64,000 nt of DNA from assembly GCA_903941105.1 (NCBI GenBank), contig CAJANL010000009.1, positions 1 through 64,000 of the forward strand. The letters run 5' to 3'. The notes under the pieces are model-generated. The model was not told where the DNA came from. It saw only the letters and a list, made by a program, of their open reading frames with translations, and did no database searches. This stretch comes from an uncultured Rhodospirillaceae bacterium (GTDB lineage Bacteria; Pseudomonadota; Alphaproteobacteria; Rhodospirillales; Magnetospirillaceae). The position numbers and the translations under genes are program-made. Below, piece by piece: positions 1 through 64,000 of the stretch (its first letter is position 1; each line of letters starts with the position of its first letter).

Positions 1-1072
1 ACACCGTGGTGTGGGTGTCGAGCTTGCCCGAGACGATGACGAACTTGCCATCCGGGGTCACGTCGGCGCCGTGCGGGCTCTTGGGCTCGGGGGCGAGGAA
101 GAGCACGCCTTCCTTGGCCGAGACTTCGATCGGCAGCACGTTGTGGCCGTTGATCTTCTTGGCCTTGCCGGCCGCGACCAGCTCAGCCGCCTTCTTCCAG
201 TTGATGATGTGGAGGAAGTCGGTGTCCTTGGCCGAGCAGCCCGCCTCGAAGGGAGGACGGCCGCGCTCGAAGCCGCCGACATAACGCTCGGCGCAGAACG
301 AGTTGACGAACGACCAGCCGTCGGAGGGACCCTTGCCGAAGTCGGCCAGATCCTGGCTGTAGGGGGGCAGTTCGAGCGAGAAGGAATTCTCGGGCTCGAT
401 CTTGCCCTTGGCGCGATTGAACTTCCAGTAGGTGACAGCGCCGCGATACTTCTCGTTGAACTGATCGAGGGGGGCGAACTCGCCACCCAGCGGGGCCGGG
501 TACTGGGCCGGCTCAACGATGTAGTCGGTGTTCGGGCTGACGAAGGCGCCGCCATGCTCGGACTGCAGGATCGGGTTCTTGACGATCTGCTTGGTCTCGA
601 AGTCCTTCAGGTCGATGACCGCGATGCGGGGCGTGTTCTTGTCGTTGATGAACAGGAACTGGCCATCGGTCTCGCCGTTGGTCTCGGAGATGGCCGGGTG
701 ATGGGTATCGCCGAAGGTGATCTCGCGGCCGTCGACCATCGAGCCTTCCTTGAAGACGCGCTTGGACTCGTCGTCGTAGCCGTAGCCCTGCCAGGGCTCG
801 GGGGTGAAGACGCCGATATACTTCAGGATACGCATGGACGGCACGCCGTAGACGATCACCTGGCCGCTCTGTCCACCAGAGCTGAACACCACGAATTCGT
901 CATGCTTGCCGGTCGGGTTGTAGGTCTTGGCAGCGGCGAGCACGTCCTTCTCGGTCAGGGCGCGCCGCTTCATGACGTCCTGCAGGGTCTCCGCCGACCA
1001 AGCGCTGCCCGAAGCGAGCACGCCAAAGCTTACCGTGGCGAGCAGAGCCGCCAATTTCCGGCTTTTAGTCAT
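1..1072 (-). CDS. nosZ: Nitrous oxide reductase NosZ, clade II (Sec-type), N-terminal part
   Basis: NosZ is the periplasmic copper enzyme that reduces N2O to N2. The reading frame starts at ATG 1072, behind a GTGGGG ribosome site, and runs off the left edge after about 357 codons, so the C-terminal cupredoxin (CuA) domain is not visible. The first ~27 residues form a Sec-type signal peptide (Lys/Arg, hydrophobic core, AWSA cleavage site) with no twin-arginine motif. The beta-propeller carries GDTHHPAISETNGETDG, with the paired CuZ histidines, and later SPHGADVTPDG and SGKLDTHTTV. The Sec signal and these sequence versions are typical of clade II (atypical) NosZ; clade I enzymes are Tat-exported. 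The divergent neighbours are copper-delivery genes. I saw no clear FNR/NnrR palindrome in the 220 bp upstream. Confidence 0.95.
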   Translation of the reverse strand, partial: MTKSRKLAALLATVSFGVLASGSAWSAETLQDVMKRRALTEKDVLAAAKTYNPTGKHDEFVVFSSGGQSGQVIVYGVPSMRILKYIGVFTPEPWQGYGYDDESKRVFKEGSMVDGREITFGDTHHPAISETNGETDGQFLFINDKNTPRIAVIDLKDFETKQIVKNPILQSEHGGAFVSPNTDYIVEPAQYPAPLGGEFAPLDQFNEKYRGAVTYWKFNRAKGKIEPENSFSLELPPYSQDLADFGKGPSDGWSFVNSFCAERYVGGFERGRPPFEAGCSAKDTDFLHIINWKKAAELVAAGKAKKINGHNVLPIEVSAKEGVLFLAPEPKSPHGADVTPDGKFVIVSGKLDTHTTV

Positions 1073-1292
1073 TTTTCCCCACCTTGGAATTGTTGCAAGT
1101 GAAAAAAGGGAACTCCAACCTTCACCTTCCAAGATGAAATACCCCTAATGCAGCGGCCTTAACCTTCGTCAAGACGGCTACCCGAAATTTCCCACATGTC
1201 TTTGTCAGGGGTGGACTTCACGTCTCTATCGCACTGGCCGTCCGGGTCTGGTAAACCGGCGTCTCCGGGGTTCGAATGGAGATCTGGGACGC

Positions 1293-1856
1293 ATGCGCAA
1301 GAGTCTTCTCGCCGCCGCTCTGGCTGCGGTTCTCACCTCAGGAACGCCGGCGGTGGCGGCCGAGGGCGACCTCACCGGCCGCTTCATGCTGGACAGCGTC
1401 GACGGCAGGCGGATCACCGACGAGGCCTTCCGCGGCAAGGTGCGGGTGGTGACCTTCGGCTACACCTTCTGCCCTGACATCTGCCCGACGACCTTGTCGA
1501 CCCTGTCGGTGGTCATAGACCGCCTCGGCGCCGACATGGGCAAGGTGGCCATGCTGTTCATCAGCATCGACCCCGAACGCGACACTCCGTCGCACCTCAA
1601 GGATTACCTGTCGGCTTTCCCCGGCATCACCGGACTGACCGGCAGCCCCGAGATGGTCGCCGGCGCGGCGCGCAACTTCCGCGCCCGCTACGAGCGCCAG
1701 CCGGCTCCCGACGGCGACCCCAAGGCTTATGCGGTCGATCATTCGGCCGGTATCTACATCATGGGTCGCGACGGCCGCTTCGCCGCCAAGCTGGGCCACA
1801 TGGCGACGCCCGACGAGGTGACGGCGCGCATCCGCAGCGTCCTGGACCCGCGATGA
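1293..1856 (+). CDS. SCO1/SenC family copper chaperone
   Basis: Periplasmic thioredoxin-fold copper chaperone. Residues 1-23 are a Sec signal peptide. The Sco copper site is complete: Cys60 and Cys64 in CPDICPTT and His150 in AVDHSAG. The length (187 aa) is normal for the family. Sco proteins are known for CuA assembly in cytochrome oxidase, and several denitrifiers keep a copy beside nosZ; the position next to nosZ suggests the CuA centre of N2O reductase as client (inference). The stop overlaps the start of the next thioredoxin gene by 4 bp (ATGA), so the two are translationally coupled. Confidence 0.92.
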   Translation: MRKSLLAAALAAVLTSGTPAVAAEGDLTGRFMLDSVDGRRITDEAFRGKVRVVTFGYTFCPDICPTTLSTLSVVIDRLGADMGKVAMLFISIDPERDTPSHLKDYLSAFPGITGLTGSPEMVAGAARNFRARYERQPAPDGDPKAYAVDHSAGIYIMGRDGRFAAKLGHMATPDEVTARIRSVLDPR

Positions 1857-2431
1857 GACGGCGCGACGCCCTCGCCCTGCTGGCGGCGGCGGCCCTGGCC
1901 CCGCGTGGCGGGCAGGCCGCCAAGCCGGCGCAGGGACTGGTGATCCACGCCTCGCCGCGTGCCATCCCCGAGCTTGACATCCGCGACGGCGACGGCCGGC
2001 CGGCACCGTTGTCGACCTGGCGTGGCAAGGCCATCCTGCTGAACCTGTGGGCCAGCTGGTGCGGTCCCTGCGTCGCCGAACTGCCGACCCTGGACCGGTT
2101 GAAGCCACGCATCGAGCCCGAGGGCGTAGCGGTGGTGGCGCTGTCCCTCGACCGCTCCGGCAAGCTGGCGGTGGTCAACACCTTCGCCCGGCTGGGCATC
2201 GCCAATCTGGCCATCCACACCGACGAAGCCCGCCGCGCCGCCGAGGACCTGGCCGCGCCCTACCTGCCGGTGACCGTGCTGATCGACCGCGACGGCCGCG
2301 AGGCGGCCCGCTTCATCGGCCCGGCCGAGTGGGACGGGCCGCAGGCCGCCGCGCTGCTCAAGGCGCTGGCAGCTGGCCGCCCGCTCGACATGTCCATGGC
2401 ACCGGCTGCCCCGGCCAAGGGTGGCTACTGA
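1853..2431 (+). CDS. TlpA-like periplasmic thiol:disulfide oxidoreductase
   Basis: 192-residue thioredoxin-fold protein of the TlpA/ResA type. The N-terminus (MRRRDALALL...) is a signal sequence or signal anchor, and the redox motif WCGPC lies at residues 69-73 inside LNLWASWCGPCVAELP. Known TlpA-like proteins keep the cysteines of Sco and of CuA subunits reduced so that they can bind copper. The 4-bp overlap with the sco gene supports exactly that partnership here. Assigning it to NosZ maturation rather than to cytochrome oxidase rests only on the position next to nosZ. Confidence 0.9.
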   Translation: MRRRDALALLAAAALAPRGGQAAKPAQGLVIHASPRAIPELDIRDGDGRPAPLSTWRGKAILLNLWASWCGPCVAELPTLDRLKPRIEPEGVAVVALSLDRSGKLAVVNTFARLGIANLAIHTDEARRAAEDLAAPYLPVTVLIDRDGREAARFIGPAEWDGPQAAALLKALAAGRPLDMSMAPAAPAKGGY

Positions 2432-2458
2432 GGCCCCTCCCCCGCCGGGGAAAGGCCT
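2431..2458. terminator. Possible bidirectional terminator between convergent genes
   Basis: AGGCC at 2431 pairs with GGCCT at 2454-2458, and CCCC pairs with GGGG inside, across a small internal loop. The element sits between the convergent tlpA-like and PCuAC genes. There is no T-tract, so it is a weak candidate. Confidence 0.35.
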
Positions 2459-2477
2459 CCACCCGGATCAGGTCCGG

Positions 2478-2984
2478 CTAGTGCTTGCCGTGCTCCATCG
2501 GTCCATGGCCAGGCATTCCCTGGCCCGGCATCCCCTGGCCCGGCATCATGGCGGGGCCCATGGCGCCGACGCCCAGCACCGGCATCTCGACCTTGACCGC
2601 GCCAGCCTTCTCGAATTTGAGAGTCACCGCCACCTTGGCCCCTTCCTTCAACGGCTCGCTGAGGCCGATGAACATGATGTGGTCACCGCCCGGCTTGAGC
2701 TGAACAGTACCATGCGCCGGCACCGCGATGGCCTCGACCGCCCGCATGCGATAGACGTCACCGTCCTTGATGTGGGTGTGCAGCTCGACCGCCTTCGACA
2801 CCGAAGCCTCGGCGCCCAGCAGGCGGTCGGCGGCTCCGTGGTTGACGATGGAAAGGAAGCCGGCCCCGGCACCGGCCATGGCCGGCGAGGCGCGGACGAA
2901 GGCACCTGAAACCTCCAGATCAGCGGCCCAGGCGGGCAAGGCGAACAGGGCGGCGACGGCAAACAGGACGGACTTGAATTTCAT
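2478..2984 (-). CDS. PCu(A)C periplasmic copper chaperone
   Basis: 168-residue exported Cu(I) chaperone of the PCu(A)C (DUF461) family. Start ATG 2984 is chosen because TGGAGGCG lies 8 bp upstream and because it begins a clean Sec signal (MKFKSVLFAVAALFALPAWA). The family copper site is perfect: H69-x10-M80-x21-H102-x-M104. The C-terminus is a Met/Gly/His-rich tail with repeated PGQGM units ending in HGPMEHGKH, a likely second copper-holding segment. PCu(A)C proteins pass Cu(I) to CuA sites together with Sco. With the convergent sco/tlpA pair it forms a copper-supply set next to nosZ. Confidence 0.95.
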   Translation of the reverse strand: MKFKSVLFAVAALFALPAWAADLEVSGAFVRASPAMAGAGAGFLSIVNHGAADRLLGAEASVSKAVELHTHIKDGDVYRMRAVEAIAVPAHGTVQLKPGGDHIMFIGLSEPLKEGAKVAVTLKFEKAGAVKVEMPVLGVGAMGPAMMPGQGMPGQGMPGHGPMEHGKH

Positions 2985-3092
2985 CGGGCAAACGCCTCCA
3001 GAGACGACACAAAGACTCACGGCACCCTAAACAGGTGTCGCGACGACGTGAAGATATCATCGAAAAAAAATCGGGGCGCCGGAGGCGTACAA

Positions 3093-3482
3093 TCAGGGGG
3101 CGGGGGGCGCCCGGGCCTGCTTGTAGAGCGACGCGTGGCCGGAAAAGTTTGCCGAGATGGCCGGCCAGCCGAAGGACAATGCCGTTCCCGCGGTGGGGAG
3201 GGTGAAGGTTGAAGACGGCAATATTCCCTTGGCCGACTGAACCACCTGACAAACCAGGCAGCACTCGTCGCTGTGGGACCGTTCCTCGCCACCGACGGGC
3301 ACGGACTGCTCCGACGACTGCGGCGAGTGACAGATCGCGGCCTTGGCGACCCGCGTCAGCCAGGAGTCCTGGGCGCGCAGGGCAAGGTCGAAACCGGGAA
3401 GGGCGAACTGCGTGACCAAGCCGGCGACCGCCAGGAACGCCAGCATCCGGCGCGCCATCTCGGCCCGCCGGGGGAGTTCCAT
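3093..3482 (-). CDS. DUF2946 family membrane-anchored protein
   Basis: Small protein (129 aa from ATG 3482) with one hydrophobic segment near the N-terminus (MLAFLAVAGLVTQFALPG) and the DUF2946 cysteine pattern, AICHSPQ followed by HSDECCLVCQ. The family has no proven function but often sits beside copper-uptake or copper-efflux genes, which fits this location. The start is uncertain: TTG 3512 and ATG 3458 are alternatives and none has a strong ribosome site. It is on the same strand as the PCuAC gene and may share its transcript. Confidence 0.7.
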   Translation of the reverse strand: MELPRRAEMARRMLAFLAVAGLVTQFALPGFDLALRAQDSWLTRVAKAAICHSPQSSEQSVPVGGEERSHSDECCLVCQVVQSAKGILPSSTFTLPTAGTALSFGWPAISANFSGHASLYKQARAPPAP

Positions 3483-3596
3483 TGCGATCACACGTCCCAA
3501 GGCCAAGGACAATCCTCCTGGTTCACTCTCGATCGTGGCAGATGGCGAACGGCGGCTCCTTGACCGTGATCAAGTGGCCCGCCATGCTGCGCCGCC

Positions 3597-4445
3597 ATGG
3601 AAACACCGTCCTCGCTTCACGTCCTCGCACCGGCCCGGGGCGCCACCCTGTTCGTCGCCGCCGTCGCTGTGGGCATGCCGGTGGCCGCCATCATCAAGCT
3701 GTTCGACGGCCGGCTGGCGGCGGTCGACATTGCCGCCTGGCGCATGCTGATGGGCCTGCCGCTGGTGCTTGGATTCGCCGCCCTGCATCGCCAGCGCGCC
3801 TGGCACACCGTCTGGCCGGCCGGTCAATGGCTGCGCGGCGCGGTGATGAGTGTGGCGGCGGTGATCTATTTCCACCTCTACCAGCACCTGCCCATTGCAA
3901 CGGTGATCGCGGTGAGCCTGGTGCCGCCGCTGTTCTCGGTACCGGCGGCCGGGCTGCTGCTGCGCGAACGGGTACCGCCAGCGCACTGGGTGGCGCTGGC
4001 CATGAGCTGCCTGGGCTCGCTGCTGGTGATCCCGCCCGGAACCCCCACCGGCCTGGGAGTCGCGGTAGCGCTGCTGGTGGCGCTGGAGGCGACCATCCCC
4101 CTGATGAACCGCCGCGTCGCCGGCGCCGATCCGGCGTCGACCTCGACCTTCTATTTCATGCTGGCCGGCACCCTGATGCTGATGCCGCTGGCCGAGCCGA
4201 CTCTGCCGCCACGGCAGGACCTCGCCCTGCTGGGGGCCATGGCGGTGCTGGGAACCGCCGGCCAGGTGCTGCTGGCGGCGGCGTTTCGCTTCGCGCCGGT
4301 GCACGTGCTGGCGCCGTTCGCCTATCTGCAGCTTGCGGTGGGAGCGGCCTTCGACGTCCTGCTGTTCGACGAACCGCTACGCCCGGCCGCCCTGGCCGGC
4401 GGCGCCATCATCGCCGCCGCCTGCATCCTGGCAGCGCGGAAATAG
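3597..4445 (+). CDS. EamA/DMT family permease (RhaT-like drug/metabolite transporter)
   Basis: Integral membrane protein of 282 residues made of about ten hydrophobic segments in two repeated EamA halves, the second starting near residue 150. Both the length and the 5+5 layout are standard for drug/metabolite transporter permeases. The substrate cannot be told from sequence. It converges on the histidine kinase gene and ends just before a perfect hairpin. No obvious functional partner lies nearby. Confidence 0.88.
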   Translation: METPSSLHVLAPARGATLFVAAVAVGMPVAAIIKLFDGRLAAVDIAAWRMLMGLPLVLGFAALHRQRAWHTVWPAGQWLRGAVMSVAAVIYFHLYQHLPIATVIAVSLVPPLFSVPAAGLLLRERVPPAHWVALAMSCLGSLLVIPPGTPTGLGVAVALLVALEATIPLMNRRVAGADPASTSTFYFMLAGTLMLMPLAEPTLPPRQDLALLGAMAVLGTAGQVLLAAAFRFAPVHVLAPFAYLQLAVGAAFDVLLFDEPLRPAALAGGAIIAAACILAARK

Positions 4446-4489
4446 CCTCGGGCCGATGTCCCGCGCCCCGGCCAGGGGCAAACGAAGGA

Positions 4490-4514
4490 CGCGAGCCCCC
4501 GTCAAGGGCTCGCG
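4490..4514. terminator. Hairpin between convergent genes, probable bidirectional terminator
   Basis: A perfect 9-bp inverted repeat, CGCGAGCCC (4490-4498) and GGGCTCGCG (4506-4514), with a 7-nt loop. It overlaps the last codons of the histidine kinase gene and follows the EamA gene. There is no T-tract, so termination is inferred from position. Confidence 0.45.
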
Positions 4515-6259
4515 GGCAGGGTGAAGAAGAAGGTCGAGCCGTGGCCTTCGCCGTCCGAGTCCACCCAGATGCGGCCGCCGTGACGCTCGACGACCTTGCG
4601 GCAGATGGCCAGGCCAATGCCGGTGCCGTCATAGTCGCCCTGGGCGTGCAGCCGCTTGAAGATGCCGAAGATCCGATCGAAATTGGCCGCAGCGATGCCG
4701 ATGCCATTATCCTTGACCGAGAAGCGCCAGCCCTCGTCGCAGGCGACGCACCCCAGGTCCACCCTCGGCGGGCGGCCGGGGGGGCCGTATTTGAGGGCAT
4801 TGCCGATCAAGTTCTGGAACAGGCGGACCAGATCGTCCTCGCTGGCGGTGACCTCGGGCATCTCGCCCGCAATCACGATCTCGGCCCCGAGGTCCTGGAC
4901 GGTGAACTGCAGATGCGCCATCGCCAGGCGCAACGCCTCGGCCGAGGCCACCATGCGCATGGGCTGGCTGAGGCGTCCGATACGGGAATATTGCAGTAGA
5001 TCAAGAATCAGCCGGTCCATGCGCTTGGCTCCGTCCACCGCGAAGGCGACGAATTCGCGGCTCTCGGCATCCAGCTTATCCGCGCTCCGCCGCTCTACCA
5101 GGGTAAGGAAGTTGCTGACCATACGCACCGGCTCGCGCAGGTCATGCGAGACCACATAGGCGAACTGTTCGAGGTCGGCATTGGAGCGGGCGAGATCCCG
5201 GGCCTGGGCCTCCAGGCGCAGGTGGGCGGCGGCCAGTTCCTGCTCCTTGCGCGTGCGCTCACTGACGTCGTGGATGATGGACATCAGCAGGGTGCGGTCC
5301 TGGAGGTGGATCGGACCGGAATAGACTTCGACCGTCCGCTCGCAACCATCCTTGGTGCGATGGCGGGCGACAAAGTAGTTGTTGAGGTTCTGCTCGGCCA
5401 GGCTCATGCGGCGGCGGACCTCATCCACCGGCAGGACGTTGATGTCGTGGATGGTCATCCGGCGCAACTCGTCCACTGCGAAGCCGTAAAACTGGGCGGC
5501 AGACGCATTGGCATCGACGATGCTGCCATCCTGCGGATCGATCAGCAATTTGATGGCCGATCCCGAGACGAAGACCTGCTCGAACAGTTCCTGCCGTTCA
5601 CGGCGGGCCTGCTCGGCGGCACGCTGGGCGCTCACTTCGCGAAAGACGATGACGGCGCCCTCGACGTCGCCCCGATGGATCTGCGGCGAGACCAGATAGT
5701 CCACCGGAATGCGGCTGCCGTCGCGCCTGACGAAATACTCCTCACTGGACCGCCGTGCCACTCCGTCCGCAAGGGTACGGCGAATATCGCAGTCGCCTTC
5801 GACGCACCGCCGCCCGTCGGCCATCTGGTTGCCGCCGGCCGCCGGCCCCGGCTGACCGACCATGGCCTCGGCGGAGGGCCAGCCCAGCAACTGGGCCGCG
5901 ACACGGTTGGCGAACACCACGGTGTTGCCATGGTCGACGCCGTAGATGCCCTCGCCGGCGGCTTCGAGAATGTTCTCGAAGCGGGCGCTGGTGGCGCGCA
6001 GCACATCCATCTGAATGGCCAGAGAATCCTCGGCCTTCCAGCGGGCCGCCATTTGGCGGTGCATCCGGCCAAGGGCGGACGACAGCACCAGGATCAGCAC
6101 CGACAACAAGACGGTGGCGGCGACGATAAAAGCGGAATTGATGTGCCACAGACGTTCGACTTCGACGCCGCGCAAAGAGAGCACGGCAGCACCGGCCGCC
6201 ACCCAGATGGCGACAACGGCGGTCATGGCCAGCACACGCATTGGCGGTAGCCGGGTCAC
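4502..6259 (-). CDS. Membrane PAS-PAS sensor histidine kinase
   Basis: 585 residues. Two transmembrane helices (about residues 8-28 and 42-62) are separated by a very short loop, followed by PAS domains at about 90-210 and 225-335, a HisKA domain with phospho-acceptor His372 in SHDLREP, and a HATPase_c domain with NLIGNALKYG, DNGIGI and GTGIGLAI. The almost absent periplasmic loop suggests that signals are sensed by the cytoplasmic PAS domains. The F-G boxes resemble bacteriophytochrome-type and other light/redox kinases with SHDLREP H-boxes. No response regulator is adjacent, so it is an orphan kinase. Confidence 0.9.
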   Translation of the reverse strand: MTRLPPMRVLAMTAVVAIWVAAGAAVLSLRGVEVERLWHINSAFIVAATVLLSVLILVLSSALGRMHRQMAARWKAEDSLAIQMDVLRATSARFENILEAAGEGIYGVDHGNTVVFANRVAAQLLGWPSAEAMVGQPGPAAGGNQMADGRRCVEGDCDIRRTLADGVARRSSEEYFVRRDGSRIPVDYLVSPQIHRGDVEGAVIVFREVSAQRAAEQARRERQELFEQVFVSGSAIKLLIDPQDGSIVDANASAAQFYGFAVDELRRMTIHDINVLPVDEVRRRMSLAEQNLNNYFVARHRTKDGCERTVEVYSGPIHLQDRTLLMSIIHDVSERTRKEQELAAAHLRLEAQARDLARSNADLEQFAYVVSHDLREPVRMVSNFLTLVERRSADKLDAESREFVAFAVDGAKRMDRLILDLLQYSRIGRLSQPMRMVASAEALRLAMAHLQFTVQDLGAEIVIAGEMPEVTASEDDLVRLFQNLIGNALKYGPPGRPPRVDLGCVACDEGWRFSVKDNGIGIAAANFDRIFGIFKRLHAQGDYDGTGIGLAICRKVVERHGGRIWVDSDGEGHGSTFFFTLPASP

Positions 6260-6343
6260 GAGCAGCCTGTTCCCCCGATTGCTGGATAGCGGCCCCCGAC
6301 GGCCGATGCCGACAGATGCGGCACCGACGAGGGAAAACCGCGA

Positions 6344-7201
6344 CTACTTCTCGAAATAGATCTCGACACGACGGTTCTTCATTTCCGTGATATTATCCGC
6401 GGTGACGACAGCCAGCTTGGCCTCACCATGGGACTTCACATCCAAGGCCTTGGCTTCCACGCCCATCCTGTTGAGCTCGACGGCCACCACCTTGGCGCGG
6501 ACCGCAGCCAGCTTGTCGTTGAGCGCGGTCGAACCGACGGTGTCGGTATGCCCGGCGACAAACACGTTAAGCGGCTTGATCTCCATCTGGGACACGACCA
6601 CCTCTGACAGCGTCTTGCGCGAGGCCGCCGTCAGGTCGGATTTGCCGAGATCGAAGTAGACGACGAAGGTCTTGACGATCTTCGGCGCGACAACGGGGGT
6701 GGGAGCCTCGACCACCTTAAGCTTCAGCTGCAGCTCGACCTTGAGGAATTCGGCGCGGCAGCTGCTGTCCGAGTCGCCCTCGGCCTCCTCCTCGACCCAG
6801 CAGTCGAACTTGGCCTGGGCCTTGGCTGCCGCAGCCGGGACGCGATCGCGGGCACCCTGATCGAAATAGCCCAGCAGGCGGGAGCGGGCATCGGCCAATT
6901 CCTTGACGCGGCCGGCGGGAACCTTGGGCCACGCGGCCATCTCCTCGGGAGAGACAACTTCGCCGGCAGCGGCCTTCAGACCCTTGCGGGCGAAAAAAGC
7001 AGCGTCGTCCCATTCGCTCTCGTCTTCCGCCTCATGCCTGGTGTAGGCCTGATACTCGGTGAACAGCGCCGTGGTGAAGGCGGTGCCGCCGGTGGCCTGG
7101 GCGGTCTTGATTGCCCGCACGGCGGCCAGGTCCATGGGGCTGGCGCAAGCGACAAGCAATGCCGCCATGGCGACGGCGGATAATGCGCCGAATAGAGTCA
7201 A
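6344..7201 (-). CDS. OmpA-family outer-membrane lipoprotein
   Basis: 285 residues from a TTG start at 7201. That start is preferred because GGAGGGG lies 9 bp upstream and the resulting N-terminus is a compact lipoprotein signal with lipobox LVAC (Cys19); starting further upstream would bury it behind a non-signal extension. The middle is a charged alpha-helical region (~25-165). The C-terminal ~110 residues are an OmpA/MotB peptidoglycan-binding domain (VVYFDLGKSDL, then VAGHTDTVGS and a final NRRVEIYF). It should sit in the outer membrane and hold the cell wall. The N-terminal region has no family I recognise. Confidence 0.85.
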   Translation of the reverse strand: MTLFGALSAVAMAALLVACASPMDLAAVRAIKTAQATGGTAFTTALFTEYQAYTRHEAEDESEWDDAAFFARKGLKAAAGEVVSPEEMAAWPKVPAGRVKELADARSRLLGYFDQGARDRVPAAAAKAQAKFDCWVEEEAEGDSDSSCRAEFLKVELQLKLKVVEAPTPVVAPKIVKTFVVYFDLGKSDLTAASRKTLSEVVVSQMEIKPLNVFVAGHTDTVGSTALNDKLAAVRAKVVAVELNRMGVEAKALDVKSHGEAKLAVVTADNITEMKNRRVEIYFEK

Positions 7202-7343
7202 TGTGTCGGTCTCCCCTCCAGAACCCGGGAGAACGGCAACAGCCGTCCCCCTCCCAGCCACCTCTATCCGAAGGTTGTGCCGGCCCTGACAGTAGTTCTG
7301 CCCACAGAGGCTTGGGTCAAGAAAGAAGATGTGACGAAGCGGT

Positions 7344-7715
7344 TCAGCCGGCTGGAGCCGGGTGGCGCGTCCGCCGCCGGACAAATCCCATGGTGGAGGT
7401 CAGCCCATGCAGGCCGGCGGCATGGCGGCAAACCTGGTTCAACAGCGGGAAATTCGGTCGCACGAATTCGATGGCCATCCATTTGGGGGTCAGCACCTTG
7501 ACGGTGCCGGTGGCGGTGACGCCATTCTCGACCAACATTTCGAAGTGAATCTTGTCGCCGACCTTGACCGGGTGCTGCGGGACACCGAGGCGGACACCGC
7601 CGATGGAAACGTCGAGAACGTCGACTTCCTCGGTCTCGATACGGCAGCGCAGGGCACCACCCTCGTGCCGGATGTCCAACCGCCGTTCCGAAATGTCGCT
7701 ATGCTTCCGTCGCAT
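7344..7715 (-). CDS. PilZ domain protein (probable c-di-GMP receptor)
   Basis: Small cytoplasmic protein, essentially a single PilZ domain. It has the Arg-rich ligand loop (SERRLDIRHEG) and, about 20 residues on, DVSIGGVRLG, which matches the c-di-GMP signature RxxxR...DxSxxG. Start ATG 7715 is preferred (GGCGAGG 5 bp upstream); a GTG at 7736 would add seven residues. A basic C-terminal tail (RRRTRH) follows. It probably transmits c-di-GMP signals to motility or surface structures; its target is unknown. Confidence 0.8.
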   Translation of the reverse strand: MRRKHSDISERRLDIRHEGGALRCRIETEEVDVLDVSIGGVRLGVPQHPVKVGDKIHFEMLVENGVTATGTVKVLTPKWMAIEFVRPNFPLLNQVCRHAAGLHGLTSTMGFVRRRTRHPAPAG

Positions 7716-7819
7716 CGGGGCCTCGCCACGCTTCACAAGCTTTCATTATAACTCGCCTCTGTGACAATGTTATAGGTGCAGGATCAACCGACGGCCAAAA
7801 AAATTCCTACGGTTTGTAA

Positions 7820-9718
<1,899 letters not shown>

Positions 9719-9741
9719 GAGATCGCGGGTCCCCAGAGGCG

Positions 9742-11715
9742 TCACCACAGCTCCACCGCGTCATCGGCGGCAGTCGGTGTTTTCGCCGGGTCGTCCTCCG
9801 CCCGCAACAGCCAGTCCCCCAACTCGGCCTGCATGGCATCGTTGATATCGAAGCGCAAGTGAACGCCACGGTCGCTGGTGCGCACCACCGTGGCCGGCAA
9901 CTCCGTGGCGAATCCTTCGGCCGTGAACCTGACCTGGGCGCCGTCGACCATGGTCGACTCCACCTGTACCAAGGCACCGCCCACCGACAGGTCGGCCACC
10001 TGTCCGGCGATGCGATGGCCGGCTTCGGTCACTATGGCGCCCATATGCCGCTCGATACGGGGAAAGCGGCGGCGATTGCCGGCGAACGAGCTGCGTAGCA
10101 TGGATACCAAACGGTTCTGCAGTTGCTGCACCTGTTCCGCCACCGATCCCACCGTCCCCAGCACGATGGAGGACATCTGCTCGGCCTCGGTGGCGGTCTC
10201 GGACACCTTGGCGATGGTGCCGGTCACCTTGACGGTCTCGCTCGCCGCCTGTTGCGCCATCTCGGCGATGATGCCGGCCGAGTCGGCCTGGCGTTGGGTG
10301 GTCAGGGACATGCGCGCCGAAATGGCGTTGATGCGTTCAACCACGCCGTCCACCTGGGCGATGGCCGCCACCGCCTGGGAAACCGCCCCCTGGATGGTCT
10401 CCACCAGAGTGCGGATCTGGCCGGTGGCCGAGGTGGTCTGGTTGGCCAGCCCCTTGACCTCGCCCGCCACCACAGCGAACCCCTTCCCCGCCTCGCCGGC
10501 GCGGGCCGCCTCGATGGTGGCATTGAGCGCCAGCATGTTGGTCTGGCGGGCGATGGTGTCGATCATGCCAACGATATTGCCGATCTGCTGCGACGCATCG
10601 GCCAGCCCGTTGACGATGACGCTGGTGCGCTGGGATTCGGCGGAGGCCTCGCGGGCGATAAGGTTGGACTCCTCGGTCTCCTCCTGGATTTCACGAATGG
10701 AGTCGAGCAGGGTGCGAGCGGACTCGGCGACGGTGTTGACGTCGTCGGCGGTATTGCGGGCGGCAATGGCGACCTCGCGATTGCGCTCGCCCACCGAAAC
10801 CGCCTGCTCGCGCATGGTCGAGGCAATCTCGCGCAACTGGCTGGAGCGAGTGGTGACGTCGGTCACGGTACCGTTGATGGCGTTCTCCAACTGATCGGAC
10901 ATCTTCAGCAGGGTACCTCGAGTTTCCTGTTCGGAGCTTTTGAGGATGTCCTCACTTTGGCTGTTCTTTTCGATCTGGTCAGTCATCAGGCCCTCGACCA
11001 CCAGCGCGTAGAACGTCGCCTCGGCTACGGTCGATGCGACGAAGCCGCTCGCGGGCCGCGATTCGACCGGACTGCGGACCACCAGCCCCTTCAGCCGGTC
11101 AGTAACGCCCCTCAGCGGCACGATCACACCTACGTGGCACACCCCCGCCAGCGCCACGACCGCGGCGGCCGACAACAGTGCCCCGACGCCGGCCGTCACG
11201 CCGCCGCCGAGCACGGCCAGGGAAATCCCCGCCAGCGCCACAGTCGCCAGCACGGCCAGCAGCGGCCCGAAGGCCAGCCCGGAGCCAGGTCCCGTCCCCA
11301 CCGCAGCCACGCTGGTAACCCCCAGCGCACGAAAATAGCTGGCATAGATCATGTCCTCGCCGAGGATATGCTTGATCAGCCAATCCCGAAGAAAATCGAA
11401 CACCTCATCACCAAGGCGAGCGCCGCCGACATTCTTCGCCCCCAGCTCGGACACGGTGGCGGTGAGGCGTCGATGGCTTTCCCCATGGCCGGCGGCACCT
11501 GGATAGCCCCAGCGCGCGAACAAAGTCTCCTCGCGCTCGAAATGGATTCGGACATACTCGGCCAGTTCGCCCAGAACTCGCTTGACCACCGCACCACCGC
11601 CCTGGGTCTGATTGGCCTCCCACAGAGCATTGATGAGATCAATCAGCTTCTTGTGGTCATCGTCGAACTCGACGATCCCCACACTCAGCTGCGGCTGCCA
11701 GACAATCACGGACAT
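9742..11715 (-). CDS. Chemoreceptor with N-terminal hemerythrin and C-terminal PilZ domains
   Basis: 657 residues, in three parts. Residues 1-130 are a bacteriohemerythrin domain with the full di-iron ligand set H21, H58, E62, H77, H81, H116 and D121. Two hydrophobic helices follow (~145-200). A methyl-accepting signalling domain (~270-530) contains the hairpin-tip region [21 protein letters not shown]. The last ~100 residues are a PilZ domain ([11 protein letters not shown], then DLSVGGALV). Hemerythrin domains bind O2, as in the aerotaxis receptor DcrH; PilZ binds c-di-GMP. The protein thus looks like an O2 receptor modulated by c-di-GMP (inference). The start ATG 11715 follows GGGGGG. Confidence 0.9.
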
Positions 11716-11935
11716 TGAACCCCCCGTTCACCTACGGGGTGTATTCATAGCGTGGTCTCGACAACGCAGTATCGGCCGCAGGTGAACGAATATGAAATTT
11801 AATATTAACCAGAGATAAATGCCGATGAATCCGGAAAATTGTGTGTTTACCGGTGGTTCCAGTGGCAAGTCATGTATACTGGGACACGACTTCATCGGCC
11901 CGAATTCAAGGTCGCAAACAGATGGAGGGAAGCGC

Positions 11936-14194
11936 TTGCGAGCAACAAGGCAAGTTCGTGTCCTGCTGATCGAGGACAATCACGCCGATGCGACCTTGGT
12001 GCAGATCCTGTTGCGACAGCTGCCGGGCAACCCGTTCAGCCTGACCATCTCCAGCAGTTTGGGGGCGGCGATGAAGGAATTGCAGGCTGCGGCGACCGAC
12101 GTCATCCTGCTCGACCTGAACCTGCCGGACTCGGTTGGCGTCACCACCCTCTCGGCGGTGCAGGAAATCGCGCCCGAGCTGCCGGTGGTGGTGCTGACCG
12201 CCCATGACGACGACAGGGCGGCGCTGGAGGCGCTGAAGCATGGCGCCCAGGATTACTTGGTCAAGGGCCGTGGCGACGGCACCGTGCTGCGCCGCGTTCT
12301 TCACTACGCCATCGAACGCAAGCAGGCCGCCATGGCCCTGCGCGAGAGCGAGGCGCGCTTCCGCGACTATGCCGCGTCGTCGTCGGACTGGCTCTGGGAG
12401 ACCGACGCCCGGTTCCGCTACACTTACGTATCAGAACGCTTCCAGTTGCTGACCGGAGCGCACCCCGCCTGGCTGCTGGGCAAGGACTGGCGCGAGACCG
12501 TCGCACCAGCCGCCGGGCCCGATGCCGCATCCGAAGCGGTGCAGCAGCAGCGCCCCTTCCGCGACGTCGAGGTCGATCTCGCCTTGCCCGATGGCGGGCT
12601 GCGCGTCAGCGTCAGCGGTGTTCCGGTGCACGACCCGCGCGGCGTATTCCTCGGCCATCGCGGCACCGCCCGCGACGTCACCGAGCAGCACCGCATGCGC
12701 GAGGCCCTGCGGGAGGCCAAGGACCGCGCCGAAGAGGGCGCCCGGGCCAAGTCGTCCTTTCTCGCCACCATGGGCCACGAGGTCAAGACGCCGCTGCACG
12801 GCATTCTCGGCATGACGCAGTTGCTGCTGGGCGAACCGCTGGAGGCGAACCAGCGCGAGCGGGTCCGGGTCATCGCCGACGCGGGCGGACAATTGCTGTC
12901 GGTGCTGGACGACATTCTCGATTTCACCAGGATGGAGGCCGGCCGGCTGCCGCTTCAAGTCCGGCCGTTTTCGCTGCCGGCACTGCTGGCTGCGGCCACC
13001 GGACTGATGACGCCGCTGGCCGCCGCCAAGGGCATCGAACTCGACACCCGCTATGAGGCGGAGTTGGGCCAGTGGTGGACCGGCGACCCGGTCCGTCTCC
13101 GGCAAATCCTCATCAACCTGCTCAGCAACGCCATCAAGTTCACCGAGCGCGGCCGGGTGGCCGTGCGTGTGGGCCCGGGGCGCCAATCGGTGCGGATTGA
13201 GGTCGCGGATACCGGCATCGGTATTGCCGCCGAGCATCAGGGCACGCTGTTCAGCGACTTCAGCCAGGTCGCCGCCGCTTCGTCGCGGACCCAGCCCGGC
13301 AGCGGCCTCGGCCTCGCCATCTGCAAGCGGCTCGTCACCCTGATGGGCGGCGAGATCGGGCTGGACTCCAGGACCGGTGTCGGCAGCACCTTTTGGGTCG
13401 AGCTGCCGCTGAGGCCGGCCGCCGAGCAGGCTCTGCCTCCCTGCGCCCCCGCAGCCTCCCCTTCGCACCGGCCGACCTCGCGCCACATTCTGCTGGTTGA
13501 GGACCATGACGTGAACCGCAGCGTGGCAACACAGATTCTGGAGCGGGCCGGCCATTCGGTGGTGGCGGTGGAAAATGGCCCGGACGCCCTCGACACCCTG
13601 GCGCATCACTCCTTCGATGTGGTGTTGCTCGACTTGATGCTGCCCGGCATGGACGGTGAGGAGACGGCGCGCCGCATGCGCGCCGAAGCGGTCGCACCGC
13701 CCATCCTCGCCTTCACCGCCCACCCCGAGGCCCAGATCCGCTGGCGCCAGATGGGCTTCGACGGCTTCCTCGCCAAGCCGCTGCGCCTCGATGCCCTGGA
13801 GGCGGCACTCCACCATGCGCCGCCGCCGCTCGATGCGGCCGAACTGGCGTCCGACATCGACCTGCTGGGACGGGCCGAGGTCATCGCGCTGCTGGCCCTG
13901 TTCGAGGAAAGCGCCACCGCCGATCTCATGGACCTGCGGACGCGGCTGGCGGCGGGGAATTGCCGGGACGCGGTGATGCACGCCCACCGCCTGGGCAGCG
14001 CCAGCGCCAGCATGCACATGCCGGCGCTCGCCGACTGCTTCCGCCATGTCGAGCACAGATGCGTCGAGGGCCGCGCGGTCGAGGCGCTGGCGAAGTTGGC
14101 CGACGCAGAAGCCCTGTGGCGGAATTCACTGGCGGCGGTGCGGGATACCCTGGAAGTCGATCAGCCGCCGCTTCACCCCACGGCGATGCGGTAG
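11936..14194 (+). CDS. Hybrid histidine kinase, REC-PAS-HisKA-HATPase-REC-HPt
   Basis: 752 residues from TTG 11936, which has GGAGGGA 5 bp upstream; the frame is open further upstream but without a ribosome site. Order of domains: REC1 (LLIEDN, phospho-Asp60 in LLDLNLPD), PAS (~140-255), HisKA with His281 in GHEVKTPLHG, HATPase_c (NLLSNAIKF, DTGIGIA, GSGLGLAI), REC2 with Asp566 (LLDLMLPGMDG), and an HPt domain with His684 in HAHRLGSAS. There is no membrane helix, so it is a cytoplasmic phosphorelay kinase. It converges on and overlaps by 22 bp the OmpR-type regulator, its likely output partner. Confidence 0.9.
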   Translation: MRATRQVRVLLIEDNHADATLVQILLRQLPGNPFSLTISSSLGAAMKELQAAATDVILLDLNLPDSVGVTTLSAVQEIAPELPVVVLTAHDDDRAALEALKHGAQDYLVKGRGDGTVLRRVLHYAIERKQAAMALRESEARFRDYAASSSDWLWETDARFRYTYVSERFQLLTGAHPAWLLGKDWRETVAPAAGPDAASEAVQQQRPFRDVEVDLALPDGGLRVSVSGVPVHDPRGVFLGHRGTARDVTEQHRMREALREAKDRAEEGARAKSSFLATMGHEVKTPLHGILGMTQLLLGEPLEANQRERVRVIADAGGQLLSVLDDILDFTRMEAGRLPLQVRPFSLPALLAAATGLMTPLAAAKGIELDTRYEAELGQWWTGDPVRLRQILINLLSNAIKFTERGRVAVRVGPGRQSVRIEVADTGIGIAAEHQGTLFSDFSQVAAASSRTQPGSGLGLAICKRLVTLMGGEIGLDSRTGVGSTFWVELPLRPAAEQALPPCAPAASPSHRPTSRHILLVEDHDVNRSVATQILERAGHSVVAVENGPDALDTLAHHSFDVVLLDLMLPGMDGEETARRMRAEAVAPPILAFTAHPEAQIRWRQMGFDGFLAKPLRLDALEAALHHAPPPLDAAELASDIDLLGRAEVIALLALFEESATADLMDLRTRLAAGNCRDAVMHAHRLGSASASMHMPALADCFRHVEHRCVEGRAVEALAKLADAEALWRNSLAAVRDTLEVDQPPLHPTAMR

Positions 14195-14877
14195 CCGATG
14201 CCGTGGACGGTCTGAAGAATGCGGGGCTCCTTGGCGGAGACCTCGATCTTGCGGCGAAGGCGGGCCACCAGCACATCGACACTGCGCGGGCTCATGGGCT
14301 CCGGTGATTGGCCGAGGGTCAGCTCGACGATCTGCTGACGGGTCAGCGGCCGGCCGGCATGCTTGGCCAAAATCGCCAGGATCTCGAACTCGCCACGGGT
14401 CAGTTCGATCAGGGTCCCATCGGGTGCCCGCAACTGCCGCGCCGCGCTGTCCAACTGGTAGCCGGCAAACGACATGTCATCGCCCACCGAGTGCTCCGCC
14501 GCCATGGCGACATGGACGCGGCGCATCAGGTTGCGAACCCGTACCGACAGCTCGCGCGGATTGACCGGCTTGACCAGATAGTCGTCCGAGCCGAGTTCCA
14601 GTCCGACGATACGGTCGGTCTCCTCGTGACGCTGGGTGACCAGGATGATGCCGACCTGCGAGCGTGCCCGCATCTCGCGCGTCAGGGTAAAGCCGCTGCC
14701 GTCGGGCAGATTGACGTCGAGCACCACCACGTCGAACGACATGCGGGCAAACAGATCGCGGGCCTCGGCCACGTTGGCTGCCTCACCGACGACGAAGCCG
14801 TCGGCCCGCAGATGGCCGACCAGCCGGGTCCGGGTGACCGGCTCGTCCTCGACGACAAGAACCTGATTCCGCTTCAC
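14173..14877 (-). CDS. OmpR-family response regulator (TorR/ArcA-like)
   Basis: 234 residues from GTG 14877, with GGGGGTG 5 bp upstream. The receiver domain has the acidic pair in VVEDEP, phospho-Asp54 in VLDVNLPDG and the conserved Lys in DDYLVKP. The C-terminal winged helix (~135-230) contains LTRGEFEIL, SVDVLVARLRRKIE and the terminal VHGIGYRI. Regulators of the ArcA/TorR subgroup are commonly paired with tripartite HPt kinases, which matches the convergent neighbour. The 3' ends of the two genes overlap. Confidence 0.9.
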   Translation of the reverse strand: MKRNQVLVVEDEPVTRTRLVGHLRADGFVVGEAANVAEARDLFARMSFDVVVLDVNLPDGSGFTLTREMRARSQVGIILVTQRHEETDRIVGLELGSDDYLVKPVNPRELSVRVRNLMRRVHVAMAAEHSVGDDMSFAGYQLDSAARQLRAPDGTLIELTRGEFEILAILAKHAGRPLTRQQIVELTLGQSPEPMSPRSVDVLVARLRRKIEVSAKEPRILQTVHGIGYRIAVG

Positions 14878-14952
14878 GTAATCACCCCCGAGGCACAAGG
14901 ACTCACGCAAAATTTATTACTTTCGCATGGGCTTGTACAGTGACGGACTGTA

Positions 14953-16650
14953 TCAACGGAAGCCGGTCTCGACCAGGAGGCGATGGAACTCGCGCAAGTG
15001 CTTTTCCGCCTGCACCGGGTCGGGCACGCTGGCAAGGAATTTTTCCTCGAACTGCTTCTGCTTCAGGTGCTCGATCACCCGCTGGCGGGCGAGGTCGAGC
15101 GATTTGCCCTCGATCAGCACGCCCGAGCCGCAGAACTTGATCAGCCGGATGGCGCGCAGCGCCAGCGGATCATCCGGCTTGTCGATCTTCTCGATGATCT
15201 GCTCGTCCAGCAGGTAGCGCGACAGCACTTCGTCGATGTGGTTGCCCAGCACCTTCCTGATGTCGTCGGGCAACACCCCCGAGCGCACCGCGCGGTTGGC
15301 GGCGCACAGGGCGGCCATGCGGTCGCGCGGCGGCACCCGTACCGGCACCCAGGCATCGATGTGGATGGCGCCCCGCACCAACGTCTCCAGCACCTCGACC
15401 AGCACCTCGGCCATGCTGACACCGAGCGGAGATTCCGCCAGGCAGGCGAGGTATTGCACCTTGAGGCAGCCCTCGGTCAGGCTCGACATCATGAAATCCA
15501 GCGCCTGCATCGCCGTCAGGGTGGCGCCGCCGGCATTGTAGACCCGCGCGCCCCGCTGCAGCAGCGCCTCGGCCGCCGCCGGCCCGCCCAGGACGCCCTG
15601 GTGCCCCAGTTGGCGGTGCAGCACCTTATGGAACATTTCATATTCCTGCTTGGGCTCGTTGCGCGACAGCGGATTGGTCCCCGCCGTCTCGCGCGACACC
15701 CGGCTCAGCAGCACTTGGCGGCACTGCGGCAGGCGGCCCTCGGCGAACAGCTTGTTCAACGCGGTGAAGGTGGCCGGGGCGAACTTGGCCGCCTCGGCCT
15801 TGCCCTCCGCCAGGTCGCACAAGGAGCACAGTGCCGCCGCCAGATTGCTCTGGAAGCCCAGCAGGTCCTGGATGAACTGGGCGGAAACCAGGATATCGGC
15901 GATCACGCCATCGATCATCGGCATGGCCTCGGCCCCATTGGGCTCCGCCGCCCAGGCCAGCAGCAGGTCGACCTTGCCGATCCAGCTGCGCTTCTCGATC
16001 AGCGCCTGGCACATCAGCACATGGGCGACATAGTCGCGCTGGTCGCCGGCCGCTGTCGCCGCCTTCTGCACCTCCTCCAGAGTCTTGACCGCCGGCAGCT
16101 TCATGGCCGCCGCCGCCTTGGCGCGGGCGTTGATGTCGGTCCACGCCTTATCGAGGGCCTCGCGGCGGGTCTTGCCGTCCTCGCCGGCGGCATGGGCCTG
16201 CAGGAACGCCACCCGGTCACAGGCCGAGAACAGCAGGCGATCCTTGTCGCCGAACCGCTTCAACTCGGCGGCCGAATGCAGCAGCTCGGTAGGGGTGATG
16301 AACACTTCGTCGAAATATTTGCGCAGCAGCCGGCCCATGGTGAGCCGCGCCGGCAAGGCATAATAATCAGCCAGCGCACTGCAGGGCGGCGCTTCGGTGA
16401 TGGCGGAAAGCTGGACCGGCAGGGCGGCCTTCTGATCGGCCTTCTTCTCCACCACCACCGTCTCGGAGTGGGTGCCATCGATGCGGCGGTAGTCCTTGAC
16501 CACCCGCACCGCTTCGTGGTTGCCGGTTTGCAGCAGGTTTTCCAGGAAGGCCTTGGCCTTACCCTCGTCGCCAGCCATCTCGGCGATGACCCAGTGCTTG
16601 TCCTGCAGCACCTGAACTTCGAACGAGGTGTTCTCCTGGGCGCCGCTCAT
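14953..16650 (-). CDS. Uncharacterised 565-aa cytoplasmic protein
   Basis: I do not recognise a family. The protein has no signal peptide or membrane helix. The first ~80 residues look like a small alpha/beta domain (VQVLQDKHWVIAEMAGDEGKA, later VVKDYRRIDG); the rest is predicted mostly helical, with several cysteines (CSALADYY, ALCSLCDLAEGK, CGSGVLIEG) that do not form a standard metal motif. Its start overlaps the stop of the upstream Sel1-repeat gene by 4 bp (ATGA), so the two proteins are made together and may interact. Typical local codon use argues that it is an old resident of the genome. Confidence 0.75.
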   Translation of the reverse strand: MSGAQENTSFEVQVLQDKHWVIAEMAGDEGKAKAFLENLLQTGNHEAVRVVKDYRRIDGTHSETVVVEKKADQKAALPVQLSAITEAPPCSALADYYALPARLTMGRLLRKYFDEVFITPTELLHSAAELKRFGDKDRLLFSACDRVAFLQAHAAGEDGKTRREALDKAWTDINARAKAAAAMKLPAVKTLEEVQKAATAAGDQRDYVAHVLMCQALIEKRSWIGKVDLLLAWAAEPNGAEAMPMIDGVIADILVSAQFIQDLLGFQSNLAAALCSLCDLAEGKAEAAKFAPATFTALNKLFAEGRLPQCRQVLLSRVSRETAGTNPLSRNEPKQEYEMFHKVLHRQLGHQGVLGGPAAAEALLQRGARVYNAGGATLTAMQALDFMMSSLTEGCLKVQYLACLAESPLGVSMAEVLVEVLETLVRGAIHIDAWVPVRVPPRDRMAALCAANRAVRSGVLPDDIRKVLGNHIDEVLSRYLLDEQIIEKIDKPDDPLALRAIRLIKFCGSGVLIEGKSLDLARQRVIEHLKQKQFEEKFLASVPDPVQAEKHLREFHRLLVETGFR

Positions 16651-18155
16651 GGTGCGCGCCCCTCTTCATAGGCCTTGCGGACCGCCGCCGAGCGCCCCAG
16701 ACCGGCGATGTCGAGCCGGCCGGCCAGGGTTTCGGCAGCCTTGCGCGCCGACAGGGCGATGCGCTCCAGGGACGAGGCGGCGGCCAGGGTGAACCAGGCA
16801 TGCGCCTCGGCGGTGTCGGGACCGACGCCACGCCCGGTGGCCAGCACCACGCCCAGATTGTACTGCGCCGGAGCGAGACCGGCACCGGCGGCGAGGCGCA
16901 GCCGCTGTGCCGCCTCGGTATCGTCGCGGGTCACCCCGTCGCCCTGCAGCAGCATGATGGAAAGGTCGTAATGCGCCTGCGGATCGCCCTGGTCGGCGGC
17001 ACGGCGGTACCACAGTGCCGCTCTCGCCGTGTCCTTGGCGACGCCGCGACCCTGCTCATGCATGCGGCCGAGATGGTGCTGGGCGCGGGCCTCGCCCTTC
17101 TCGGCGGCGCGGGTCAGCCACAGCACGGCGGAGCGGTCATCCTTGATGCAACCCAGCCCGTTGGCCAGCATCAGGCCCCAGTTGAGTTCGGCCGCCGCCA
17201 GCCCCTGCGCCGCGGCACGATGATACAGCGAGGCCGCCTCGTAGAGGTCGCGGTCCACCCCTCGCCCCAGCCGCAGCATGTTGGCGAGGTTGAACTGAGC
17301 CTGGGCATCGCCCCGGTCGGCGGCGGCGCGGTAGAGCTCGGCCGCCTGGACCTCGTCCCGCGCCACACCCTGGCCGGCCTCCAGCAGGCCCGCCAGCGCC
17401 ACCATGGCCGAAACCTCGCCCTGATCGGCGGCCTTGCGGAACCATTGCCCCGCCACCGTGGCATCGGCGGCGACGCCGCGTCCCAGGCGGATCATGTTGC
17501 CGAGATTGAACTGGGCACCGGCATCGCCCTGCTTGGCCGCCTTGAGGTACCAGCCCAGCGCCTCGGCGTCGCTTTGCGCCACGCCCAGCCCGCGGTCGTG
17601 CATCACCCCCAGTGAATACTGGCCGCGCGCGTCACCCGCCTGGGCGGCGAGGCCATACCAGCGCGCCGCCTCGGCCAGATCGACGGGGACACCGCCCCCT
17701 TCGCGACAGGCGTTGCCCAGCGCCACCTGGGCGGCGGTGTCGCCCCCCTCGGCCAGCGGACGCAGCACCTCGGGCGGATCGTCGGCGAGGACCCCCAGTT
17801 CCAGCGCATCGGGATCGACCTCCACCGTCGGCAGCAGTCGTTCCCGGGCCGAAAGCGGCTTTGGCGGTGGTGGTGGTGGACGGCGCGTCGGCGGCGACAT
17901 GGGCTTGGCCGGCGCCGCCTTGGGCTTGGTGTCGACGCCCTGCTTGGACAGCTCCCCCAACCGCCAGCGAGCGCCGGAATGGCCCTGGCGCGAGGCGCGG
18001 TCGAGCCATTTGCGGGCCTCGGCTTCGTCCCTGGCAATCTCGTCGCCCGACAGCAGGTGCTCGGCCAGCGCGTACTGCGCCTCCTTGTCGCCACGCTCGG
18101 CGTCTCGGCGGAGTTCCAGAATGTGAGCGGGTATGCCAGCCATCGAAATGCTCAT
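16647..18155 (-). CDS. Sel1-repeat (TPR-like) protein
   Basis: 502 residues built of about ten Sel1-like repeats of ~36 residues (units beginning GDAQAQFNLANMLRLGRGV and similar). Repeats 1 and 2 are split by a Pro-rich linker (~70-105, with RRPPPPPPKP). There is no signal peptide, so it should act in the cytoplasm. Sel1 solenoids are protein-binding scaffolds. It is the first gene of a two-gene operon with the uncharacterised 565-aa protein, and that protein is the obvious candidate partner. The start could be ATG 18155 or the internal ATG 18143; neither has an ideally spaced ribosome site. Confidence 0.88.
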   Translation of the reverse strand: MSISMAGIPAHILELRRDAERGDKEAQYALAEHLLSGDEIARDEAEARKWLDRASRQGHSGARWRLGELSKQGVDTKPKAAPAKPMSPPTRRPPPPPPKPLSARERLLPTVEVDPDALELGVLADDPPEVLRPLAEGGDTAAQVALGNACREGGGVPVDLAEAARWYGLAAQAGDARGQYSLGVMHDRGLGVAQSDAEALGWYLKAAKQGDAGAQFNLGNMIRLGRGVAADATVAGQWFRKAADQGEVSAMVALAGLLEAGQGVARDEVQAAELYRAAADRGDAQAQFNLANMLRLGRGVDRDLYEAASLYHRAAAQGLAAAELNWGLMLANGLGCIKDDRSAVLWLTRAAEKGEARAQHHLGRMHEQGRGVAKDTARAALWYRRAADQGDPQAHYDLSIMLLQGDGVTRDDTEAAQRLRLAAGAGLAPAQYNLGVVLATGRGVGPDTAEAHAWFTLAAASSLERIALSARKAAETLAGRLDIAGLGRSAAVRKAYEEGRAP

Positions 18156-18179
18156 CCTTATGGGATAGAGGATGACGGA

Positions 18180-18899
18180 TCACTTGGCGGCTGTCGACTC
18201 CTCACGCCCACCCAACGATGCCAGCGCCCCAGGCAGGTCCCGGAAATCGTCGATCACCACCTCGGCGCCCAATTCGACCGCCGGGCCACGGCAATAGCCG
18301 AACGACACCACCACCGCCGGCACTCCCGCCGCCTGGGCGGCCAGGACGTCATTGAGCGAATCGCCGATCATCGCCGCCTGTCCCGCCGAAACCCCAAGAC
18401 GTTCCAGCGTGACCAGCACATGAACCGGGTCCGGCTTCAGGGCCGGCGCGTCGTCGCCCCCCACCACCACGTCGAAGTAGCCGGCCAGGCCCAGGGCGGC
18501 CAGCACCTCGGCGGTGGCGCGGCTGGGCTTGTTGGTGCACACCGCCAGCTTGAGGCCCAGGGACTTGAGCGTCTCCAGCGTCTCAACCACGCCCGGCCAC
18601 GGACGAGTCAGCTCGGCGGCGCGCGGTTCATAATCGGCAAGGAAGCGGGCGAGAAACGGCGACACCTCGGGGCCGGGCAGGCCGCCCCGGGCGGCGAAGG
18701 CGCGCTCCACCAGCGTGCCGGCGCCGTCGCCCACCATCACCTTGACCGCGTCGTCCGGCAGCGGCGGTCGCCCCTCGGCGGCCAGCAGGCGATTCACCGC
18801 GGCGGCAAGGTCGGGAAGGCTGTCGATCAGGGTGCCGTCGAGATCGAACAGCACGGCAGTAATTCGCCCAGGGGTCAGGAGGGATTCGACATTCGGCAT
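18180..18899 (-). CDS. gph: Phosphoglycolate phosphatase (HAD family)
   Basis: 239 residues with all HAD motifs: the nucleophile in LFDLDGTLIDS (~17-27), a Thr in the VCTNKPS segment, a Lys (LKPDP) and the acidic pair in MIGDSLNDV. Gph removes 2-phosphoglycolate, made by DNA repair and, in autotrophs, by Rubisco. The cap-domain type and length fit Gph, although other HAD phosphatases of the same subclass cannot be excluded. The gene lies 24 bp downstream of the Sel1-repeat gene start and reads the same way, ahead of it. Confidence 0.85.
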   Translation of the reverse strand: MPNVESLLTPGRITAVLFDLDGTLIDSLPDLAAAVNRLLAAEGRPPLPDDAVKVMVGDGAGTLVERAFAARGGLPGPEVSPFLARFLADYEPRAAELTRPWPGVVETLETLKSLGLKLAVCTNKPSRATAEVLAALGLAGYFDVVVGGDDAPALKPDPVHVLVTLERLGVSAGQAAMIGDSLNDVLAAQAAGVPAVVVSFGYCRGPAVELGAEVVIDDFRDLPGALASLGGREESTAAK

Positions 18900-18969
18900 A
18901 AGAAGACTACACTTTCGACAGGGCCGCCACGAGCGACCCTCGATGATTGGCTACGCCACAGGAGATACC

Positions 18970-19170
18970 ATGAAGAAAGCAACGCTTGCGCTGGGAATGT
19001 TGGTTCTGCTGGCAGGTTGCACCGGCCGTTCCGAGCCGGAAGGCTCGTTCCTCGACCCGGTCTGCATGAAGGACGGCTCCGTCGTCTGGCGCCAGCTGCC
19101 CGATTCCAAGGACCAGTACGGCCAGCCCATGGCCAAGAAGGAATACTGCGACTGGAACAAGAAGAAGTAG
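18970..19170 (+). CDS. Small lipoprotein (66 aa), uncharacterised
   Basis: A short but convincing gene. AGGAGAT lies just upstream of ATG 18970, and the N-terminus is a textbook lipoprotein signal (MKKATLALGMLVLLAGC, lipid-Cys17). The mature peptide of ~50 residues is hydrophilic, contains two more cysteines (DPVCMKDG and KKEYCDWN) and ends in a Lys run. I know no family for it. It stands alone between divergent gph and glmU. Confidence 0.78.
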   Translation: MKKATLALGMLVLLAGCTGRSEPEGSFLDPVCMKDGSVVWRQLPDSKDQYGQPMAKKEYCDWNKKK

Positions 19171-19177
19171 GGAGAAC

Positions 19178-19228
19178 GGGAGGGGGAGCATGCGCCCGCC
19201 GGTCAGACGGATCGCTCCTTCCCCTCCC
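19178..19228 (+). terminator. Possible terminator after the small lipoprotein gene
   Basis: GGGAGGGG plus GAGC (19178-19189) pairs with GCTC and CCCCTCCC (19214-19228), with a 3-nt bulge and a loop of about 24 nt. There is no T-tract. The position right after the lipoprotein stop is the main support. Confidence 0.35.
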
Positions 19229-19329
19229 CCCGTCGTAACCATCGGCAACAAAGATTGACTTGGCCCAAGTCGCGCTTCTGTGGCACCTTCCGGCCGCAAC
19301 TGCAACAGACTGGGTATCGACAAGCGACC

Positions 19330-20682
19330 ATGGTTTCCGACAAGCTCGCCGTCATCGTGCTCGCTGCCGGGCTGGGGACGCGGATGCGTTCCGCCCTGCC
19401 CAAGGTCATGCATCCCCTGGCCGGCCGGCCCATGATCCGGCACCTGATGGATACCGTCGCCTTGCTCCATCCCGACCGGGTGGTGGCGGTGATCGGCCCC
19501 GGCATGGAGAGCCTCGCCGCAACGGTCGCACCGTGGAAAACGGTGGTGCAGTCCGAGCGCCTCGGCACCGGCCACGCCGTGATGCAGGCCCGTAAGCACC
19601 TTGCCGGCTTCGATGGCGATATCCTGGTCCTCTATGGCGATACCCCGCTGATCGGCGGCGCCACCCTCGAACGCATGCTGGCCGAGCGACGCGGCCCGCG
19701 CGACCCGGCGGTGGTGGTGCTGGGCTTCCGCCCCACCGATGCCGGCGAGTACGGCCGCCTGGTGGTGGGGGCCGAGGGCCTCAAGGCCATCGTCGAGCAT
19801 CGCGACGCCAGCCCGGAACAGCGCCTCATCCCCTTGTGCAATTCCGGCGTACTGGCCATGGACGGCAAGCGCCTGTGGGGCCTGGTCGACCGGCTCGGCA
19901 ACGACAACGCCAAGGGCGAATACTACCTGACCGACCTGGTGGCCCTGGCCCGCGGTGACGGCGCCTGTTGCACCCATGTGGAAGGCGAGCCGCAGGAGCT
20001 GCTGGGCATCAACTCGCGCGCCGAACTGGCGGTGGCCGAGGCGGTGGTGCAGAAGCGCCTGCGCGACGCCGCCCTGGCCGGCGGCGCCACCCTGATCGCG
20101 CCAGAGACGGTGTGGTTCTCGTGGGATACCAGACTGGGCCGCGACGTGGTGGTATGGCCGCAGGTGGTGTTCGGCCCCGGCGTCACGATCGGCGACAACG
20201 TCACCATCAAGGGCTTCTGCCATTTCGAGGGCTGCACCGTCGCCGCCGGCTGCGAGCTGGGCCCCTTCGCCCGCCTGCGCCCCGAGGCCGAGATCGGCGA
20301 GGGCGTCCATATCGGCAATTTCGTCGAGATCAAGAAGTCGACCGTCGAAGCCGGCGCCAAGGTCAACCACCTCTCCTACGTGGGCGATGCCCGGGTGGGG
20401 GCCGGCGCCAATGTGGGGGCGGGAACCATCACCTGCAATTACGACGGCTTCAACAAGTCCATCACCGATATCGGCGAAGGCGCCTTCATCGGCTCGAACA
20501 CCTCGCTGGTGGCGCCGGTCAAGGTGGGCGACGGCGCCATCATCGGTGCCGGCTCGGTGATCACCAAGGACGTCGGCGCCGGCTCGCTGGCGGTGGCTCG
20601 CGGCACCCAGATGGAGCTGCAGGGCTGGGCTGAACGCTTCCGCCGGGGCAAGGCGGCAGAGAAGACCACAGGGGAGGACTGA
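19330..20682 (+). CDS. glmU: Bifunctional UDP-GlcNAc pyrophosphorylase / glucosamine-1-P acetyltransferase
   Basis: 450 residues from ATG 19330. The N-terminal half is the nucleotidyltransferase (VIVLAAGLGTRMRSALPKVMHPL, residues 8-30); the C-terminal half is a left-handed beta-helix of hexapeptide repeats (~250-430, with VGAGANVGAGTITCNYDG) that carries acetyltransferase activity. It makes UDP-GlcNAc for peptidoglycan and lipopolysaccharide. It is followed 6 bp later by glmS, which supplies its glucosamine-6-phosphate pathway; the order glmU-glmS as an operon is common. Confidence 0.97.
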   Translation: MVSDKLAVIVLAAGLGTRMRSALPKVMHPLAGRPMIRHLMDTVALLHPDRVVAVIGPGMESLAATVAPWKTVVQSERLGTGHAVMQARKHLAGFDGDILVLYGDTPLIGGATLERMLAERRGPRDPAVVVLGFRPTDAGEYGRLVVGAEGLKAIVEHRDASPEQRLIPLCNSGVLAMDGKRLWGLVDRLGNDNAKGEYYLTDLVALARGDGACCTHVEGEPQELLGINSRAELAVAEAVVQKRLRDAALAGGATLIAPETVWFSWDTRLGRDVVVWPQVVFGPGVTIGDNVTIKGFCHFEGCTVAAGCELGPFARLRPEAEIGEGVHIGNFVEIKKSTVEAGAKVNHLSYVGDARVGAGANVGAGTITCNYDGFNKSITDIGEGAFIGSNTSLVAPVKVGDGAIIGAGSVITKDVGAGSLAVARGTQMELQGWAERFRRGKAAEKTTGED

Positions 20683-20688
20683 CGCGGA

Positions 20689-22512
<1,824 letters not shown>

Positions 22513-22527
22513 GCCGGAGAGGCTGCC

Positions 22528-23685
22528 CTATTTCGGGCAGCCAACGCCGAAATTCTCGGTCTTTGCTATGCGGGACGCGAGAAAGGGGGCGACAGAAGGC
22601 GCAAACGAACTATCCGTGAGATATTGGATGAGCGCCCAATAGTGCTCTGAACACTGCGCCATCGGCTGTTTGCTTTTCTTCACGAGCGGAACACCTGATG
22701 TCCCATCGACCGTAAGATCCGTAGTCTGGTCAGTGGTGGCGACCAAGAACCAACCTGCTTCCGGTGTACGATAAATTCCCGGGGCCACCGTTTCGCAGGC
22801 CTTTCTGAACGTTATTTCCACTGCCGAAGGACCTTTATAAAAGCGGATACGCTCATACAGGCCGGCCGGGCGGTCGCGCTTGAAATTTTTCTCCCACCCG
22901 CCCTTTGCATTTGCCGACATGGAAAAGGGTAATTTAATAAGACTGCTAATAAAGTCACCGATATTTACACCGACTTGAGCATCAACGGCTGCAGATGAGT
23001 TTTCCTTGATCTCCACGCCACAATTTTTCTCGAATGATAAAGCGTTTTTAGCCTTCGCAGACTGAAACGGCACCAAGTCGATTGGCTGCCCGTAAATGTC
23101 CAATTCAACAATAGGCAATGACACGAACTGGGCCAGTATCACGGATGATCGCGGCATTACGTCCACGATGGTCTTTCCGGCGGAAACGCACTCCTTCTTA
23201 CGGTCCGTCAGGACGATGCTGATTGTTGCGCCATCGAAACCACCGCCGGTGTCCGGATCTCCCTTGGCGGCAAACCATTCGCCCCGGGACAACTTGCAGG
23301 GACGGGTCTTATCGAGTGCCTTCGTAGTCTCCAGGACCACGGGCTGAGTTACAAAGGCTACCGTTCCCAGCCGCTTAAAGGTCTCCAGTTCAGAACCGGA
23401 CCATGTCTGCGCCAACCGAACTCGAACGGTCAGGCCATATCGCGTCGCAACAACGACCTGTTGGCCATCTGCATTGCGTTCGACGATCCGCCCGACACTG
23501 CCCGGCGGCACATAGGCATGTGCGGCGCACTGAGCGTTCGGGGATGTCTCGGAACCGTCAAGGATGCAATGGGCGCCACCTTTGAAGACGACGTCATCCT
23601 GTGTTGCCGCCGGCCTTGCCTCGGCCGCCCCTGGGGCGAGGCACGTCAGAATGCAAAGAGCCATGGCGCAGTGTAATTTTGACAT
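22528..23685 (-). CDS. Uncharacterised secreted protein, AT-rich gene
   Basis: 385 residues. The N-terminus (MSKLHCAMALCILTCLAPGAAEA) is a Sec signal peptide, and the mature protein has about ten cysteines spread along it, suggesting disulfides in the periplasm. I know no family. The gene is clearly richer in A+T than its neighbours (for example 25 G+C of 60 bases at 22981-23040), and its Lys/Asn/Ser content is higher, which points to acquisition by transfer. A good ribosome site (GGAGCGAG) precedes ATG 23685. It converges on glmS with only 15 bp between the stops. Confidence 0.7.
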   Translation of the reverse strand: MSKLHCAMALCILTCLAPGAAEARPAATQDDVVFKGGAHCILDGSETSPNAQCAAHAYVPPGSVGRIVERNADGQQVVVATRYGLTVRVRLAQTWSGSELETFKRLGTVAFVTQPVVLETTKALDKTRPCKLSRGEWFAAKGDPDTGGGFDGATISIVLTDRKKECVSAGKTIVDVMPRSSVILAQFVSLPIVELDIYGQPIDLVPFQSAKAKNALSFEKNCGVEIKENSSAAVDAQVGVNIGDFISSLIKLPFSMSANAKGGWEKNFKRDRPAGLYERIRFYKGPSAVEITFRKACETVAPGIYRTPEAGWFLVATTDQTTDLTVDGTSGVPLVKKSKQPMAQCSEHYWALIQYLTDSSFAPSVAPFLASRIAKTENFGVGCPK

Positions 23686-24196
23686 TGCTCGCTCCGTCGA
23701 CCGGGACCACCGCCGGATCCCAACACAAGACGGGGAAGGTCGGGCGACAACACCCCGAGTTCGATATACTTCAGCCCGCGAACAGTTGCCTTGCTCGGAG
23801 ATGGCGGCACCTCAGGGTGCGCCGCATCCACATCGGCAAGCGTCAAATATGCATATTAGGCTGACATTTGATCTTCCCCCTACGTCACAGCCCTACAATG
23901 CAACATAACGGTTGCAATAACAAGGGGGCGGCCTTTCCGTCCGCTCCGCCACCCGCAGCGGCTTGGTGAAAAAATAGTCGCCACGCCGTTGGTGGGCGAG
24001 CGTATCACCATGCGCATCGCGCCACACCCCAGAGCAGCCGCAGGCACGGCGCGATTCCGTTTGGATGCATTCACAACCTCGCCAGAAGCCGACAGCATTG
24101 AGGCTTGCGCCTCCGCGCGGTCTGTTATATCCCCATTGAAGGGGGGAGAGGGGGCGCGCTCCCTCGGACCGGATGCCAGAAAGGCGCGGGAGCGGG
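23686..24196. other. 511-bp divergent intergenic region
   Basis: No gene of convincing quality is seen here. The region must hold the promoters of the two diverging genes. It contains a palindrome TGCAAC-N6-GTTGCA (23899-23916), a possible operator. The right end (24110-24196) is G-rich and leads to the GGGAGCGGG ribosome site of the next gene. Confidence 0.5.
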
Positions 24197-25510
24197 ATGA
24201 GCGAGACGGGTCCCAGCAAGAATTTCGAGGCCAAGGTGGCGAGCCTGATCGCGGCGACTCGCCACCTCGAACTGCCCCAGATCCTGCTGCTGCGCCGGCT
24301 GACGCTGCGCGACCCCGAAACTCGCAAGTGGGCAACCGACAAGCAGCTTGGCGTCGTCTTCACCGTCATCATGACCAAGGCCGCCGAACGGTTGGGGCTG
24401 GACCAGCTCAAACTGGCCCGCGACAAGAATTTCACCGCGATGCTGCCGAGTGAAGCCGAGGCCCGCCAGGAAGATCTCCGCATCCTCAGTGACCTCGCCA
24501 TGCACATGCTGGGACCACAGCAGCGGTCGGAGGCCGAGAACACCCAAGCCGGCTTCGAGGCCCTGCTGGCCCGTGGCGCCAACACGGTGACGCCACCGCG
24601 CACCAATCGCGGCCGCCCCGGCGGCGCCGGCAAGGAACCGGCGCCGCTGTTCGCCGCCCAGGTCGCCCCCAAGGGGGAAAAGAACATCTCGCCGGCCAAG
24701 GCCATGATGGCGAAACCGGAGGGTGGCGCCGCCGCCGAGAGCGGCAAGCCCATCGATTTCAGCGTCCTGTTCGACGACACCCTTTGCGCCTATTCTCGCA
24801 AGATCATTTCGCTGTTCCGCATCAGCGGCGGGGCCAAGGGCCTGCGGGTGCCGTTCCTGGTGGCTCCGGATTTCGCCGACGTCTACGAGGAGGTCCTGCG
24901 CCGCCACGTCCTGCCGCAGATGCGCAGCACCCGGCACGTCGCCTCACTGTCCATGAGCTACAACTGGGCCGAAGTGGGTGGCGACAAGCTGATCGACATC
25001 ATCCAGGGCAGTGAGGTCAACAACCCTGTCCTGCACAACTGGGATTCTCGCTGGAACGCCTTCCGCACCCCCAAACCGGTCAAGAAGAAGGTGGCGGCCC
25101 TGAAGCCCGAGGACAATCCCTGGTCGCTGTTCCGCGAGGAAGCCACACGCGGCAACTACCAGCCACCCAACGAGGAGCATATCCAGGTGCTCCAGGACAT
25201 CATCCGCCAGGAGGCCGACGTCATCGCCAAGTGCTGGCGCGAGTTGGCCCAACTCTACGAGCAGGAGTTCACCCCCAGCGCCCGCCAGGAACAGGCGCGC
25301 GAGGGAGCCTTCCGCGACGGCATCATGAAATGGTCGCAGAAGCTGCCCGACCACATCGGCGAGCACTTGGCCATCCGCAGCTACTTCGACTTCGAACGCT
25401 GCGACAGTCACTTCATGCGCCGCTTGGTGGGAAACTTCGGCCGCAATGATTCCGAGCGGCGGCGCAATGCACCGTTCCTCAGCGATTTTGTGCTGACCCT
25501 GCCCGGCTGA
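24197..25510 (+). CDS. Uncharacterised 437-aa cytoplasmic protein
   Basis: I do not recognise a family. Start ATG 24197 follows GGGAGCGGG. An N-terminal helical domain (~1-110, NFEAKVASLIAATRHLELPQ) is joined by a Pro/Ala/Gly/Lys-rich linker (~120-180) to a C-terminal domain (~185-437) with many acidic, basic and aromatic residues (WAEVGGDKLIDIIQG, RSYFDFERCDSHFMRRLVG). There is no signal peptide or membrane helix. Codon use is typical of the window. It may share a transcript with the VOC gene 10 bp downstream. Confidence 0.72.
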   Translation: MSETGPSKNFEAKVASLIAATRHLELPQILLLRRLTLRDPETRKWATDKQLGVVFTVIMTKAAERLGLDQLKLARDKNFTAMLPSEAEARQEDLRILSDLAMHMLGPQQRSEAENTQAGFEALLARGANTVTPPRTNRGRPGGAGKEPAPLFAAQVAPKGEKNISPAKAMMAKPEGGAAAESGKPIDFSVLFDDTLCAYSRKIISLFRISGGAKGLRVPFLVAPDFADVYEEVLRRHVLPQMRSTRHVASLSMSYNWAEVGGDKLIDIIQGSEVNNPVLHNWDSRWNAFRTPKPVKKKVAALKPEDNPWSLFREEATRGNYQPPNEEHIQVLQDIIRQEADVIAKCWRELAQLYEQEFTPSARQEQAREGAFRDGIMKWSQKLPDHIGEHLAIRSYFDFERCDSHFMRRLVGNFGRNDSERRRNAPFLSDFVLTLPG

Positions 25511-25520
25511 GAGTGGTGTA

Positions 25521-25973
25521 ATGGCGATCCTCGGCCTCGACCACGTCAACGTCGTGGTCTCCGACATGGAGCGCTCGCTGGCCTTCTACCGCGACCTGCT
25601 GGGACTGGTGGTGGCGATGGATCGCCGCCTCGACGGGCCCTGGTACGAGCGCCTTACCGGCACCGTGGGCGTGCGGGCGCGCTGCGTCATTCTCGACCGA
25701 CGCGACGGCGGCTGCCGCATCGAACTGCTGGCCTTCGAAGACGATGAGGGACGGCCCCTGCCCCTCAATTCCCGCCACACCACCCCCGGCCTGCGTCACC
25801 TGGCGCTGCGGGTGGACACCATCGACGACCTCGCCGCCCGCCTGGGCGTCCAGGTGGTCGAGGTGCCGCACGACATCGTCCGCGGCGGCAAGCGCATGTG
25901 CTACGCCCAGGACCCTGACGGCGCTGTCATCGAGCTGTGCCAGTACGGGAGCGAGCGGCCGGAGTTCTGCTGA
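25521..25973 (+). CDS. VOC (glyoxalase/dioxygenase superfamily) protein
   Basis: 150 residues forming two beta-alpha-beta-beta-beta halves of a vicinal-oxygen-chelate fold. It begins with LDHVNVVVSDMERSLAFYRDLLGL, has RHLALRVDTIDDL in the second half, and ends with AQDPDGAVIELCQYG. The conserved metal positions (His near residue 7, Glu in the first half, His in RHLALRV and Glu in VIELCQ) are present, so it probably binds a metal. The reaction cannot be assigned: glyoxalase I, epimerase and dioxygenase relatives share this pattern. Confidence 0.85.
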   Translation: MAILGLDHVNVVVSDMERSLAFYRDLLGLVVAMDRRLDGPWYERLTGTVGVRARCVILDRRDGGCRIELLAFEDDEGRPLPLNSRHTTPGLRHLALRVDTIDDLAARLGVQVVEVPHDIVRGGKRMCYAQDPDGAVIELCQYGSERPEFC

Positions 25974-26033
25974 GTTGGCCACCGGCCTATATCCGGTCCG
26001 CCCTGGATGGGAAACAGCGGCCATTGAGGCCGC

Positions 26034-26085
26034 GGCCAAGGGCGCGAACGCGCCCGCGCGGCCAAGGGCGCGAACGCGCCCGCCC
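26034..26085. repeat. Twin tandem hairpin repeat (26-bp units)
   Basis: Two 26-bp units, starting at 26034 and 26060 and identical except at their ends, each contain GGGCGCG-AA-CGCGCCC, a 7-bp perfect palindrome with a 2-nt centre. The pair sits between the convergent VOC and DUF4337 genes and could act as a bidirectional terminator. Confidence 0.75.
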
Positions 26086-26109
26086 GGCGAGGGCTATTTC
26101 CTTATTCGA

Positions 26110-26730
26110 CTACAGGTGCACCAGCGTCGGCGCGAACCAGCCCAGCAGGCCGAACGCCAGGCCCACCGCACCCAGGCCGCCGGCCGCCAGCGCCAGCGCC
26201 ACCATGCCGGTGACCACCGCCGCCGAAGCCAGCACGATGCCGATCTGCAAGGCCGCCGCGCCGTATTCGAACATGTGGTAGGCCGCCATGGCGTGGTCGC
26301 GGCGCGCCTCGGCCTGCTTGGCCCGTGCCGCCAGTTCCTTGCGGCCTTCGCCGGTGTCAGGCTCGGTATCGTAACGGGCGGCGGCGCTGCGCCAATCGGT
26401 CATCCGCTTGGCCCAGGCCGCCGCCTTTTCGGGTGGCAGGTCACCCGGCTGCATCGTCTCCAGCGAATCGGCGGCGGTGCGCATGGTGGTCATGCGGATG
26501 GTCTTGGCCTGAAAGAACGACCACAGATTGGCCGCCTCGATATTGGCCGCCAACGACGTATTCTGCGCCCCCTTGCCGCCCATCTCGATGATGGCGAGAA
26601 GGGCGGCCAGCACGCTGATCAGCACGGCTATGCGCCGATTGCGGCTGACCTTCTCGTGGTGGTCGGAACCGTGGTCGCCGTGGCTGTGGGCGGCCTCGTG
26701 GATCTTTTCGTGGGCTTCGTGCGCTTCCAT
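26110..26730 (-). CDS. DUF4337 family membrane protein
   Basis: 206 residues. A His/Glu-rich N-terminus (MEAHEAHEKIHEAAHSHGDHGSDHHEK), which could bind metal, precedes a first membrane helix (~33-52), a helical soluble stretch with NLWSFFQAKTIRMTTMRTAAD, and two C-terminal membrane helices (~158-205). The FQAKTIR region and the 1+2 helix layout fit DUF4337, a family of unknown function. It reads toward the twin hairpin repeat; the fdhD gene lies upstream on the same strand, 31 bp away. Confidence 0.82.
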   Translation of the reverse strand: MEAHEAHEKIHEAAHSHGDHGSDHHEKVSRNRRIAVLISVLAALLAIIEMGGKGAQNTSLAANIEAANLWSFFQAKTIRMTTMRTAADSLETMQPGDLPPEKAAAWAKRMTDWRSAAARYDTEPDTGEGRKELAARAKQAEARRDHAMAAYHMFEYGAAALQIGIVLASAAVVTGMVALALAAGGLGAVGLAFGLLGWFAPTLVHL

Positions 26731-26761
26731 GCCAGGGTTCTACGCGGGCCGCCGTTGCTTT

Positions 26762-27571
26762 TCAATCCCGGACAAGCCGTTCGGCGCCGGACAGCACGAT
26801 GAACCGCTTGCCCTTGGCGCGACCGATCAAGGTCAAGCCGGCCTTGCGCGCCAGTTGCACCCCCCAGGCGGTGAAGCCCGAGCGCGACACCAGGATGGGT
26901 ATGCCCATCTGGACCGTCTTCACCACCATCTCGCTGGTCAGCCGGCCGGTGGTGTAGAACACCGCGTCACCGCCGCCGATGCCGTGCCGGAACATGTAGC
27001 CGGCGATCTTGTCGACGGCATTGTGGCGCCCGACGTCCTCCATGTAGATCAGCGGCTGCGCCCCTTGGGCCAGCACGCAGCCGTGGATGGCTCCCGCTTC
27101 GAGGTAGAGGCTGGGGGTGGTGTTGATGGCCTTCAGCAGGGCGAGCAGCTGAGACACGGTCAGGCGGGCCTCGGCCGGCAGGGTGACCTGATCGAACCGC
27201 TCCATCAGGTCGCCGAACACTGTCCCCTGGGCACAGCCCGAGGTCTGCGTCTTCTTGCGCAGCTTTTCCTCGAAATCGGTGCACCCGGCGGTACGCACCA
27301 CCACCGTCTCGATTTCGGCGTCGTAGTCGACCGCGGTGACCGCGTCGCCCGGCTTCAGCATGTTCTGATTGAGCAGGAACCCCAGTGCCAGATATTCCGG
27401 ATAGTCACCGATGGTCATCATGGTGACCACCTCCTGGCCGTTGAGGTAAAGCGTCAACGGCCGTTCGGTCGGCACCGAAATCTCCACCGCCTCGCCGTTC
27501 TCGTCTTGGCCGGCGACGCGCTCGACAAGACGGGGGTCGCCGGGATCGGGGCCGATCAGCAGGTCAGGCAT
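26762..27571 (-). CDS. fdhD: Formate dehydrogenase accessory sulfurtransferase FdhD
   Basis: 269 residues. FdhD passes sulfur from IscS to the bis-MGD cofactor of formate dehydrogenases, and the family signature YMEDVGRHNAVDKIAGY is exact. In E. coli the sulfur shuttle uses a C-x-x-C loop; here the equivalent loop reads TSGCAQGT, leaving one cysteine (Cys113), with Cys97 as the only other nearby. The gene overlaps mobA upstream by 8 bp, so cofactor guanylation and sulfuration are coupled. No formate dehydrogenase gene is in the window. Confidence 0.93.
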   Translation of the reverse strand: MPDLLIGPDPGDPRLVERVAGQDENGEAVEISVPTERPLTLYLNGQEVVTMMTIGDYPEYLALGFLLNQNMLKPGDAVTAVDYDAEIETVVVRTAGCTDFEEKLRKKTQTSGCAQGTVFGDLMERFDQVTLPAEARLTVSQLLALLKAINTTPSLYLEAGAIHGCVLAQGAQPLIYMEDVGRHNAVDKIAGYMFRHGIGGGDAVFYTTGRLTSEMVVKTVQMGIPILVSRSGFTAWGVQLARKAGLTLIGRAKGKRFIVLSGAERLVRD

Positions 27572-28181
27572 GACGGGTCACCATTCCTTCCAGGCGCGCG
27601 AGATCTTCCGGGGTGTTGACGTTGTAGAAGGGGTCGAGTTCCCCCACCGGCCATTCCACCACCGCCGTCCGGTAGCGGGCGGTCCAGCGGTCGATGCGGC
27701 GAATATCCTCGTCCACCAGGGCATGGCGAAGCTCCCCCGCCAGCCCCACCGGCCACAGTCCGACCACCGGATGGTTTTGTCCGTCCGAGGCGGCACAGGC
27801 CATCTCCGCCCCCTGCTCCACCGCCGCTGCCACCAGTCTGGACACCAGATCGAGGGGCAACAGCGGCGCGTCGCCGGGGACGCTGACGATCCATGGGCAG
27901 GCCGGCGCCGCGGCCACGGCCCATTCCATGCCGGCCAGGATACCGGCCAGCGGTCCGGGGAAACCGGGAACGTCGTCCGGCACCACCGGCACGCCGGCGG
28001 CGGCGAAGCGCCGGGGCTCGCCGTTGGCATTCAGCACCAACCCGACCACCTGGGGGCGAAGACGGGCGACGATGTGTTCGACCAGCGACCGGCCGGCCAG
28101 GGACAACAGGGCCTTGTCGCCACCTCCCATGCGCCGGGCCAACCCACCCGCCAGGATCACACCCGCCACCTGGTCGATCAT
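27564..28181 (-). CDS. mobA: Molybdenum cofactor guanylyltransferase MobA
   Basis: 205 residues from ATG 28181, with GGAG 8 bp upstream. The nucleotidyltransferase start VAGVILAGGLARRMGGGDKALL (~5-26) and the PGDAPLLP segment are typical of MobA, which adds GMP to molybdopterin to make the MGD cofactor. The 8-bp overlap with fdhD indicates a cofactor operon for molybdoenzymes such as formate dehydrogenase or periplasmic nitrate reductase. Confidence 0.93.
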   Translation of the reverse strand: MIDQVAGVILAGGLARRMGGGDKALLSLAGRSLVEHIVARLRPQVVGLVLNANGEPRRFAAAGVPVVPDDVPGFPGPLAGILAGMEWAVAAAPACPWIVSVPGDAPLLPLDLVSRLVAAAVEQGAEMACAASDGQNHPVVGLWPVGLAGELRHALVDEDIRRIDRWTARYRTAVVEWPVGELDPFYNVNTPEDLARLEGMVTRHA

Positions 28182-28338
28182 TGAAAACACTCCATTTATG
28201 GGCAGCCGTTTTCTCACGGAGGCGGCGGCGCCTGCAAGCGGCCCCTGTGACAAGTTGTCCGCCATCTGTGGGGATTAGTTGACTTTCCACCCGTCTCGAA
28301 TGGTAGATAGGGGTAATACCTTAGGGGGGCATGGACCG

Positions 28339-28905
28339 ATGGACGTGGCCGAAGGGGAAATGGGAACCGGCGTCAGCCGGCGCGGTTTCCTGGCAACCGG
28401 CTTGGGGGCGGCGGCGACTCTGCTGCTGGCCAGCCCGCTCGAAGCGGCCGTCCGCCGACTGCCCGAGCGCTCGCTCAACCTCTACAACACCCATACCGGC
28501 GAGTGGTTGAAGACGGTCTATTGGGCCAACGGCCGCTACCAGTCCAAGTCCATCGCCCAGGCCAGCCGCTTCCTGCGCGACCATCGCTCCGGCGCGGTGC
28601 ACGCCATCGACCCCAAACTGCTCGACCTGATGACGGCGGTGCATCGCCGCTTCGGCTCGAAGGGGGCGCTGCATATCATCTCGGGCTATCGCTCGCCGCA
28701 GACCAACGCCATGCTGGCCTCGACCAGCGACGGAGTGGCGCATCAAAGCCTGCACGTACAGGGCCGCGCCGTCGACATCCGCATTCCCGGCTATGGCGTG
28801 CGCACCGTCGGCCGCGCCGCCGCCAGCCTGAAGGCGGGCGGCGTCGGCATGTATCCGGCCTCGGACTTCGTCCACATCGACACCGGGCGGGTGCGCTACT
28901 GGTGA
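28339..28905 (+). CDS. Tat-exported YcbK/DUF882 family peptidase-like protein
   Basis: 188 residues from ATG 28339 (GGGGGG upstream). The N-terminus has a twin-arginine signal, SRRGFLATGLG, followed by a hydrophobic stretch ending LLASPLEA. The mature domain is of the DUF882 / peptidase M15-like family: ISGYRSPQTNAML, then HQSLHVQGRAVDIR and a final DFVHIDTGRVRYW. The His and Asp positions of a zinc DD-peptidase (H in LHVQGRAVD, H in FVHID) are present. It probably cleaves or binds peptidoglycan peptides in the periplasm. Confidence 0.88.
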   Translation: MDVAEGEMGTGVSRRGFLATGLGAAATLLLASPLEAAVRRLPERSLNLYNTHTGEWLKTVYWANGRYQSKSIAQASRFLRDHRSGAVHAIDPKLLDLMTAVHRRFGSKGALHIISGYRSPQTNAMLASTSDGVAHQSLHVQGRAVDIRIPGYGVRTVGRAAASLKAGGVGMYPASDFVHIDTGRVRYW

Positions 28906-28933
28906 CGCCACGAGCCACCTCGGGCAGCGGTCA

Positions 28934-28966
28934 CCCTCCCCCAGCGGTGTTTTGACCGGGGGAGGG
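28934..28966. terminator. Strong hairpin between convergent genes
   Basis: CCCTCCCCC (28934-28942) pairs perfectly with GGGGGAGGG (28958-28966) across a 15-nt loop. It lies between the ends of the YcbK-like and pepF genes and may terminate both. The arms resemble those of the repeats beside the DUF559 gene at 38.9 and 39.25 kb. Confidence 0.6.
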
Positions 28967-28975
28967 TTATGGAAT

Positions 28976-30763
28976 CTACATCCCCTCCAGTTCGTCGATA
29001 AAGCCGGCCACCACGTCGAGTCCCTGGCGCCAGAAGGCGGGGTCGCTGGCGTCGAGACCGAACGGGGCCAGCAGCTCACGGTGCCGCAGCGTGCCACCGG
29101 CCCGCAGCATGTCGAGATACTTGGCCGGGAAGTTGGGCACCATTCCCTGGCGATAGACCGAATACAGCGAGTTCACCAGGCAATCGCCGAAGGCGTAGGC
29201 GTAGACGTAGAACGGCGAGTGGATGAAGTGGGGGATATAGGTCCAGAAGGTGCGGTACTCGTCATGGAACCGCAGGGCCGGCCCCAGGCTCTCCGTCTGC
29301 ACCTGCATCCACAGCTCGCCGAGGCGGTCGGGCGCCAGTTCGCCCGAGCGGCGTTCCTCATGCACCAGACGCTCGAATTCGTAGAAGGCGATCTGGCGCA
29401 CCACGGTGTTGAGCATGTCCTCGACCTTACCGGCCAGCATGGCCTTGCGCCGCTTGGGCTCGGTCTCGGACTCCAGCATGGCGCGGAAGGTCAGCATCTC
29501 GCCGAACACCGAGGCGGTCTCGGCCAGGGTCAGCGGCGTGTCGGACAACAAAGGCCCCTGCGCCGCCGCCAGCACCTGATGCACGCCGTGGCCCAGCTCG
29601 TGGGCCAGCGTCATCACGTCACGGCTCTTGCCCTGGTAATTGACCAGCAGATAGGGGTGGGCCGAGGGAACCGTCGGATGGGCGAAGGCGCCCGGTGACT
29701 TGCCCGGCCGCACCGGCGCGTCGATCCAGGCGTTGTCGAAGAAGCGCTGGCCGATATCGGCCAACTGCGGCGAGAAGGCGTCATAGGCCCCCAGCACGGT
29801 GTCGCGCGCCCTCTCCCAGGTGAACTTGCGGTCATCGTCGTCGGGCAACGGCGCATTGCGGTCCCAGTAGTCGAGGCCATCGACACCGAACCACTTGGCC
29901 TTCAGGGCATAGTAGCGGTGCGACAAGCGGCCGTAGCTGCCCTTCACCGCCGCCGCCAGGGCATCGACCACCTCGTCCTCAAGCTGGTTGGACAGGTTGC
30001 GCGACGACTCCGGGCGGGGGTAGTTGCGCCACTTGTCGTCGATCTCCTTGTCCTTGGCCAGGGTGTTGGTGATCAGGGCGAACAGCCCGACATTGTCGCC
30101 CAGCACCTTGCCCAGCGACTGGGCGGCGGCCTTGCGCACGGCGCCGTCGCGGTCGCTCATCAGGTGCAGCACCTCGGCCGAGGTCAGCTCGCGGCCGTCG
30201 AAGGGGAAGCGCAGGCGGGCCATGCTCTCATCGAACAGGCGATGCCAGGCGGAACGGCCGGCGACCTGCTTCTCGTGTAGCAGGCGCTCCAGCTCGTCGG
30301 GCAACTGGTGCGGCCGGAAGACGCGCAGATCGCGCAGCCACGGCTCGTAGCGTGCGGCGTTGTCGGCCAGCAGCAGTTCCTTGATCTCGGCGTCCTCCAG
30401 CTTGTTGATCTCAAGCGTGAAGAACAAGGTGTGGCTGGTGATCAGGGTGGCGCGTTCCTGGATGCCCTGGAAGAATCGGCCGCGCTCGGGGTCCGAGACG
30501 TCGCCGGAGTAGTGCAGCTGGGCAAAGGACAGCGCGCGATAGATAACCTCGCTGATGCGCTCATACTCGGCGATGGCCTCGCCGAATTGACGACTCGACA
30601 GGGTGGCCAGCCGGGCGTTGTACTGGGCGTGGAACACCTTGGCCGACGCCTCGACGGCATCGAGATCACGCGCCAGTTCGGGCGACTGCGGCGACGGGTA
30701 GAGATCGGACAGGTCCCATTCCGGCAGGTGGCCGAGGTCGGTTGCGGTCGCTGCTGCTGTCAT
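28976..30763 (-). CDS. pepF: M3-family oligoendopeptidase F
   Basis: 595 residues from ATG 30763, with AAGGAG 8 bp upstream. The zinc motif HELGH in TLAHELGHGVHQVL and the downstream Glu (ETASVFGEML) identify an M3 metallopeptidase, and the N-terminal domain (WDLSDLYPSPQSPEL) is the M3B oligoendopeptidase F type. The length is usual for the family. The enzyme lacks a signal peptide and degrades short peptides in the cytoplasm. Confidence 0.93.
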   Translation of the reverse strand: MTAAATATDLGHLPEWDLSDLYPSPQSPELARDLDAVEASAKVFHAQYNARLATLSSRQFGEAIAEYERISEVIYRALSFAQLHYSGDVSDPERGRFFQGIQERATLITSHTLFFTLEINKLEDAEIKELLLADNAARYEPWLRDLRVFRPHQLPDELERLLHEKQVAGRSAWHRLFDESMARLRFPFDGRELTSAEVLHLMSDRDGAVRKAAAQSLGKVLGDNVGLFALITNTLAKDKEIDDKWRNYPRPESSRNLSNQLEDEVVDALAAAVKGSYGRLSHRYYALKAKWFGVDGLDYWDRNAPLPDDDDRKFTWERARDTVLGAYDAFSPQLADIGQRFFDNAWIDAPVRPGKSPGAFAHPTVPSAHPYLLVNYQGKSRDVMTLAHELGHGVHQVLAAAQGPLLSDTPLTLAETASVFGEMLTFRAMLESETEPKRRKAMLAGKVEDMLNTVVRQIAFYEFERLVHEERRSGELAPDRLGELWMQVQTESLGPALRFHDEYRTFWTYIPHFIHSPFYVYAYAFGDCLVNSLYSVYRQGMVPNFPAKYLDMLRAGGTLRHRELLAPFGLDASDPAFWRQGLDVVAGFIDELEGM

Positions 30764-30904
30764 GCACGAGACTCCTTGCCCGGAAGCGGGATATGGGTAT
30801 GACTGGCGCCGGGGCCAAGCCGGCCAGGGTATAAGAAGATGCCGACGCCCGCTTGGCAAGAACATGTCGGGAGCCACCTGCGGTTCCCAAGGGTCGCTCG
30901 CAAT

Positions 30905-31582
30905 TCAGTTCTTCCGGCTTTCCAGCATCGGCTTCAGGCTTTCCACCGCCTGCTCGATCTTTTCCGGCGGCACGCTGCGCAGGTCCATGCCGAACCACCC
31001 CTTGGGCAACTCGAAGGTGACGGGGTCCACGTCCACCACCTTCAGGCCCGACAATCCCATCTCCACCGCCGAGGGCTCGTCGGCGCCGCTGGCGACCATG
31101 CCGGCCAACTTGACCACGATGCCCTCGCGGCTGGTCCACATGTCGCCGTCGAAGCGGCCCTTGGGGCTGGTGGCGTGTACCGTCCAGCGGGTGGCGCGGA
31201 CCCCGGCCACCGTCTCCTCGCGGACCTTCTTGCGCTCGACCTGCATGGCGTCGAGGCCGCCGGCCAGCGCCCCCACCGCCCGCAGTCCCAGGCCGACATA
31301 CCAGCGGCCCGAGGGCTTCAACAGATAGGCGGCATCGAGGTCGCGCCGGATCATCAGGATCTGGCCACCGCCGGCGGTCTGGTAATCGCGCCGCTCGCGC
31401 CCCGGCATGTGCCACACCTGGCCGTGATAGGTGCCCTTGTCGCCGGTGGTGACATAGAACGAGGCGATATAGGAGACGCGGGCGTCGAGCACATCCAGTG
31501 CCGGCTCGGCCGCCCCGGCACCGCATCCGGCCATCAGGCCCAGCGCCAGAGCCAGCGCCGCCGCAAATTTCCTGATCGCCAT
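30905..31582 (-). CDS. Uncharacterised lipoprotein, DUF4412-like
   Basis: 225 residues with a lipoprotein signal (hydrophobic core then LGLMAGC, Cys20). The mature part looks like a beta-rich single domain (YHGQVWHMPGRERRDYQ, ILMIRRDLDAAYLLKP, VDVDPVTFELPKGW). This pattern of a lipid-anchored domain reporting strand pairs resembles DUF4412/LolA-like folds, but the match is my impression only. It is on the same strand as pepF, 141 bp upstream of it. Confidence 0.6.
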   Translation of the reverse strand: MAIRKFAAALALALGLMAGCGAGAAEPALDVLDARVSYIASFYVTTGDKGTYHGQVWHMPGRERRDYQTAGGGQILMIRRDLDAAYLLKPSGRWYVGLGLRAVGALAGGLDAMQVERKKVREETVAGVRATRWTVHATSPKGRFDGDMWTSREGIVVKLAGMVASGADEPSAVEMGLSGLKVVDVDPVTFELPKGWFGMDLRSVPPEKIEQAVESLKPMLESRKN

Positions 31583-31759
31583 CGTGCCCGCCTCATCCCT
31601 GGTTCGGGCGAGAGGTAACCACGAGATGATGGCGGGCTCAAGGCGCAGGATGAGACGGGGGTGTTATGCTTCCGCATCCTTTCGCCGGAGGGAATATGCC
31701 CCTATGATCAATTACCTGCGCTTTCTGGCAGGTGGCCCGGACATGAGAGAGGCTCGCGG

Positions 31760-33838
31760 ATGATCGCCCACAGCATGGCCGAACAGCTGCGGCAGATCGA
31801 TCGCGCCGTCACCACCCTCACCCGCTCCACCGATGCCCTGCTGCGCGCAACCAGCGAAATCAGCCTGCTGAAGGAGGTGTGCGACATCACCGTCGAGATG
31901 GCCGGCTATCGCCTCGCCTGGATCGGCTATGCCCGCCCCGACGAGGGTCGCTCGGTGACTGCCATGGCCATGTCGGGCGTCGCCGCCGACTACGTCTCCG
32001 AGGTCAGCGTGTCGTGGGGCGACAACGACCTCGGCCGTGGCCCCACCGGCACCGCCATCCGCACCGGTGTCGCCCAGGTGATCCGCGACACCGATGGAGA
32101 TGCCCGCTTCACGCCCTGGCGCGAGGCGGCGTTGCGCTATGGCTTCAACTCGTCCATCGCCCTGCCGCTGGGCCACGGCGACAGCCGCCTGGGCGCGCTG
32201 ATGATCTACGCCGCCGAACACGACGCCTTCGACTCCGACACCATCCGCGTACTGGAGGATCTGGCGCGCAACCTGTCCTATGGCATCGGGGCGTTGCGCA
32301 TGAAGGCCGAGCACGATCAGGCGGTGCGCGACCTGGCGGAAAGCGAGGAGCGCTACCGCTCGCTGATCGAGATGTCGCCCGACGCCATCCTGGTGCACAG
32401 CCAGGGCAACATCCTATTCGCCAACCGCGCCTCGGCGGGCGTGTTCGCCGCCGCCCATGCCAAGCTGGTGGGACGTCGCATCGAGGACTTCTTTCCCGAA
32501 GAGGCGAGGCCCGACCTGCTGCGCCGCATCGCCAATCCGCCGCCGGGCCGATTCATGTCGGAAGAGACCATGCTGCGACTGGACGATACTCCCTTCAGCG
32601 CCGAGATCGTCGCCAACAGCATCACCTTCCACGGCCTGAACGCCCGGCTGGTGGTCATCCGCGACGTCAGCGAGCGCCATCAGGTGCAGCGCCAGTTGCT
32701 GGAATCGGCCAAGCTCGCCACGCTGGGCGAGATGGCGGCCGGGCTGGTGCATGAGCTGTCGCAGCCCCTCAACATCATGCGCCTCACCGCCGAGGGGGCG
32801 CTGATGTTCATCGAGCGCGGCAAGGCGACACCGCATTGGCAGGCGCAACAGTTCCAGCTGATCGCCGACCAGGCCCAGCGCACCGCCGAGATCATCGACG
32901 ACATCCGCATCTTCAGCCGCCGCGACACCAGCCCGATCCAGGTCTTCGACGCCATGCAGGCGGTGCGGGCGGCGCTGGGCGTGCTGGAAGGCCAGTTCCG
33001 CCCCGACGGCATCAAGCTCAAGATCGACCTTCCCGCGACGCAGGTGCCGGTGCGCGGGCGGCGCGTCCAGTTGGAGCAGGTGGTGATGAACCTGCTGTCC
33101 AACGCCCACCATGCCGTGCGCGACCGCCGTGACCGCATGCCGGCCGACTGGTGCGGCGTGGTCTCCATCACCGCCGAGCTGACCGGCGGGACGGTCCGGG
33201 TGACCCTGGCCGACAACGGTACCGGCATCCCCACCGAGCTGCGCTCGCGCATCTTCGAGCCGTTCTTCACCACCAAGGAAGCCGGCCGCGGCACCGGGCT
33301 CGGGCTATCGGTGAGTTTCGGCATCGTCGATTCCATGGGGGGCCGCCTTGAAACCGTCGACGGCGGCGAAGGTGCTTGCTTCCGCCTGACCCTGCCCATC
33401 GACAGCGAGGGACTGTCGCCGGCTCCCGTTCTGCCGCCGCAGCCATCCGATGCCATCGCGCCCGGCGACGCCCATCTCATGGTGGTGGACGACGAGCGTG
33501 CCGCCGCCGAGGCGCTGGGCGGCTTCCTGCGCGAGCTGGGCTACCGCGTCAGTGTCGCCACCAGCGGCGCCCAGGCCTGGGGACTGTTCTGCGCCGATCC
33601 GGCCGACGTGGTCATCACCGACCTGCGCATGCCGGCCGGCGGCGGCGAGCAACTGGTCGAGAAGCTGCGGGACTTCGATCCCCTGCTGCCCATCATCATC
33701 GTCACCGGCCATCTGGGCGCCACCGAGCGGCTGGCCGCCAATCTCGAAGACGATCGCTGCGCCGTGCTGCGCAAGCCGGTGGCGTTGGGACGCCTGGGCG
33801 AACTGGTCACGATTTTCCTGCGCCCGCCCGAAGAATAG
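31760..33838 (+). CDS. GAF-PAS hybrid sensor histidine kinase with C-terminal receiver
   Basis: 692 residues from ATG 31760 (GAGAGG upstream). A GAF domain (~25-185), a PAS domain (~195-310), a HisKA domain with His331 in [14 protein letters not shown], HATPase_c ([28 protein letters not shown]) and a receiver domain ([11 protein letters not shown], phospho-Asp621 in [10 protein letters not shown]). No membrane helix is seen. The H-box type [10 protein letters not shown] is the one used by FixL/NtrB-like kinases. The single-domain-linked regulator gene 101 bp downstream is its likely partner. Confidence 0.9.
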
Positions 33839-33939
33839 TTTTGCTACCCGCCGCCGACGGGATTGTCCCACCGCCTCTCACACGTTATACTTTTGGATAG
33901 CGGGGTCGGTTTTGACGTTTGTTGAAGAGGAACGCACGT

Positions 33940-34608
33940 ATGCAGATCCTGGTCGCTGACGACCACAAGCTCGTCCGGGATGGCCTGCGCCCCTTTCTTC
34001 AGGAGCTTCACCCTGGCGCCGACATCCTCGATGCCGCCACTCTAGACGAGGCCATGGCGGCGGTGGAGCGCGCCGACCGGCTGGGGCTGGTGCTGCTCGA
34101 CCTGATGATGCCCGGCATGGATGGCCTCAAGGGGCTCGAAATCGTCAAGGCACGCTGCCCCGACATCCCCGTGGTGATCGTCTCCGGCTTTTCCACCCGC
34201 GAGCACGTTGTGGCGGCGGTGCAGGCCGGGGCCGCCGGCTTCATCCCCAAGACGGTAAGCGGTACCGCCATGGTCAATGCCCTACGCCTGGTGCTGTCGG
34301 GCGAGAAGTACCTGCCGTCCAGCACCTTCTTCGAGGACCCCGGCACCCAGTCTATGTTGCCCATGGGCCGCGCCGCTGCCGTACAGGCCCCCTTCGACAA
34401 GCTGTCCAAGCGCGAGGCCGAGATTCTGACGTTGCTGGTGGACGGCCGCACCAACAAGGAAATCGCCATCCAGCTCGACCTGCAGGAGATCACCATCAAG
34501 GTGCATCTGCGCAACGTCTACCGGAAGATCGGCGCCGCCAACCGGGCACAGGCGGTTCGTATCGCCATGCAGACCGGCTGGATCGTCCCGGCGCCGCTGC
34601 ACGGGTGA
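33940..34608 (+). CDS. LuxR/NarL-family response regulator
   Basis: 222 residues from ATG 33940, with GAGGAA 7 bp upstream. The receiver has ADDHKLVRDGL, phospho-Asp54 in LLDLMMPGMDG, and the Lys in GFIPKTVSG. The C-terminal LuxR-type HTH (~155-215) contains LSKREAEILTLLVDGRTNKEIA and IKVHLRNVYRKI. It lies between the hybrid kinase and nifJ in the same direction, so it may control nifJ or the hydrogenase locus (inference from position). Confidence 0.92.
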   Translation: MQILVADDHKLVRDGLRPFLQELHPGADILDAATLDEAMAAVERADRLGLVLLDLMMPGMDGLKGLEIVKARCPDIPVVIVSGFSTREHVVAAVQAGAAGFIPKTVSGTAMVNALRLVLSGEKYLPSSTFFEDPGTQSMLPMGRAAAVQAPFDKLSKREAEILTLLVDGRTNKEIAIQLDLQEITIKVHLRNVYRKIGAANRAQAVRIAMQTGWIVPAPLHG

Positions 34609-34631
34609 CGGCCGCGCCCTGATCCTCTCGC

Positions 34632-34667
34632 TATAATTTTCTTGCGCTTTTCGCCTCCGCAGCGAAA
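34632..34667 (+). promoter_or_regulatory. Candidate promoter and leader hairpin of nifJ
   Basis: An exact TATAAT at 34632-34637 and, just after it, a hairpin TTTCGC (34649-34654) / GCGAAA (34662-34667) with a 7-nt loop. A TGACGG at 34606 could be a -35 element but its 20-bp spacing is too long, so the call is weak. Confidence 0.3.
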
Positions 34668-34778
34668 TGGACTTGCGAACATTAGGGGCTGCTGGATATG
34701 CTCCGCCCCCTTGGGACATACTCCTCTGGCAACGAGGAGAACGTCCGCTTGCGGATTTTTGAACGATTGGAAGGGACC

Positions 34779-37700
34779 ATGGCAGACAGGCAATTGATCA
34801 CGGTCGACGGCAACGAGGCGTGCGCTTCGGTGGCTTATCGCGTCACTGAAGTGGCTGCGATCTATCCCATCACGCCGTCTTCGACCATGGGCGAGTTCGC
34901 CGACCAGTGGATGGCCGAGGGCCGCAAGAATATCTGGGGCCTGGTCCCGGAAGTGGCCGAGATGCAGCACGAGGGCGGCGCCGCCGGCGCGGTCCACGGT
35001 GCGCTTCAGGCCGGAAGCCTGGCGACGACCTTCACGGCCAGCCAGGGCCTGCTGCTGATGATCCCCAACATGTATAAGATCGCCGGCGAGCTGACCGCGT
35101 TCACCATGCATGTTTCGGCGCGCACCATCGCCACCCACGCGTTGTCCATCTTCGGCGACCATTCCGACATCATGGCCTGCCGCCAGACCGGCTTCGCCAT
35201 GCTGGGCTCGGCCAGCGTGCAGGAAGCGCACGACATGGCCGCCATCGCCCATACCGCGACGCTGAAGGCCCGCATTCCCTTCATCCACTTCTTCGACGGC
35301 TTCCGCACCAGCCACGAGGTCGCCAAGATCGAGGAGCTGACCGACGACGACCTGCTGTCGCTGATCGACGAGGACGCGGTGACCGGCCATCGTTCGCGCG
35401 CCCTGTCGCCCGATCATCCGGTGCTGCGCGGCTCGGCGCAGAACCCCGACACCTTTTTCCAGATGCAGGAAGCCCGCAACACCTGGCACGACGCCTGCGC
35501 CGGCATCGTCCAGGAGACCATGGACCGCTTCGCCAAGCTGACCGGGCGCGCCTACCGCCTGTTCGACTATGTCGGCCATCCCGAGGCGGATCGCGTCGTC
35601 ATCGCCATGGGCTCCGGCACCGAGACCATCCACGAGACCGTCGAGGCACTGGTTGCCAGGGGCGAGAAGATCGGTGTCCTGAAGGTCCGCCTGTTCCGCC
35701 CGTTCTCGGTCGACGCCTTCGTCGCCGCCCTGCCGCCGTCGGTGCGCGCCATCGCCGTGCTCGACCGCTGCAAGGAGGTGGGCGGCGTCGGCGAGCCCAT
35801 GTATCTCGACGTTATCGCCGCCCTGCAGGAGGCCAAGGCCTCCGGCCTGCGCGCCACCGCCGCCGATCCGGTGGTGATCGGCGGCCGCTACGGCCTGGCC
35901 TCCAAGGAATTCACGCCCTCCATGGTCAAGGCCATCTTCGACGAACTGTCGAAGGCGCGGCCCAAGGTTCACTTCACCGTCGGCATCAACGACGACGTCA
36001 CCCGCCTGTCGCTGGAGGTGGACACCTCGTTCCGCCTCGACCAGCCCAAGGTCAAGGGCGCCGTGTTCTTCGGCCTGGGCGCCGACGGCACGGTGGGCGC
36101 CAACAAGAACTCCATCAAGATCATCGCCGAGAACGCCGGCTTCCAGGGCCAGGGCTACTTCGTCTATGATTCGAAGAAGTCGGGCGCCATCACCATCTCG
36201 CACCTGCGCTTCTCGCCCGATGCGATCCAGTCGCCCTATCTGCTGGACGAGGCCGGCTTCGTCGCCTGCCACCACTTCGTCTTCCTCGACAAGTACGACG
36301 TGCTGAAATACGCCGCCCCCGGCGCCACCTTCCTGCTCAACTCGCCCTATCCGGCGAACGAGGTCTGGGACCACCTGCCCCGCGAGGTGCAGGAGGAAAT
36401 GATCGCCAAGCAGGTCAAGGTCTACGTGATCGACGCCCGCAAGGTAGCCCTGGCCGCCGGTATGGGCAACCGCATCAACACCATCATGCAGACCTGCTTC
36501 TTCGCCCTGTCCGGCGTCCTGCCCAAGGACGTGGCGATTTCGCACATCAAGAAGGCCATCGAGAAGACCTACGGCCGCAAGTCGGAAAAGATCGTCGCCA
36601 AGAATTTCGAGGCGGTCGATATGACCCTGGCCCATCTCGAACTGATGACGGTGCCCGCCGCCGCCACTTCCAACCGTTTCCGGCCGGCGACGGTGCCGGC
36701 CGAGGCGCCTGACTTCGTCCAACGGGTCTCGGCCATGATGCTGGCCAACCGCGGCGACGAGTTGCCGGTGTCCGCCTTCCCGCCCGACGGCACCTGGCCC
36801 ATGGGCACCGCCCAGTTCGAGAGGCGCAACATCGCCTCGGACATCCCGGTGTGGGAGCCGGATCTCTGCATCCAGTGCAACAAGTGCGCCCTGGTCTGCC
36901 CGCATGCCGCCATCCGCACCAAGGTCGCCGAGCCCGCCGACATGCTGGGCGCGCCTGCGTCGCTGAAGCACCAGCCGTACAAGGGTGCCGAGTTCAAGGG
37001 CTCCGAATACATGGTGCAGGTGGCGCCCGAGGACTGCACCGGCTGCCAACTGTGCGTCAAGGTCTGCCCCGGCAAGGACAAGAAGGACCCGACCCGCTTC
37101 TCGCTGCGCATGGAAGACAAGACCCCCATCCTCGACGCAGAGGTGGACAACTGGGCCTTCTTCCGCGCCCTGCCCGAGGCCGACCGCACCAAGCTGACCA
37201 AGCCGACGGTGAAGACGGCGCAGCTGCTGCAGCCCTTGTTCGAATTCTCCGGCGCCTGCCTGGGCTGCGGCGAGACCCCCTATATCAAGTTGCTGTCACA
37301 GCTCTACGGCGACCGCCTGATGATCGCCAACGCCACCGGCTGCTCGTCCATCTTCGGCGGCAACCTGCCCACCACCCCTTACGCCACCAACGATGACGGC
37401 CGCGGCCCGGCGTGGTCCAACTCGCTGTTCGAGGACAACGCCGAGTTCGGCTATGGCTATCGCCTGTCGGTGGACCGCCACAAGGCCCACGCCCGCCTGC
37501 TGGCCGAGGGCCTGGCCGCCCAGGGCAAACTGCCCGAGCGCCTGGTCAACGAGCTTATTCACGCCAGTCAGGCCGACGACGCCGAGATTGCCGCCCAGCG
37601 GGCTCGCGTCGACGACATGCGCCGCCTGCTGTCGGGTATTCCCGCCATCGAGGCCCGCCGCCTCGACCAGCTGGCCGACTACCTGGTGGAAAAGGTGGTG

Positions 37701-38366
37701 TTCATCGTCGGCGGCGACGGCTGGGCCTACGACATCGGCTACGGTGGCCTCGATCACGTGCTGGCCTCGGGGCGCAACGTCAATATCCTGGTGATGGACA
37801 CCGAGGTGTACTCCAACACCGGCGGGCAGGCCTCGAAGGCCACCCCCATCGGTGCCACCGCCAAGTTCGCCACCGCTGGCAAGGCGTTGCCCAAGAAGGA
37901 TTTGGGCATGATGGCCATGAGCTATCAGGACGTCTATGTCGCCAACGTCGCCTTCGGCTCCAAGGACGTCCAGACGGTTCGTGCCGTGCAGGACGCGGTG
38001 AGCTGGCCGGGCGTGTCGCTGATCGTCGCCTACTCGCACTGCATCGCCCACGGCTATGACCTGTCGGCCGGCCTCGACCAGCAGAAGATGGCGGTGGACA
38101 CCGGCTATTGGCCGCTCTATCGCTGGGACCCGCGCAAGCTGGGCACCGGCGAGAGCCCGCTGACCATGGACAGCAAGGAACCGACCGCTCCGCTCTACGA
38201 CTTCATGAAGCAGGAAGCCCGCTTCCAGATGGTCGAGCGCGCCGATCCCGAGCGGTTCAAGGACCTGATGGGCCATGCCGAGTCCAACATCCGCCGCCGC
38301 TTCGCCCTGCTGCGCCGCTTCGGCGGCCTGCCGGAAGGCGGCGTGCCCAAGAACGCGGCGGAATAA
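34779..38366 (+). CDS. nifJ: Pyruvate:ferredoxin (flavodoxin) oxidoreductase
   Basis: 1195 residues from ATG 34779, with GGAAGGGA upstream. It oxidises pyruvate to acetyl-CoA and CO2 and reduces ferredoxin or flavodoxin. Order: domain I (YPITPSSTMGEFADQW), the CoA and gamma domains, two 4Fe-4S clusters (CIQCNKCALVCP and CTGCQLCVKVCPG, ~697-770), the cluster motif CLGCGETPY, and the thiamine-diphosphate domain (GDGWAYDIGYGGLDHVL, then VYSNTGGQ). The full single-chain length is normal. Convergent with the hydrogenase operon, it suggests fermentative or microoxic pyruvate metabolism linked to H2. Confidence 0.97.
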   Translation: MADRQLITVDGNEACASVAYRVTEVAAIYPITPSSTMGEFADQWMAEGRKNIWGLVPEVAEMQHEGGAAGAVHGALQAGSLATTFTASQGLLLMIPNMYKIAGELTAFTMHVSARTIATHALSIFGDHSDIMACRQTGFAMLGSASVQEAHDMAAIAHTATLKARIPFIHFFDGFRTSHEVAKIEELTDDDLLSLIDEDAVTGHRSRALSPDHPVLRGSAQNPDTFFQMQEARNTWHDACAGIVQETMDRFAKLTGRAYRLFDYVGHPEADRVVIAMGSGTETIHETVEALVARGEKIGVLKVRLFRPFSVDAFVAALPPSVRAIAVLDRCKEVGGVGEPMYLDVIAALQEAKASGLRATAADPVVIGGRYGLASKEFTPSMVKAIFDELSKARPKVHFTVGINDDVTRLSLEVDTSFRLDQPKVKGAVFFGLGADGTVGANKNSIKIIAENAGFQGQGYFVYDSKKSGAITISHLRFSPDAIQSPYLLDEAGFVACHHFVFLDKYDVLKYAAPGATFLLNSPYPANEVWDHLPREVQEEMIAKQVKVYVIDARKVALAAGMGNRINTIMQTCFFALSGVLPKDVAISHIKKAIEKTYGRKSEKIVAKNFEAVDMTLAHLELMTVPAAATSNRFRPATVPAEAPDFVQRVSAMMLANRGDELPVSAFPPDGTWPMGTAQFERRNIASDIPVWEPDLCIQCNKCALVCPHAAIRTKVAEPADMLGAPASLKHQPYKGAEFKGSEYMVQVAPEDCTGCQLCVKVCPGKDKKDPTRFSLRMEDKTPILDAEVDNWAFFRALPEADRTKLTKPTVKTAQLLQPLFEFSGACLGCGETPYIKLLSQLYGDRLMIANATGCSSIFGGNLPTTPYATNDDGRGPAWSNSLFEDNAEFGYGYRLSVDRHKAHARLLAEGLAAQGKLPERLVNELIHASQADDAEIAAQRARVDDMRRLLSGIPAIEARRLDQLADYLVEKVVFIVGGDGWAYDIGYGGLDHVLASGRNVNILVMDTEVYSNTGGQASKATPIGATAKFATAGKALPKKDLGMMAMSYQDVYVANVAFGSKDVQTVRAVQDAVSWPGVSLIVAYSHCIAHGYDLSAGLDQQKMAVDTGYWPLYRWDPRKLGTGESPLTMDSKEPTAPLYDFMKQEARFQMVERADPERFKDLMGHAESNIRRRFALLRRFGGLPEGGVPKNAAE

Positions 38367-38388
38367 TATCTGCCGGATGAGAAAGGTG

Positions 38389-38416
38389 ATCACCCCCGCC
38401 GCAAGGCGGGGGTGAT
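38389..38416. terminator. Perfect 12-bp terminator hairpin after nifJ
   Basis: ATCACCCCCGCC (38389-38400) pairs with GGCGGGGGTGAT (38405-38416) around a GCAA tetraloop. It lies 22 bp after the nifJ stop and just before the convergent hydrogenase-protease gene, so it can serve both directions. A short T-poor tail follows. Confidence 0.75.
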
Positions 38417-38422
38417 TGCGTT

Positions 38423-38851
38423 TCAGGGGGCGGTGAGTTGCGCCATCACCCACTCCACCGCCGCCTCGACCTCGGGGGTCAGCCCCAGGCCAGCGGTGAA
38501 GTCGCGGCCTTCAATGGCGACGACGGTGAAGGACTTGGGCAGGCGGCCGAGCAGGCGCGCCATGGCGATGCCCTCGGCGACGCCGAAGACGTGGCTGCCC
38601 TTGGGCAGCATGCCAGCCGGCAGGTCCTGCTTCGCCACATCCCAGGCGGTGACGGTACCCGGTACGGCCCCAGAGCACGAGGCATCCACCAGCACCACCC
38701 GGTCGTAGCCCTGCCACCGCGCCATCAGGTCGGTGCCCTCGCCATGGTGGTCGAGGACGGAGAGGTCGGGGAGGTTCAGCTTGGCGACCGCCTCAGCCAC
38801 CAGCGGCCCGACGGCGTCGTCGTGGCGGAAGGGATGCCCGACGCCGATCAA
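38423..38851 (-). CDS. Hydrogenase maturation protease, likely internal start
   Basis: The protease part alone is 142 residues, the normal size of HyaD/HycI-type endopeptidases (~150), if it starts at TTG 38851. GGGGAGGG lies 5 bp upstream of that TTG and is supplied by the right arm of the repeat. It carries the family start IGVGHPFRHDDAVG (nickel-binding Glu/Asp position) and Asp in VDAS. It should remove the last nine residues of HydA (cut after His421 in DPCISCATH). It is an alternative translation of the fused frame, given separately because the start cannot be decided from sequence. Confidence 0.6.
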   Translation of the reverse strand: MIGVGHPFRHDDAVGPLVAEAVAKLNLPDLSVLDHHGEGTDLMARWQGYDRVVLVDASCSGAVPGTVTAWDVAKQDLPAGMLPKGSHVFGVAEGIAMARLLGRLPKSFTVVAIEGRDFTAGLGLTPEVEAAVEWVMAQLTAP

Positions 38852-39241
38852 TAAAGCCCTCCCCTGGTGAAGCCGGGGGAGGGGAGGGCTTTGTTGCAAA
38901 GCGCCCAGGATGATTCCAGCGACGCCCTCGGCGTTTCCGAGAATATGGTTGTTCCAGAATCGCAGCACCCGCCAGCCGGCGGCGCTCAGCAAGGCGTCGC
39001 GCTCTTCGTCATGACCACTGTCGCAGTGCTGACCGCCATCCGCCTCGATGGCCAGCTTCTCCGACGCACAGGCGAAGTCCAGCACATAGCGCTCGACCGG
39101 ATGCTGCCGGCGGAACTTCCATCCCGCGAACGCCTCACCCCGCAGCAGCCGCCACAGCGCCCTTTCCGCCTCGGTCGGATCCGTGCGAAGCCTGCGGGCC
39201 ATCTTCGTCATGCTGTTGCTGCACCGCGGCATGAAGCTCAC
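38423..39241 (-). CDS. DUF559 endonuclease-like domain fused in frame to a hydrogenase maturation protease
   Basis: 272 residues in one uninterrupted frame. Residues ~10-117 are a DUF559 domain, related to Vsr-like nucleases (DPTEAERALWRLLR, VLDFACASEKLAIEADGGQH). Residues 130-272 are a nickel-hydrogenase maturation peptidase (LLIGVGHPFRHDDAVGP, VLVDAS). The junction peptide SPPLPRLHQGR is encoded by a 28-bp repeat; the second copy lies just before the start. Start GTG 39241 has GGGAGGG from that second copy about 9 bp upstream. The natural protease start may be the internal TTG 38851. The fusion is probably the by-product of insertion of a DUF559 cassette upstream of a protease that used to begin directly after HydA. 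Confidence 0.85.
   Translation of the reverse strand: MSFMPRCSNSMTKMARRLRTDPTEAERALWRLLRGEAFAGWKFRRQHPVERYVLDFACASEKLAIEADGGQHCDSGHDEERDALLSAAGWRVLRFWNNHILGNAEGVAGIILGALQQSPPLPRLHQGRALLIGVGHPFRHDDAVGPLVAEAVAKLNLPDLSVLDHHGEGTDLMARWQGYDRVVLVDASCSGAVPGTVTAWDVAKQDLPAGMLPKGSHVFGVAEGIAMARLLGRLPKSFTVVAIEGRDFTAGLGLTPEVEAAVEWVMAQLTAP
38853..38892. repeat. Repeat copy A with perfect 12-bp inverted repeat
   Basis: AAAGCCCTCCCC (38853-38864) and GGGGAGGGCTTT (38881-38892) with a 16-nt spacer. It contains the 28-bp core at 38856-38883 that is repeated at 39250-39277. Read on the minus strand it supplies the ribosome site of the protease TTG start, and is also translated in the fused frame. Confidence 0.85.
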
Positions 39242-39249
39242 TTTAAATA

Positions 39250-39277
39250 GCCCTCCCCTGGCGAAGCCGGGGGAGGG
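39250..39277. repeat. Repeat copy B, direct repeat flanking the DUF559 segment
   Basis: The 28-bp core matches copy A at 27 of 28 positions (one T/C change). It sits directly before the GTG start of the DUF559 frame and gives it a GGGAGGG ribosome site. The two copies bracket the DUF559 segment of about 366 bp. Confidence 0.85.
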
Positions 39278-39357
39278 TTGGGAGGGGGCCCAACGAGCGA
39301 AGCGAGGCGGGAGTGTTTCCGCAAAGAAGTCCCCCGCCTACCGGCAGGAGAAAATCG

Positions 39358-40650
39358 CTACTCCCGCACGATGTCCAGCTTGAGGAAGTGAGTGGCGCAG
39401 CTGATGCAGGGGTCGTAGTTGCGGATGGCCTGTTCGCAGCGCCACTTGATGTCTTCATCCGACTTGTGGAGGTTGCTTTGCACCACCTTCCACAGGTCAA
39501 GTTCGATCACCTTCTGGTTCTGCGCCGTCGGCGGGATGATGCGGGCATCCTCCACCGCGCCGTCCTTGGCCAGGCGGTAACGGTGGTAACAGATGCCACG
39601 CGGCGCCTCGGTGCAGCCGTGACCCTCGCCCGCCTTCACCGTCGCCTCGACGAACGGCCGGTCGGGCTCCTCCCAGTTCTCGACGATGGCCAGCGCGTCC
39701 TGGCACACCTGCACCAGTTCCACCGAGCGCACCACGATACTCTTGAACGGATTGCGCACCACCGGTCCCAGCCCGACCGCCTTGGCGGTGTCGCGGGCCA
39801 GCGGCGACAGCTTGTCGTAGTTGAGATTGTAGCGGGCCAGCGGACCGACATGATGGTGGCCGCCGTCCTTGGCGACTCCGTGCAGGGCGTTGGACCACGG
39901 CACGTGTTCCTCGTCGATATGCTTGAGAAAGTCGCGCGCCGGAAAATCGAGGCCACTGGAGGTGATCAGGCGGCCCTCATGGATGGCGTACTCGTCGGGA
40001 TGACGCAGCGCCATGAAGTTGTAGTCCTGCTCGATGTCGGGAAAGTCGAAACCGCCCACCAGCTTGACGGTGGCCACCGAGGTCTCGATAGCCCATTTCA
40101 GCTCCTCGATCAGGGTGCGCAGTTCCTTCTTGCGCGGCGTCTTGTAGAAGCCGCCGACCCGCAGGCCCACCGGATGGATGGCGCGGCCGCCGATCAGTTC
40201 GAGAATCTCGTTGCCCATCTTCTTGAGCCGCAGCGCGTTCTCGACCAGCGGCCGGTTCACCGCCGCCAGTTCCAGCGCGTCCGACAGCCCGAGGAAGTCG
40301 GGGGCGTGCAGCATGTAGACGTGCAGCGCATGGCTCTCGATCCACTCGCCGCAATAGACCAGCCGCCTGAGGTCGCGGATCGGCTTGGTGACGGTGATGC
40401 CGAGCGCATCCTCCATGGCCTGCGAGGCGCCCATCAGATAGGCGATGGGGCAGATGCCGCAGATGCGCGCCGTGATGTCGGGCACCTCGGAATAATCGCG
40501 GCCGCGCAGGAAGGCCTCGAAGAAGCGCGGCGGTTCGAAGATGCCGAAATGCAGCTCGGTGACCTTGCCGTTCTTGACCTTGACCGACAGCGATCCCTCG
40601 CCCTCGACCCGGGCCAGGGCCTCGACCTTGATGATGCGCGTGTCAGCCAT
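39358..40650 (-). CDS. hydA: NiFe-hydrogenase large subunit, group 3b (HydA)
   Basis: 430 residues from ATG 40650. It holds the Ni-Fe active site: the N-terminal cysteines C64 and C67 in RICGIC and the C-terminal C415 and C418 in DPCISC. The precursor ends nine residues past His421, so it needs the neighbouring maturation protease. With HydD, HydG and HydB it forms a cytoplasmic bidirectional NADP-linked hydrogenase (sulfhydrogenase), which in this family reversibly couples H2 to NADP(H) and can reduce sulfur. The start overlaps the hydD stop by 8 bp. Membrane-anchored or sensory groups are excluded by the subunit set. Confidence 0.94.
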
Positions 40651-41419
40651 GGTTCTCGCTCTCCTTGCGGAACGCCTCGGCGTTGGCGTTGAAGCTGCGG
40701 AACAGGCGCTGGACGTCACGGGCATCCTTGCCCAACTCACGGAAATGCGCCGCCAGCGCCGCGGTGTTGGGCGTCTCCATGGGGCCGAAGCAGCCATAGC
40801 AGCCGCGGTCCTTGCCAGGGCACAGGGTGCCGCAGCCGGCCTGCACCACCGGCCCCATGCAGGCGGCGCCGGTGGCCACCATGCGGCAGACGATGCCCTT
40901 CTGCTTGCACTCGATGCATTCCGAGTGACGCGGAATGTTGGGCTTGCGGCCGTTCAGGGTGGCGTTGAGCACCTCAAGCAACTGGTGCTTGCTGATCGGG
41001 CAGCCGCGCAGTTCGAAATCCACCGGCACATGGTCGGAGACCGCCGTCGAGGTGGTCAGGGTATCGATGTATTCCGGGTGGGCGTAGACGCAGCGGATGA
41101 ATTCCTTGACGTTCTTGAAGTTCCGGAGCGCCTGGATGCCCCCGGCGGTGGCGCAGGCGCCGATGGTCACCAGAACCTTGGAGTTCTTGCGCACCTCGCG
41201 GATGGCCTTGACGTCATGTGGCGTGGTGATGGAGCCCTCGACCAGCGAGACGTCGTAGGGGCCTTTCTCGACCTTGCGGGTGGCCTCCAGGAAGTACGAG
41301 ATGCGCACCTCTTCCACCAGAGCCAGCAACTCGTCCTCGCAGTCCAGCAGGGTCAGCTGGCACCCGTCGCAGGAGGAAAACTTCCACACTGCCAGTTTGG
41401 GTCGCTTGCGTTCGGCCAT
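40643..41419 (-). CDS. hydD: NiFe-hydrogenase small subunit, group 3b (HydD)
   Basis: 258 residues from ATG 41419. It lacks the Tat signal of uptake hydrogenases and begins with the proximal cluster motif [16 protein letters not shown] (~16-30). Further cysteines for 4Fe-4S clusters lie at [26 protein letters not shown] and [17 protein letters not shown]. It passes electrons from the HydA Ni-Fe site to HydG/HydB. The gene overlaps hydA by 8 bp and lies 2 bp from hydG. Confidence 0.93.
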
Positions 41420-41421
41420 GG

Positions 41422-42258
41422 TCAGAGCTCCCTGACGGCGAGGCGATCGACGATACGGTCGTAGCGGAACACCGGTCCGTCCTTGCAGACGAAATCGGGT
41501 CCCCACTGGCAGTGGCCACACAGGCCGCAGCCGCACTTCATGTTGCGTTCGATGGACAGCCAGATGCCGTCGGTGGGCACGCCCTTCTTCTCCAGCGCCT
41601 GGGCGGCGTAGCGCATCATCACCTCGGGGCCGCAGACGAAGGCAGTGGTGTTGAGCGGGTCGAAGCCGCCCTTGGCCACCAGGGTGGTGACGACGCCGAC
41701 ATTGCCGGCCCAGCCGCCGGTGGCGCGGTCGACGGTGACCAGCACATCCATGTCGAAGCGGCCGCGCCACTGCTCGACCTCCTTCTTGAACAGGATGTCC
41801 TCGGGGGTGCGGGCGCCGTACAGCACCATCACCTTGCCGAAGCGCTCGCGGTTGGCCATCACCTGGTAGATCGCCGGCCTGAGCGGCGCCAGGCCGACAC
41901 CGCCGGCGACGAACACCACGTCCTGGCCGAAGGCCTGCTCCACCGGCCACGGCGTGCCGTAGGGGCCGCGCACGCCGATGATCTCGCCCGCCTTCAGGGC
42001 GTCGAGCGCCGCCGACACGGTGCCCACCGCGCGGGTGGTGTGCACCAGCTTGGAGGCGTCACCGGGATCGCCGGAGATGCTGATGGGAATCTCGCCCACG
42101 CCGAAGACATAGAGCATGTTGAACTGCCCGGCGGCGAAGCGGAAGTCGCCCCCCTCGGCCTGCACCATCTCCATGGTGAAGGTGTCGGACAGCTCGCGCT
42201 TGACCTTCTCGATGCGGAAGGGACGCGGCAGCATGGGATCGGGAGGAAGCGCGCCCAT
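41422..42258 (-). CDS. hydG: Hydrogenase FAD/NAD(P)-binding subunit (HydG)
   Basis: 278 residues of the ferredoxin-NADP-reductase fold. The FAD part has an RxYS-like region (PISISGD); the NAD(P) part has [15 protein letters not shown] and [11 protein letters not shown]; a 2Fe-2S motif [17 protein letters not shown] lies near residue 245. It is the gamma subunit of the sulfhydrogenase and links H2 oxidation to NAD(P). Its ATG overlaps the stop of the cNMP-binding gene by one base (TGATG), and 2 bp separate it from hydD. Confidence 0.92.
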
Positions 42259-42911
42259 CAGCCCACCTTCTTGGCCTTGGCGGCCTTCTTGTCGGCTTTC
42301 TTTTCGGCCTTCTTCTCAGCCTTCATGGCGGCGGCACGGGCCGGCTTGGCACTCTCCGCCATCAACTTGGCGTCGGCGCGGCGATTGGTGCCCTTGGCGC
42401 CGGTGTCGGCGCGCTCCACCTTGATCCGGGCCACGGACGGAGTGGGGCCGGGGCCATAGATGTCGAGCATCTGCAACCGCGCCGTCTGCAGGCGATGCGC
42501 CATCATGGGCACGAAGCGGCGCAGCACCTCGTAGCCCAGCAGCGGGTCCTTGGCCATCTTGGCCCGCAGGCACTTGCCGTCGAAGGACAGCGCCCGCACC
42601 AGCGTCTGGGCGCGGGCGTCGAACATGGTGCGGAACGGCTCGACGACCCATGACCAGCCCAGCACCTCCCCCTCGCCCAGGGTCTCGATGACGATGGCCT
42701 TCCTGCCCGGGACGTCCACCTCGACGGCGACGTCACCGGCACGTACCAGGAAGAACTTGTCGGCCTTCTGGCCCTCGCGGGTGAGGAACTGACCGGCCTC
42801 GAACCGCTCATTGGCGGCACAACCGATCAACAATTCGCGCAACTCGGCGCCGATGCCCTTGAAGAAGGGATGCTCATCGATGATGCGTCCGAGGTTTTCC
42901 GTCTGGACCAT
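42258..42911 (-). CDS. Cyclic nucleotide-binding domain protein in the hydrogenase operon
   Basis: 217 residues. Residues ~15-130 form a CRP-type cNMP-binding beta-roll ([61 protein letters not shown] and a phosphate-loop-like [12 protein letters not shown]). A helical linker and a very Lys/Ala-rich tail ([19 protein letters not shown]) follow. There is no HTH, so it is not a transcription factor; the tail might bind nucleic acid or a partner subunit. It lies between hydB and hydG with overlaps of one base and 2 bp spacing, so it is a firm operon member and may be a regulatory subunit of the hydrogenase. Confidence 0.85.
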
Positions 42912-42913
42912 GG

Positions 42914-44041
42914 CTACCTCCCCGTCGTTTCGCTGGCGTCTATGGCCCGCACTTCCTCGGTGATGTCGATGCCTACCGGGCACCAGGTGATGCAGCGGCC
43001 GCAGCCGACGCAGCCCGAGGTGCCGAACTGGTCGTGCCAGGTCGAGAGCTTGTGGCTGATCCACTGGCGATAGCGTGACTTGACCTCGGTGCGGACCGCG
43101 CCGCCGTGGATGTAGGAGAAATCCACCGAGAAACAGGAGTCCCACTTGCGCCAGCGCTCGGCGTTGTCGCCCTTGAGGTCGGTGACGTCCTCCACCGTGG
43201 TGCAGAAGCAGGTCGGGCAGACCATGGTGCAGTTGCCGCAGGTCAGGCAGCGCGCCGCCACGTCGTCCCAGCGCGGATGGTCGGGCTTGGCCGCCAGGGT
43301 GCGCGCCGTCTTGGCGTTCATCTGCTTGGTGAAGGTGATGCCGGCCACCCGCTCGACGGCGGCGGTGCAATCGGCATCCGAGGCCTTGGGGGCCTTCAGC
43401 TTGTCGAGCAATTTAGTGCCCTCAAGGCTACCCGCCTCGGCGACGAAGCGGCCCTTGGCGGGCAGTTCCACCAGCTTGATGTCGAAGCCGGCCACCACTG
43501 CCGGGCCGGTGCCCATGGACGAGCAGAAGCAGGTCGCCCCGGCCTCGCCGCATTCCACCGCCACCACGAAGGCGGCCTTGCGGCGGCGCTGATAGCCGGT
43601 GTCGGGATAGAGCTTGTCGCCGAACACCCTGTCCTGCACCGCCATGGCGGCCAGTTCGCAGGCGCGCACGCCGATGAAGGCCATGGGCGCTTCGGGCGGG
43701 TCGGGGGGCTGGATCTCGAAGCCGGCCTCGGTGCGACGGGCGCCGAACAGCTTCTGGCTGGGCGGATAGAGGAAGCGCTTCCAGCCCTGCGGCGCCACGG
43801 TATAGCCGAACAGCGCCTTGTCCTGGCGCCGCCGCAGCCGGTAATGGCCGCCTTTCTGCTCGTCGCCCCATCCTTCCGGCAGGTCCTTCGGCGAGTCGAT
43901 GTCGTCGTAGATGACCGCGTCATCACGGGCGGTCGGGCCGATGACCCGGTAGCCCTTTTTGACGAGGGCCGCCAGCAGGCCGTCGAGGCCATTCCTGTCG
44001 AGCACCACCGTGGTGGTGGGTGGCGCGTCCTTACCAGGCAT
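42914..44041 (-). CDS. hydB: Hydrogenase iron-sulfur subunit, group 3b (HydB)
   Basis: 375 residues from ATG 44041, preceded by GGGGGG. It is the beta subunit of the sulfhydrogenase family: an N-terminal region (~1-220) of the DUF362-like type with [18 protein letters not shown], then two 4Fe-4S motifs, [12 protein letters not shown] (~288-299) and [12 protein letters not shown] (~349-360). It carries electrons between HydG and HydD. First gene of the operon; only 81 bp separate it from the convergent-free methyltransferase gene upstream, and I see no clear regulator site there. Confidence 0.92.
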
Positions 44042-44122
44042 TCATCCCCCCTTTATTGGCCGCAAGGGTCCGATCAATCCTACACGGAGTGTCGGCAACC
44101 GCAACGGGGATCAGAACATGTC

Positions 44123-44839
44123 TTACAAATGCAATAGAGCCGCCACTCTGGCGGGATATCCCACCAGAGTCATCCGGTTGGGATTTTCGCCGACATTGTC
44201 CGGCAGAACCTCGGCCTTCAGACCGGCTCCCACCAGCACCCCGGCGAGGTCGTCGGTCTCCCAGGTGGTCAAGCCCAGGCGGCCACGCAGGCTGCGGTAG
44301 TCGGAGCGGCAGGCATGCAGCAGCCATCCCAGCGCCGCCAGCAGGAAACCATGCCGCAGGGCGAAGGCCAACAGTGACCACACGTCCTGGAGCATGCCGC
44401 TCCGGGGCGGAATGACATCGGCCAGCAGCAGCCTCCCCGATGGCCGCAACAACCGGCTCAAGCGCGCCACCACCCCGGACAGCGCCGGACGCTCGATGTA
44501 CTGGATCACCGAAATGGCAAAAACCGCGTCGCAGCTCCCCGGCGGCAGGGCGGCGAAGGCGGCGTCGTCCAGCACGGTGATGCGCTCGATGGCGCCGTAG
44601 CGCTCGGCCAGTTGCCGCTGGCGGTTGGGCGCGGTATCGTAGAGCAGCACGGTCCAGCCGGCCTTGGCCAGCTCTGGCGCCATCAGCGCCTCGCCGCAGC
44701 CGAAATCGAGCACCGTCGCCGGTGGAGCCGGCAGCAGCGGCGCCACGTCCGTCAACAGCCGCGAATAGTGCGCTTCAAGATGCCGACGGTTGACGTAGGT
44801 CGTCGTATCGCCGTCCCAGAATTCCTGCCACGACCGCAC
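44123..44839 (-). CDS. Class I SAM-dependent methyltransferase
   Basis: 238 residues from GTG 44839 (AGGGGG just upstream). The Rossmann motif I is VLDFGCGEALMAPELAKAGW (~42-61), the acidic end of strand 2 is LLYDTAPN, and motif IV is CDAVFAISVIQY. The C-terminal part has hydrophobic stretches (LAFALRHGFLLAALGWLL). The substrate is not evident. The gene is in line with hydB but reads toward it from upstream; with an 81-bp gap it could be cotranscribed with the hydrogenase genes. Confidence 0.85.
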   Translation of the reverse strand: MRSWQEFWDGDTTTYVNRRHLEAHYSRLLTDVAPLLPAPPATVLDFGCGEALMAPELAKAGWTVLLYDTAPNRQRQLAERYGAIERITVLDDAAFAALPPGSCDAVFAISVIQYIERPALSGVVARLSRLLRPSGRLLLADVIPPRSGMLQDVWSLLAFALRHGFLLAALGWLLHACRSDYRSLRGRLGLTTWETDDLAGVLVGAGLKAEVLPDNVGENPNRMTLVGYPARVAALLHL

Positions 44840-44907
44840 GTTTCCCCCTTGGTGCGAATAGGAGCCGCAAGAATCTACTCTGTCGCCGTCCAAAGCAATA
44901 CGCGAGT

Positions 44908-46035
44908 TTACATACTCGGCTTTGGATCGAGCGAAAGACTACCGAGCAGGTCCGTCAGCGACAGGATGCCCACCAGTTGCCCGCCATGGGTGATCATCAT
45001 CCGCGAGCGACCGGTGCGGCGCATGCGGGCCAGCGCCTCGGCGGCGTCGGCGGTGTCGGGCAGGGTGGCGGCGGCGCAGTCCTGCATCACCTCGGCGACG
45101 GTGCGCACACGCCATTCATGCCGCGCCACCCGTCCAAGGGCGTCCATGTCGACACACCCCAGAAGCACCCCCCCGGCCACCACCGGGAAGCAGGTGTGGG
45201 GATGGAGATAGAAGTACTCCTCCACCAGCCGTTCAATGGTGACATCGGGGGCGACGGTGACGGGATGAATGTTCATCAATTTCGCCACCGGATGCCCGGA
45301 CAGCCTGTTGCCGCGAACCTCGCGATAGGCACCCGCCGCCGCCGCCCGCACGAACAGCCCGATCAGAATCCACCACAGCCCTCCGGTTATGTAACCCTGC
45401 AACACCAGCAGCAGCCCCCATCCGGCCAGCAGCATCCCGAACAGCGAGCCGCAACCGGTCGCCACCCAGGTTGCCCACACCAGATCCTTGCGCCAGGCCC
45501 ACAACACCGCCCGCAGCACCCGCCCACCATCCAGCGGGAAGGCGGGGATCATGTTGAAGCCGGCCAGCAGCAGGTTGAGGAAAGCGAGATAGCCCAGCAC
45601 CGCCACCGCCGGATTGGCAGGACCGGCACCGAGACCCTCGGCAAGGGCGACCGCCAGGTGGAACACCCCGGCCACCGCCAGACTCATCAACGGGCCGACA
45701 ATGGCCATCAGGAACTCGCCGCGCGCCGTCGACGGCTCCCGGCTCATCTCGGCGACGCCGCCGAACACGAACAGGGTGATGCCGGCAATGGGCATGTCGA
45801 ACCGGCGCGCCACCAGGGCATGTGCCAGTTCATGCACCACCACCGACAGCGCCAGCCCGAGCAGGCCGACGACGCCCATCGCCCAATAGGTTGCCGGCTC
45901 CCAGCCCGGCGCCATGGCGGGGAAATAACCCACCGCCAAACTCCAGACGATCAAGACCGCCAGCAGCAGCCAGCTGGCGTCCACCCGGACCTTGAAGCCG
46001 AATAGCTCGAACAGGGTGAGGCGGGTGCCCAACAT
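44908..46035 (-). CDS. M50 (site-2) family membrane metalloprotease with CBS pair
   Basis: 375 residues from ATG 46035 with GGGAGG 7 bp upstream. About six membrane helices carry the zinc motif HELAH (H68, E69, H72) and the second motif NMIPAFPLDGGR (~170). The C-terminal ~125 residues form a CBS-domain pair (AKLMNIHPVTVAPDVTIERL, TVAEVMQDCAAATLPD), which in this group binds adenosyl nucleotides and may sense energy status. The layout equals SpoIVFB/Rip-like site-2 proteases with CBS. The target is unknown. Confidence 0.92.
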   Translation of the reverse strand: MLGTRLTLFELFGFKVRVDASWLLLAVLIVWSLAVGYFPAMAPGWEPATYWAMGVVGLLGLALSVVVHELAHALVARRFDMPIAGITLFVFGGVAEMSREPSTARGEFLMAIVGPLMSLAVAGVFHLAVALAEGLGAGPANPAVAVLGYLAFLNLLLAGFNMIPAFPLDGGRVLRAVLWAWRKDLVWATWVATGCGSLFGMLLAGWGLLLVLQGYITGGLWWILIGLFVRAAAAGAYREVRGNRLSGHPVAKLMNIHPVTVAPDVTIERLVEEYFYLHPHTCFPVVAGGVLLGCVDMDALGRVARHEWRVRTVAEVMQDCAAATLPDTADAAEALARMRRTGRSRMMITHGGQLVGILSLTDLLGSLSLDPKPSM

Positions 46036-46191
46036 CGTTAAACCTCCCGTTGCCACCTCCCCTCCATCTTGGAGGCGGCGGCGGGGGTTCAAGGCCCTCC
46101 CCAGCGGGATGGCGGCACCTGGAAAGAATTGCCGTTGTAAAGACATGCCCTGTGCACTAGAACGGTGGTATAGGACTCGGAGAAGCCCCGA

Positions 46192-46695
46192 ATGGCAAAT
46201 TCCCAACCACGTCATAGCGAAAAGAAATTCTCGGTACGCCTAGCCAAAGCCGCGGACGTGCCACAAGTGATTGCCATCGACCTCGAAAACACCGGTGTTT
46301 CTAAGCCTGAGTATTGGGAAGATCTGTTTGAGTTTTACAATAGCAAGGCCGATGAACAGGAGACGGATACCAACGGTAAATCGGTAAGACGACACCGATT
46401 TTTCTTGGTTGCCGCCGACGGCGACAAGGTGCTGGGCTTCATCATCGGCGAAGTGCGCTCCTGGGAGTTCGGCTCCCCCCCATGCGGCTGGATCTTCGCC
46501 ATCGGCGTACGCCAGGACATCCGTCAGGGCGGCGTCGGCAACACCTTGTTCGACGCCATCAACGATCGCTTCCGCCGGGGGGGCGTCAACAAGGTGCGCA
46601 CCATGTTGGCCCGTGACGACACCCTGGTGATGAGCTTCTTCCGCAGCCAGGGGATGATGGCCGGCCCCTTCATCCAGCTTGAGAAGGAGCTCTAG
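46192..46695 (+). CDS. GNAT-family N-acetyltransferase
   Basis: 167 residues with a GNAT fold: acceptor-side start KFSVRLAKAADVPQVIAID, a beta4 strand WIFAIGVRQDIRQGGVGNTLFDAI containing the acetyl-CoA loop RQGGVG, and a final segment MSFFRSQGMMAGPFIQLEKEL. The substrate is not known. The first third of the gene is A+T-richer than the rest. It is followed 4 bp later by an Rrf2-type regulator whose ribosome site lies inside this gene, so the two are coupled. Confidence 0.88.
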   Translation: MANSQPRHSEKKFSVRLAKAADVPQVIAIDLENTGVSKPEYWEDLFEFYNSKADEQETDTNGKSVRRHRFFLVAADGDKVLGFIIGEVRSWEFGSPPCGWIFAIGVRQDIRQGGVGNTLFDAINDRFRRGGVNKVRTMLARDDTLVMSFFRSQGMMAGPFIQLEKEL

Positions 46696-46699
46696 GCCC

Positions 46700-47110
46700 A
46701 TGAAGCTACAGAAGGCAACCCGCTGCGCCCTGTTCGCCGTCCTTGAACTGGCCGCCGAGCCCGAACGCCAGCTCTCCGCCAACGAAATCGCCGAGAAATA
46801 CGGCATCTCCACCAATCACCTGGCAAAGGTGCTGCGCAGCCTGGGCCGCGTCGGCCTGGTGGAAGCGGTGCGCGGCGCCGGTGGCGGCTACCGCTTCGCC
46901 GGCACCCGACGGCGGACCACGCTGCTCGACATCATCCAGCTGTTCGAGGCCATCGACCCCATCCGCAACGGCGAACGCGAGGACGGTGACAACACGCCGG
47001 AAGGCAAGGCGTTGTGCCAGGTTCTGATGGAGATCGAGGACACTGCCCAGGCGACCTTCGCCTCCATCACGCTGGACACCATGCTGAAGCTGGTGGGACG
47101 GCACCGGTAG
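46700..47110 (+). CDS. Rrf2-family transcription regulator without cluster cysteines
   Basis: 136 residues. The winged HTH is clear: KATRCALFAVLELAAEPERQLSANEIAEKYGISTNHLAKVLRSLGRVGLVEAVRGAGGGYRF. IscR, NsrR and RirA bind an Fe-S cluster through three cysteines near residues 90-105; here the corresponding stretch has only one (ALCQVLMEIED), so this protein probably does not hold that cluster and may sense something else. AAGGAG lies upstream, in the end of the GNAT gene. Confidence 0.9.
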   Translation: MKLQKATRCALFAVLELAAEPERQLSANEIAEKYGISTNHLAKVLRSLGRVGLVEAVRGAGGGYRFAGTRRRTTLLDIIQLFEAIDPIRNGEREDGDNTPEGKALCQVLMEIEDTAQATFASITLDTMLKLVGRHR

Positions 47111-47125
47111 CACGGGTCACTCTAT

Positions 47126-47164
47126 CGAGACGACCGGGCGAGACGGCCGGGCGAGACGGCCGGG
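47126..47164. repeat. 13-bp tandem repeat, three units
   Basis: Three direct 13-bp units of CGAGACGGCCGGG (the first has an A for G) at 47126, 47139 and 47152, just after the Rrf2 stop. No function is known. Confidence 0.85.
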
Positions 47165-47218
47165 CAAGGATCGGCGGCGAACTCCAGAAAAAGCCGGGCG
47201 TATCCCCTCGCCATCGTC

Positions 47219-47299
47219 ACCCCCGGACTTAATCCGGGGGTCCATGGCGCCGTCTGGCGAAGCGCTCACCACGTGGATGGCCGGATCACGTCCGGCCAT
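47219..47299. repeat. Two-hairpin intergenic repeat element
   Basis: Two 9-bp perfect palindromes 36 bp apart: ACCCCCGGA-CTTAA-TCCGGGGGT (47219-47241) and ATGGCCGGA-TCACG-TCCGGCCAT (47277-47299). Elements of this shape are dispersed in many alphaproteobacterial genomes; the dispersal claim is from general knowledge, not from this window. The rest of the 266-bp gap shows no gene. Confidence 0.7.
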
Positions 47300-47376
47300 G
47301 ACGACAGGGGGAGTTTCATCCCCCGGCGGCAGGCGTTCCAGACCGGCGAACGGGTCACTTCAAGCGTTTTCCGGGA

Positions 47377-48762
47377 TCACACATACCCGATGCGGAAGCC
47401 GCCCCAGTGACGCCCCCTGACCATGATGGGGGCCGAGACGTCCTTGATCATCACCATGGTGCCGCCGCCCATATCGCGGCGATAGCTCTTCAGCAGGAAC
47501 GGCTTGCGGTTTTGCGCCGCGCCCAGGCCGGCCGGGTCATTGAAGATGCGCCTTGTGCGGCAATTAGCGGTGTTCCAGGCGACATCACCGGGGCGCTGTG
47601 GCTGCGAATATTTGGCGTTGTGGGTGGGAAGATAGCCGTTGCGGTCGACCGCGGCGCAGAAGGCGACGCGCTGGTTGGCGGCCAACAAGGCGTCCTGCAG
47701 CGGCGGCAGCACCCGATCGGTAAATCCGGTGAACCGCGTCAGCATCTGCTGCGGGTCGGTGCCTTGAATGGGCTGGTAGGACTCGTCGAACAGGTCGTCG
47801 AGGTGAAGCTCCCCCTTGTCCACCGCGGCCTCGAACAGGACCGCGATCTTGGCGGCATGCTCCTGGGCATAGCGGATGAACGGGGTGTCGGGCAGCTCGA
47901 TACCCTCGGCGTAGGAAACCTCGATCAGCCCCTCGGTATCTTGGAGCAGCCGTTCCATCAGGCTGTTGGCGTCGGCGAGATGCTCGGTTTCGCTCTTGAT
48001 GTCGGCGCTGATGTCGATGATCGCGGTAGCCACCTGCCGGCGATCGGCCTCACCGGAGTGGCCGGTGGCGACGATTTCCTCGATGTGGGTCTCCAGCAGC
48101 GAAAACAGCGTCTGCAGGTCGTCGACGGCATCGCCCAGTTCATCAGTGGCGCTCAAAACGGAATCGACCCGCCCCAGGCTGGCGGTGTTCTCGTCGGCAA
48201 CGCGGCTGCTGAGCTGCGCCAGTTCGCCGATGGTGGAGGCGATCAGCTGGGTGGCGTCGCTGGTCTGCCCGGCCAGCGCCTTGACTTCATTGGCGACCAC
48301 GGCGAATCCTTTGCCCATCTCACCGGCCCGTGCCGCCTCGATGGTGGCGTTCAGCGCCAGCATGCGGGTCTGGCGGGCGATGGTCTCGATGCGATCCGCC
48401 ACATTGCCGACACGCGAGAGGGATTCGACCAGCGCCTGCATGTGGTGCTCGGTGCGCCGCACCCCGTCGACCAGGGCCTGGATCTGCGTCTTGGCTCCTT
48501 GCAGCGTGGTGCGCGACGAATCGGTGAGCTCGCCGACGGTACCGGACACCTGCTGGGCAAGCTCGGCGACCTCGCCGATCTTGCTGTTGGCGTCGGCCAG
48601 ACCGTTGGCGGCAGCGTTGAGGGCCTGAAATTTGCTGGCCTGTTCAAGGAAACGCTTCGAAATCTTGTCGATGTCGACGGCGACACCGGCCAGCTGGCTC
48701 CAGATACCACCAATGGCTCCGCCCAGCGCCGGATGCAGCGCTCCGTTCGTCACGTTGTCCAA
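47377..48762 (-). CDS. Soluble methyl-accepting chemotaxis protein with C-terminal sensory domain
   Basis: 461 residues from TTG 48762, which has AGGGAGGG about 7 bp upstream (an ATG at 48795 adds 11 residues but lacks a ribosome site). There is no membrane helix. The signalling helices (~40-240) contain [21 protein letters not shown] at the tip. The C-terminal ~110 residues ([39 protein letters not shown] and [13 protein letters not shown]) are a conserved sensory module known from cytoplasmic alphaproteobacterial receptors. So this is a cytoplasmic receptor of internal signals, with the sensory part at the C-terminus. Confidence 0.88.
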
Positions 48763-48974
48763 TTTCCAACCCTCCCTGCGGACACCCCGTCGCATTAGTT
48801 AGTCTAATGTCGATTTGCCAACCGAGTTGTCGCCGACCATGAACAATACGAATTCCGAGTGTAAATGAACCGCAACCCCTCGGTCATCCATAATTCTCTA
48901 ATTTTCATATAAACGAATATGGCGGCCGGAGGCTAAAGGGCCGTGGCATCCGGCACCGTTCGGCCCGAATAGCC

Positions 48975-49004
48975 AAAAGGGCCGGGCCATTTCTGGCCCG
49001 ACCC
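48975..49004 (-). terminator. Rho-independent terminator of the tRNA gene
   Basis: On the minus strand GGGTCGGGCC pairs with GGCCCGGCCC (one G-U pair) around AGAAAT and is followed by TTTT. It begins 11 bp after the encoded CCA end of the tRNA. Confidence 0.75.
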
Positions 49005-49014
49005 TCGGTAAAGG

Positions 49015-49091
49015 TGGTAGCGGGAGAGGGACTTGAACCCCCGACCCCAGGATTATGATTCCCGTGCTCTAACCAGCTGAGCTACCCCGCC
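49015..49091 (-). tRNA. tRNA-Met (anticodon CAU)
   Basis: 77 nt with encoded CCA end. Acceptor GGCGGGG pairs with TCCCGCT (G-U at both ends), the D-loop is standard, the anticodon loop is ATCATAA with CAT in positions 34-36, and the T-loop is TTCAAGT. CAU is read by elongator Met tRNA, by initiator tRNA and, after lysidine modification, by Ile2. The non-initiator acceptor and D-arm favour elongator Met; Ile2 is the alternative. Confidence 0.88.
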
Positions 49092-49208
49092 ATAGACCTC
49101 GAAACCTGCGCGCCGCGACGGACTGTTCGTCCGCAACCATGCGCGAGAGCGGCCGATATAGAGGGTTTGCGGCGGGCCTGTCAAGAGGCGGTCGGCGCTG
49201 TTTTCAAC

Positions 49209-49946
49209 TCACTTCACCAACTCGGCGACCGGCCGGTCGCGGTTGATGATCAGCGAGGCGCGGCGCTGGCGGTAGGTGCTGCGGACGGCGGCGTAGAAGT
49301 CGAGCGAACTCCGTTCCAGTTCGTCCAGCGGATCGAGCAGCTCTGTGCGGGTGTCGAGCATCTCGGTGCCGAGGTGGCCCCACAACACCTCCCGGGAGAA
49401 AGCATTGCCCAGGGCGATGTCAGCGGGGTCGGCAACCCACTCGACTCCCCGCCCCACCGCGTCACGCGGATTGGAGGGACCGAAGAACGGCAGCATCAGA
49501 TAGGGTCCCTCGCCCACGCCCCACACCGCCAGGGTCTGGCCGAAGTCCTCCTCGTGGTGGCGCGGCCCGCCGGTGCGCCCGACCACATCCACCAGCCCCA
49601 GCAGGCCGGCGGTGGAGTTGATGATGAAGCGGTCCAGCGTCTGGGCGGCGCGGTCGGGCTCGCCCTGCAACACGTCGTTGACGAAGACGATAGGGCCGGT
49701 GAGGTTCAGGATGAAGTCATGCACCCGATCGCGCATCGCCACCGGCACCCAGTCGCGGTAGCCACGCGCCACCGGCTTGAGGACGGCACGATCGAGAGCG
49801 AGGTTGACATCGAACACCCCCCGGTTCAACGGCTCCAACGGATCATTGATCGCCTCGAACTCGGCCCGGTCCTCCGGGTTGGTCGGCACCTCGGCACAGC
49901 CCACCAAGACCATCAGCATGCCCACGGCCACTCCGACGTTCCTCAT
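49209..49946 (-). CDS. mlaA: MlaA/VacJ-family outer-membrane lipoprotein
   Basis: 245 residues from ATG 49946 (TGGAGGTG upstream). The signal has lipobox LVGC (Cys17). The body matches MlaA: NDPLEPLNRGVFDVN, NFILNL-like region (DFILNLTGPIVFVNDVLQG), and GVGEGPYLMLPFFGPSNPRDAVG, an exact family signature. MlaA is the outer-membrane part of the Mla pathway, which returns misplaced phospholipids inward. It overlaps by 4 bp the HpnI-like glycosyltransferase of the hopanoid locus, so a lipid-trafficking role for hopanoids is plausible (inference). Confidence 0.9.
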   Translation of the reverse strand: MRNVGVAVGMLMVLVGCAEVPTNPEDRAEFEAINDPLEPLNRGVFDVNLALDRAVLKPVARGYRDWVPVAMRDRVHDFILNLTGPIVFVNDVLQGEPDRAAQTLDRFIINSTAGLLGLVDVVGRTGGPRHHEEDFGQTLAVWGVGEGPYLMLPFFGPSNPRDAVGRGVEWVADPADIALGNAFSREVLWGHLGTEMLDTRTELLDPLDELERSSLDFYAAVRSTYRQRRASLIINRDRPVAELVK

Positions 49947-51091
49947 CGCCCACCTCCAGACTCGTCGACACGCATGGTTTGCCCGCTCCCGGTCACCATC
50001 ACCTGATCGCCCCAGCGGATCCGCCGCCCGGTCAGACTGACCGCCCACACCAGGGCGTTGAAGCATTCGCGCACCGGCAACAACCACAGGCTCCGAGGCT
50101 CCAGCGGCAGCCGGCGACGCAACAGCAGATGAAGCAGGCCACGCAGCACCAGCAGCAGCCCGGCGCCGCCCATGACCGCGCCCGGCGACCACGACGGCAG
50201 CGCCAGCAACAGGAAGGGCAGCAACGGGCTGGTGACGATGGACAGGCCGTGGTCGAGCGGCCGCACCGCACGAATGGTGCGATTCCAGCGCAGTTCATGG
50301 GCGAACAGGCGGGCGGCGGTATCCTCGGCGACGATGGTGCCGACAATGCAGGGCGCCAGCCGCACGGTGAATCCGGCGCGGGAGACGGCGTGGCCGATGA
50401 CGTAGTCCTGCGCCACCGCCGCGGCCATCGCCTCGAAGCCACCCGCCGCCGCCAATGCCTGGCGCGTCACCGCGATGGCCGCCCCGTAGGCAAAGTCCAT
50501 GTCGCGCCTTGCTACGTCCACCAGTACCGACGGAATAAACCAGTCGTCAATGTACAGCCCCCCCAGCCGCGACCACAGGCTGGCCCCGGCAATGCCGCGA
50601 TATGGGCAGGTCGCCAGTCCGATGCGCGTGTCGGCGGTCAGGGTGGCGGCAAGGATGGCCAGCAGGTCGGGCGGCGCCAACACATCGCTGTCCACCATCA
50701 CCAGCACGTCGTGCCGCGCCGCCGGCACCATGTTGGCGAGATTGCAGTTCTTGGGGTTGGGACCGGCGCGTCGCGGATCCACCACCAGCGTGAAATCACG
50801 GCCGGGCCACTCGGCCATCAGGCGCTCGACGACCGGCCGAGCCGGGTCATCGACGTGGTGCAGGCCGAACACCACCTGAACCTCACCGGCATAGTCCTGG
50901 GCCAGCAAGGTCCCCAGGCACTCGGCCAGCCGAGGCGGCGCCCCAAAAAGCGGCACCAGCAGCGAGACGGGCGGCAGCGATGGTTCGGACGGCGGCGCCG
51001 GCCGCCACTGCGCCACCCGCAGCAAGGCCAGTCCGAGATAGGCGGTGCCGGCGGCCAGCAGCAACCCGGCGGCGATCTGGATAAGACTCAT
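49943..51091 (-). CDS. HpnI-like (GT21, ceramide-glucosyltransferase type) glycosyltransferase
   Basis: 382 residues. It begins with a signal-anchor helix (LIQIAAGLLLAAGTAYLGLAL), followed by a GT2/GT21 core (VSLLVPLFGA, VDSDVLAPPD, AQDYVIGHAV, and HELRWNRTIR, the xxRW motif) and two more hydrophobic segments near the C-terminus. It is a paralogue of the HpnI at 60.7 kb but clearly diverged (for instance ADDYDLG there, AQDYVIG here). It is divergent from hpnA and overlaps mlaA. HpnI proteins add N-acetylglucosamine to bacteriohopanetetrol; this second copy may use another acceptor or sugar. Confidence 0.85.
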   Translation of the reverse strand: MSLIQIAAGLLLAAGTAYLGLALLRVAQWRPAPPSEPSLPPVSLLVPLFGAPPRLAECLGTLLAQDYAGEVQVVFGLHHVDDPARPVVERLMAEWPGRDFTLVVDPRRAGPNPKNCNLANMVPAARHDVLVMVDSDVLAPPDLLAILAATLTADTRIGLATCPYRGIAGASLWSRLGGLYIDDWFIPSVLVDVARRDMDFAYGAAIAVTRQALAAAGGFEAMAAAVAQDYVIGHAVSRAGFTVRLAPCIVGTIVAEDTAARLFAHELRWNRTIRAVRPLDHGLSIVTSPLLPFLLLALPSWSPGAVMGGAGLLLVLRGLLHLLLRRRLPLEPRSLWLLPVRECFNALVWAVSLTGRRIRWGDQVMVTGSGQTMRVDESGGGR

Positions 51092-51244
51092 AGCGAGGAA
51101 ATTACGGGTTGCTCCTGCCGCCGTCTCGCATATTTTCTGCGCGATTACTCAAGGTATATTTCGGATGCTTTCCTATTATTACCTTCGACAATCTGACGCC
51201 ATCCGCGGACCGACGGTACAGTCCGCCCTCTGCTGGAGGTGGTG

Positions 51245-52240
51245 ATGGCGGCGACGGCCTTGGTAACGGGAGCAAGCGGCTTTATCGGTGCAGCCGTGGT
51301 ACGCCGCCTGCTGCAACGGGGCTGGCGGGTGCGCGCCCTGATGCGGCCAGAGAGCAACCGGGCCAATCTCGACGGCCTCGGTGTCGAGGCGGTGACCGGC
51401 CGGCTGGAGGACGAGGAGTCGCTGGCGCTGGCGGTGGCCGGTTGCGCGGCCGTGCTTCACATCGCCGCCGACTACCGGCTGTGGGCGCCCGATCCCGACG
51501 CCCTCTACCGCACCAACGTCACCGGCTCCCGGGCACTGATGCGCGCCGCCCTCGACGCTGGTGTCGAGCGGGTGGTGCATACCTCCAGCGTGGCGACACT
51601 GGGCCACCTGCCGGGCGATGTCGCCGCCGACGAGGAGACGCCGACCAGCCTGGAGGAGATGATCGGCGCCTACAAGCGCTCGAAGTTCCTCGCCGAGCGG
51701 GCGGTGCTGCGCATGGTGGCCGAGGACGGCCTGCCGGCGGTGGTGGTCAATCCCTCGACGCCCGTCGGCCCCGGCGACATCCGCCCCACCCCCACCGGCC
51801 GCATGATCGCCGAGGCGGCGCGCGGCCGTATTCCCGCCTTCGTCAACACCGGGCTGAACATCGTCCATGTGGACGACGTCGCCGAGGGCCATGTTCTGGC
51901 GCTGGAAAAGGGCAGGGTCGGCCAACGCTACGTGCTGGGCGGTGACAACCTGACGCTGGCGGCCATCCTGGCCGTCATCGCCAAGGCCGCCGGGCGGCGG
52001 GCGCCGACGGTTCGGCTGCCGCGCGCCGTCGTCTGGCCGATGGCGGTGGCCGCCGAACTGCTGGCGCGCTTCACCGGCGTCGAGCCGCTGGTGACCTGCG
52101 ACGGCCTGCGCATGAGCCGCGCCTGCATGTATTTCCGCTCCGACAAGGCCGAGCGCGAGTTGGGCTACCGTCACCGCCCGGCCGAGGCGGCCCTGATCGA
52201 GGCCGCCACATGGGCGTTGCAACGGGGATACGGCCGATGA
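51245..52240 (+). CDS. hpnA: Hopanoid-associated sugar epimerase HpnA
   Basis: 331 residues from ATG 51245 with CTGGAGG 5 bp upstream. An extended SDR/NAD-dependent epimerase: GASGFIGAAVVRRLL binds NAD(P) (residues 9-23), the YxxxK pair is in AYKRSKFLAERAV, and the HpnA-type sequences VVVNPSTPVGPGDIRPTPTG and NIVHVDDVAEGHVLALEKG are exact for the family. It is the first gene of the plus-strand hopanoid operon. Its precise substrate remains uncertain in the literature. It overlaps hpnB by 4 bp (ATGA). Confidence 0.95.
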   Translation: MAATALVTGASGFIGAAVVRRLLQRGWRVRALMRPESNRANLDGLGVEAVTGRLEDEESLALAVAGCAAVLHIAADYRLWAPDPDALYRTNVTGSRALMRAALDAGVERVVHTSSVATLGHLPGDVAADEETPTSLEEMIGAYKRSKFLAERAVLRMVAEDGLPAVVVNPSTPVGPGDIRPTPTGRMIAEAARGRIPAFVNTGLNIVHVDDVAEGHVLALEKGRVGQRYVLGGDNLTLAAILAVIAKAAGRRAPTVRLPRAVVWPMAVAAELLARFTGVEPLVTCDGLRMSRACMYFRSDKAERELGYRHRPAEAALIEAATWALQRGYGR

Positions 52241-53349
52241 GCGACCTGATTGCATTGATTGGGCTGATCGCCTGGGTCGGGCTGTTGGGAGCGCGGGGCG
52301 GCTTCTGGCGCATGGAGGCATCCCCCCTGCCGCCCGCGCCCAAAACATGGCCGACCATCGCGGTGGTGGTGCCGGCGCGTGACGAGGCGGCGCTGATCGG
52401 GGCCAGCCTGACCTCGCTGCTGGCCCAGGACTACCCGGGCCAGATGGCGGTGGTGGTGGTTGACGACGCCTCGACCGACGGCACCGCCGAGGCGGCGCGG
52501 GCGGTGGGCGACGGGCGGCTCACCGTCATTGGCGGCCGTCCGCTGCCGCCGGGCTGGAGCGGCAAGGTCTGGGCCATGTCGCAGGGCGTCGAGCACGCCC
52601 TGGAGGTACTACCCGAAGCCCGCTATGTGCTGTTCACCGATGCCGACATCCACCACCATCCCGGCGAATTGGCCCGCATGGTGACCCGCGCCGAGGCATG
52701 GCGGCTGGACATGGCATCGCTGATGGTGCGGCTGCAATGCCGCTCGAGGGCGGAGCACGGCCTGGTGCCGGCCTTCGTCTATTTCTTCCGCCTGCTCTAT
52801 CCCTTCACCTGGGTCAACGATCAGGCCGAGGTTACCGCAGCCGCCGCCGGCGGCCTCATGCTGGTGCGGCGGCGCGCCCTGGAGCGTATCGGCGGGCTGC
52901 AATCCCTGCGTGGCGCCCTCATCGACGACTGCGCCCTGGCCGCCGCCGTCAAGGACCAGGGCGGCCGGTTGTGGCTGGGCATGGCCGGTGCCACCTCGTC
53001 CCTCCGCCCCACCTCCGGCTGGCGCGGCATGTGGCGAAACATCGCTCGCAGCGCCTATGCCCAGCTCGATCATTCGCCGCTGCGTCTGGCGGCGACAGTG
53101 GCGGCCATGGCGGTGGTATTCCTGGCGCCGCCGCTGCTGACGCTGACCGGGAGTATAGCCGCAGTGGCCGCCTGGGGCCTGATGGCGCTGTCGTTCCTGC
53201 CCATGTTGGGCTTCTATCGCGCCTCGCCGCTGTGGGCACCGCTACTGCCGCTGATCGCGGCCTTCTTCCTCGCTGCCACCCTGGACTCGGCACGACGGCA
53301 CTATGCCGGACGGGGGGGAGCATGGAAGGGGCGCGTCCAGTTGCCATAG
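52237..53349 (+). CDS. hpnB: Hopanoid-associated glycosyltransferase HpnB
   Basis: 370 residues from ATG 52237. A GT2 enzyme with an N-terminal membrane helix, VVVPARDEAALIGASLTSLLAQDYPG, VVVDDASTDGTAE, a catalytic DADIHHHPGEL and several C-terminal hydrophobic segments. HpnB sits with hpnA in many hopanoid clusters; its product is not firmly known. The start overlaps the hpnA stop by 4 bp and an 93-bp gap follows before the shc start. Confidence 0.93.
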   Translation: MSDLIALIGLIAWVGLLGARGGFWRMEASPLPPAPKTWPTIAVVVPARDEAALIGASLTSLLAQDYPGQMAVVVVDDASTDGTAEAARAVGDGRLTVIGGRPLPPGWSGKVWAMSQGVEHALEVLPEARYVLFTDADIHHHPGELARMVTRAEAWRLDMASLMVRLQCRSRAEHGLVPAFVYFFRLLYPFTWVNDQAEVTAAAAGGLMLVRRRALERIGGLQSLRGALIDDCALAAAVKDQGGRLWLGMAGATSSLRPTSGWRGMWRNIARSAYAQLDHSPLRLAATVAAMAVVFLAPPLLTLTGSIAAVAAWGLMALSFLPMLGFYRASPLWAPLLPLIAAFFLAATLDSARRHYAGRGGAWKGRVQLP

Positions 53350-53442
53350 CTCCCTTTCCCAATGAATGCCCGACCTCTGCTCACCTGACGCGGCGCGAGC
53401 GAGCCCTCACCATGCGGCTCCCACAGCCATGGAGGATCTCCC

Positions 53443-55377
53443 TTGTCCGGCAGGCAGCTCCCCCTCATCGCCGAAAGCGTCGAAGCCCTCGACCGTGCCG
53501 TCGAGGCCGCCACCACCGCCCTGCTGACGCGGCAGCAGCCCGACGGCCATTGGGCCTTCGAGCTGGAAGCCGACGCCACCATTCCGGCCGAATACGTACT
53601 GCTGACCCACTACCTCGACGACCGCGACATCGGGCTGGAGCGCAAGATCGCAACCTACCTGCGCCGCATCCGGGGCGAGCACGGCGGCTGGCCGCTGTTC
53701 CATGGCGGTGATCTCGACATCAGCGCCTCGGTGAAGGCCTATTTCGCGCTCAAGGCCGTGGGCGACGACCCTCAGGCGTCCCACATGGCCGAGGCCCGCC
53801 AGGCGATCCTGCGTCACGGCGGCGCCGCCCGCGCCAATGTCTTCACCCGCACGCTGCTGGCCCTGTTCGGCCAGGTGCCATGGACGGCGGTGCCGGTGAT
53901 GCCGGTGGAGATCATGCTGCTGCCGCGCTGGTTCCCCTTCCACCTCGACAAGGTGTCCTATTGGTCGCGCACCGTGCTGGTGCCGCTGCTGGTGCTGATG
54001 GCGCTGAAGCCGCAGGCGCGCAACCCCCAAGCCGTGGCCATCCAGGAACTGTTCCTCACCTCGCCGCTGGAGGTGCGCGACTGGCCTACCGCACGGAACG
54101 ACAGTGCCTGGGGTAAGGCCTTTCGGGCACTCGACCGCGCGCTGCGGGTGGCGGAACCGTACTTCCCCAAGGCATACCGGCAGCGTGCCATCGACCGTGC
54201 CATGGCCTTCGTCGCCGAGCGGCTGAATGGCGAGGACGGGTTGGGCGCCATCTACCCCGCCATGGCCAACACGGTGATGATGTTCGACGCACTGGGTATC
54301 GGCGCCCAGGACCCCCGCCGCGCCACCGCCCGCCGCGCCATCGACAGGCTGCTGGTGATCGGCGAGGACAGCGCCTACTGCCAGCCCTGCCTGTCGCCGG
54401 TATGGGACACCGCCCTGGCCTGCCATGCCCTGTGCGAGGCCGGCGGCGCCGAGGCCGCCACCCGCCGTGCCGCCGAATGGCTGCTGGCGCGCCAGGAGAC
54501 CCGCATCGCGGGCGACTGGGCGGCGCGGCGGCCCAGTTTGGAGCCGGGCGGCTGGGCCTTCCAGTACAGCAATCCCCACTATCCCGACACCGACGACACC
54601 GCCGCCGTGGTCACCGCCCTGGAGCGCATCGACGCCCCCGCCCACCGCGACGCCGTGGCGCTGGCCTTGCGCTGGCTGCGCGGCATGCAGTGCACCGATG
54701 GTGGCTGGGGGGCGTTCGACGCCGACAACACCCACGTCCACCTCAACGCCATCCCCTTCGCCGACCACGGCGCCCTGCTCGACCCTCCCACCGCCGACGT
54801 GGGGGCGCGCTGCGTCTCGGCCCTGGCGGCCTTGGGCAACCCCGAGGACCAGTCGGTGCGGCGGGGCGTCGAGTGGCTGCTGTGCCACCAGGAGGTAGAC
54901 GGCTCGTGGTTCGGCCGCTGGGGTACCAACTATATCTACGGCACATGGTCGGCGCTGGCGGCATTGAACGCCGCCGGGGTCGATTCGGGCGGGCGGCCGG
55001 TGCGCCGGGCGGTGGACTGGCTGCTGTCCCGCCAACGCGAGGATGGCGGCTGGGGCGAGGACGGCCGTTCGTACTGGGACGGCCAACCGCACGGCATCGC
55101 CGCCGCCGCCACGCCGTCGCAGACCGCCTGGGCACTGCTCGGCCTGATGGCGGCGGGCGAGGTCGACCATCCGGCGGTGGCGCGCGGTATCGCGTGGCTG
55201 CTGGCCAACCGCAACGATGAGGGAGGCTGGGACGAACCCCAGCACACCGCGGTCGGCTTCCCGCGGGTGTTCTATCTCCGCTATCACGGTTACCGCCTGT
55301 TCTTTCCCCTGTGGGCGGTGGCGCGCTATCGCAATCTGGTGCTCGGCAACCGAGGAAGGGTCCTGCATGGCCTTTGA
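53443..55377 (+). CDS. shc: Squalene-hopene cyclase
   Basis: 644 residues from TTG 53443, which has GGAGGA 6 bp upstream; no in-frame ATG start is better placed. It cyclises squalene to hopene and hopanol at the membrane. The catalytic acid motif is D382-T-D384-D385-T-A, and several QW repeats are present (for example QQPDGHWAFE, GMQCTDGGWGAFD, REDGGWGED). The C-terminal PRVFYLRYHGYRLFFPLWAVARY is typical. hpnG overlaps the last 11 bp. Without hpnCDE in the window, squalene synthesis must be elsewhere. Confidence 0.96.
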   Translation: MSGRQLPLIAESVEALDRAVEAATTALLTRQQPDGHWAFELEADATIPAEYVLLTHYLDDRDIGLERKIATYLRRIRGEHGGWPLFHGGDLDISASVKAYFALKAVGDDPQASHMAEARQAILRHGGAARANVFTRTLLALFGQVPWTAVPVMPVEIMLLPRWFPFHLDKVSYWSRTVLVPLLVLMALKPQARNPQAVAIQELFLTSPLEVRDWPTARNDSAWGKAFRALDRALRVAEPYFPKAYRQRAIDRAMAFVAERLNGEDGLGAIYPAMANTVMMFDALGIGAQDPRRATARRAIDRLLVIGEDSAYCQPCLSPVWDTALACHALCEAGGAEAATRRAAEWLLARQETRIAGDWAARRPSLEPGGWAFQYSNPHYPDTDDTAAVVTALERIDAPAHRDAVALALRWLRGMQCTDGGWGAFDADNTHVHLNAIPFADHGALLDPPTADVGARCVSALAALGNPEDQSVRRGVEWLLCHQEVDGSWFGRWGTNYIYGTWSALAALNAAGVDSGGRPVRRAVDWLLSRQREDGGWGEDGRSYWDGQPHGIAAAATPSQTAWALLGLMAAGEVDHPAVARGIAWLLANRNDEGGWDEPQHTAVGFPRVFYLRYHGYRLFFPLWAVARYRNLVLGNRGRVLHGL

Positions 55378-56011
55378 GTTGGCCGTTCTCACCGGCCTGC
55401 CCGCCGAAGCGGCGGTGTTGCCGCCCTCGATGCGCAGCGCCTGCGCCAGGTGCGATACCGCCCGCGCCCGCGTCCTCGCCGCCGAGTTGCTGGCCGGCGG
55501 CGCCGAGGGGCTGGTCAGTTTCGGGTTGGCGGGCGGACTGTCGGCCGGGGCCGGTGCCGGCACACTGGTGCTGGCCCTGGCGGTAGTGACGAAGAAGGGT
55601 CGTCAGGCCTGCTGGGCCGAATGGACCAACACCCTGGCCGAGCAACTGCCCCATGCCCGCCTCGGGGTGGTGGCGGCCGTGGACGGCATCGTCGCCTCGG
55701 TGGCGGAGAAACGGCTGCTGGCCGATCGCACCGGCGCCGTGGCGGTGGACATGGAAAGCGGCGCCGTCGCAGAGGTCTGCGCCGCGGCAGGCAAGCCGTT
55801 CATCGTGCTGCGGGTGGTGGCCGACCCGCTGCATCGCGCCATTCCCAAGGCGGCACTGGCGATGATGAATGGTGGCATGGCCGGACTGGCGGGATCGCTG
55901 CTGGCAGCTCCGTCCCAGGTGCCGGAGTTGCTGCGCCTGGCCGCCGAGGCCCGCCGCGCCCTAAAGGTTCTGGCGGCCGCCGCGCCGGCTCTCGCCACCC
56001 TGCGCCGCTAG
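55367..56011 (+). CDS. hpnG: Hopanoid nucleoside phosphorylase HpnG
   Basis: 214 residues from ATG 55367, with GAGGAAGG upstream, overlapping shc by 11 bp. It belongs to the purine nucleoside phosphorylase family (SFGLAGGLSAG phosphate loop, VAVDMESGAVAEVC with the conserved Glu). HpnG removes adenine from adenosylhopane to give a ribosylhopane derivative en route to bacteriohopanetetrol. Its 3' end overlaps the convergent hpnH by 51 bp. Confidence 0.94.
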   Translation: MAFELAVLTGLPAEAAVLPPSMRSACARCDTARARVLAAELLAGGAEGLVSFGLAGGLSAGAGAGTLVLALAVVTKKGRQACWAEWTNTLAEQLPHARLGVVAAVDGIVASVAEKRLLADRTGAVAVDMESGAVAEVCAAAGKPFIVLRVVADPLHRAIPKAALAMMNGGMAGLAGSLLAAPSQVPELLRLAAEARRALKVLAAAAPALATLRR

Positions 56012-57097
56012 CCGGGCCACCAGTTCGTCGAACACTGCCTCGGCGGCGCGCTGGCCATCGAGCGGAATCTCGGGCGCCATCGGCCCCTCGGTGCGCGGCC
56101 CGGCCACCGCCGCCCGCATGGCCGCCCACGGACGCCGCACGGTATCGGCCACGGCGGTGGCCTCATAGCCGGAATGGACCATGCAGTCGGCGCATTTCTC
56201 GTAGTTGCCGGTGCCGTAGGCGTCCCAGTCGGTCTCGTCCATCAGGGCGCGGAAGCTGTCGGCGTAGCCCTCGCCCAACAGATAGCAGGGCCGCTGCCAG
56301 CCGAACACGTTGCGGGTGGGATTGCCCCAGGGCGTACAGCGATAGGCCTGATTACCGGCGAGGAAATCGAGAAACAGCGACGACTGGTTGATCGGCCACC
56401 CCCGCCCCCGGCCCCGGCGGAACAGGCCGCGGAACAGCTCCTTGGTGCGGCGGCGCGTCAGGAAGTGCTCGGTGTCGGGAGCGCGCTCATAGGCGTAGCC
56501 GGGCGAGACGGTGACGCCGTCCACCCCCATAGCGGTCACATCGTCGAGGAAGGCGGCTACCTTCTCGGGGACGGCGCCGTCGAACAGGGTGCAATTGACG
56601 CTGACCCGGAAGCCGGCGGCCTTGGCGCTGCGGATGGCCTGCACGGCGGTATCGTAGACCCCCTTGCGGCAGACCGAGCGATCGTGCTCCTCACGCCCGC
56701 CGTCGAGATGCACCGACCAGGTGAAGGCCGGGCTGGGGGTGAAGCGGTCGAGCTTCTTTTCCAGCAGCAGGGCATTGGTGCACAGGTAGACGAAACGGCC
56801 GCGCCCCAGGATGCCGGCAACAATCTCCTCGATATCGCGATGCAGCAGCGGCTCACCGCCGGCGATGCTGACCACCGGCGCCGGGCACTCGTCGACGGCA
56901 GCCAGACAGTCCGCCACCGACAGGCGGCGGTCGAGCACCGCATCGCCATAATCGATCTTGCCGCAGCCGGCGCAGGCGAGATTGCAGCGGAACAGCGGCT
57001 CCAGCATCAGCACCAGCGGATAGCGCTTCACTCCGGCGAGATACTGACGCAGCACGTAGAGCCCGATGCGAGCGATCTGCAACGCGGGAACCGCCAT
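55961..57097 (-). CDS. hpnH: Radical-SAM adenosylhopane synthase HpnH
   Basis: 378 residues. C38, C42 and C45 in RCNLACAGCGK bind the 4Fe-4S cluster, and the family sequence IAGGEPLLHRDI and NYEKCADCMVHSGYEA are exact. HpnH attaches adenosine to hopene, the first step of side-chain building. Its ATG overlaps the ispH stop by one base (TGATG), so the two are cotranslated. The long C-terminal tail (RRPWAAMRAAVAGPRTEG) overlaps hpnG on the opposite strand. Confidence 0.95.
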   Translation of the reverse strand: MAVPALQIARIGLYVLRQYLAGVKRYPLVLMLEPLFRCNLACAGCGKIDYGDAVLDRRLSVADCLAAVDECPAPVVSIAGGEPLLHRDIEEIVAGILGRGRFVYLCTNALLLEKKLDRFTPSPAFTWSVHLDGGREEHDRSVCRKGVYDTAVQAIRSAKAAGFRVSVNCTLFDGAVPEKVAAFLDDVTAMGVDGVTVSPGYAYERAPDTEHFLTRRRTKELFRGLFRRGRGRGWPINQSSLFLDFLAGNQAYRCTPWGNPTRNVFGWQRPCYLLGEGYADSFRALMDETDWDAYGTGNYEKCADCMVHSGYEATAVADTVRRPWAAMRAAVAGPRTEGPMAPEIPLDGQRAAEAVFDELVARLAAQGGESRRGGRQNL

Positions 57098-58017
57098 CAG
57101 GCGAGCTGCGTCGGCAGCTTGAAATGGATGTCCTCGTGGACACCGGGCAGGACCGACAACTCGACCCTGCCATAGGCGTTCAGCGCCTCGATCAGCCCCA
57201 TGACCAGATCATCGGGCGCCGAGGCACCGGCGGTGATGCCGACCCGCTCGGCGCCCTCGACCATGTGCGGCCGCAGCGCCGCCGGATCCTCCACCAGATA
57301 GGCGGGAACGCCGCGCGCCTCGGCGATTTCGCGCAGGCGATTGGAGTTGGAGCTGTTGCGCGCCCCCACCACCAGGACCACGTCCACCCTGGCGGCCAGC
57401 TCGGCGACGGCGCGCTGGCGGTTCTGGGTGGCGTAGCAGATTTCGGCGATGTCGGGGCCGACGATGGCGGGGAAGCGCCGCCGCAGCGCCTCGATGATGG
57501 CGCGGGCGTCATCCACCGACAGGGTGGTCTGGGTGATATAGGCCACCCGTCCGGGGTTCGACACCTCCAGCCGGGCCACATCGTCCACCGTGGAGATGAG
57601 ATGGACCGGCCCGTCCATACGGCCGACGGTTCCCTCGACCTCGGGATGGCCGGCATGGCCGATCAGCACCACATCGCACCCCTGATCCGAGAAGCGGCTG
57701 CCGTCGCGATGCACCCGGGTGACCAGCGGACAGGTGGCGTCGATCACCTTCAGCGAGCGCCGGCCCGCTTCGTCCTCGACGGCCCGCGATACGCCATGGG
57801 CGGAGAAGATGGCGACGCTGCCGGCCGGAACCTCGGACAGATCCTCGACGAAGCGCACACCCTTGGCCCGCAGCCGGTCGACCACGTGCCGGTTATGAAC
57901 GATCTCGTGGCGGACGAAGATGGGGGCGCCGAAGCGGGCCAGCGCCAGCTCGACGATGTCGATGGCGCGCTGCACCCCGGCACAGAAACCTCGCACCTCG
58001 GCCAAGATCACCTGCAT
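57097..58017 (-). CDS. ispH: 4-Hydroxy-3-methylbut-2-enyl diphosphate reductase
   Basis: 306 residues from ATG 58017. The last enzyme of the MEP pathway, making IPP and DMAPP. It has the three cluster cysteines: Cys12 (GFCAGVQRA), the Cys in [11 protein letters not shown] and the Cys in [12 protein letters not shown] pairs (FVRHEIVHN) and [13 protein letters not shown] are conserved. It is divergent from dxs, the first MEP enzyme, which puts both ends of the pathway in this locus. Confidence 0.97.
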
Positions 58018-58118
58018 CGCAGCCCTCTCGTCAACAAGCACCACCAAACCTTACCAGAAGCATCTCCGTGACTAACGAGGGCTTTCGTGTATGTAACTAC
58101 AATGGATACTGACAATAT

Positions 58119-58147
58119 CCGTTTGGGCAAAATTCAGAACCAAACGG
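58119..58147. promoter_or_regulatory. 8-bp inverted repeat between ispH and dxs
   Basis: CCGTTTGG (58119-58126) and CCAAACGG (58140-58147) with a 13-nt spacer, in the 250-bp gap between divergent ispH and dxs. It may be an operator controlling both directions, or a leader hairpin of dxs. The rest of the gap shows no gene. Confidence 0.5.
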
Positions 58148-58267
58148 CTATACGGGCTCGACAAAATGTCTATCCGCCCCCTTCTTTGTTCACATTGATG
58201 CAATGGATCACCATCCTCATCCTCTCGGACTGGCTCATCGACATTTCGAGACAGGGGGGAGTGCGCA

Positions 58268-60076
58268 TTGGCAACCGGCCCGATACTGCCCACCATTCGA
58301 GGCCCGGAAGACGTCCGCCGCCTTGAAATCCCGCAACTGAAGCGCCTGGCCGCCGAATTGCGCGCCGCCCTGATCGACAGCGTCTCGGAAACCGGCGGTC
58401 ATCTTGGCGCCGGCCTGGGAGTGGTCGAGCTGTCGGTGGCGCTGCACCGGGTGTTCGACACGCCGCGCGACCGGCTGGTGTGGGATGTCGGCCACCAGAG
58501 CTATCCCCACAAGATGCTCACCGGCCGCCGCGACCGCATGGAGACCCTGCGCCAGGGCGGCGGGCTGTCGGGCTTCACCCGGCGGGCCGAGAGTCCCTAC
58601 GACCCGTTCGGTGCCGGCCACAGCTCGACCTCGCTGTCGGCCGGGCTGGGCATGGCGGTGGCGCGCGACTCCGGCGGCCACAGCCACCACGTGGTCACCG
58701 TCATCGGCGACGGTGCCCTGTCGGCGGGGATGGCCTTCGAGGCCATCAACAACGCCGGCTCCACCCGCCTCATCATCGTGCTCAACGACAACGGCATGTC
58801 CATTGCGCCGGCGGTGGGCGCCATCACCGATCACCTCGCCCGGCTGGCGGACGGGCGCCCCCTGCCCCGCCCGCTGTTCGAGGCGCTGGGGATCAACTAT
58901 CTCGGCCCGGTCGATGGCCACGCCCTCGACGAACTGGTGCCGGCCCTGGAGACGGCGCGCGACTGGCCCGAAGCAGAGCCGGTGCTGCTGCACGTCCGGA
59001 CCCGCAAGGGCCACGGCTATGCCCCCGCCGAAGCCGCCGCCGACCGCTTCCACGGCGTTGGCAGCTTCGACACGGTGACGGGCGTGCCGCGACCGGCGCC
59101 GGCCCAGCCCAAGAGCTACACGCGGGTGTTCGCCGACGCCCTGATCGCCGAAGCGGCGGCCGATCCGGCGGTGTTCGCCATCACCGCCGCCATGCCGTCG
59201 GGCACTGGCCTCGACCGCTTCGCCGCCCGCTTTCCCGAACGCTGTTTCGACGTGGGCATCGCCGAGCAGCACGCGGTGACCTTCGCCGCCGGCCTGGCCG
59301 CCGAGGGGCTGAAGCCATTCGTGGCGATCTACTCCACGTTTCTGCAGCGCGCCTACGATCAGGTGGTGCACGACGTGGCGCTGCAGCGCCTGCCGGTGCG
59401 CTTCGCCATCGACCGCGCCGGGCTGGTGGGCGCCGACGGCGCCACCCACCATGGCAGCTTCGACCTCAGCCTGTTGTGCAGCCTGCCCGAGTTCGTGGTG
59501 ATGGCGCCGGCCGACGAGGTCGAGCTGACGCACATGGTGGCGACCGCCGCCGCCATCGACGACCGTCCCTCGGCCCTGCGCTATCCCCGTGGCAACGGCA
59601 TCGGGCTCGACCTGCCCGAGCGGGGCCAGCCGTTGCCCATCGGCAAGGGTCGCATCCTGCGCGACGGCGGCACCGTGGCGCTGTTGTCGCTGGGAACCAC
59701 CCTGGCGGCGGCGCAGGCGGCGGCGGTGCAGCTCGCCGCCATGGGCCTGCCGGCGACAGTGGCCGACGCCCGCTTCGCCAAACCGCTCGACCATGCCCTG
59801 TTGGCCCAACTCGCCGCCCGCCATCAGGTGTTGGTGACCATCGAGGAGGGCACGGTGGGCGGCTTCGGCGCCTGGGTGCTCAATTACCTTGCCGGCAGCG
59901 GCCTGCTGGACAACGGCCTCAAGGTCCGGCAGCTCTGCCTGCCCGACACCTTCATCGAGCACGACAGCCAGGAGGAACAGCGCCGCCGCGCCGGGCTGAC
60001 CGCCGCCGATATCGTCGCCACCGTCGTCGCGGCGCTGGGACACGGCGCCGCCCGCACCAAGTCCGGCGGAGCCTGA
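58268..60076 (+). CDS. dxs: 1-Deoxy-D-xylulose-5-phosphate synthase
   Basis: 602 residues from TTG 58268 with GGGGGGAG 6 bp upstream. It joins pyruvate and glyceraldehyde-3-phosphate with thiamine diphosphate to start the MEP pathway. The ThDP motif is [18 protein letters not shown] ... NDNGMSIAP and the catalytic Glu is in [13 protein letters not shown]; the C-terminal transketolase domain is complete. It is slightly shorter than many Dxs (~620-640). As the first gene of the second hopanoid operon it probably serves hopanoid precursor supply; a housekeeping dxs may exist elsewhere. Confidence 0.96.
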
Positions 60077-60078
60077 GG

Positions 60079-60672
60079 ATGCGGGCGATCCTCTGGCTGC
60101 TGCTGATCCTGCTGCCCTGGCCCGCCGCCGCCAGCGAGAACGATCCGGCCGCGACGGTGCGGCGCTTTTCCGAAGCGCTGCTGACAGCCATGAAACAGGG
60201 GCCGGCGCTTGGGTACAAAGGGCGCGTCACGCTGCTGGCTCCCGCGGTCGAGGACCTGTTCGCCGTTCCGACCATGGCCGGCCTCGCCCTCGGCCCCAAC
60301 ACCGGCCGCCTGACCCCCGAGCAATCGCAACGCCTCGTCGGAGCCTTCCGGCAGTGGACGGTGGCCAACTACGCCTCGCAGTTCGCCGAATGGAACGGCG
60401 AGCGCTTCGAGGTCGACCCGCCACTCCCGACCGGAGACGCCGTGGTGGTGCCCAGCCGCATCGTGCCACGCCACGGCGATGTCATCCGCCTCGACTACGT
60501 CATGCGCGAGATCGACGGCCGCCAGCGGGCGGTGGACGTGTTGCTGCAGGGCTCGGTGAGCCAAATGGCGGTGCGGCGGTCGGAATTCGTCTCGGTTGTC
60601 CGCCGCCAAGGCTTCGATGCGCTGATCGACCTCCTGGAGCAGCGCACCGCCGCGCTGGCGCAGACGGAATGA
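60079..60672 (+). CDS. hpnM: Hopanoid transport protein HpnM (MlaC-like)
   Basis: 197 residues from ATG 60079, with GGCGGAG upstream. A Sec signal (LWLLLILLPWPAAASE) leads to a periplasmic domain of the MlaC/Ttg2D family (ATVRRFSEALLTAMKQG, AFRQWTVANYASQF, VPSRIVPRHGDVIRLDYVMRE). MlaC proteins carry lipids between membranes; HpnM is assumed to carry hopanoids. It overlaps hpnI by 4 bp (ATGA). Confidence 0.9.
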   Translation: MRAILWLLLILLPWPAAASENDPAATVRRFSEALLTAMKQGPALGYKGRVTLLAPAVEDLFAVPTMAGLALGPNTGRLTPEQSQRLVGAFRQWTVANYASQFAEWNGERFEVDPPLPTGDAVVVPSRIVPRHGDVIRLDYVMREIDGRQRAVDVLLQGSVSQMAVRRSEFVSVVRRQGFDALIDLLEQRTAALAQTE

Positions 60673-61811
60673 TGGCGCTTCTTTCCTACCTCCCCGCCGC
60701 CATCGCCCTCGCCGGCTGCGGCTACCACCTCGCCGCCACGGTCGCGTTGCGGCGCTTCGTCAAGGCGGAACCGGACGCGGTGAGCCAATCGCTGCCGCCG
60801 GTCACCGTGCTGAAGCCGCTGTGCGGCGGCGAGCCGTGCCTGCTGGGCAACCTGAAGAGCTTCGCGCGGCAGGACTATCCGCGGTTCCAGATCGTCTTCG
60901 GGGTGCGTGAGGCCGATGATCCGGCGCTGGCCACGGTGGCGGCACTTCAGGGCGACCACCCCGAACTCGACATGGCGGTGGTGGTCGATCCGTCGCTGCA
61001 CGGCAGCAACAACAAGGTCTCGAACCTTATCAACATGATGGCCGCGGCCCGCCACGACGTGCTGGTGATTTCGGACAGCGACGTCGCCGTCGAGCCCGAC
61101 CATCTGAAGCGGGTGGTGACCACCCTGCAGCGCCCCGGAGTCGGAATCGCCACCTGCCTCTACACCGGCCGTGCCTCGGACACGCCGTGGAGCCACCTGT
61201 TGGCCATGGGGATGAACCACGCCTTCGTGCCCGCCGCCCTGGTGGCACGGGCGCTGGGGCGCCGGGACGGCTGCTTCGGCCCCACCATGGCGCTCCATCG
61301 CGAGACGCTGGAGCGGATGGGCGGCTTCGCCGCCCTGGCCGACCGCCTCGCCGACGACTACGACCTGGGAGCCGCGATCCGCGCCCGAGGACTCACCATC
61401 GCCGTGGTGCCGGGGCTGATCGACATCGCCGTACATGAGCCGGACCTGTCGTCCCTGTTCCACCATGAACTGCGCTGGGAGCGCACCGTGGCGCTGTTGG
61501 CCCCGCTGGGCCATGCCGCCACGGTGATGACCCAACCGTTGCCCTTCGCGCTGCTGGCGGCGCTGATCAGCCCGGGCGGCTGGGCGGTGCTGGCCCTGGC
61601 GGCGGCGGCGCGGCTGGCGGTGGTTCGCCTGCAGGAGACGGCGATGGCTCTGGCTCCCGCTCCGCTTCGACTGGTGCTGGCGCGCGAGGCACTGTCCTTC
61701 GCCGTCTTTGTCGCCGCCGCCGCCGGGCGATCGGTGATCTGGCGCGGCAGCCGCTTCCGCGTCCACCGCGACGGCACCCTGTCCGCCTGCATGGAAAGGC
61801 AGCCCCGATGA
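60669..61811 (+). CDS. hpnI: Hopanoid glycosyltransferase HpnI
   Basis: 380 residues from ATG 60669 (or the next codon, 60672). An N-terminal membrane helix (SYLPAAIALAGCGYHLAATV) and a GT21-type core: VTVLKPLCGGEPCLLGNLKSF, VISDSDVAVEPDHL, LADDYDLGAAI, HELRWERTVAL. HpnI adds N-acetylglucosamine to bacteriohopanetetrol, the step before HpnK and HpnJ. Its stop overlaps the hpnJ start by 4 bp (ATGA). HpnK (deacetylase) is not in the window. Confidence 0.92.
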   Translation: MMALLSYLPAAIALAGCGYHLAATVALRRFVKAEPDAVSQSLPPVTVLKPLCGGEPCLLGNLKSFARQDYPRFQIVFGVREADDPALATVAALQGDHPELDMAVVVDPSLHGSNNKVSNLINMMAAARHDVLVISDSDVAVEPDHLKRVVTTLQRPGVGIATCLYTGRASDTPWSHLLAMGMNHAFVPAALVARALGRRDGCFGPTMALHRETLERMGGFAALADRLADDYDLGAAIRARGLTIAVVPGLIDIAVHEPDLSSLFHHELRWERTVALLAPLGHAATVMTQPLPFALLAALISPGGWAVLALAAAARLAVVRLQETAMALAPAPLRLVLAREALSFAVFVAAAAGRSVIWRGSRFRVHRDGTLSACMERQPR

Positions 61812-63262
61812 TGAAGACGCTGTTCCTCAACCCGCCGTCCTACGAAGGCTTCGACGGCGGCGCCGGCTCGCGTTTTCAGGCGCGGCGCGAGGTCCGCTCA
61901 TTCTGGTATCCGACCTGGCTGGCGCAGGTCGCGGCGCTGGTGCCCGACGGCCGGCTGGTGGACGCCCCCGCCCGCGGCCTCGACCTCGCCCAGGTGGCGC
62001 CCCTGGCTTTGGGCTTCGAGATGGCGGTGATCTACGCCAGCGCTCCCACCTTCCATTCCGACATCGCCGCCGCCGAGGCGCTGAAGCAGGTCAACCCGCG
62101 CCTCAAGGTCGGGCTGGTGGGCGCCCATGTCGCCACCCTGCCCGAGCAGGCATTGGCGACCTCGTCGGCGGTGGATTTCGTCGCCCGCCACGAGTTCGAC
62201 TACACCGTCAAGGAGGTGGCGGACGGGCGGCCGTGGGAGGCCATCGACGGACTGTCCTGGCGCTGGAAGGGCCGCCTGTTCCACAACCGCGACCGTGCCA
62301 TCCTGCACGAGATGGACCGGCTGCCGTCGGTTATCCCGGTTTATCGCCGCGACCTGACCATCGAGGACTACTACATCGGCTACCTGCGGCACCCCTACGT
62401 GTCGTTCTATACCGGGCGGGGCTGCCGCTCGAAATGCAGCTTCTGCCTGTGGCCGCAGACCATCGGCGGGCACACCTACCGCACCCGCAGCCCGGCCAAG
62501 GTGGCGGAGGATGTCGCCCTGGCCCGCACCCTGATCCCCGAGGCGCGCGAGATCTACTTCGACGACGATACCTTCACCGATGATCGCGGCCGGGTGGCGG
62601 CGGTGTCGCGCCTGCTCGGCCCCATGGGCGTCACCTGGTCGTGCTCCGCCAAACCCAACGTGCCGTTCGAGACGCTGAAGGTGATGAAGGAGAATGGCCT
62701 GCGGCTGCTGTTGGTGGGCTACGAGTCGGGCAACCAGCAGATTCTCAACAACATCCGCAAGGGCACCCGGGTCGAGGCCATGCGGCGCTTCACCGAGGAC
62801 TGCCACCGCCTCGGCATCACCGTCCACGGTACCTTCATCCTGGGACTGCCGGGCGAGACCCATGAAACCATCCGCAATACCATTGCCTTCGCCCGCGACA
62901 TCAACCCGCATACCATCCAGGTTTCGCTGGCTGCCCCCTATCCCGGCACCGAGCTGCACGCCCAGGCGCTGGCCAACGGCTGGCTGACCGTGGGCGAACT
63001 GGTACAGGGGCGCGGCCACCAGATCGCGGCACTGAGCTATCCCGACCTCTCCAGCGACGAGATCTTCGCTGCGGTCGAGGCGTTCTACCGCGCCTTCTAT
63101 TTCCGCCCGGCCAAGGTGGCCGAAATGGTGGGCGAGATGCTGACTAGCTGGGAGATGACCCGCCGGCGGCTGCGCGAGGGCGCCGAATTCATGCGCTTCC
63201 TGCATCGTCGGTCCGCCGCCGCCCCAGCCATTGCCAAGCCAACAGCGCAGGCAAGCCGGTAA
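61808..63262 (+). CDS. hpnJ: Hopanoid radical-SAM protein HpnJ
   Basis: 484 residues. An N-terminal B12-binding-like domain (TLFLNPPSYEGFDGGAGSRFQ) precedes the radical-SAM core with C206, C210 and C213 in RGCRSKCSFCLWPQ. HpnJ is required for converting bacteriohopanetetrol glucosamine into the cyclitol ether. Together with HpnI it predicts aminocyclitol-type hopanoids in this organism. The 3' end overlaps the convergent hpnL by 74 bp. Confidence 0.94.
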   Translation: MMKTLFLNPPSYEGFDGGAGSRFQARREVRSFWYPTWLAQVAALVPDGRLVDAPARGLDLAQVAPLALGFEMAVIYASAPTFHSDIAAAEALKQVNPRLKVGLVGAHVATLPEQALATSSAVDFVARHEFDYTVKEVADGRPWEAIDGLSWRWKGRLFHNRDRAILHEMDRLPSVIPVYRRDLTIEDYYIGYLRHPYVSFYTGRGCRSKCSFCLWPQTIGGHTYRTRSPAKVAEDVALARTLIPEAREIYFDDDTFTDDRGRVAAVSRLLGPMGVTWSCSAKPNVPFETLKVMKENGLRLLLVGYESGNQQILNNIRKGTRVEAMRRFTEDCHRLGITVHGTFILGLPGETHETIRNTIAFARDINPHTIQVSLAAPYPGTELHAQALANGWLTVGELVQGRGHQIAALSYPDLSSDEIFAAVEAFYRAFYFRPAKVAEMVGEMLTSWEMTRRRLREGAEFMRFLHRRSAAAPAIAKPTAQASR

Positions 63263-64000
63263 GCAGTTCGCGGCCGCGCTTCAGGAGCGACACCGCCAGC
63301 GTCGCTTCGGCCGGCAGGCCCAGGGCGGCGCCCAGCAGCACGTAGCCGCCCTCCTGCACGCCGAGGCCGGCGGGCACCACGAAGGCGGCGCTGCGGATGG
63401 CGAAGATCATACTCTCCAGCGCCAGCGCCTCGGCCCAGGTGACGGGGTTGCCGATCAGCGCCAGCGCCAGCCAGGCCTCGCCGATGGCGAGGAACCACGC
63501 CGCGAGGTGAAGAAGGAATGCGCCGGCCAACCGCCCGGGGCTGGCCCAGATCGCCTCGATGCCGGCGTGCAGATCGGGGGCCCTCCAGGCGGCGGGCAGC
63601 AGGCGCGCCACCCGCAGCAGCCCCGCCCGCTGCGCCGCCACCAGCCCGAGCAGAACCGGCAGGCTGGCCGCCAGCCCGACAGCGCCCCAGTGCGCCACGG
63701 CATTGTCGGGATGCAACACCACCCAGGCCGCCACTCCGGCCAGGCCGAACACCGCCTGCGCCACCACCTCGGCAGTGAGGTCGACCACGGTAGCCGCCCC
63801 GGCGATGCCGGGTTCGATACCGTGCCGCATCAAGAGGCGGGCACCGGCCACCTCGCCGCCCAACGGCAGGAACGACAGCAGCTGATTGACAGAATCCCGC
63901 AGCCAGCGCCCCACCACGCAGCTCATGGCGGCCCCCGGCGGCGCCTCGGGCAGCAGCGCCCGCCAAGCCAGGCCGCACAGAAGGGTGGGGAGCAGGTGGA
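63189..64000 (-). CDS. hpnL: HpnL-type membrane protein (lysyl-PG synthase TM family), N-terminus outside
   Basis: The frame is open from the right edge to TGA 63189 (270 residues visible), so the N-terminus lies outside the window. The visible part has about six hydrophobic helices and family traits: LAWRALLPE, LSFLPLGGEVAGARLLM, IRSAAFVVPAGLGVQEGGYVLLG. This domain is shared by flippase-like proteins of the lysylphosphatidylglycerol synthase TM family; HpnL is its hopanoid-locus member. A role in lipid transport across the inner membrane is inferred. Confidence 0.85.
   Translation of the reverse strand, partial: HLLPTLLCGLAWRALLPEAPPGAAMSCVVGRWLRDSVNQLLSFLPLGGEVAGARLLMRHGIEPGIAGAATVVDLTAEVVAQAVFGLAGVAAWVVLHPDNAVAHWGAVGLAASLPVLLGLVAAQRAGLLRVARLLPAAWRAPDLHAGIEAIWASPGRLAGAFLLHLAAWFLAIGEAWLALALIGNPVTWAEALALESMIFAIRSAAFVVPAGLGVQEGGYVLLGAALGLPAEATLAVSLLKRGRELLTGLPALLAWQWLGRRRTDDAGSA

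Follow-up and report, generated by a model that had tools for sequence, protein, structure and literature searches.

Pairing of DUF559 genes with triplex-type hairpin repeats across bacterial phyla, and an in-frame join of one such gene to a hydrogenase maturation protease

DUF559 genes, which encode a small predicted nuclease, are paired with G-rich hairpin repeats across phyla, the two occur as cassettes inside conserved genes, and relatives that bear DUF559 carry more copies of the repeat. We examined one such gene in a 64,000-nucleotide stretch of DNA (the window), where it is joined in frame to a hydrogenase maturation protease. The best explanation overall, which we consider probable, is a widespread cassette of DUF559 and triplex-type hairpins that probably moves rarely and whose nuclease would act on its own hairpins. 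The G/C-rich intrastrand triplex motif (TM / PIT elements) has been described in more than 260 bacterial genomes and tied to rearrangement, triplex formation has been shown for the E. coli motif, and no mobility-providing activities were found around TM in E. coli (Holder et al. 2015, PMC4666352). The spread of TM was left unexplained in that study. DUF559 is a gene paired with TM across phyla, and it is present in E. coli as ycjD; the question of how the motif spreads is therefore directly testable, with DUF559 as a candidate mover of this repeat family.

Results

The window contains a frame of 272 codons on the reverse strand (38423..39241, GTG start at 39241) that encodes a DUF559 domain, a linker coded by a repeat and a hydrogenase maturation protease, and its translation has zero stops separating the two domains. 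Pfam placed DUF559 (PF04480; 38897..39211, reverse strand) at residues 11-115 of the fusion (E 5.5e-36, profile positions 3-108 of 109, above the curated cut-off), and a solved relative named endonuclease-like protein, 3hrl, matches the same domain (E 6e-23). The E...D...ExDG..H residue pattern of DUF559 is present, and residues E26, D55, E66, D68, G69 and H72, invariant across 14 DUF559 sequences, are all intact, as in a predicted nuclease of the PD-(D/E)XK/Vsr-like type. The protease part belongs to the HycI family (PF01750; 38426..38860, reverse strand) and was matched at fusion residues 154-269 (E 1.9e-9, 37.9 bits against a cut-off of 23), with homology starting at RALLIGVG. Pfam found no known transposase or recombinase domain and no Y1 (HUH) transposase domain on the fusion frame. 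Upstream of the fusion lies hydA, the gene for the hydrogenase large subunit (39358..40650, reverse strand). On the other side the protease is convergent with a gene on the forward strand (34698..38366) that we take to encode a nifJ-type pyruvate:ferredoxin oxidoreductase, and a repeat and hairpin scan located a terminator-like hairpin between these two (38381..38424). An earlier note on this DNA had described the DUF559-protease fusion frame of 272 aa, and the uninterrupted ORF and the Pfam matches bear it out.

DUF559 is bracketed by two 28-bp direct repeats, an inner copy at 38856-38883 and an outer copy at 39250-39277 on the forward strand, which differ by a single base (27/28 identical) and can be extended to 34 nt at 91% identity. 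Comparison of the repeats upheld the earlier note on both copies, and also on their placing: 8 bp separate the outer copy from the GTG start, and the inner copy is translated as the junction to the protease, yielding the linker SPPLPRLHQGRA. The 25-nt repeat core occurs at two sites only in the whole window, where shuffled sequences expect 0. Genome-wide, the near-palindrome with at most 3 mismatches was found at about 47 distinct places and the reversed pattern at 0; some of these copies stand alone, while others are paired in inverted orientation at a distance of about 110-125 bp and so make up MITE-like units.

Two features go beyond the earlier note: each repeat copy in the window forms a hairpin by itself, and the outer copy extends past its 28 bp. 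The outer copy is continued at 39278-39288 by the tail TTGGGAGGGGG, a mirror to GGGGGAGGG directed away from DUF559, and the resulting unit (39250..39288, forward strand) has the TM layout of a stem and an adjoining mirror G-rich third strand (GGGGGAGGG-TT-GGGAGGGGG), with a fold z of -2.65 when its flank is included. In sequence, the outer copy thus matches the intrastrand triplex motif. In the inner copy the stem is adjoined by merely a shortened G-rich tail; with a 13-bp-stem hairpin (AAAGCCCTCCCC...GGGGAGGGCTTT) this copy occupies the DUF559/protease junction (38853..38892, reverse strand, fold z -5.8) and is translated as the linker. The outer copy is also one half of a MITE-like unit (39250..39322, forward strand) of which complete copies exist elsewhere in the genome, while the second half is absent next to it; it is therefore not evidently the other end of a unit bearing the inner copy. 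The pair in the window gave an inverted-repeat score of 12, short of the level taken for an inverted repeat, against a direct-repeat score of 26.5. Since its repeats are direct and not inverted, the window is not a clean cassette example, and the idea that the two copies are the ends of one inserted unit is not supported as put forward, given an orientation that departs from the inverted norm and an outer copy that is half of a MITE-like unit.

That norm comes from DUF559 loci selected across phyla by likeness to the window protein. At 98 loci, the 320 bases before and after DUF559 were compared with 370 control positions in the same loci, and inverted repeats scoring at least 16 were present at 73% of the DUF559 loci versus 1.4% of the controls. 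After clustering, and at a score of at least 20, 41 of the 60 independent clusters had them, compared with 2 of 203 neighbouring genes taken as controls (p 8e-31). TM-like sites within 300 bp that face the gene lay upstream in 34/75 loci and downstream in 39/75, where 0.7% would be the background on each strand. Represented among the loci are Alpha-, Beta-, Gamma- and Deltaproteobacteria, Nitrospirota, Chloroflexota, Bacteroidota, Planctomycetota and one actinobacterium, and TM-type repeats adjoin DUF559 relatives in E. coli (ycjD), Klebsiella, Neisseria and Sinorhizobium; some DUF559 loci, such as those of Azospirillum, are without them. The earlier note had placed DUF559 genes framed by G-rich repeats in alphaproteobacteria; the framing was found, and it reaches far beyond that class. 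In the open-access papers searched we found none tying DUF559 or YcjD to repeats, triplex motifs or mobility.

Several cassettes lie inside genes. In a Chitinophagaceae locus (L160), a cassette of 477 bp (159 codons) with 27-bp imperfect inverted ends is located in frame within cinA, and solved CinA chains have about 4 residues where this protein has about 158 and are contiguous at that point. Such cassettes therefore insert. Another lies within a DUF1156 protein (L141), and a third, with the frame broken, within a DNA methylase between EFPEVF and GFDVVLGNPPF (L136). Inspection by eye of the CinA, methylase and DUF1156 junctions in the carriers showed no target-site duplication. Presence and absence of the cassette could be followed in the metF-metH spacer of the window's family, where 6 of 30 genomes carry it and other members of those genera have a spacer of 13-46 bp. 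Within one family the same spacer harbours different dispersed palindromes in different genomes (L191-L192, L197, L198, L201, L203, L204, L211, L213), as if it were a common landing site for them. A further locus (L205) shows a visible duplication at the site: upstream of metH, two copies of the metF 3′ end surround a ACCACAGAG-type element and a fragment of the metH start, and the TM-DUF559 cassette comes after them.

Insertions of this kind might come about by homing, in which DUF559 would cut an unoccupied TM or TM pair and repair would copy the cassette in, as for the Vsr-like (EDxHD) homing endonucleases. We regard this as unlikely. DUF559 has a Vsr-like fold with E, D and H residues, complete MITE-like units carry the same ends with no gene inside, and EDxHD is listed as a homing endonuclease family (PMC6083498), but the CinA insertion lies in a coding stretch that shows no trace of a previous TM.

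In a set of 99 genomes from the window's order, a net TM count of at least 10 was reached in 16 of the 33 with a strong DUF559 match and in 3 of the 66 without one (p 5e-7, uncorrected for descent). About one third of the DUF559-positive relatives have almost no TM under the pattern used, and several genomes have TM copies yet no DUF559 that we could find. Close pairs of DUF559 genes mostly have their site in common, which argues for a largely vertical inheritance with rare movement, and among Azospirillum plasmids every record that covers the whole stretch has DUF559 at the one fixed site, and no empty site was seen. In E. coli, ycjD with TM copies is present in 3361 of 5426 genomes. In the non-carriers examined, sapF is followed by genes for a multidrug MFS transporter and for outer-membrane efflux where carriers have ycjD-fabI (L225-L227 and L229 versus L228), and E. 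coli was discarded as an empty-site test because this efflux pair occupies the site.

Such fixed sites, the TM copies in genomes without DUF559 and the exchange of blocks after sapF would also be compatible with DUF559 being a passenger: another agent or template switching would spread TM, and DUF559, a defence or repair nuclease, would survive between the copies because it is tolerated or because recombination at the repeats exchanges it. Nevertheless, the inverted arrangement that faces the gene is conserved across phyla, and whole cassettes sit inside the CinA and methylase genes, a tight pairing with both ends that would not be expected of a bystander. We therefore consider it improbable, slightly more so than homing, and retain the reading of a rarely moving cassette whose nuclease would act on its own hairpins.

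The joining of DUF559 to a neighbouring gene is not peculiar to the window. At 59 of 105 loci the DUF559 frame enters the C-rich 3′ repeat and thereby gains a tail like PSPARGEG, and the window linker is the same kind of tail. With about half of the frames doing so, in-frame joins recur, and where no stop intervenes DUF559 is joined to agmatine deiminase-type enzymes (three Nitrospirota loci), TilS and UreE. The join common to the three Nitrospirota loci indicates that such joins can last. The earlier note had called a fusion to a metalloenzyme maturase unexpected; with these joins and the cassette nested in CinA, the fusion is not unique.

In relatives, the protease N-terminus reads M-x-x-L-L/V-I-G or near it, whereas in the window the first codons have been replaced by the repeat and the usual start codon is lost. 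An in-frame TTG (38849..38851, reverse strand) stands at the foot of the 13-bp-stem hairpin, shortly after the Shine-Dalgarno-like GGGGAGGG of the repeat, and might start a separate, truncated protease, so that, judging from the sequence, a fused product and a separate protease are both possible. We lean towards the protease being made mainly from the TTG or via linked translation, and the fusion having no special role for the hydrogenase. That selection has kept a DUF559-protease protein for some new function in maturing the hydrogenase is very improbable: this would agree with two intact domains in one open frame and with the persistence of the agmatine deiminase-type joins, but the linker is plain repeat sequence, unrelated enzymes are similarly joined to DUF559, a TTG with a Shine-Dalgarno-like site is available, and none of the relatives found in this analysis has the DUF559-HycI fusion.

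As for the origin of the junction, the protease of distant relatives follows hydA at a distance of 4-100 bp, with no DUF559. In the tree, however, the window protease groups with seven relatives (support 88/89), and in none of the seven is it beside hydA. In most of them it comes after a conserved partner gene of about 220 codons. The partner gene of the window genome lies on contig C182 (L234, 411-1052) and is followed by a hairpin and then by lpd, not by the protease; its product contains HEVGH and matches no Pfam family above cut-off. The protease of one relative (G001) is convergent with nifJ about 4.3 kb away, and that of the window is convergent at close range, so the 5′ neighbour of the protease has changed, and has done so at the repeat. 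A simple insertion of a mobile cassette between hydA and the protease, as first supposed, was rejected in that form, since in the closest relatives the protease lies elsewhere and it is with these that the window protease clusters; what stands of that proposal is that such cassettes insert, even inside genes. Rearrangement at the repeats fits better. Three features (the direct orientation of the copies, the half MITE-like unit next to hydA and the protease's change of neighbour) suggest that the junction arose by recombination between dispersed hairpins, during or after insertion, and this would be the simplest reading. After hydA, three close relatives (L098, L099, L102) have other dispersed palindromes (CGTCATTCCCGCG.., TCGTCCCGAGCGCAGCCGAGGGAC).

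An artefact of assembly or sequencing at the dispersed 27-34 bp repeat is the least credible account. In its favour, the genome holds about 47 relatives of the repeat, the assembly consists of 340 contigs with an estimated contamination of 6.3%, and it is precisely at the repeat that gene order departs from that of close relatives. Against it, assembly words are usually longer than these repeats, both frames are intact, the nifJ side is common to G001, and C182 continues without a break from the former partner gene to lpd, which means that the protease is not simply missing there.

Discussion

From the association between gene and repeat we infer that DUF559 moves the repeats. The proposed cassette would be a short Vsr-like PD-(D/E)XK predicted nuclease gene with G-rich triplex-type hairpins at its ends, and the small nuclease would act on these hairpins much as RAYT transposases act on REP/REPIN repeats, cutting at or near them and thereby moving or maintaining them. 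In the window, the cassette sits directly before the hydrogenase maturation protease. Stops are rare on the C-rich strand of the 3′ repeat, and for this reason the DUF559 frame reads through the repeat into the protease, with the repeat taking the place of the first protease codons; the outcome is a fusion frame together with an in-frame TTG behind the repeat-derived GGGGAGGG. More generally, the cassettes show how a low-stop repeat can weld neighbouring genes into fusion frames, the one with the hydrogenase protease among them.

Related genes of the PDDEXK_3 family (PF13366, GxxExxY-type; L237-L266) from the window's taxonomic order have inverted copies of quite different dispersed repeats (ACCACGAAGGCACGAAG, ACCACAGAGGCACAGAG, GACACGGATGAACACGGATG) on their flanks. 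This holds for 13 of 21 loci, compared with 1 of 126 controls, and hints at a general scheme. We tentatively put forward, as a possibility that falls somewhat short of even likelihood, that DUF559 and intrastrand-triplex hairpins may constitute an unrecognised class of mobile elements in many phyla, with the gene-free hairpin pairs as non-autonomous members and the PDDEXK_3 genes with their own repeats as a parallel second class.

Among known DUF559 proteins, VsrA of Caulobacter (CCNA_02930) sets off the SOS response when cells lack the ScmA methylase (PMC12907096), and this DNA damage response implies that a DUF559 domain can act on DNA in vivo; the published evidence for nuclease activity in the family is of this in vivo kind and concerns this Caulobacter member. 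VsrA, the DUF559/YcjD proteins and 3hrl have the same domain and the same predicted nuclease residues as the window protein, which differs in being fused to a protease; in the literature searched, no link of these proteins to repeats or mobility turned up. The window protease resembles the HycI/HybD-type proteases in having an intact PF01750 domain beside a NiFe hydrogenase, and departs from them in that its native start is replaced by the repeat and a DUF559 domain is added at the N-terminus.

With TM, the repeats share the hairpin CCCTCYCCC-loop-GGGRGAGGG and its mirror G-rich tail, an intergenic position, inverted pairs and rearranged loci, the triplex being predicted here from sequence; the difference is the DUF559 gene between inverted copies in many phyla, as well as ycjD adjoining the copies in E. 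coli. The EDxHD homing endonucleases are likewise Vsr-related, free-standing nuclease genes able to invade genes. Their targets are homing sites, and many of them are associated with introns or inteins; the DUF559 cassettes, by contrast, have triplex hairpins as their ends, and we noted neither introns nor inteins here. The best-supported analogy is with the RAYT and REP/REPIN systems: in both, a single, mostly vertically inherited nuclease gene is paired with a flanking dispersed palindrome that is also found as gene-free inverted pairs. RAYTs belong to the HUH (Y1) transposases and have REPs of the GTAG type as their substrates, and the pairing proposed here differs from theirs in both partners, the predicted nuclease having the PD-(D/E)XK fold and the repeat being a G/C-rich triplex hairpin.
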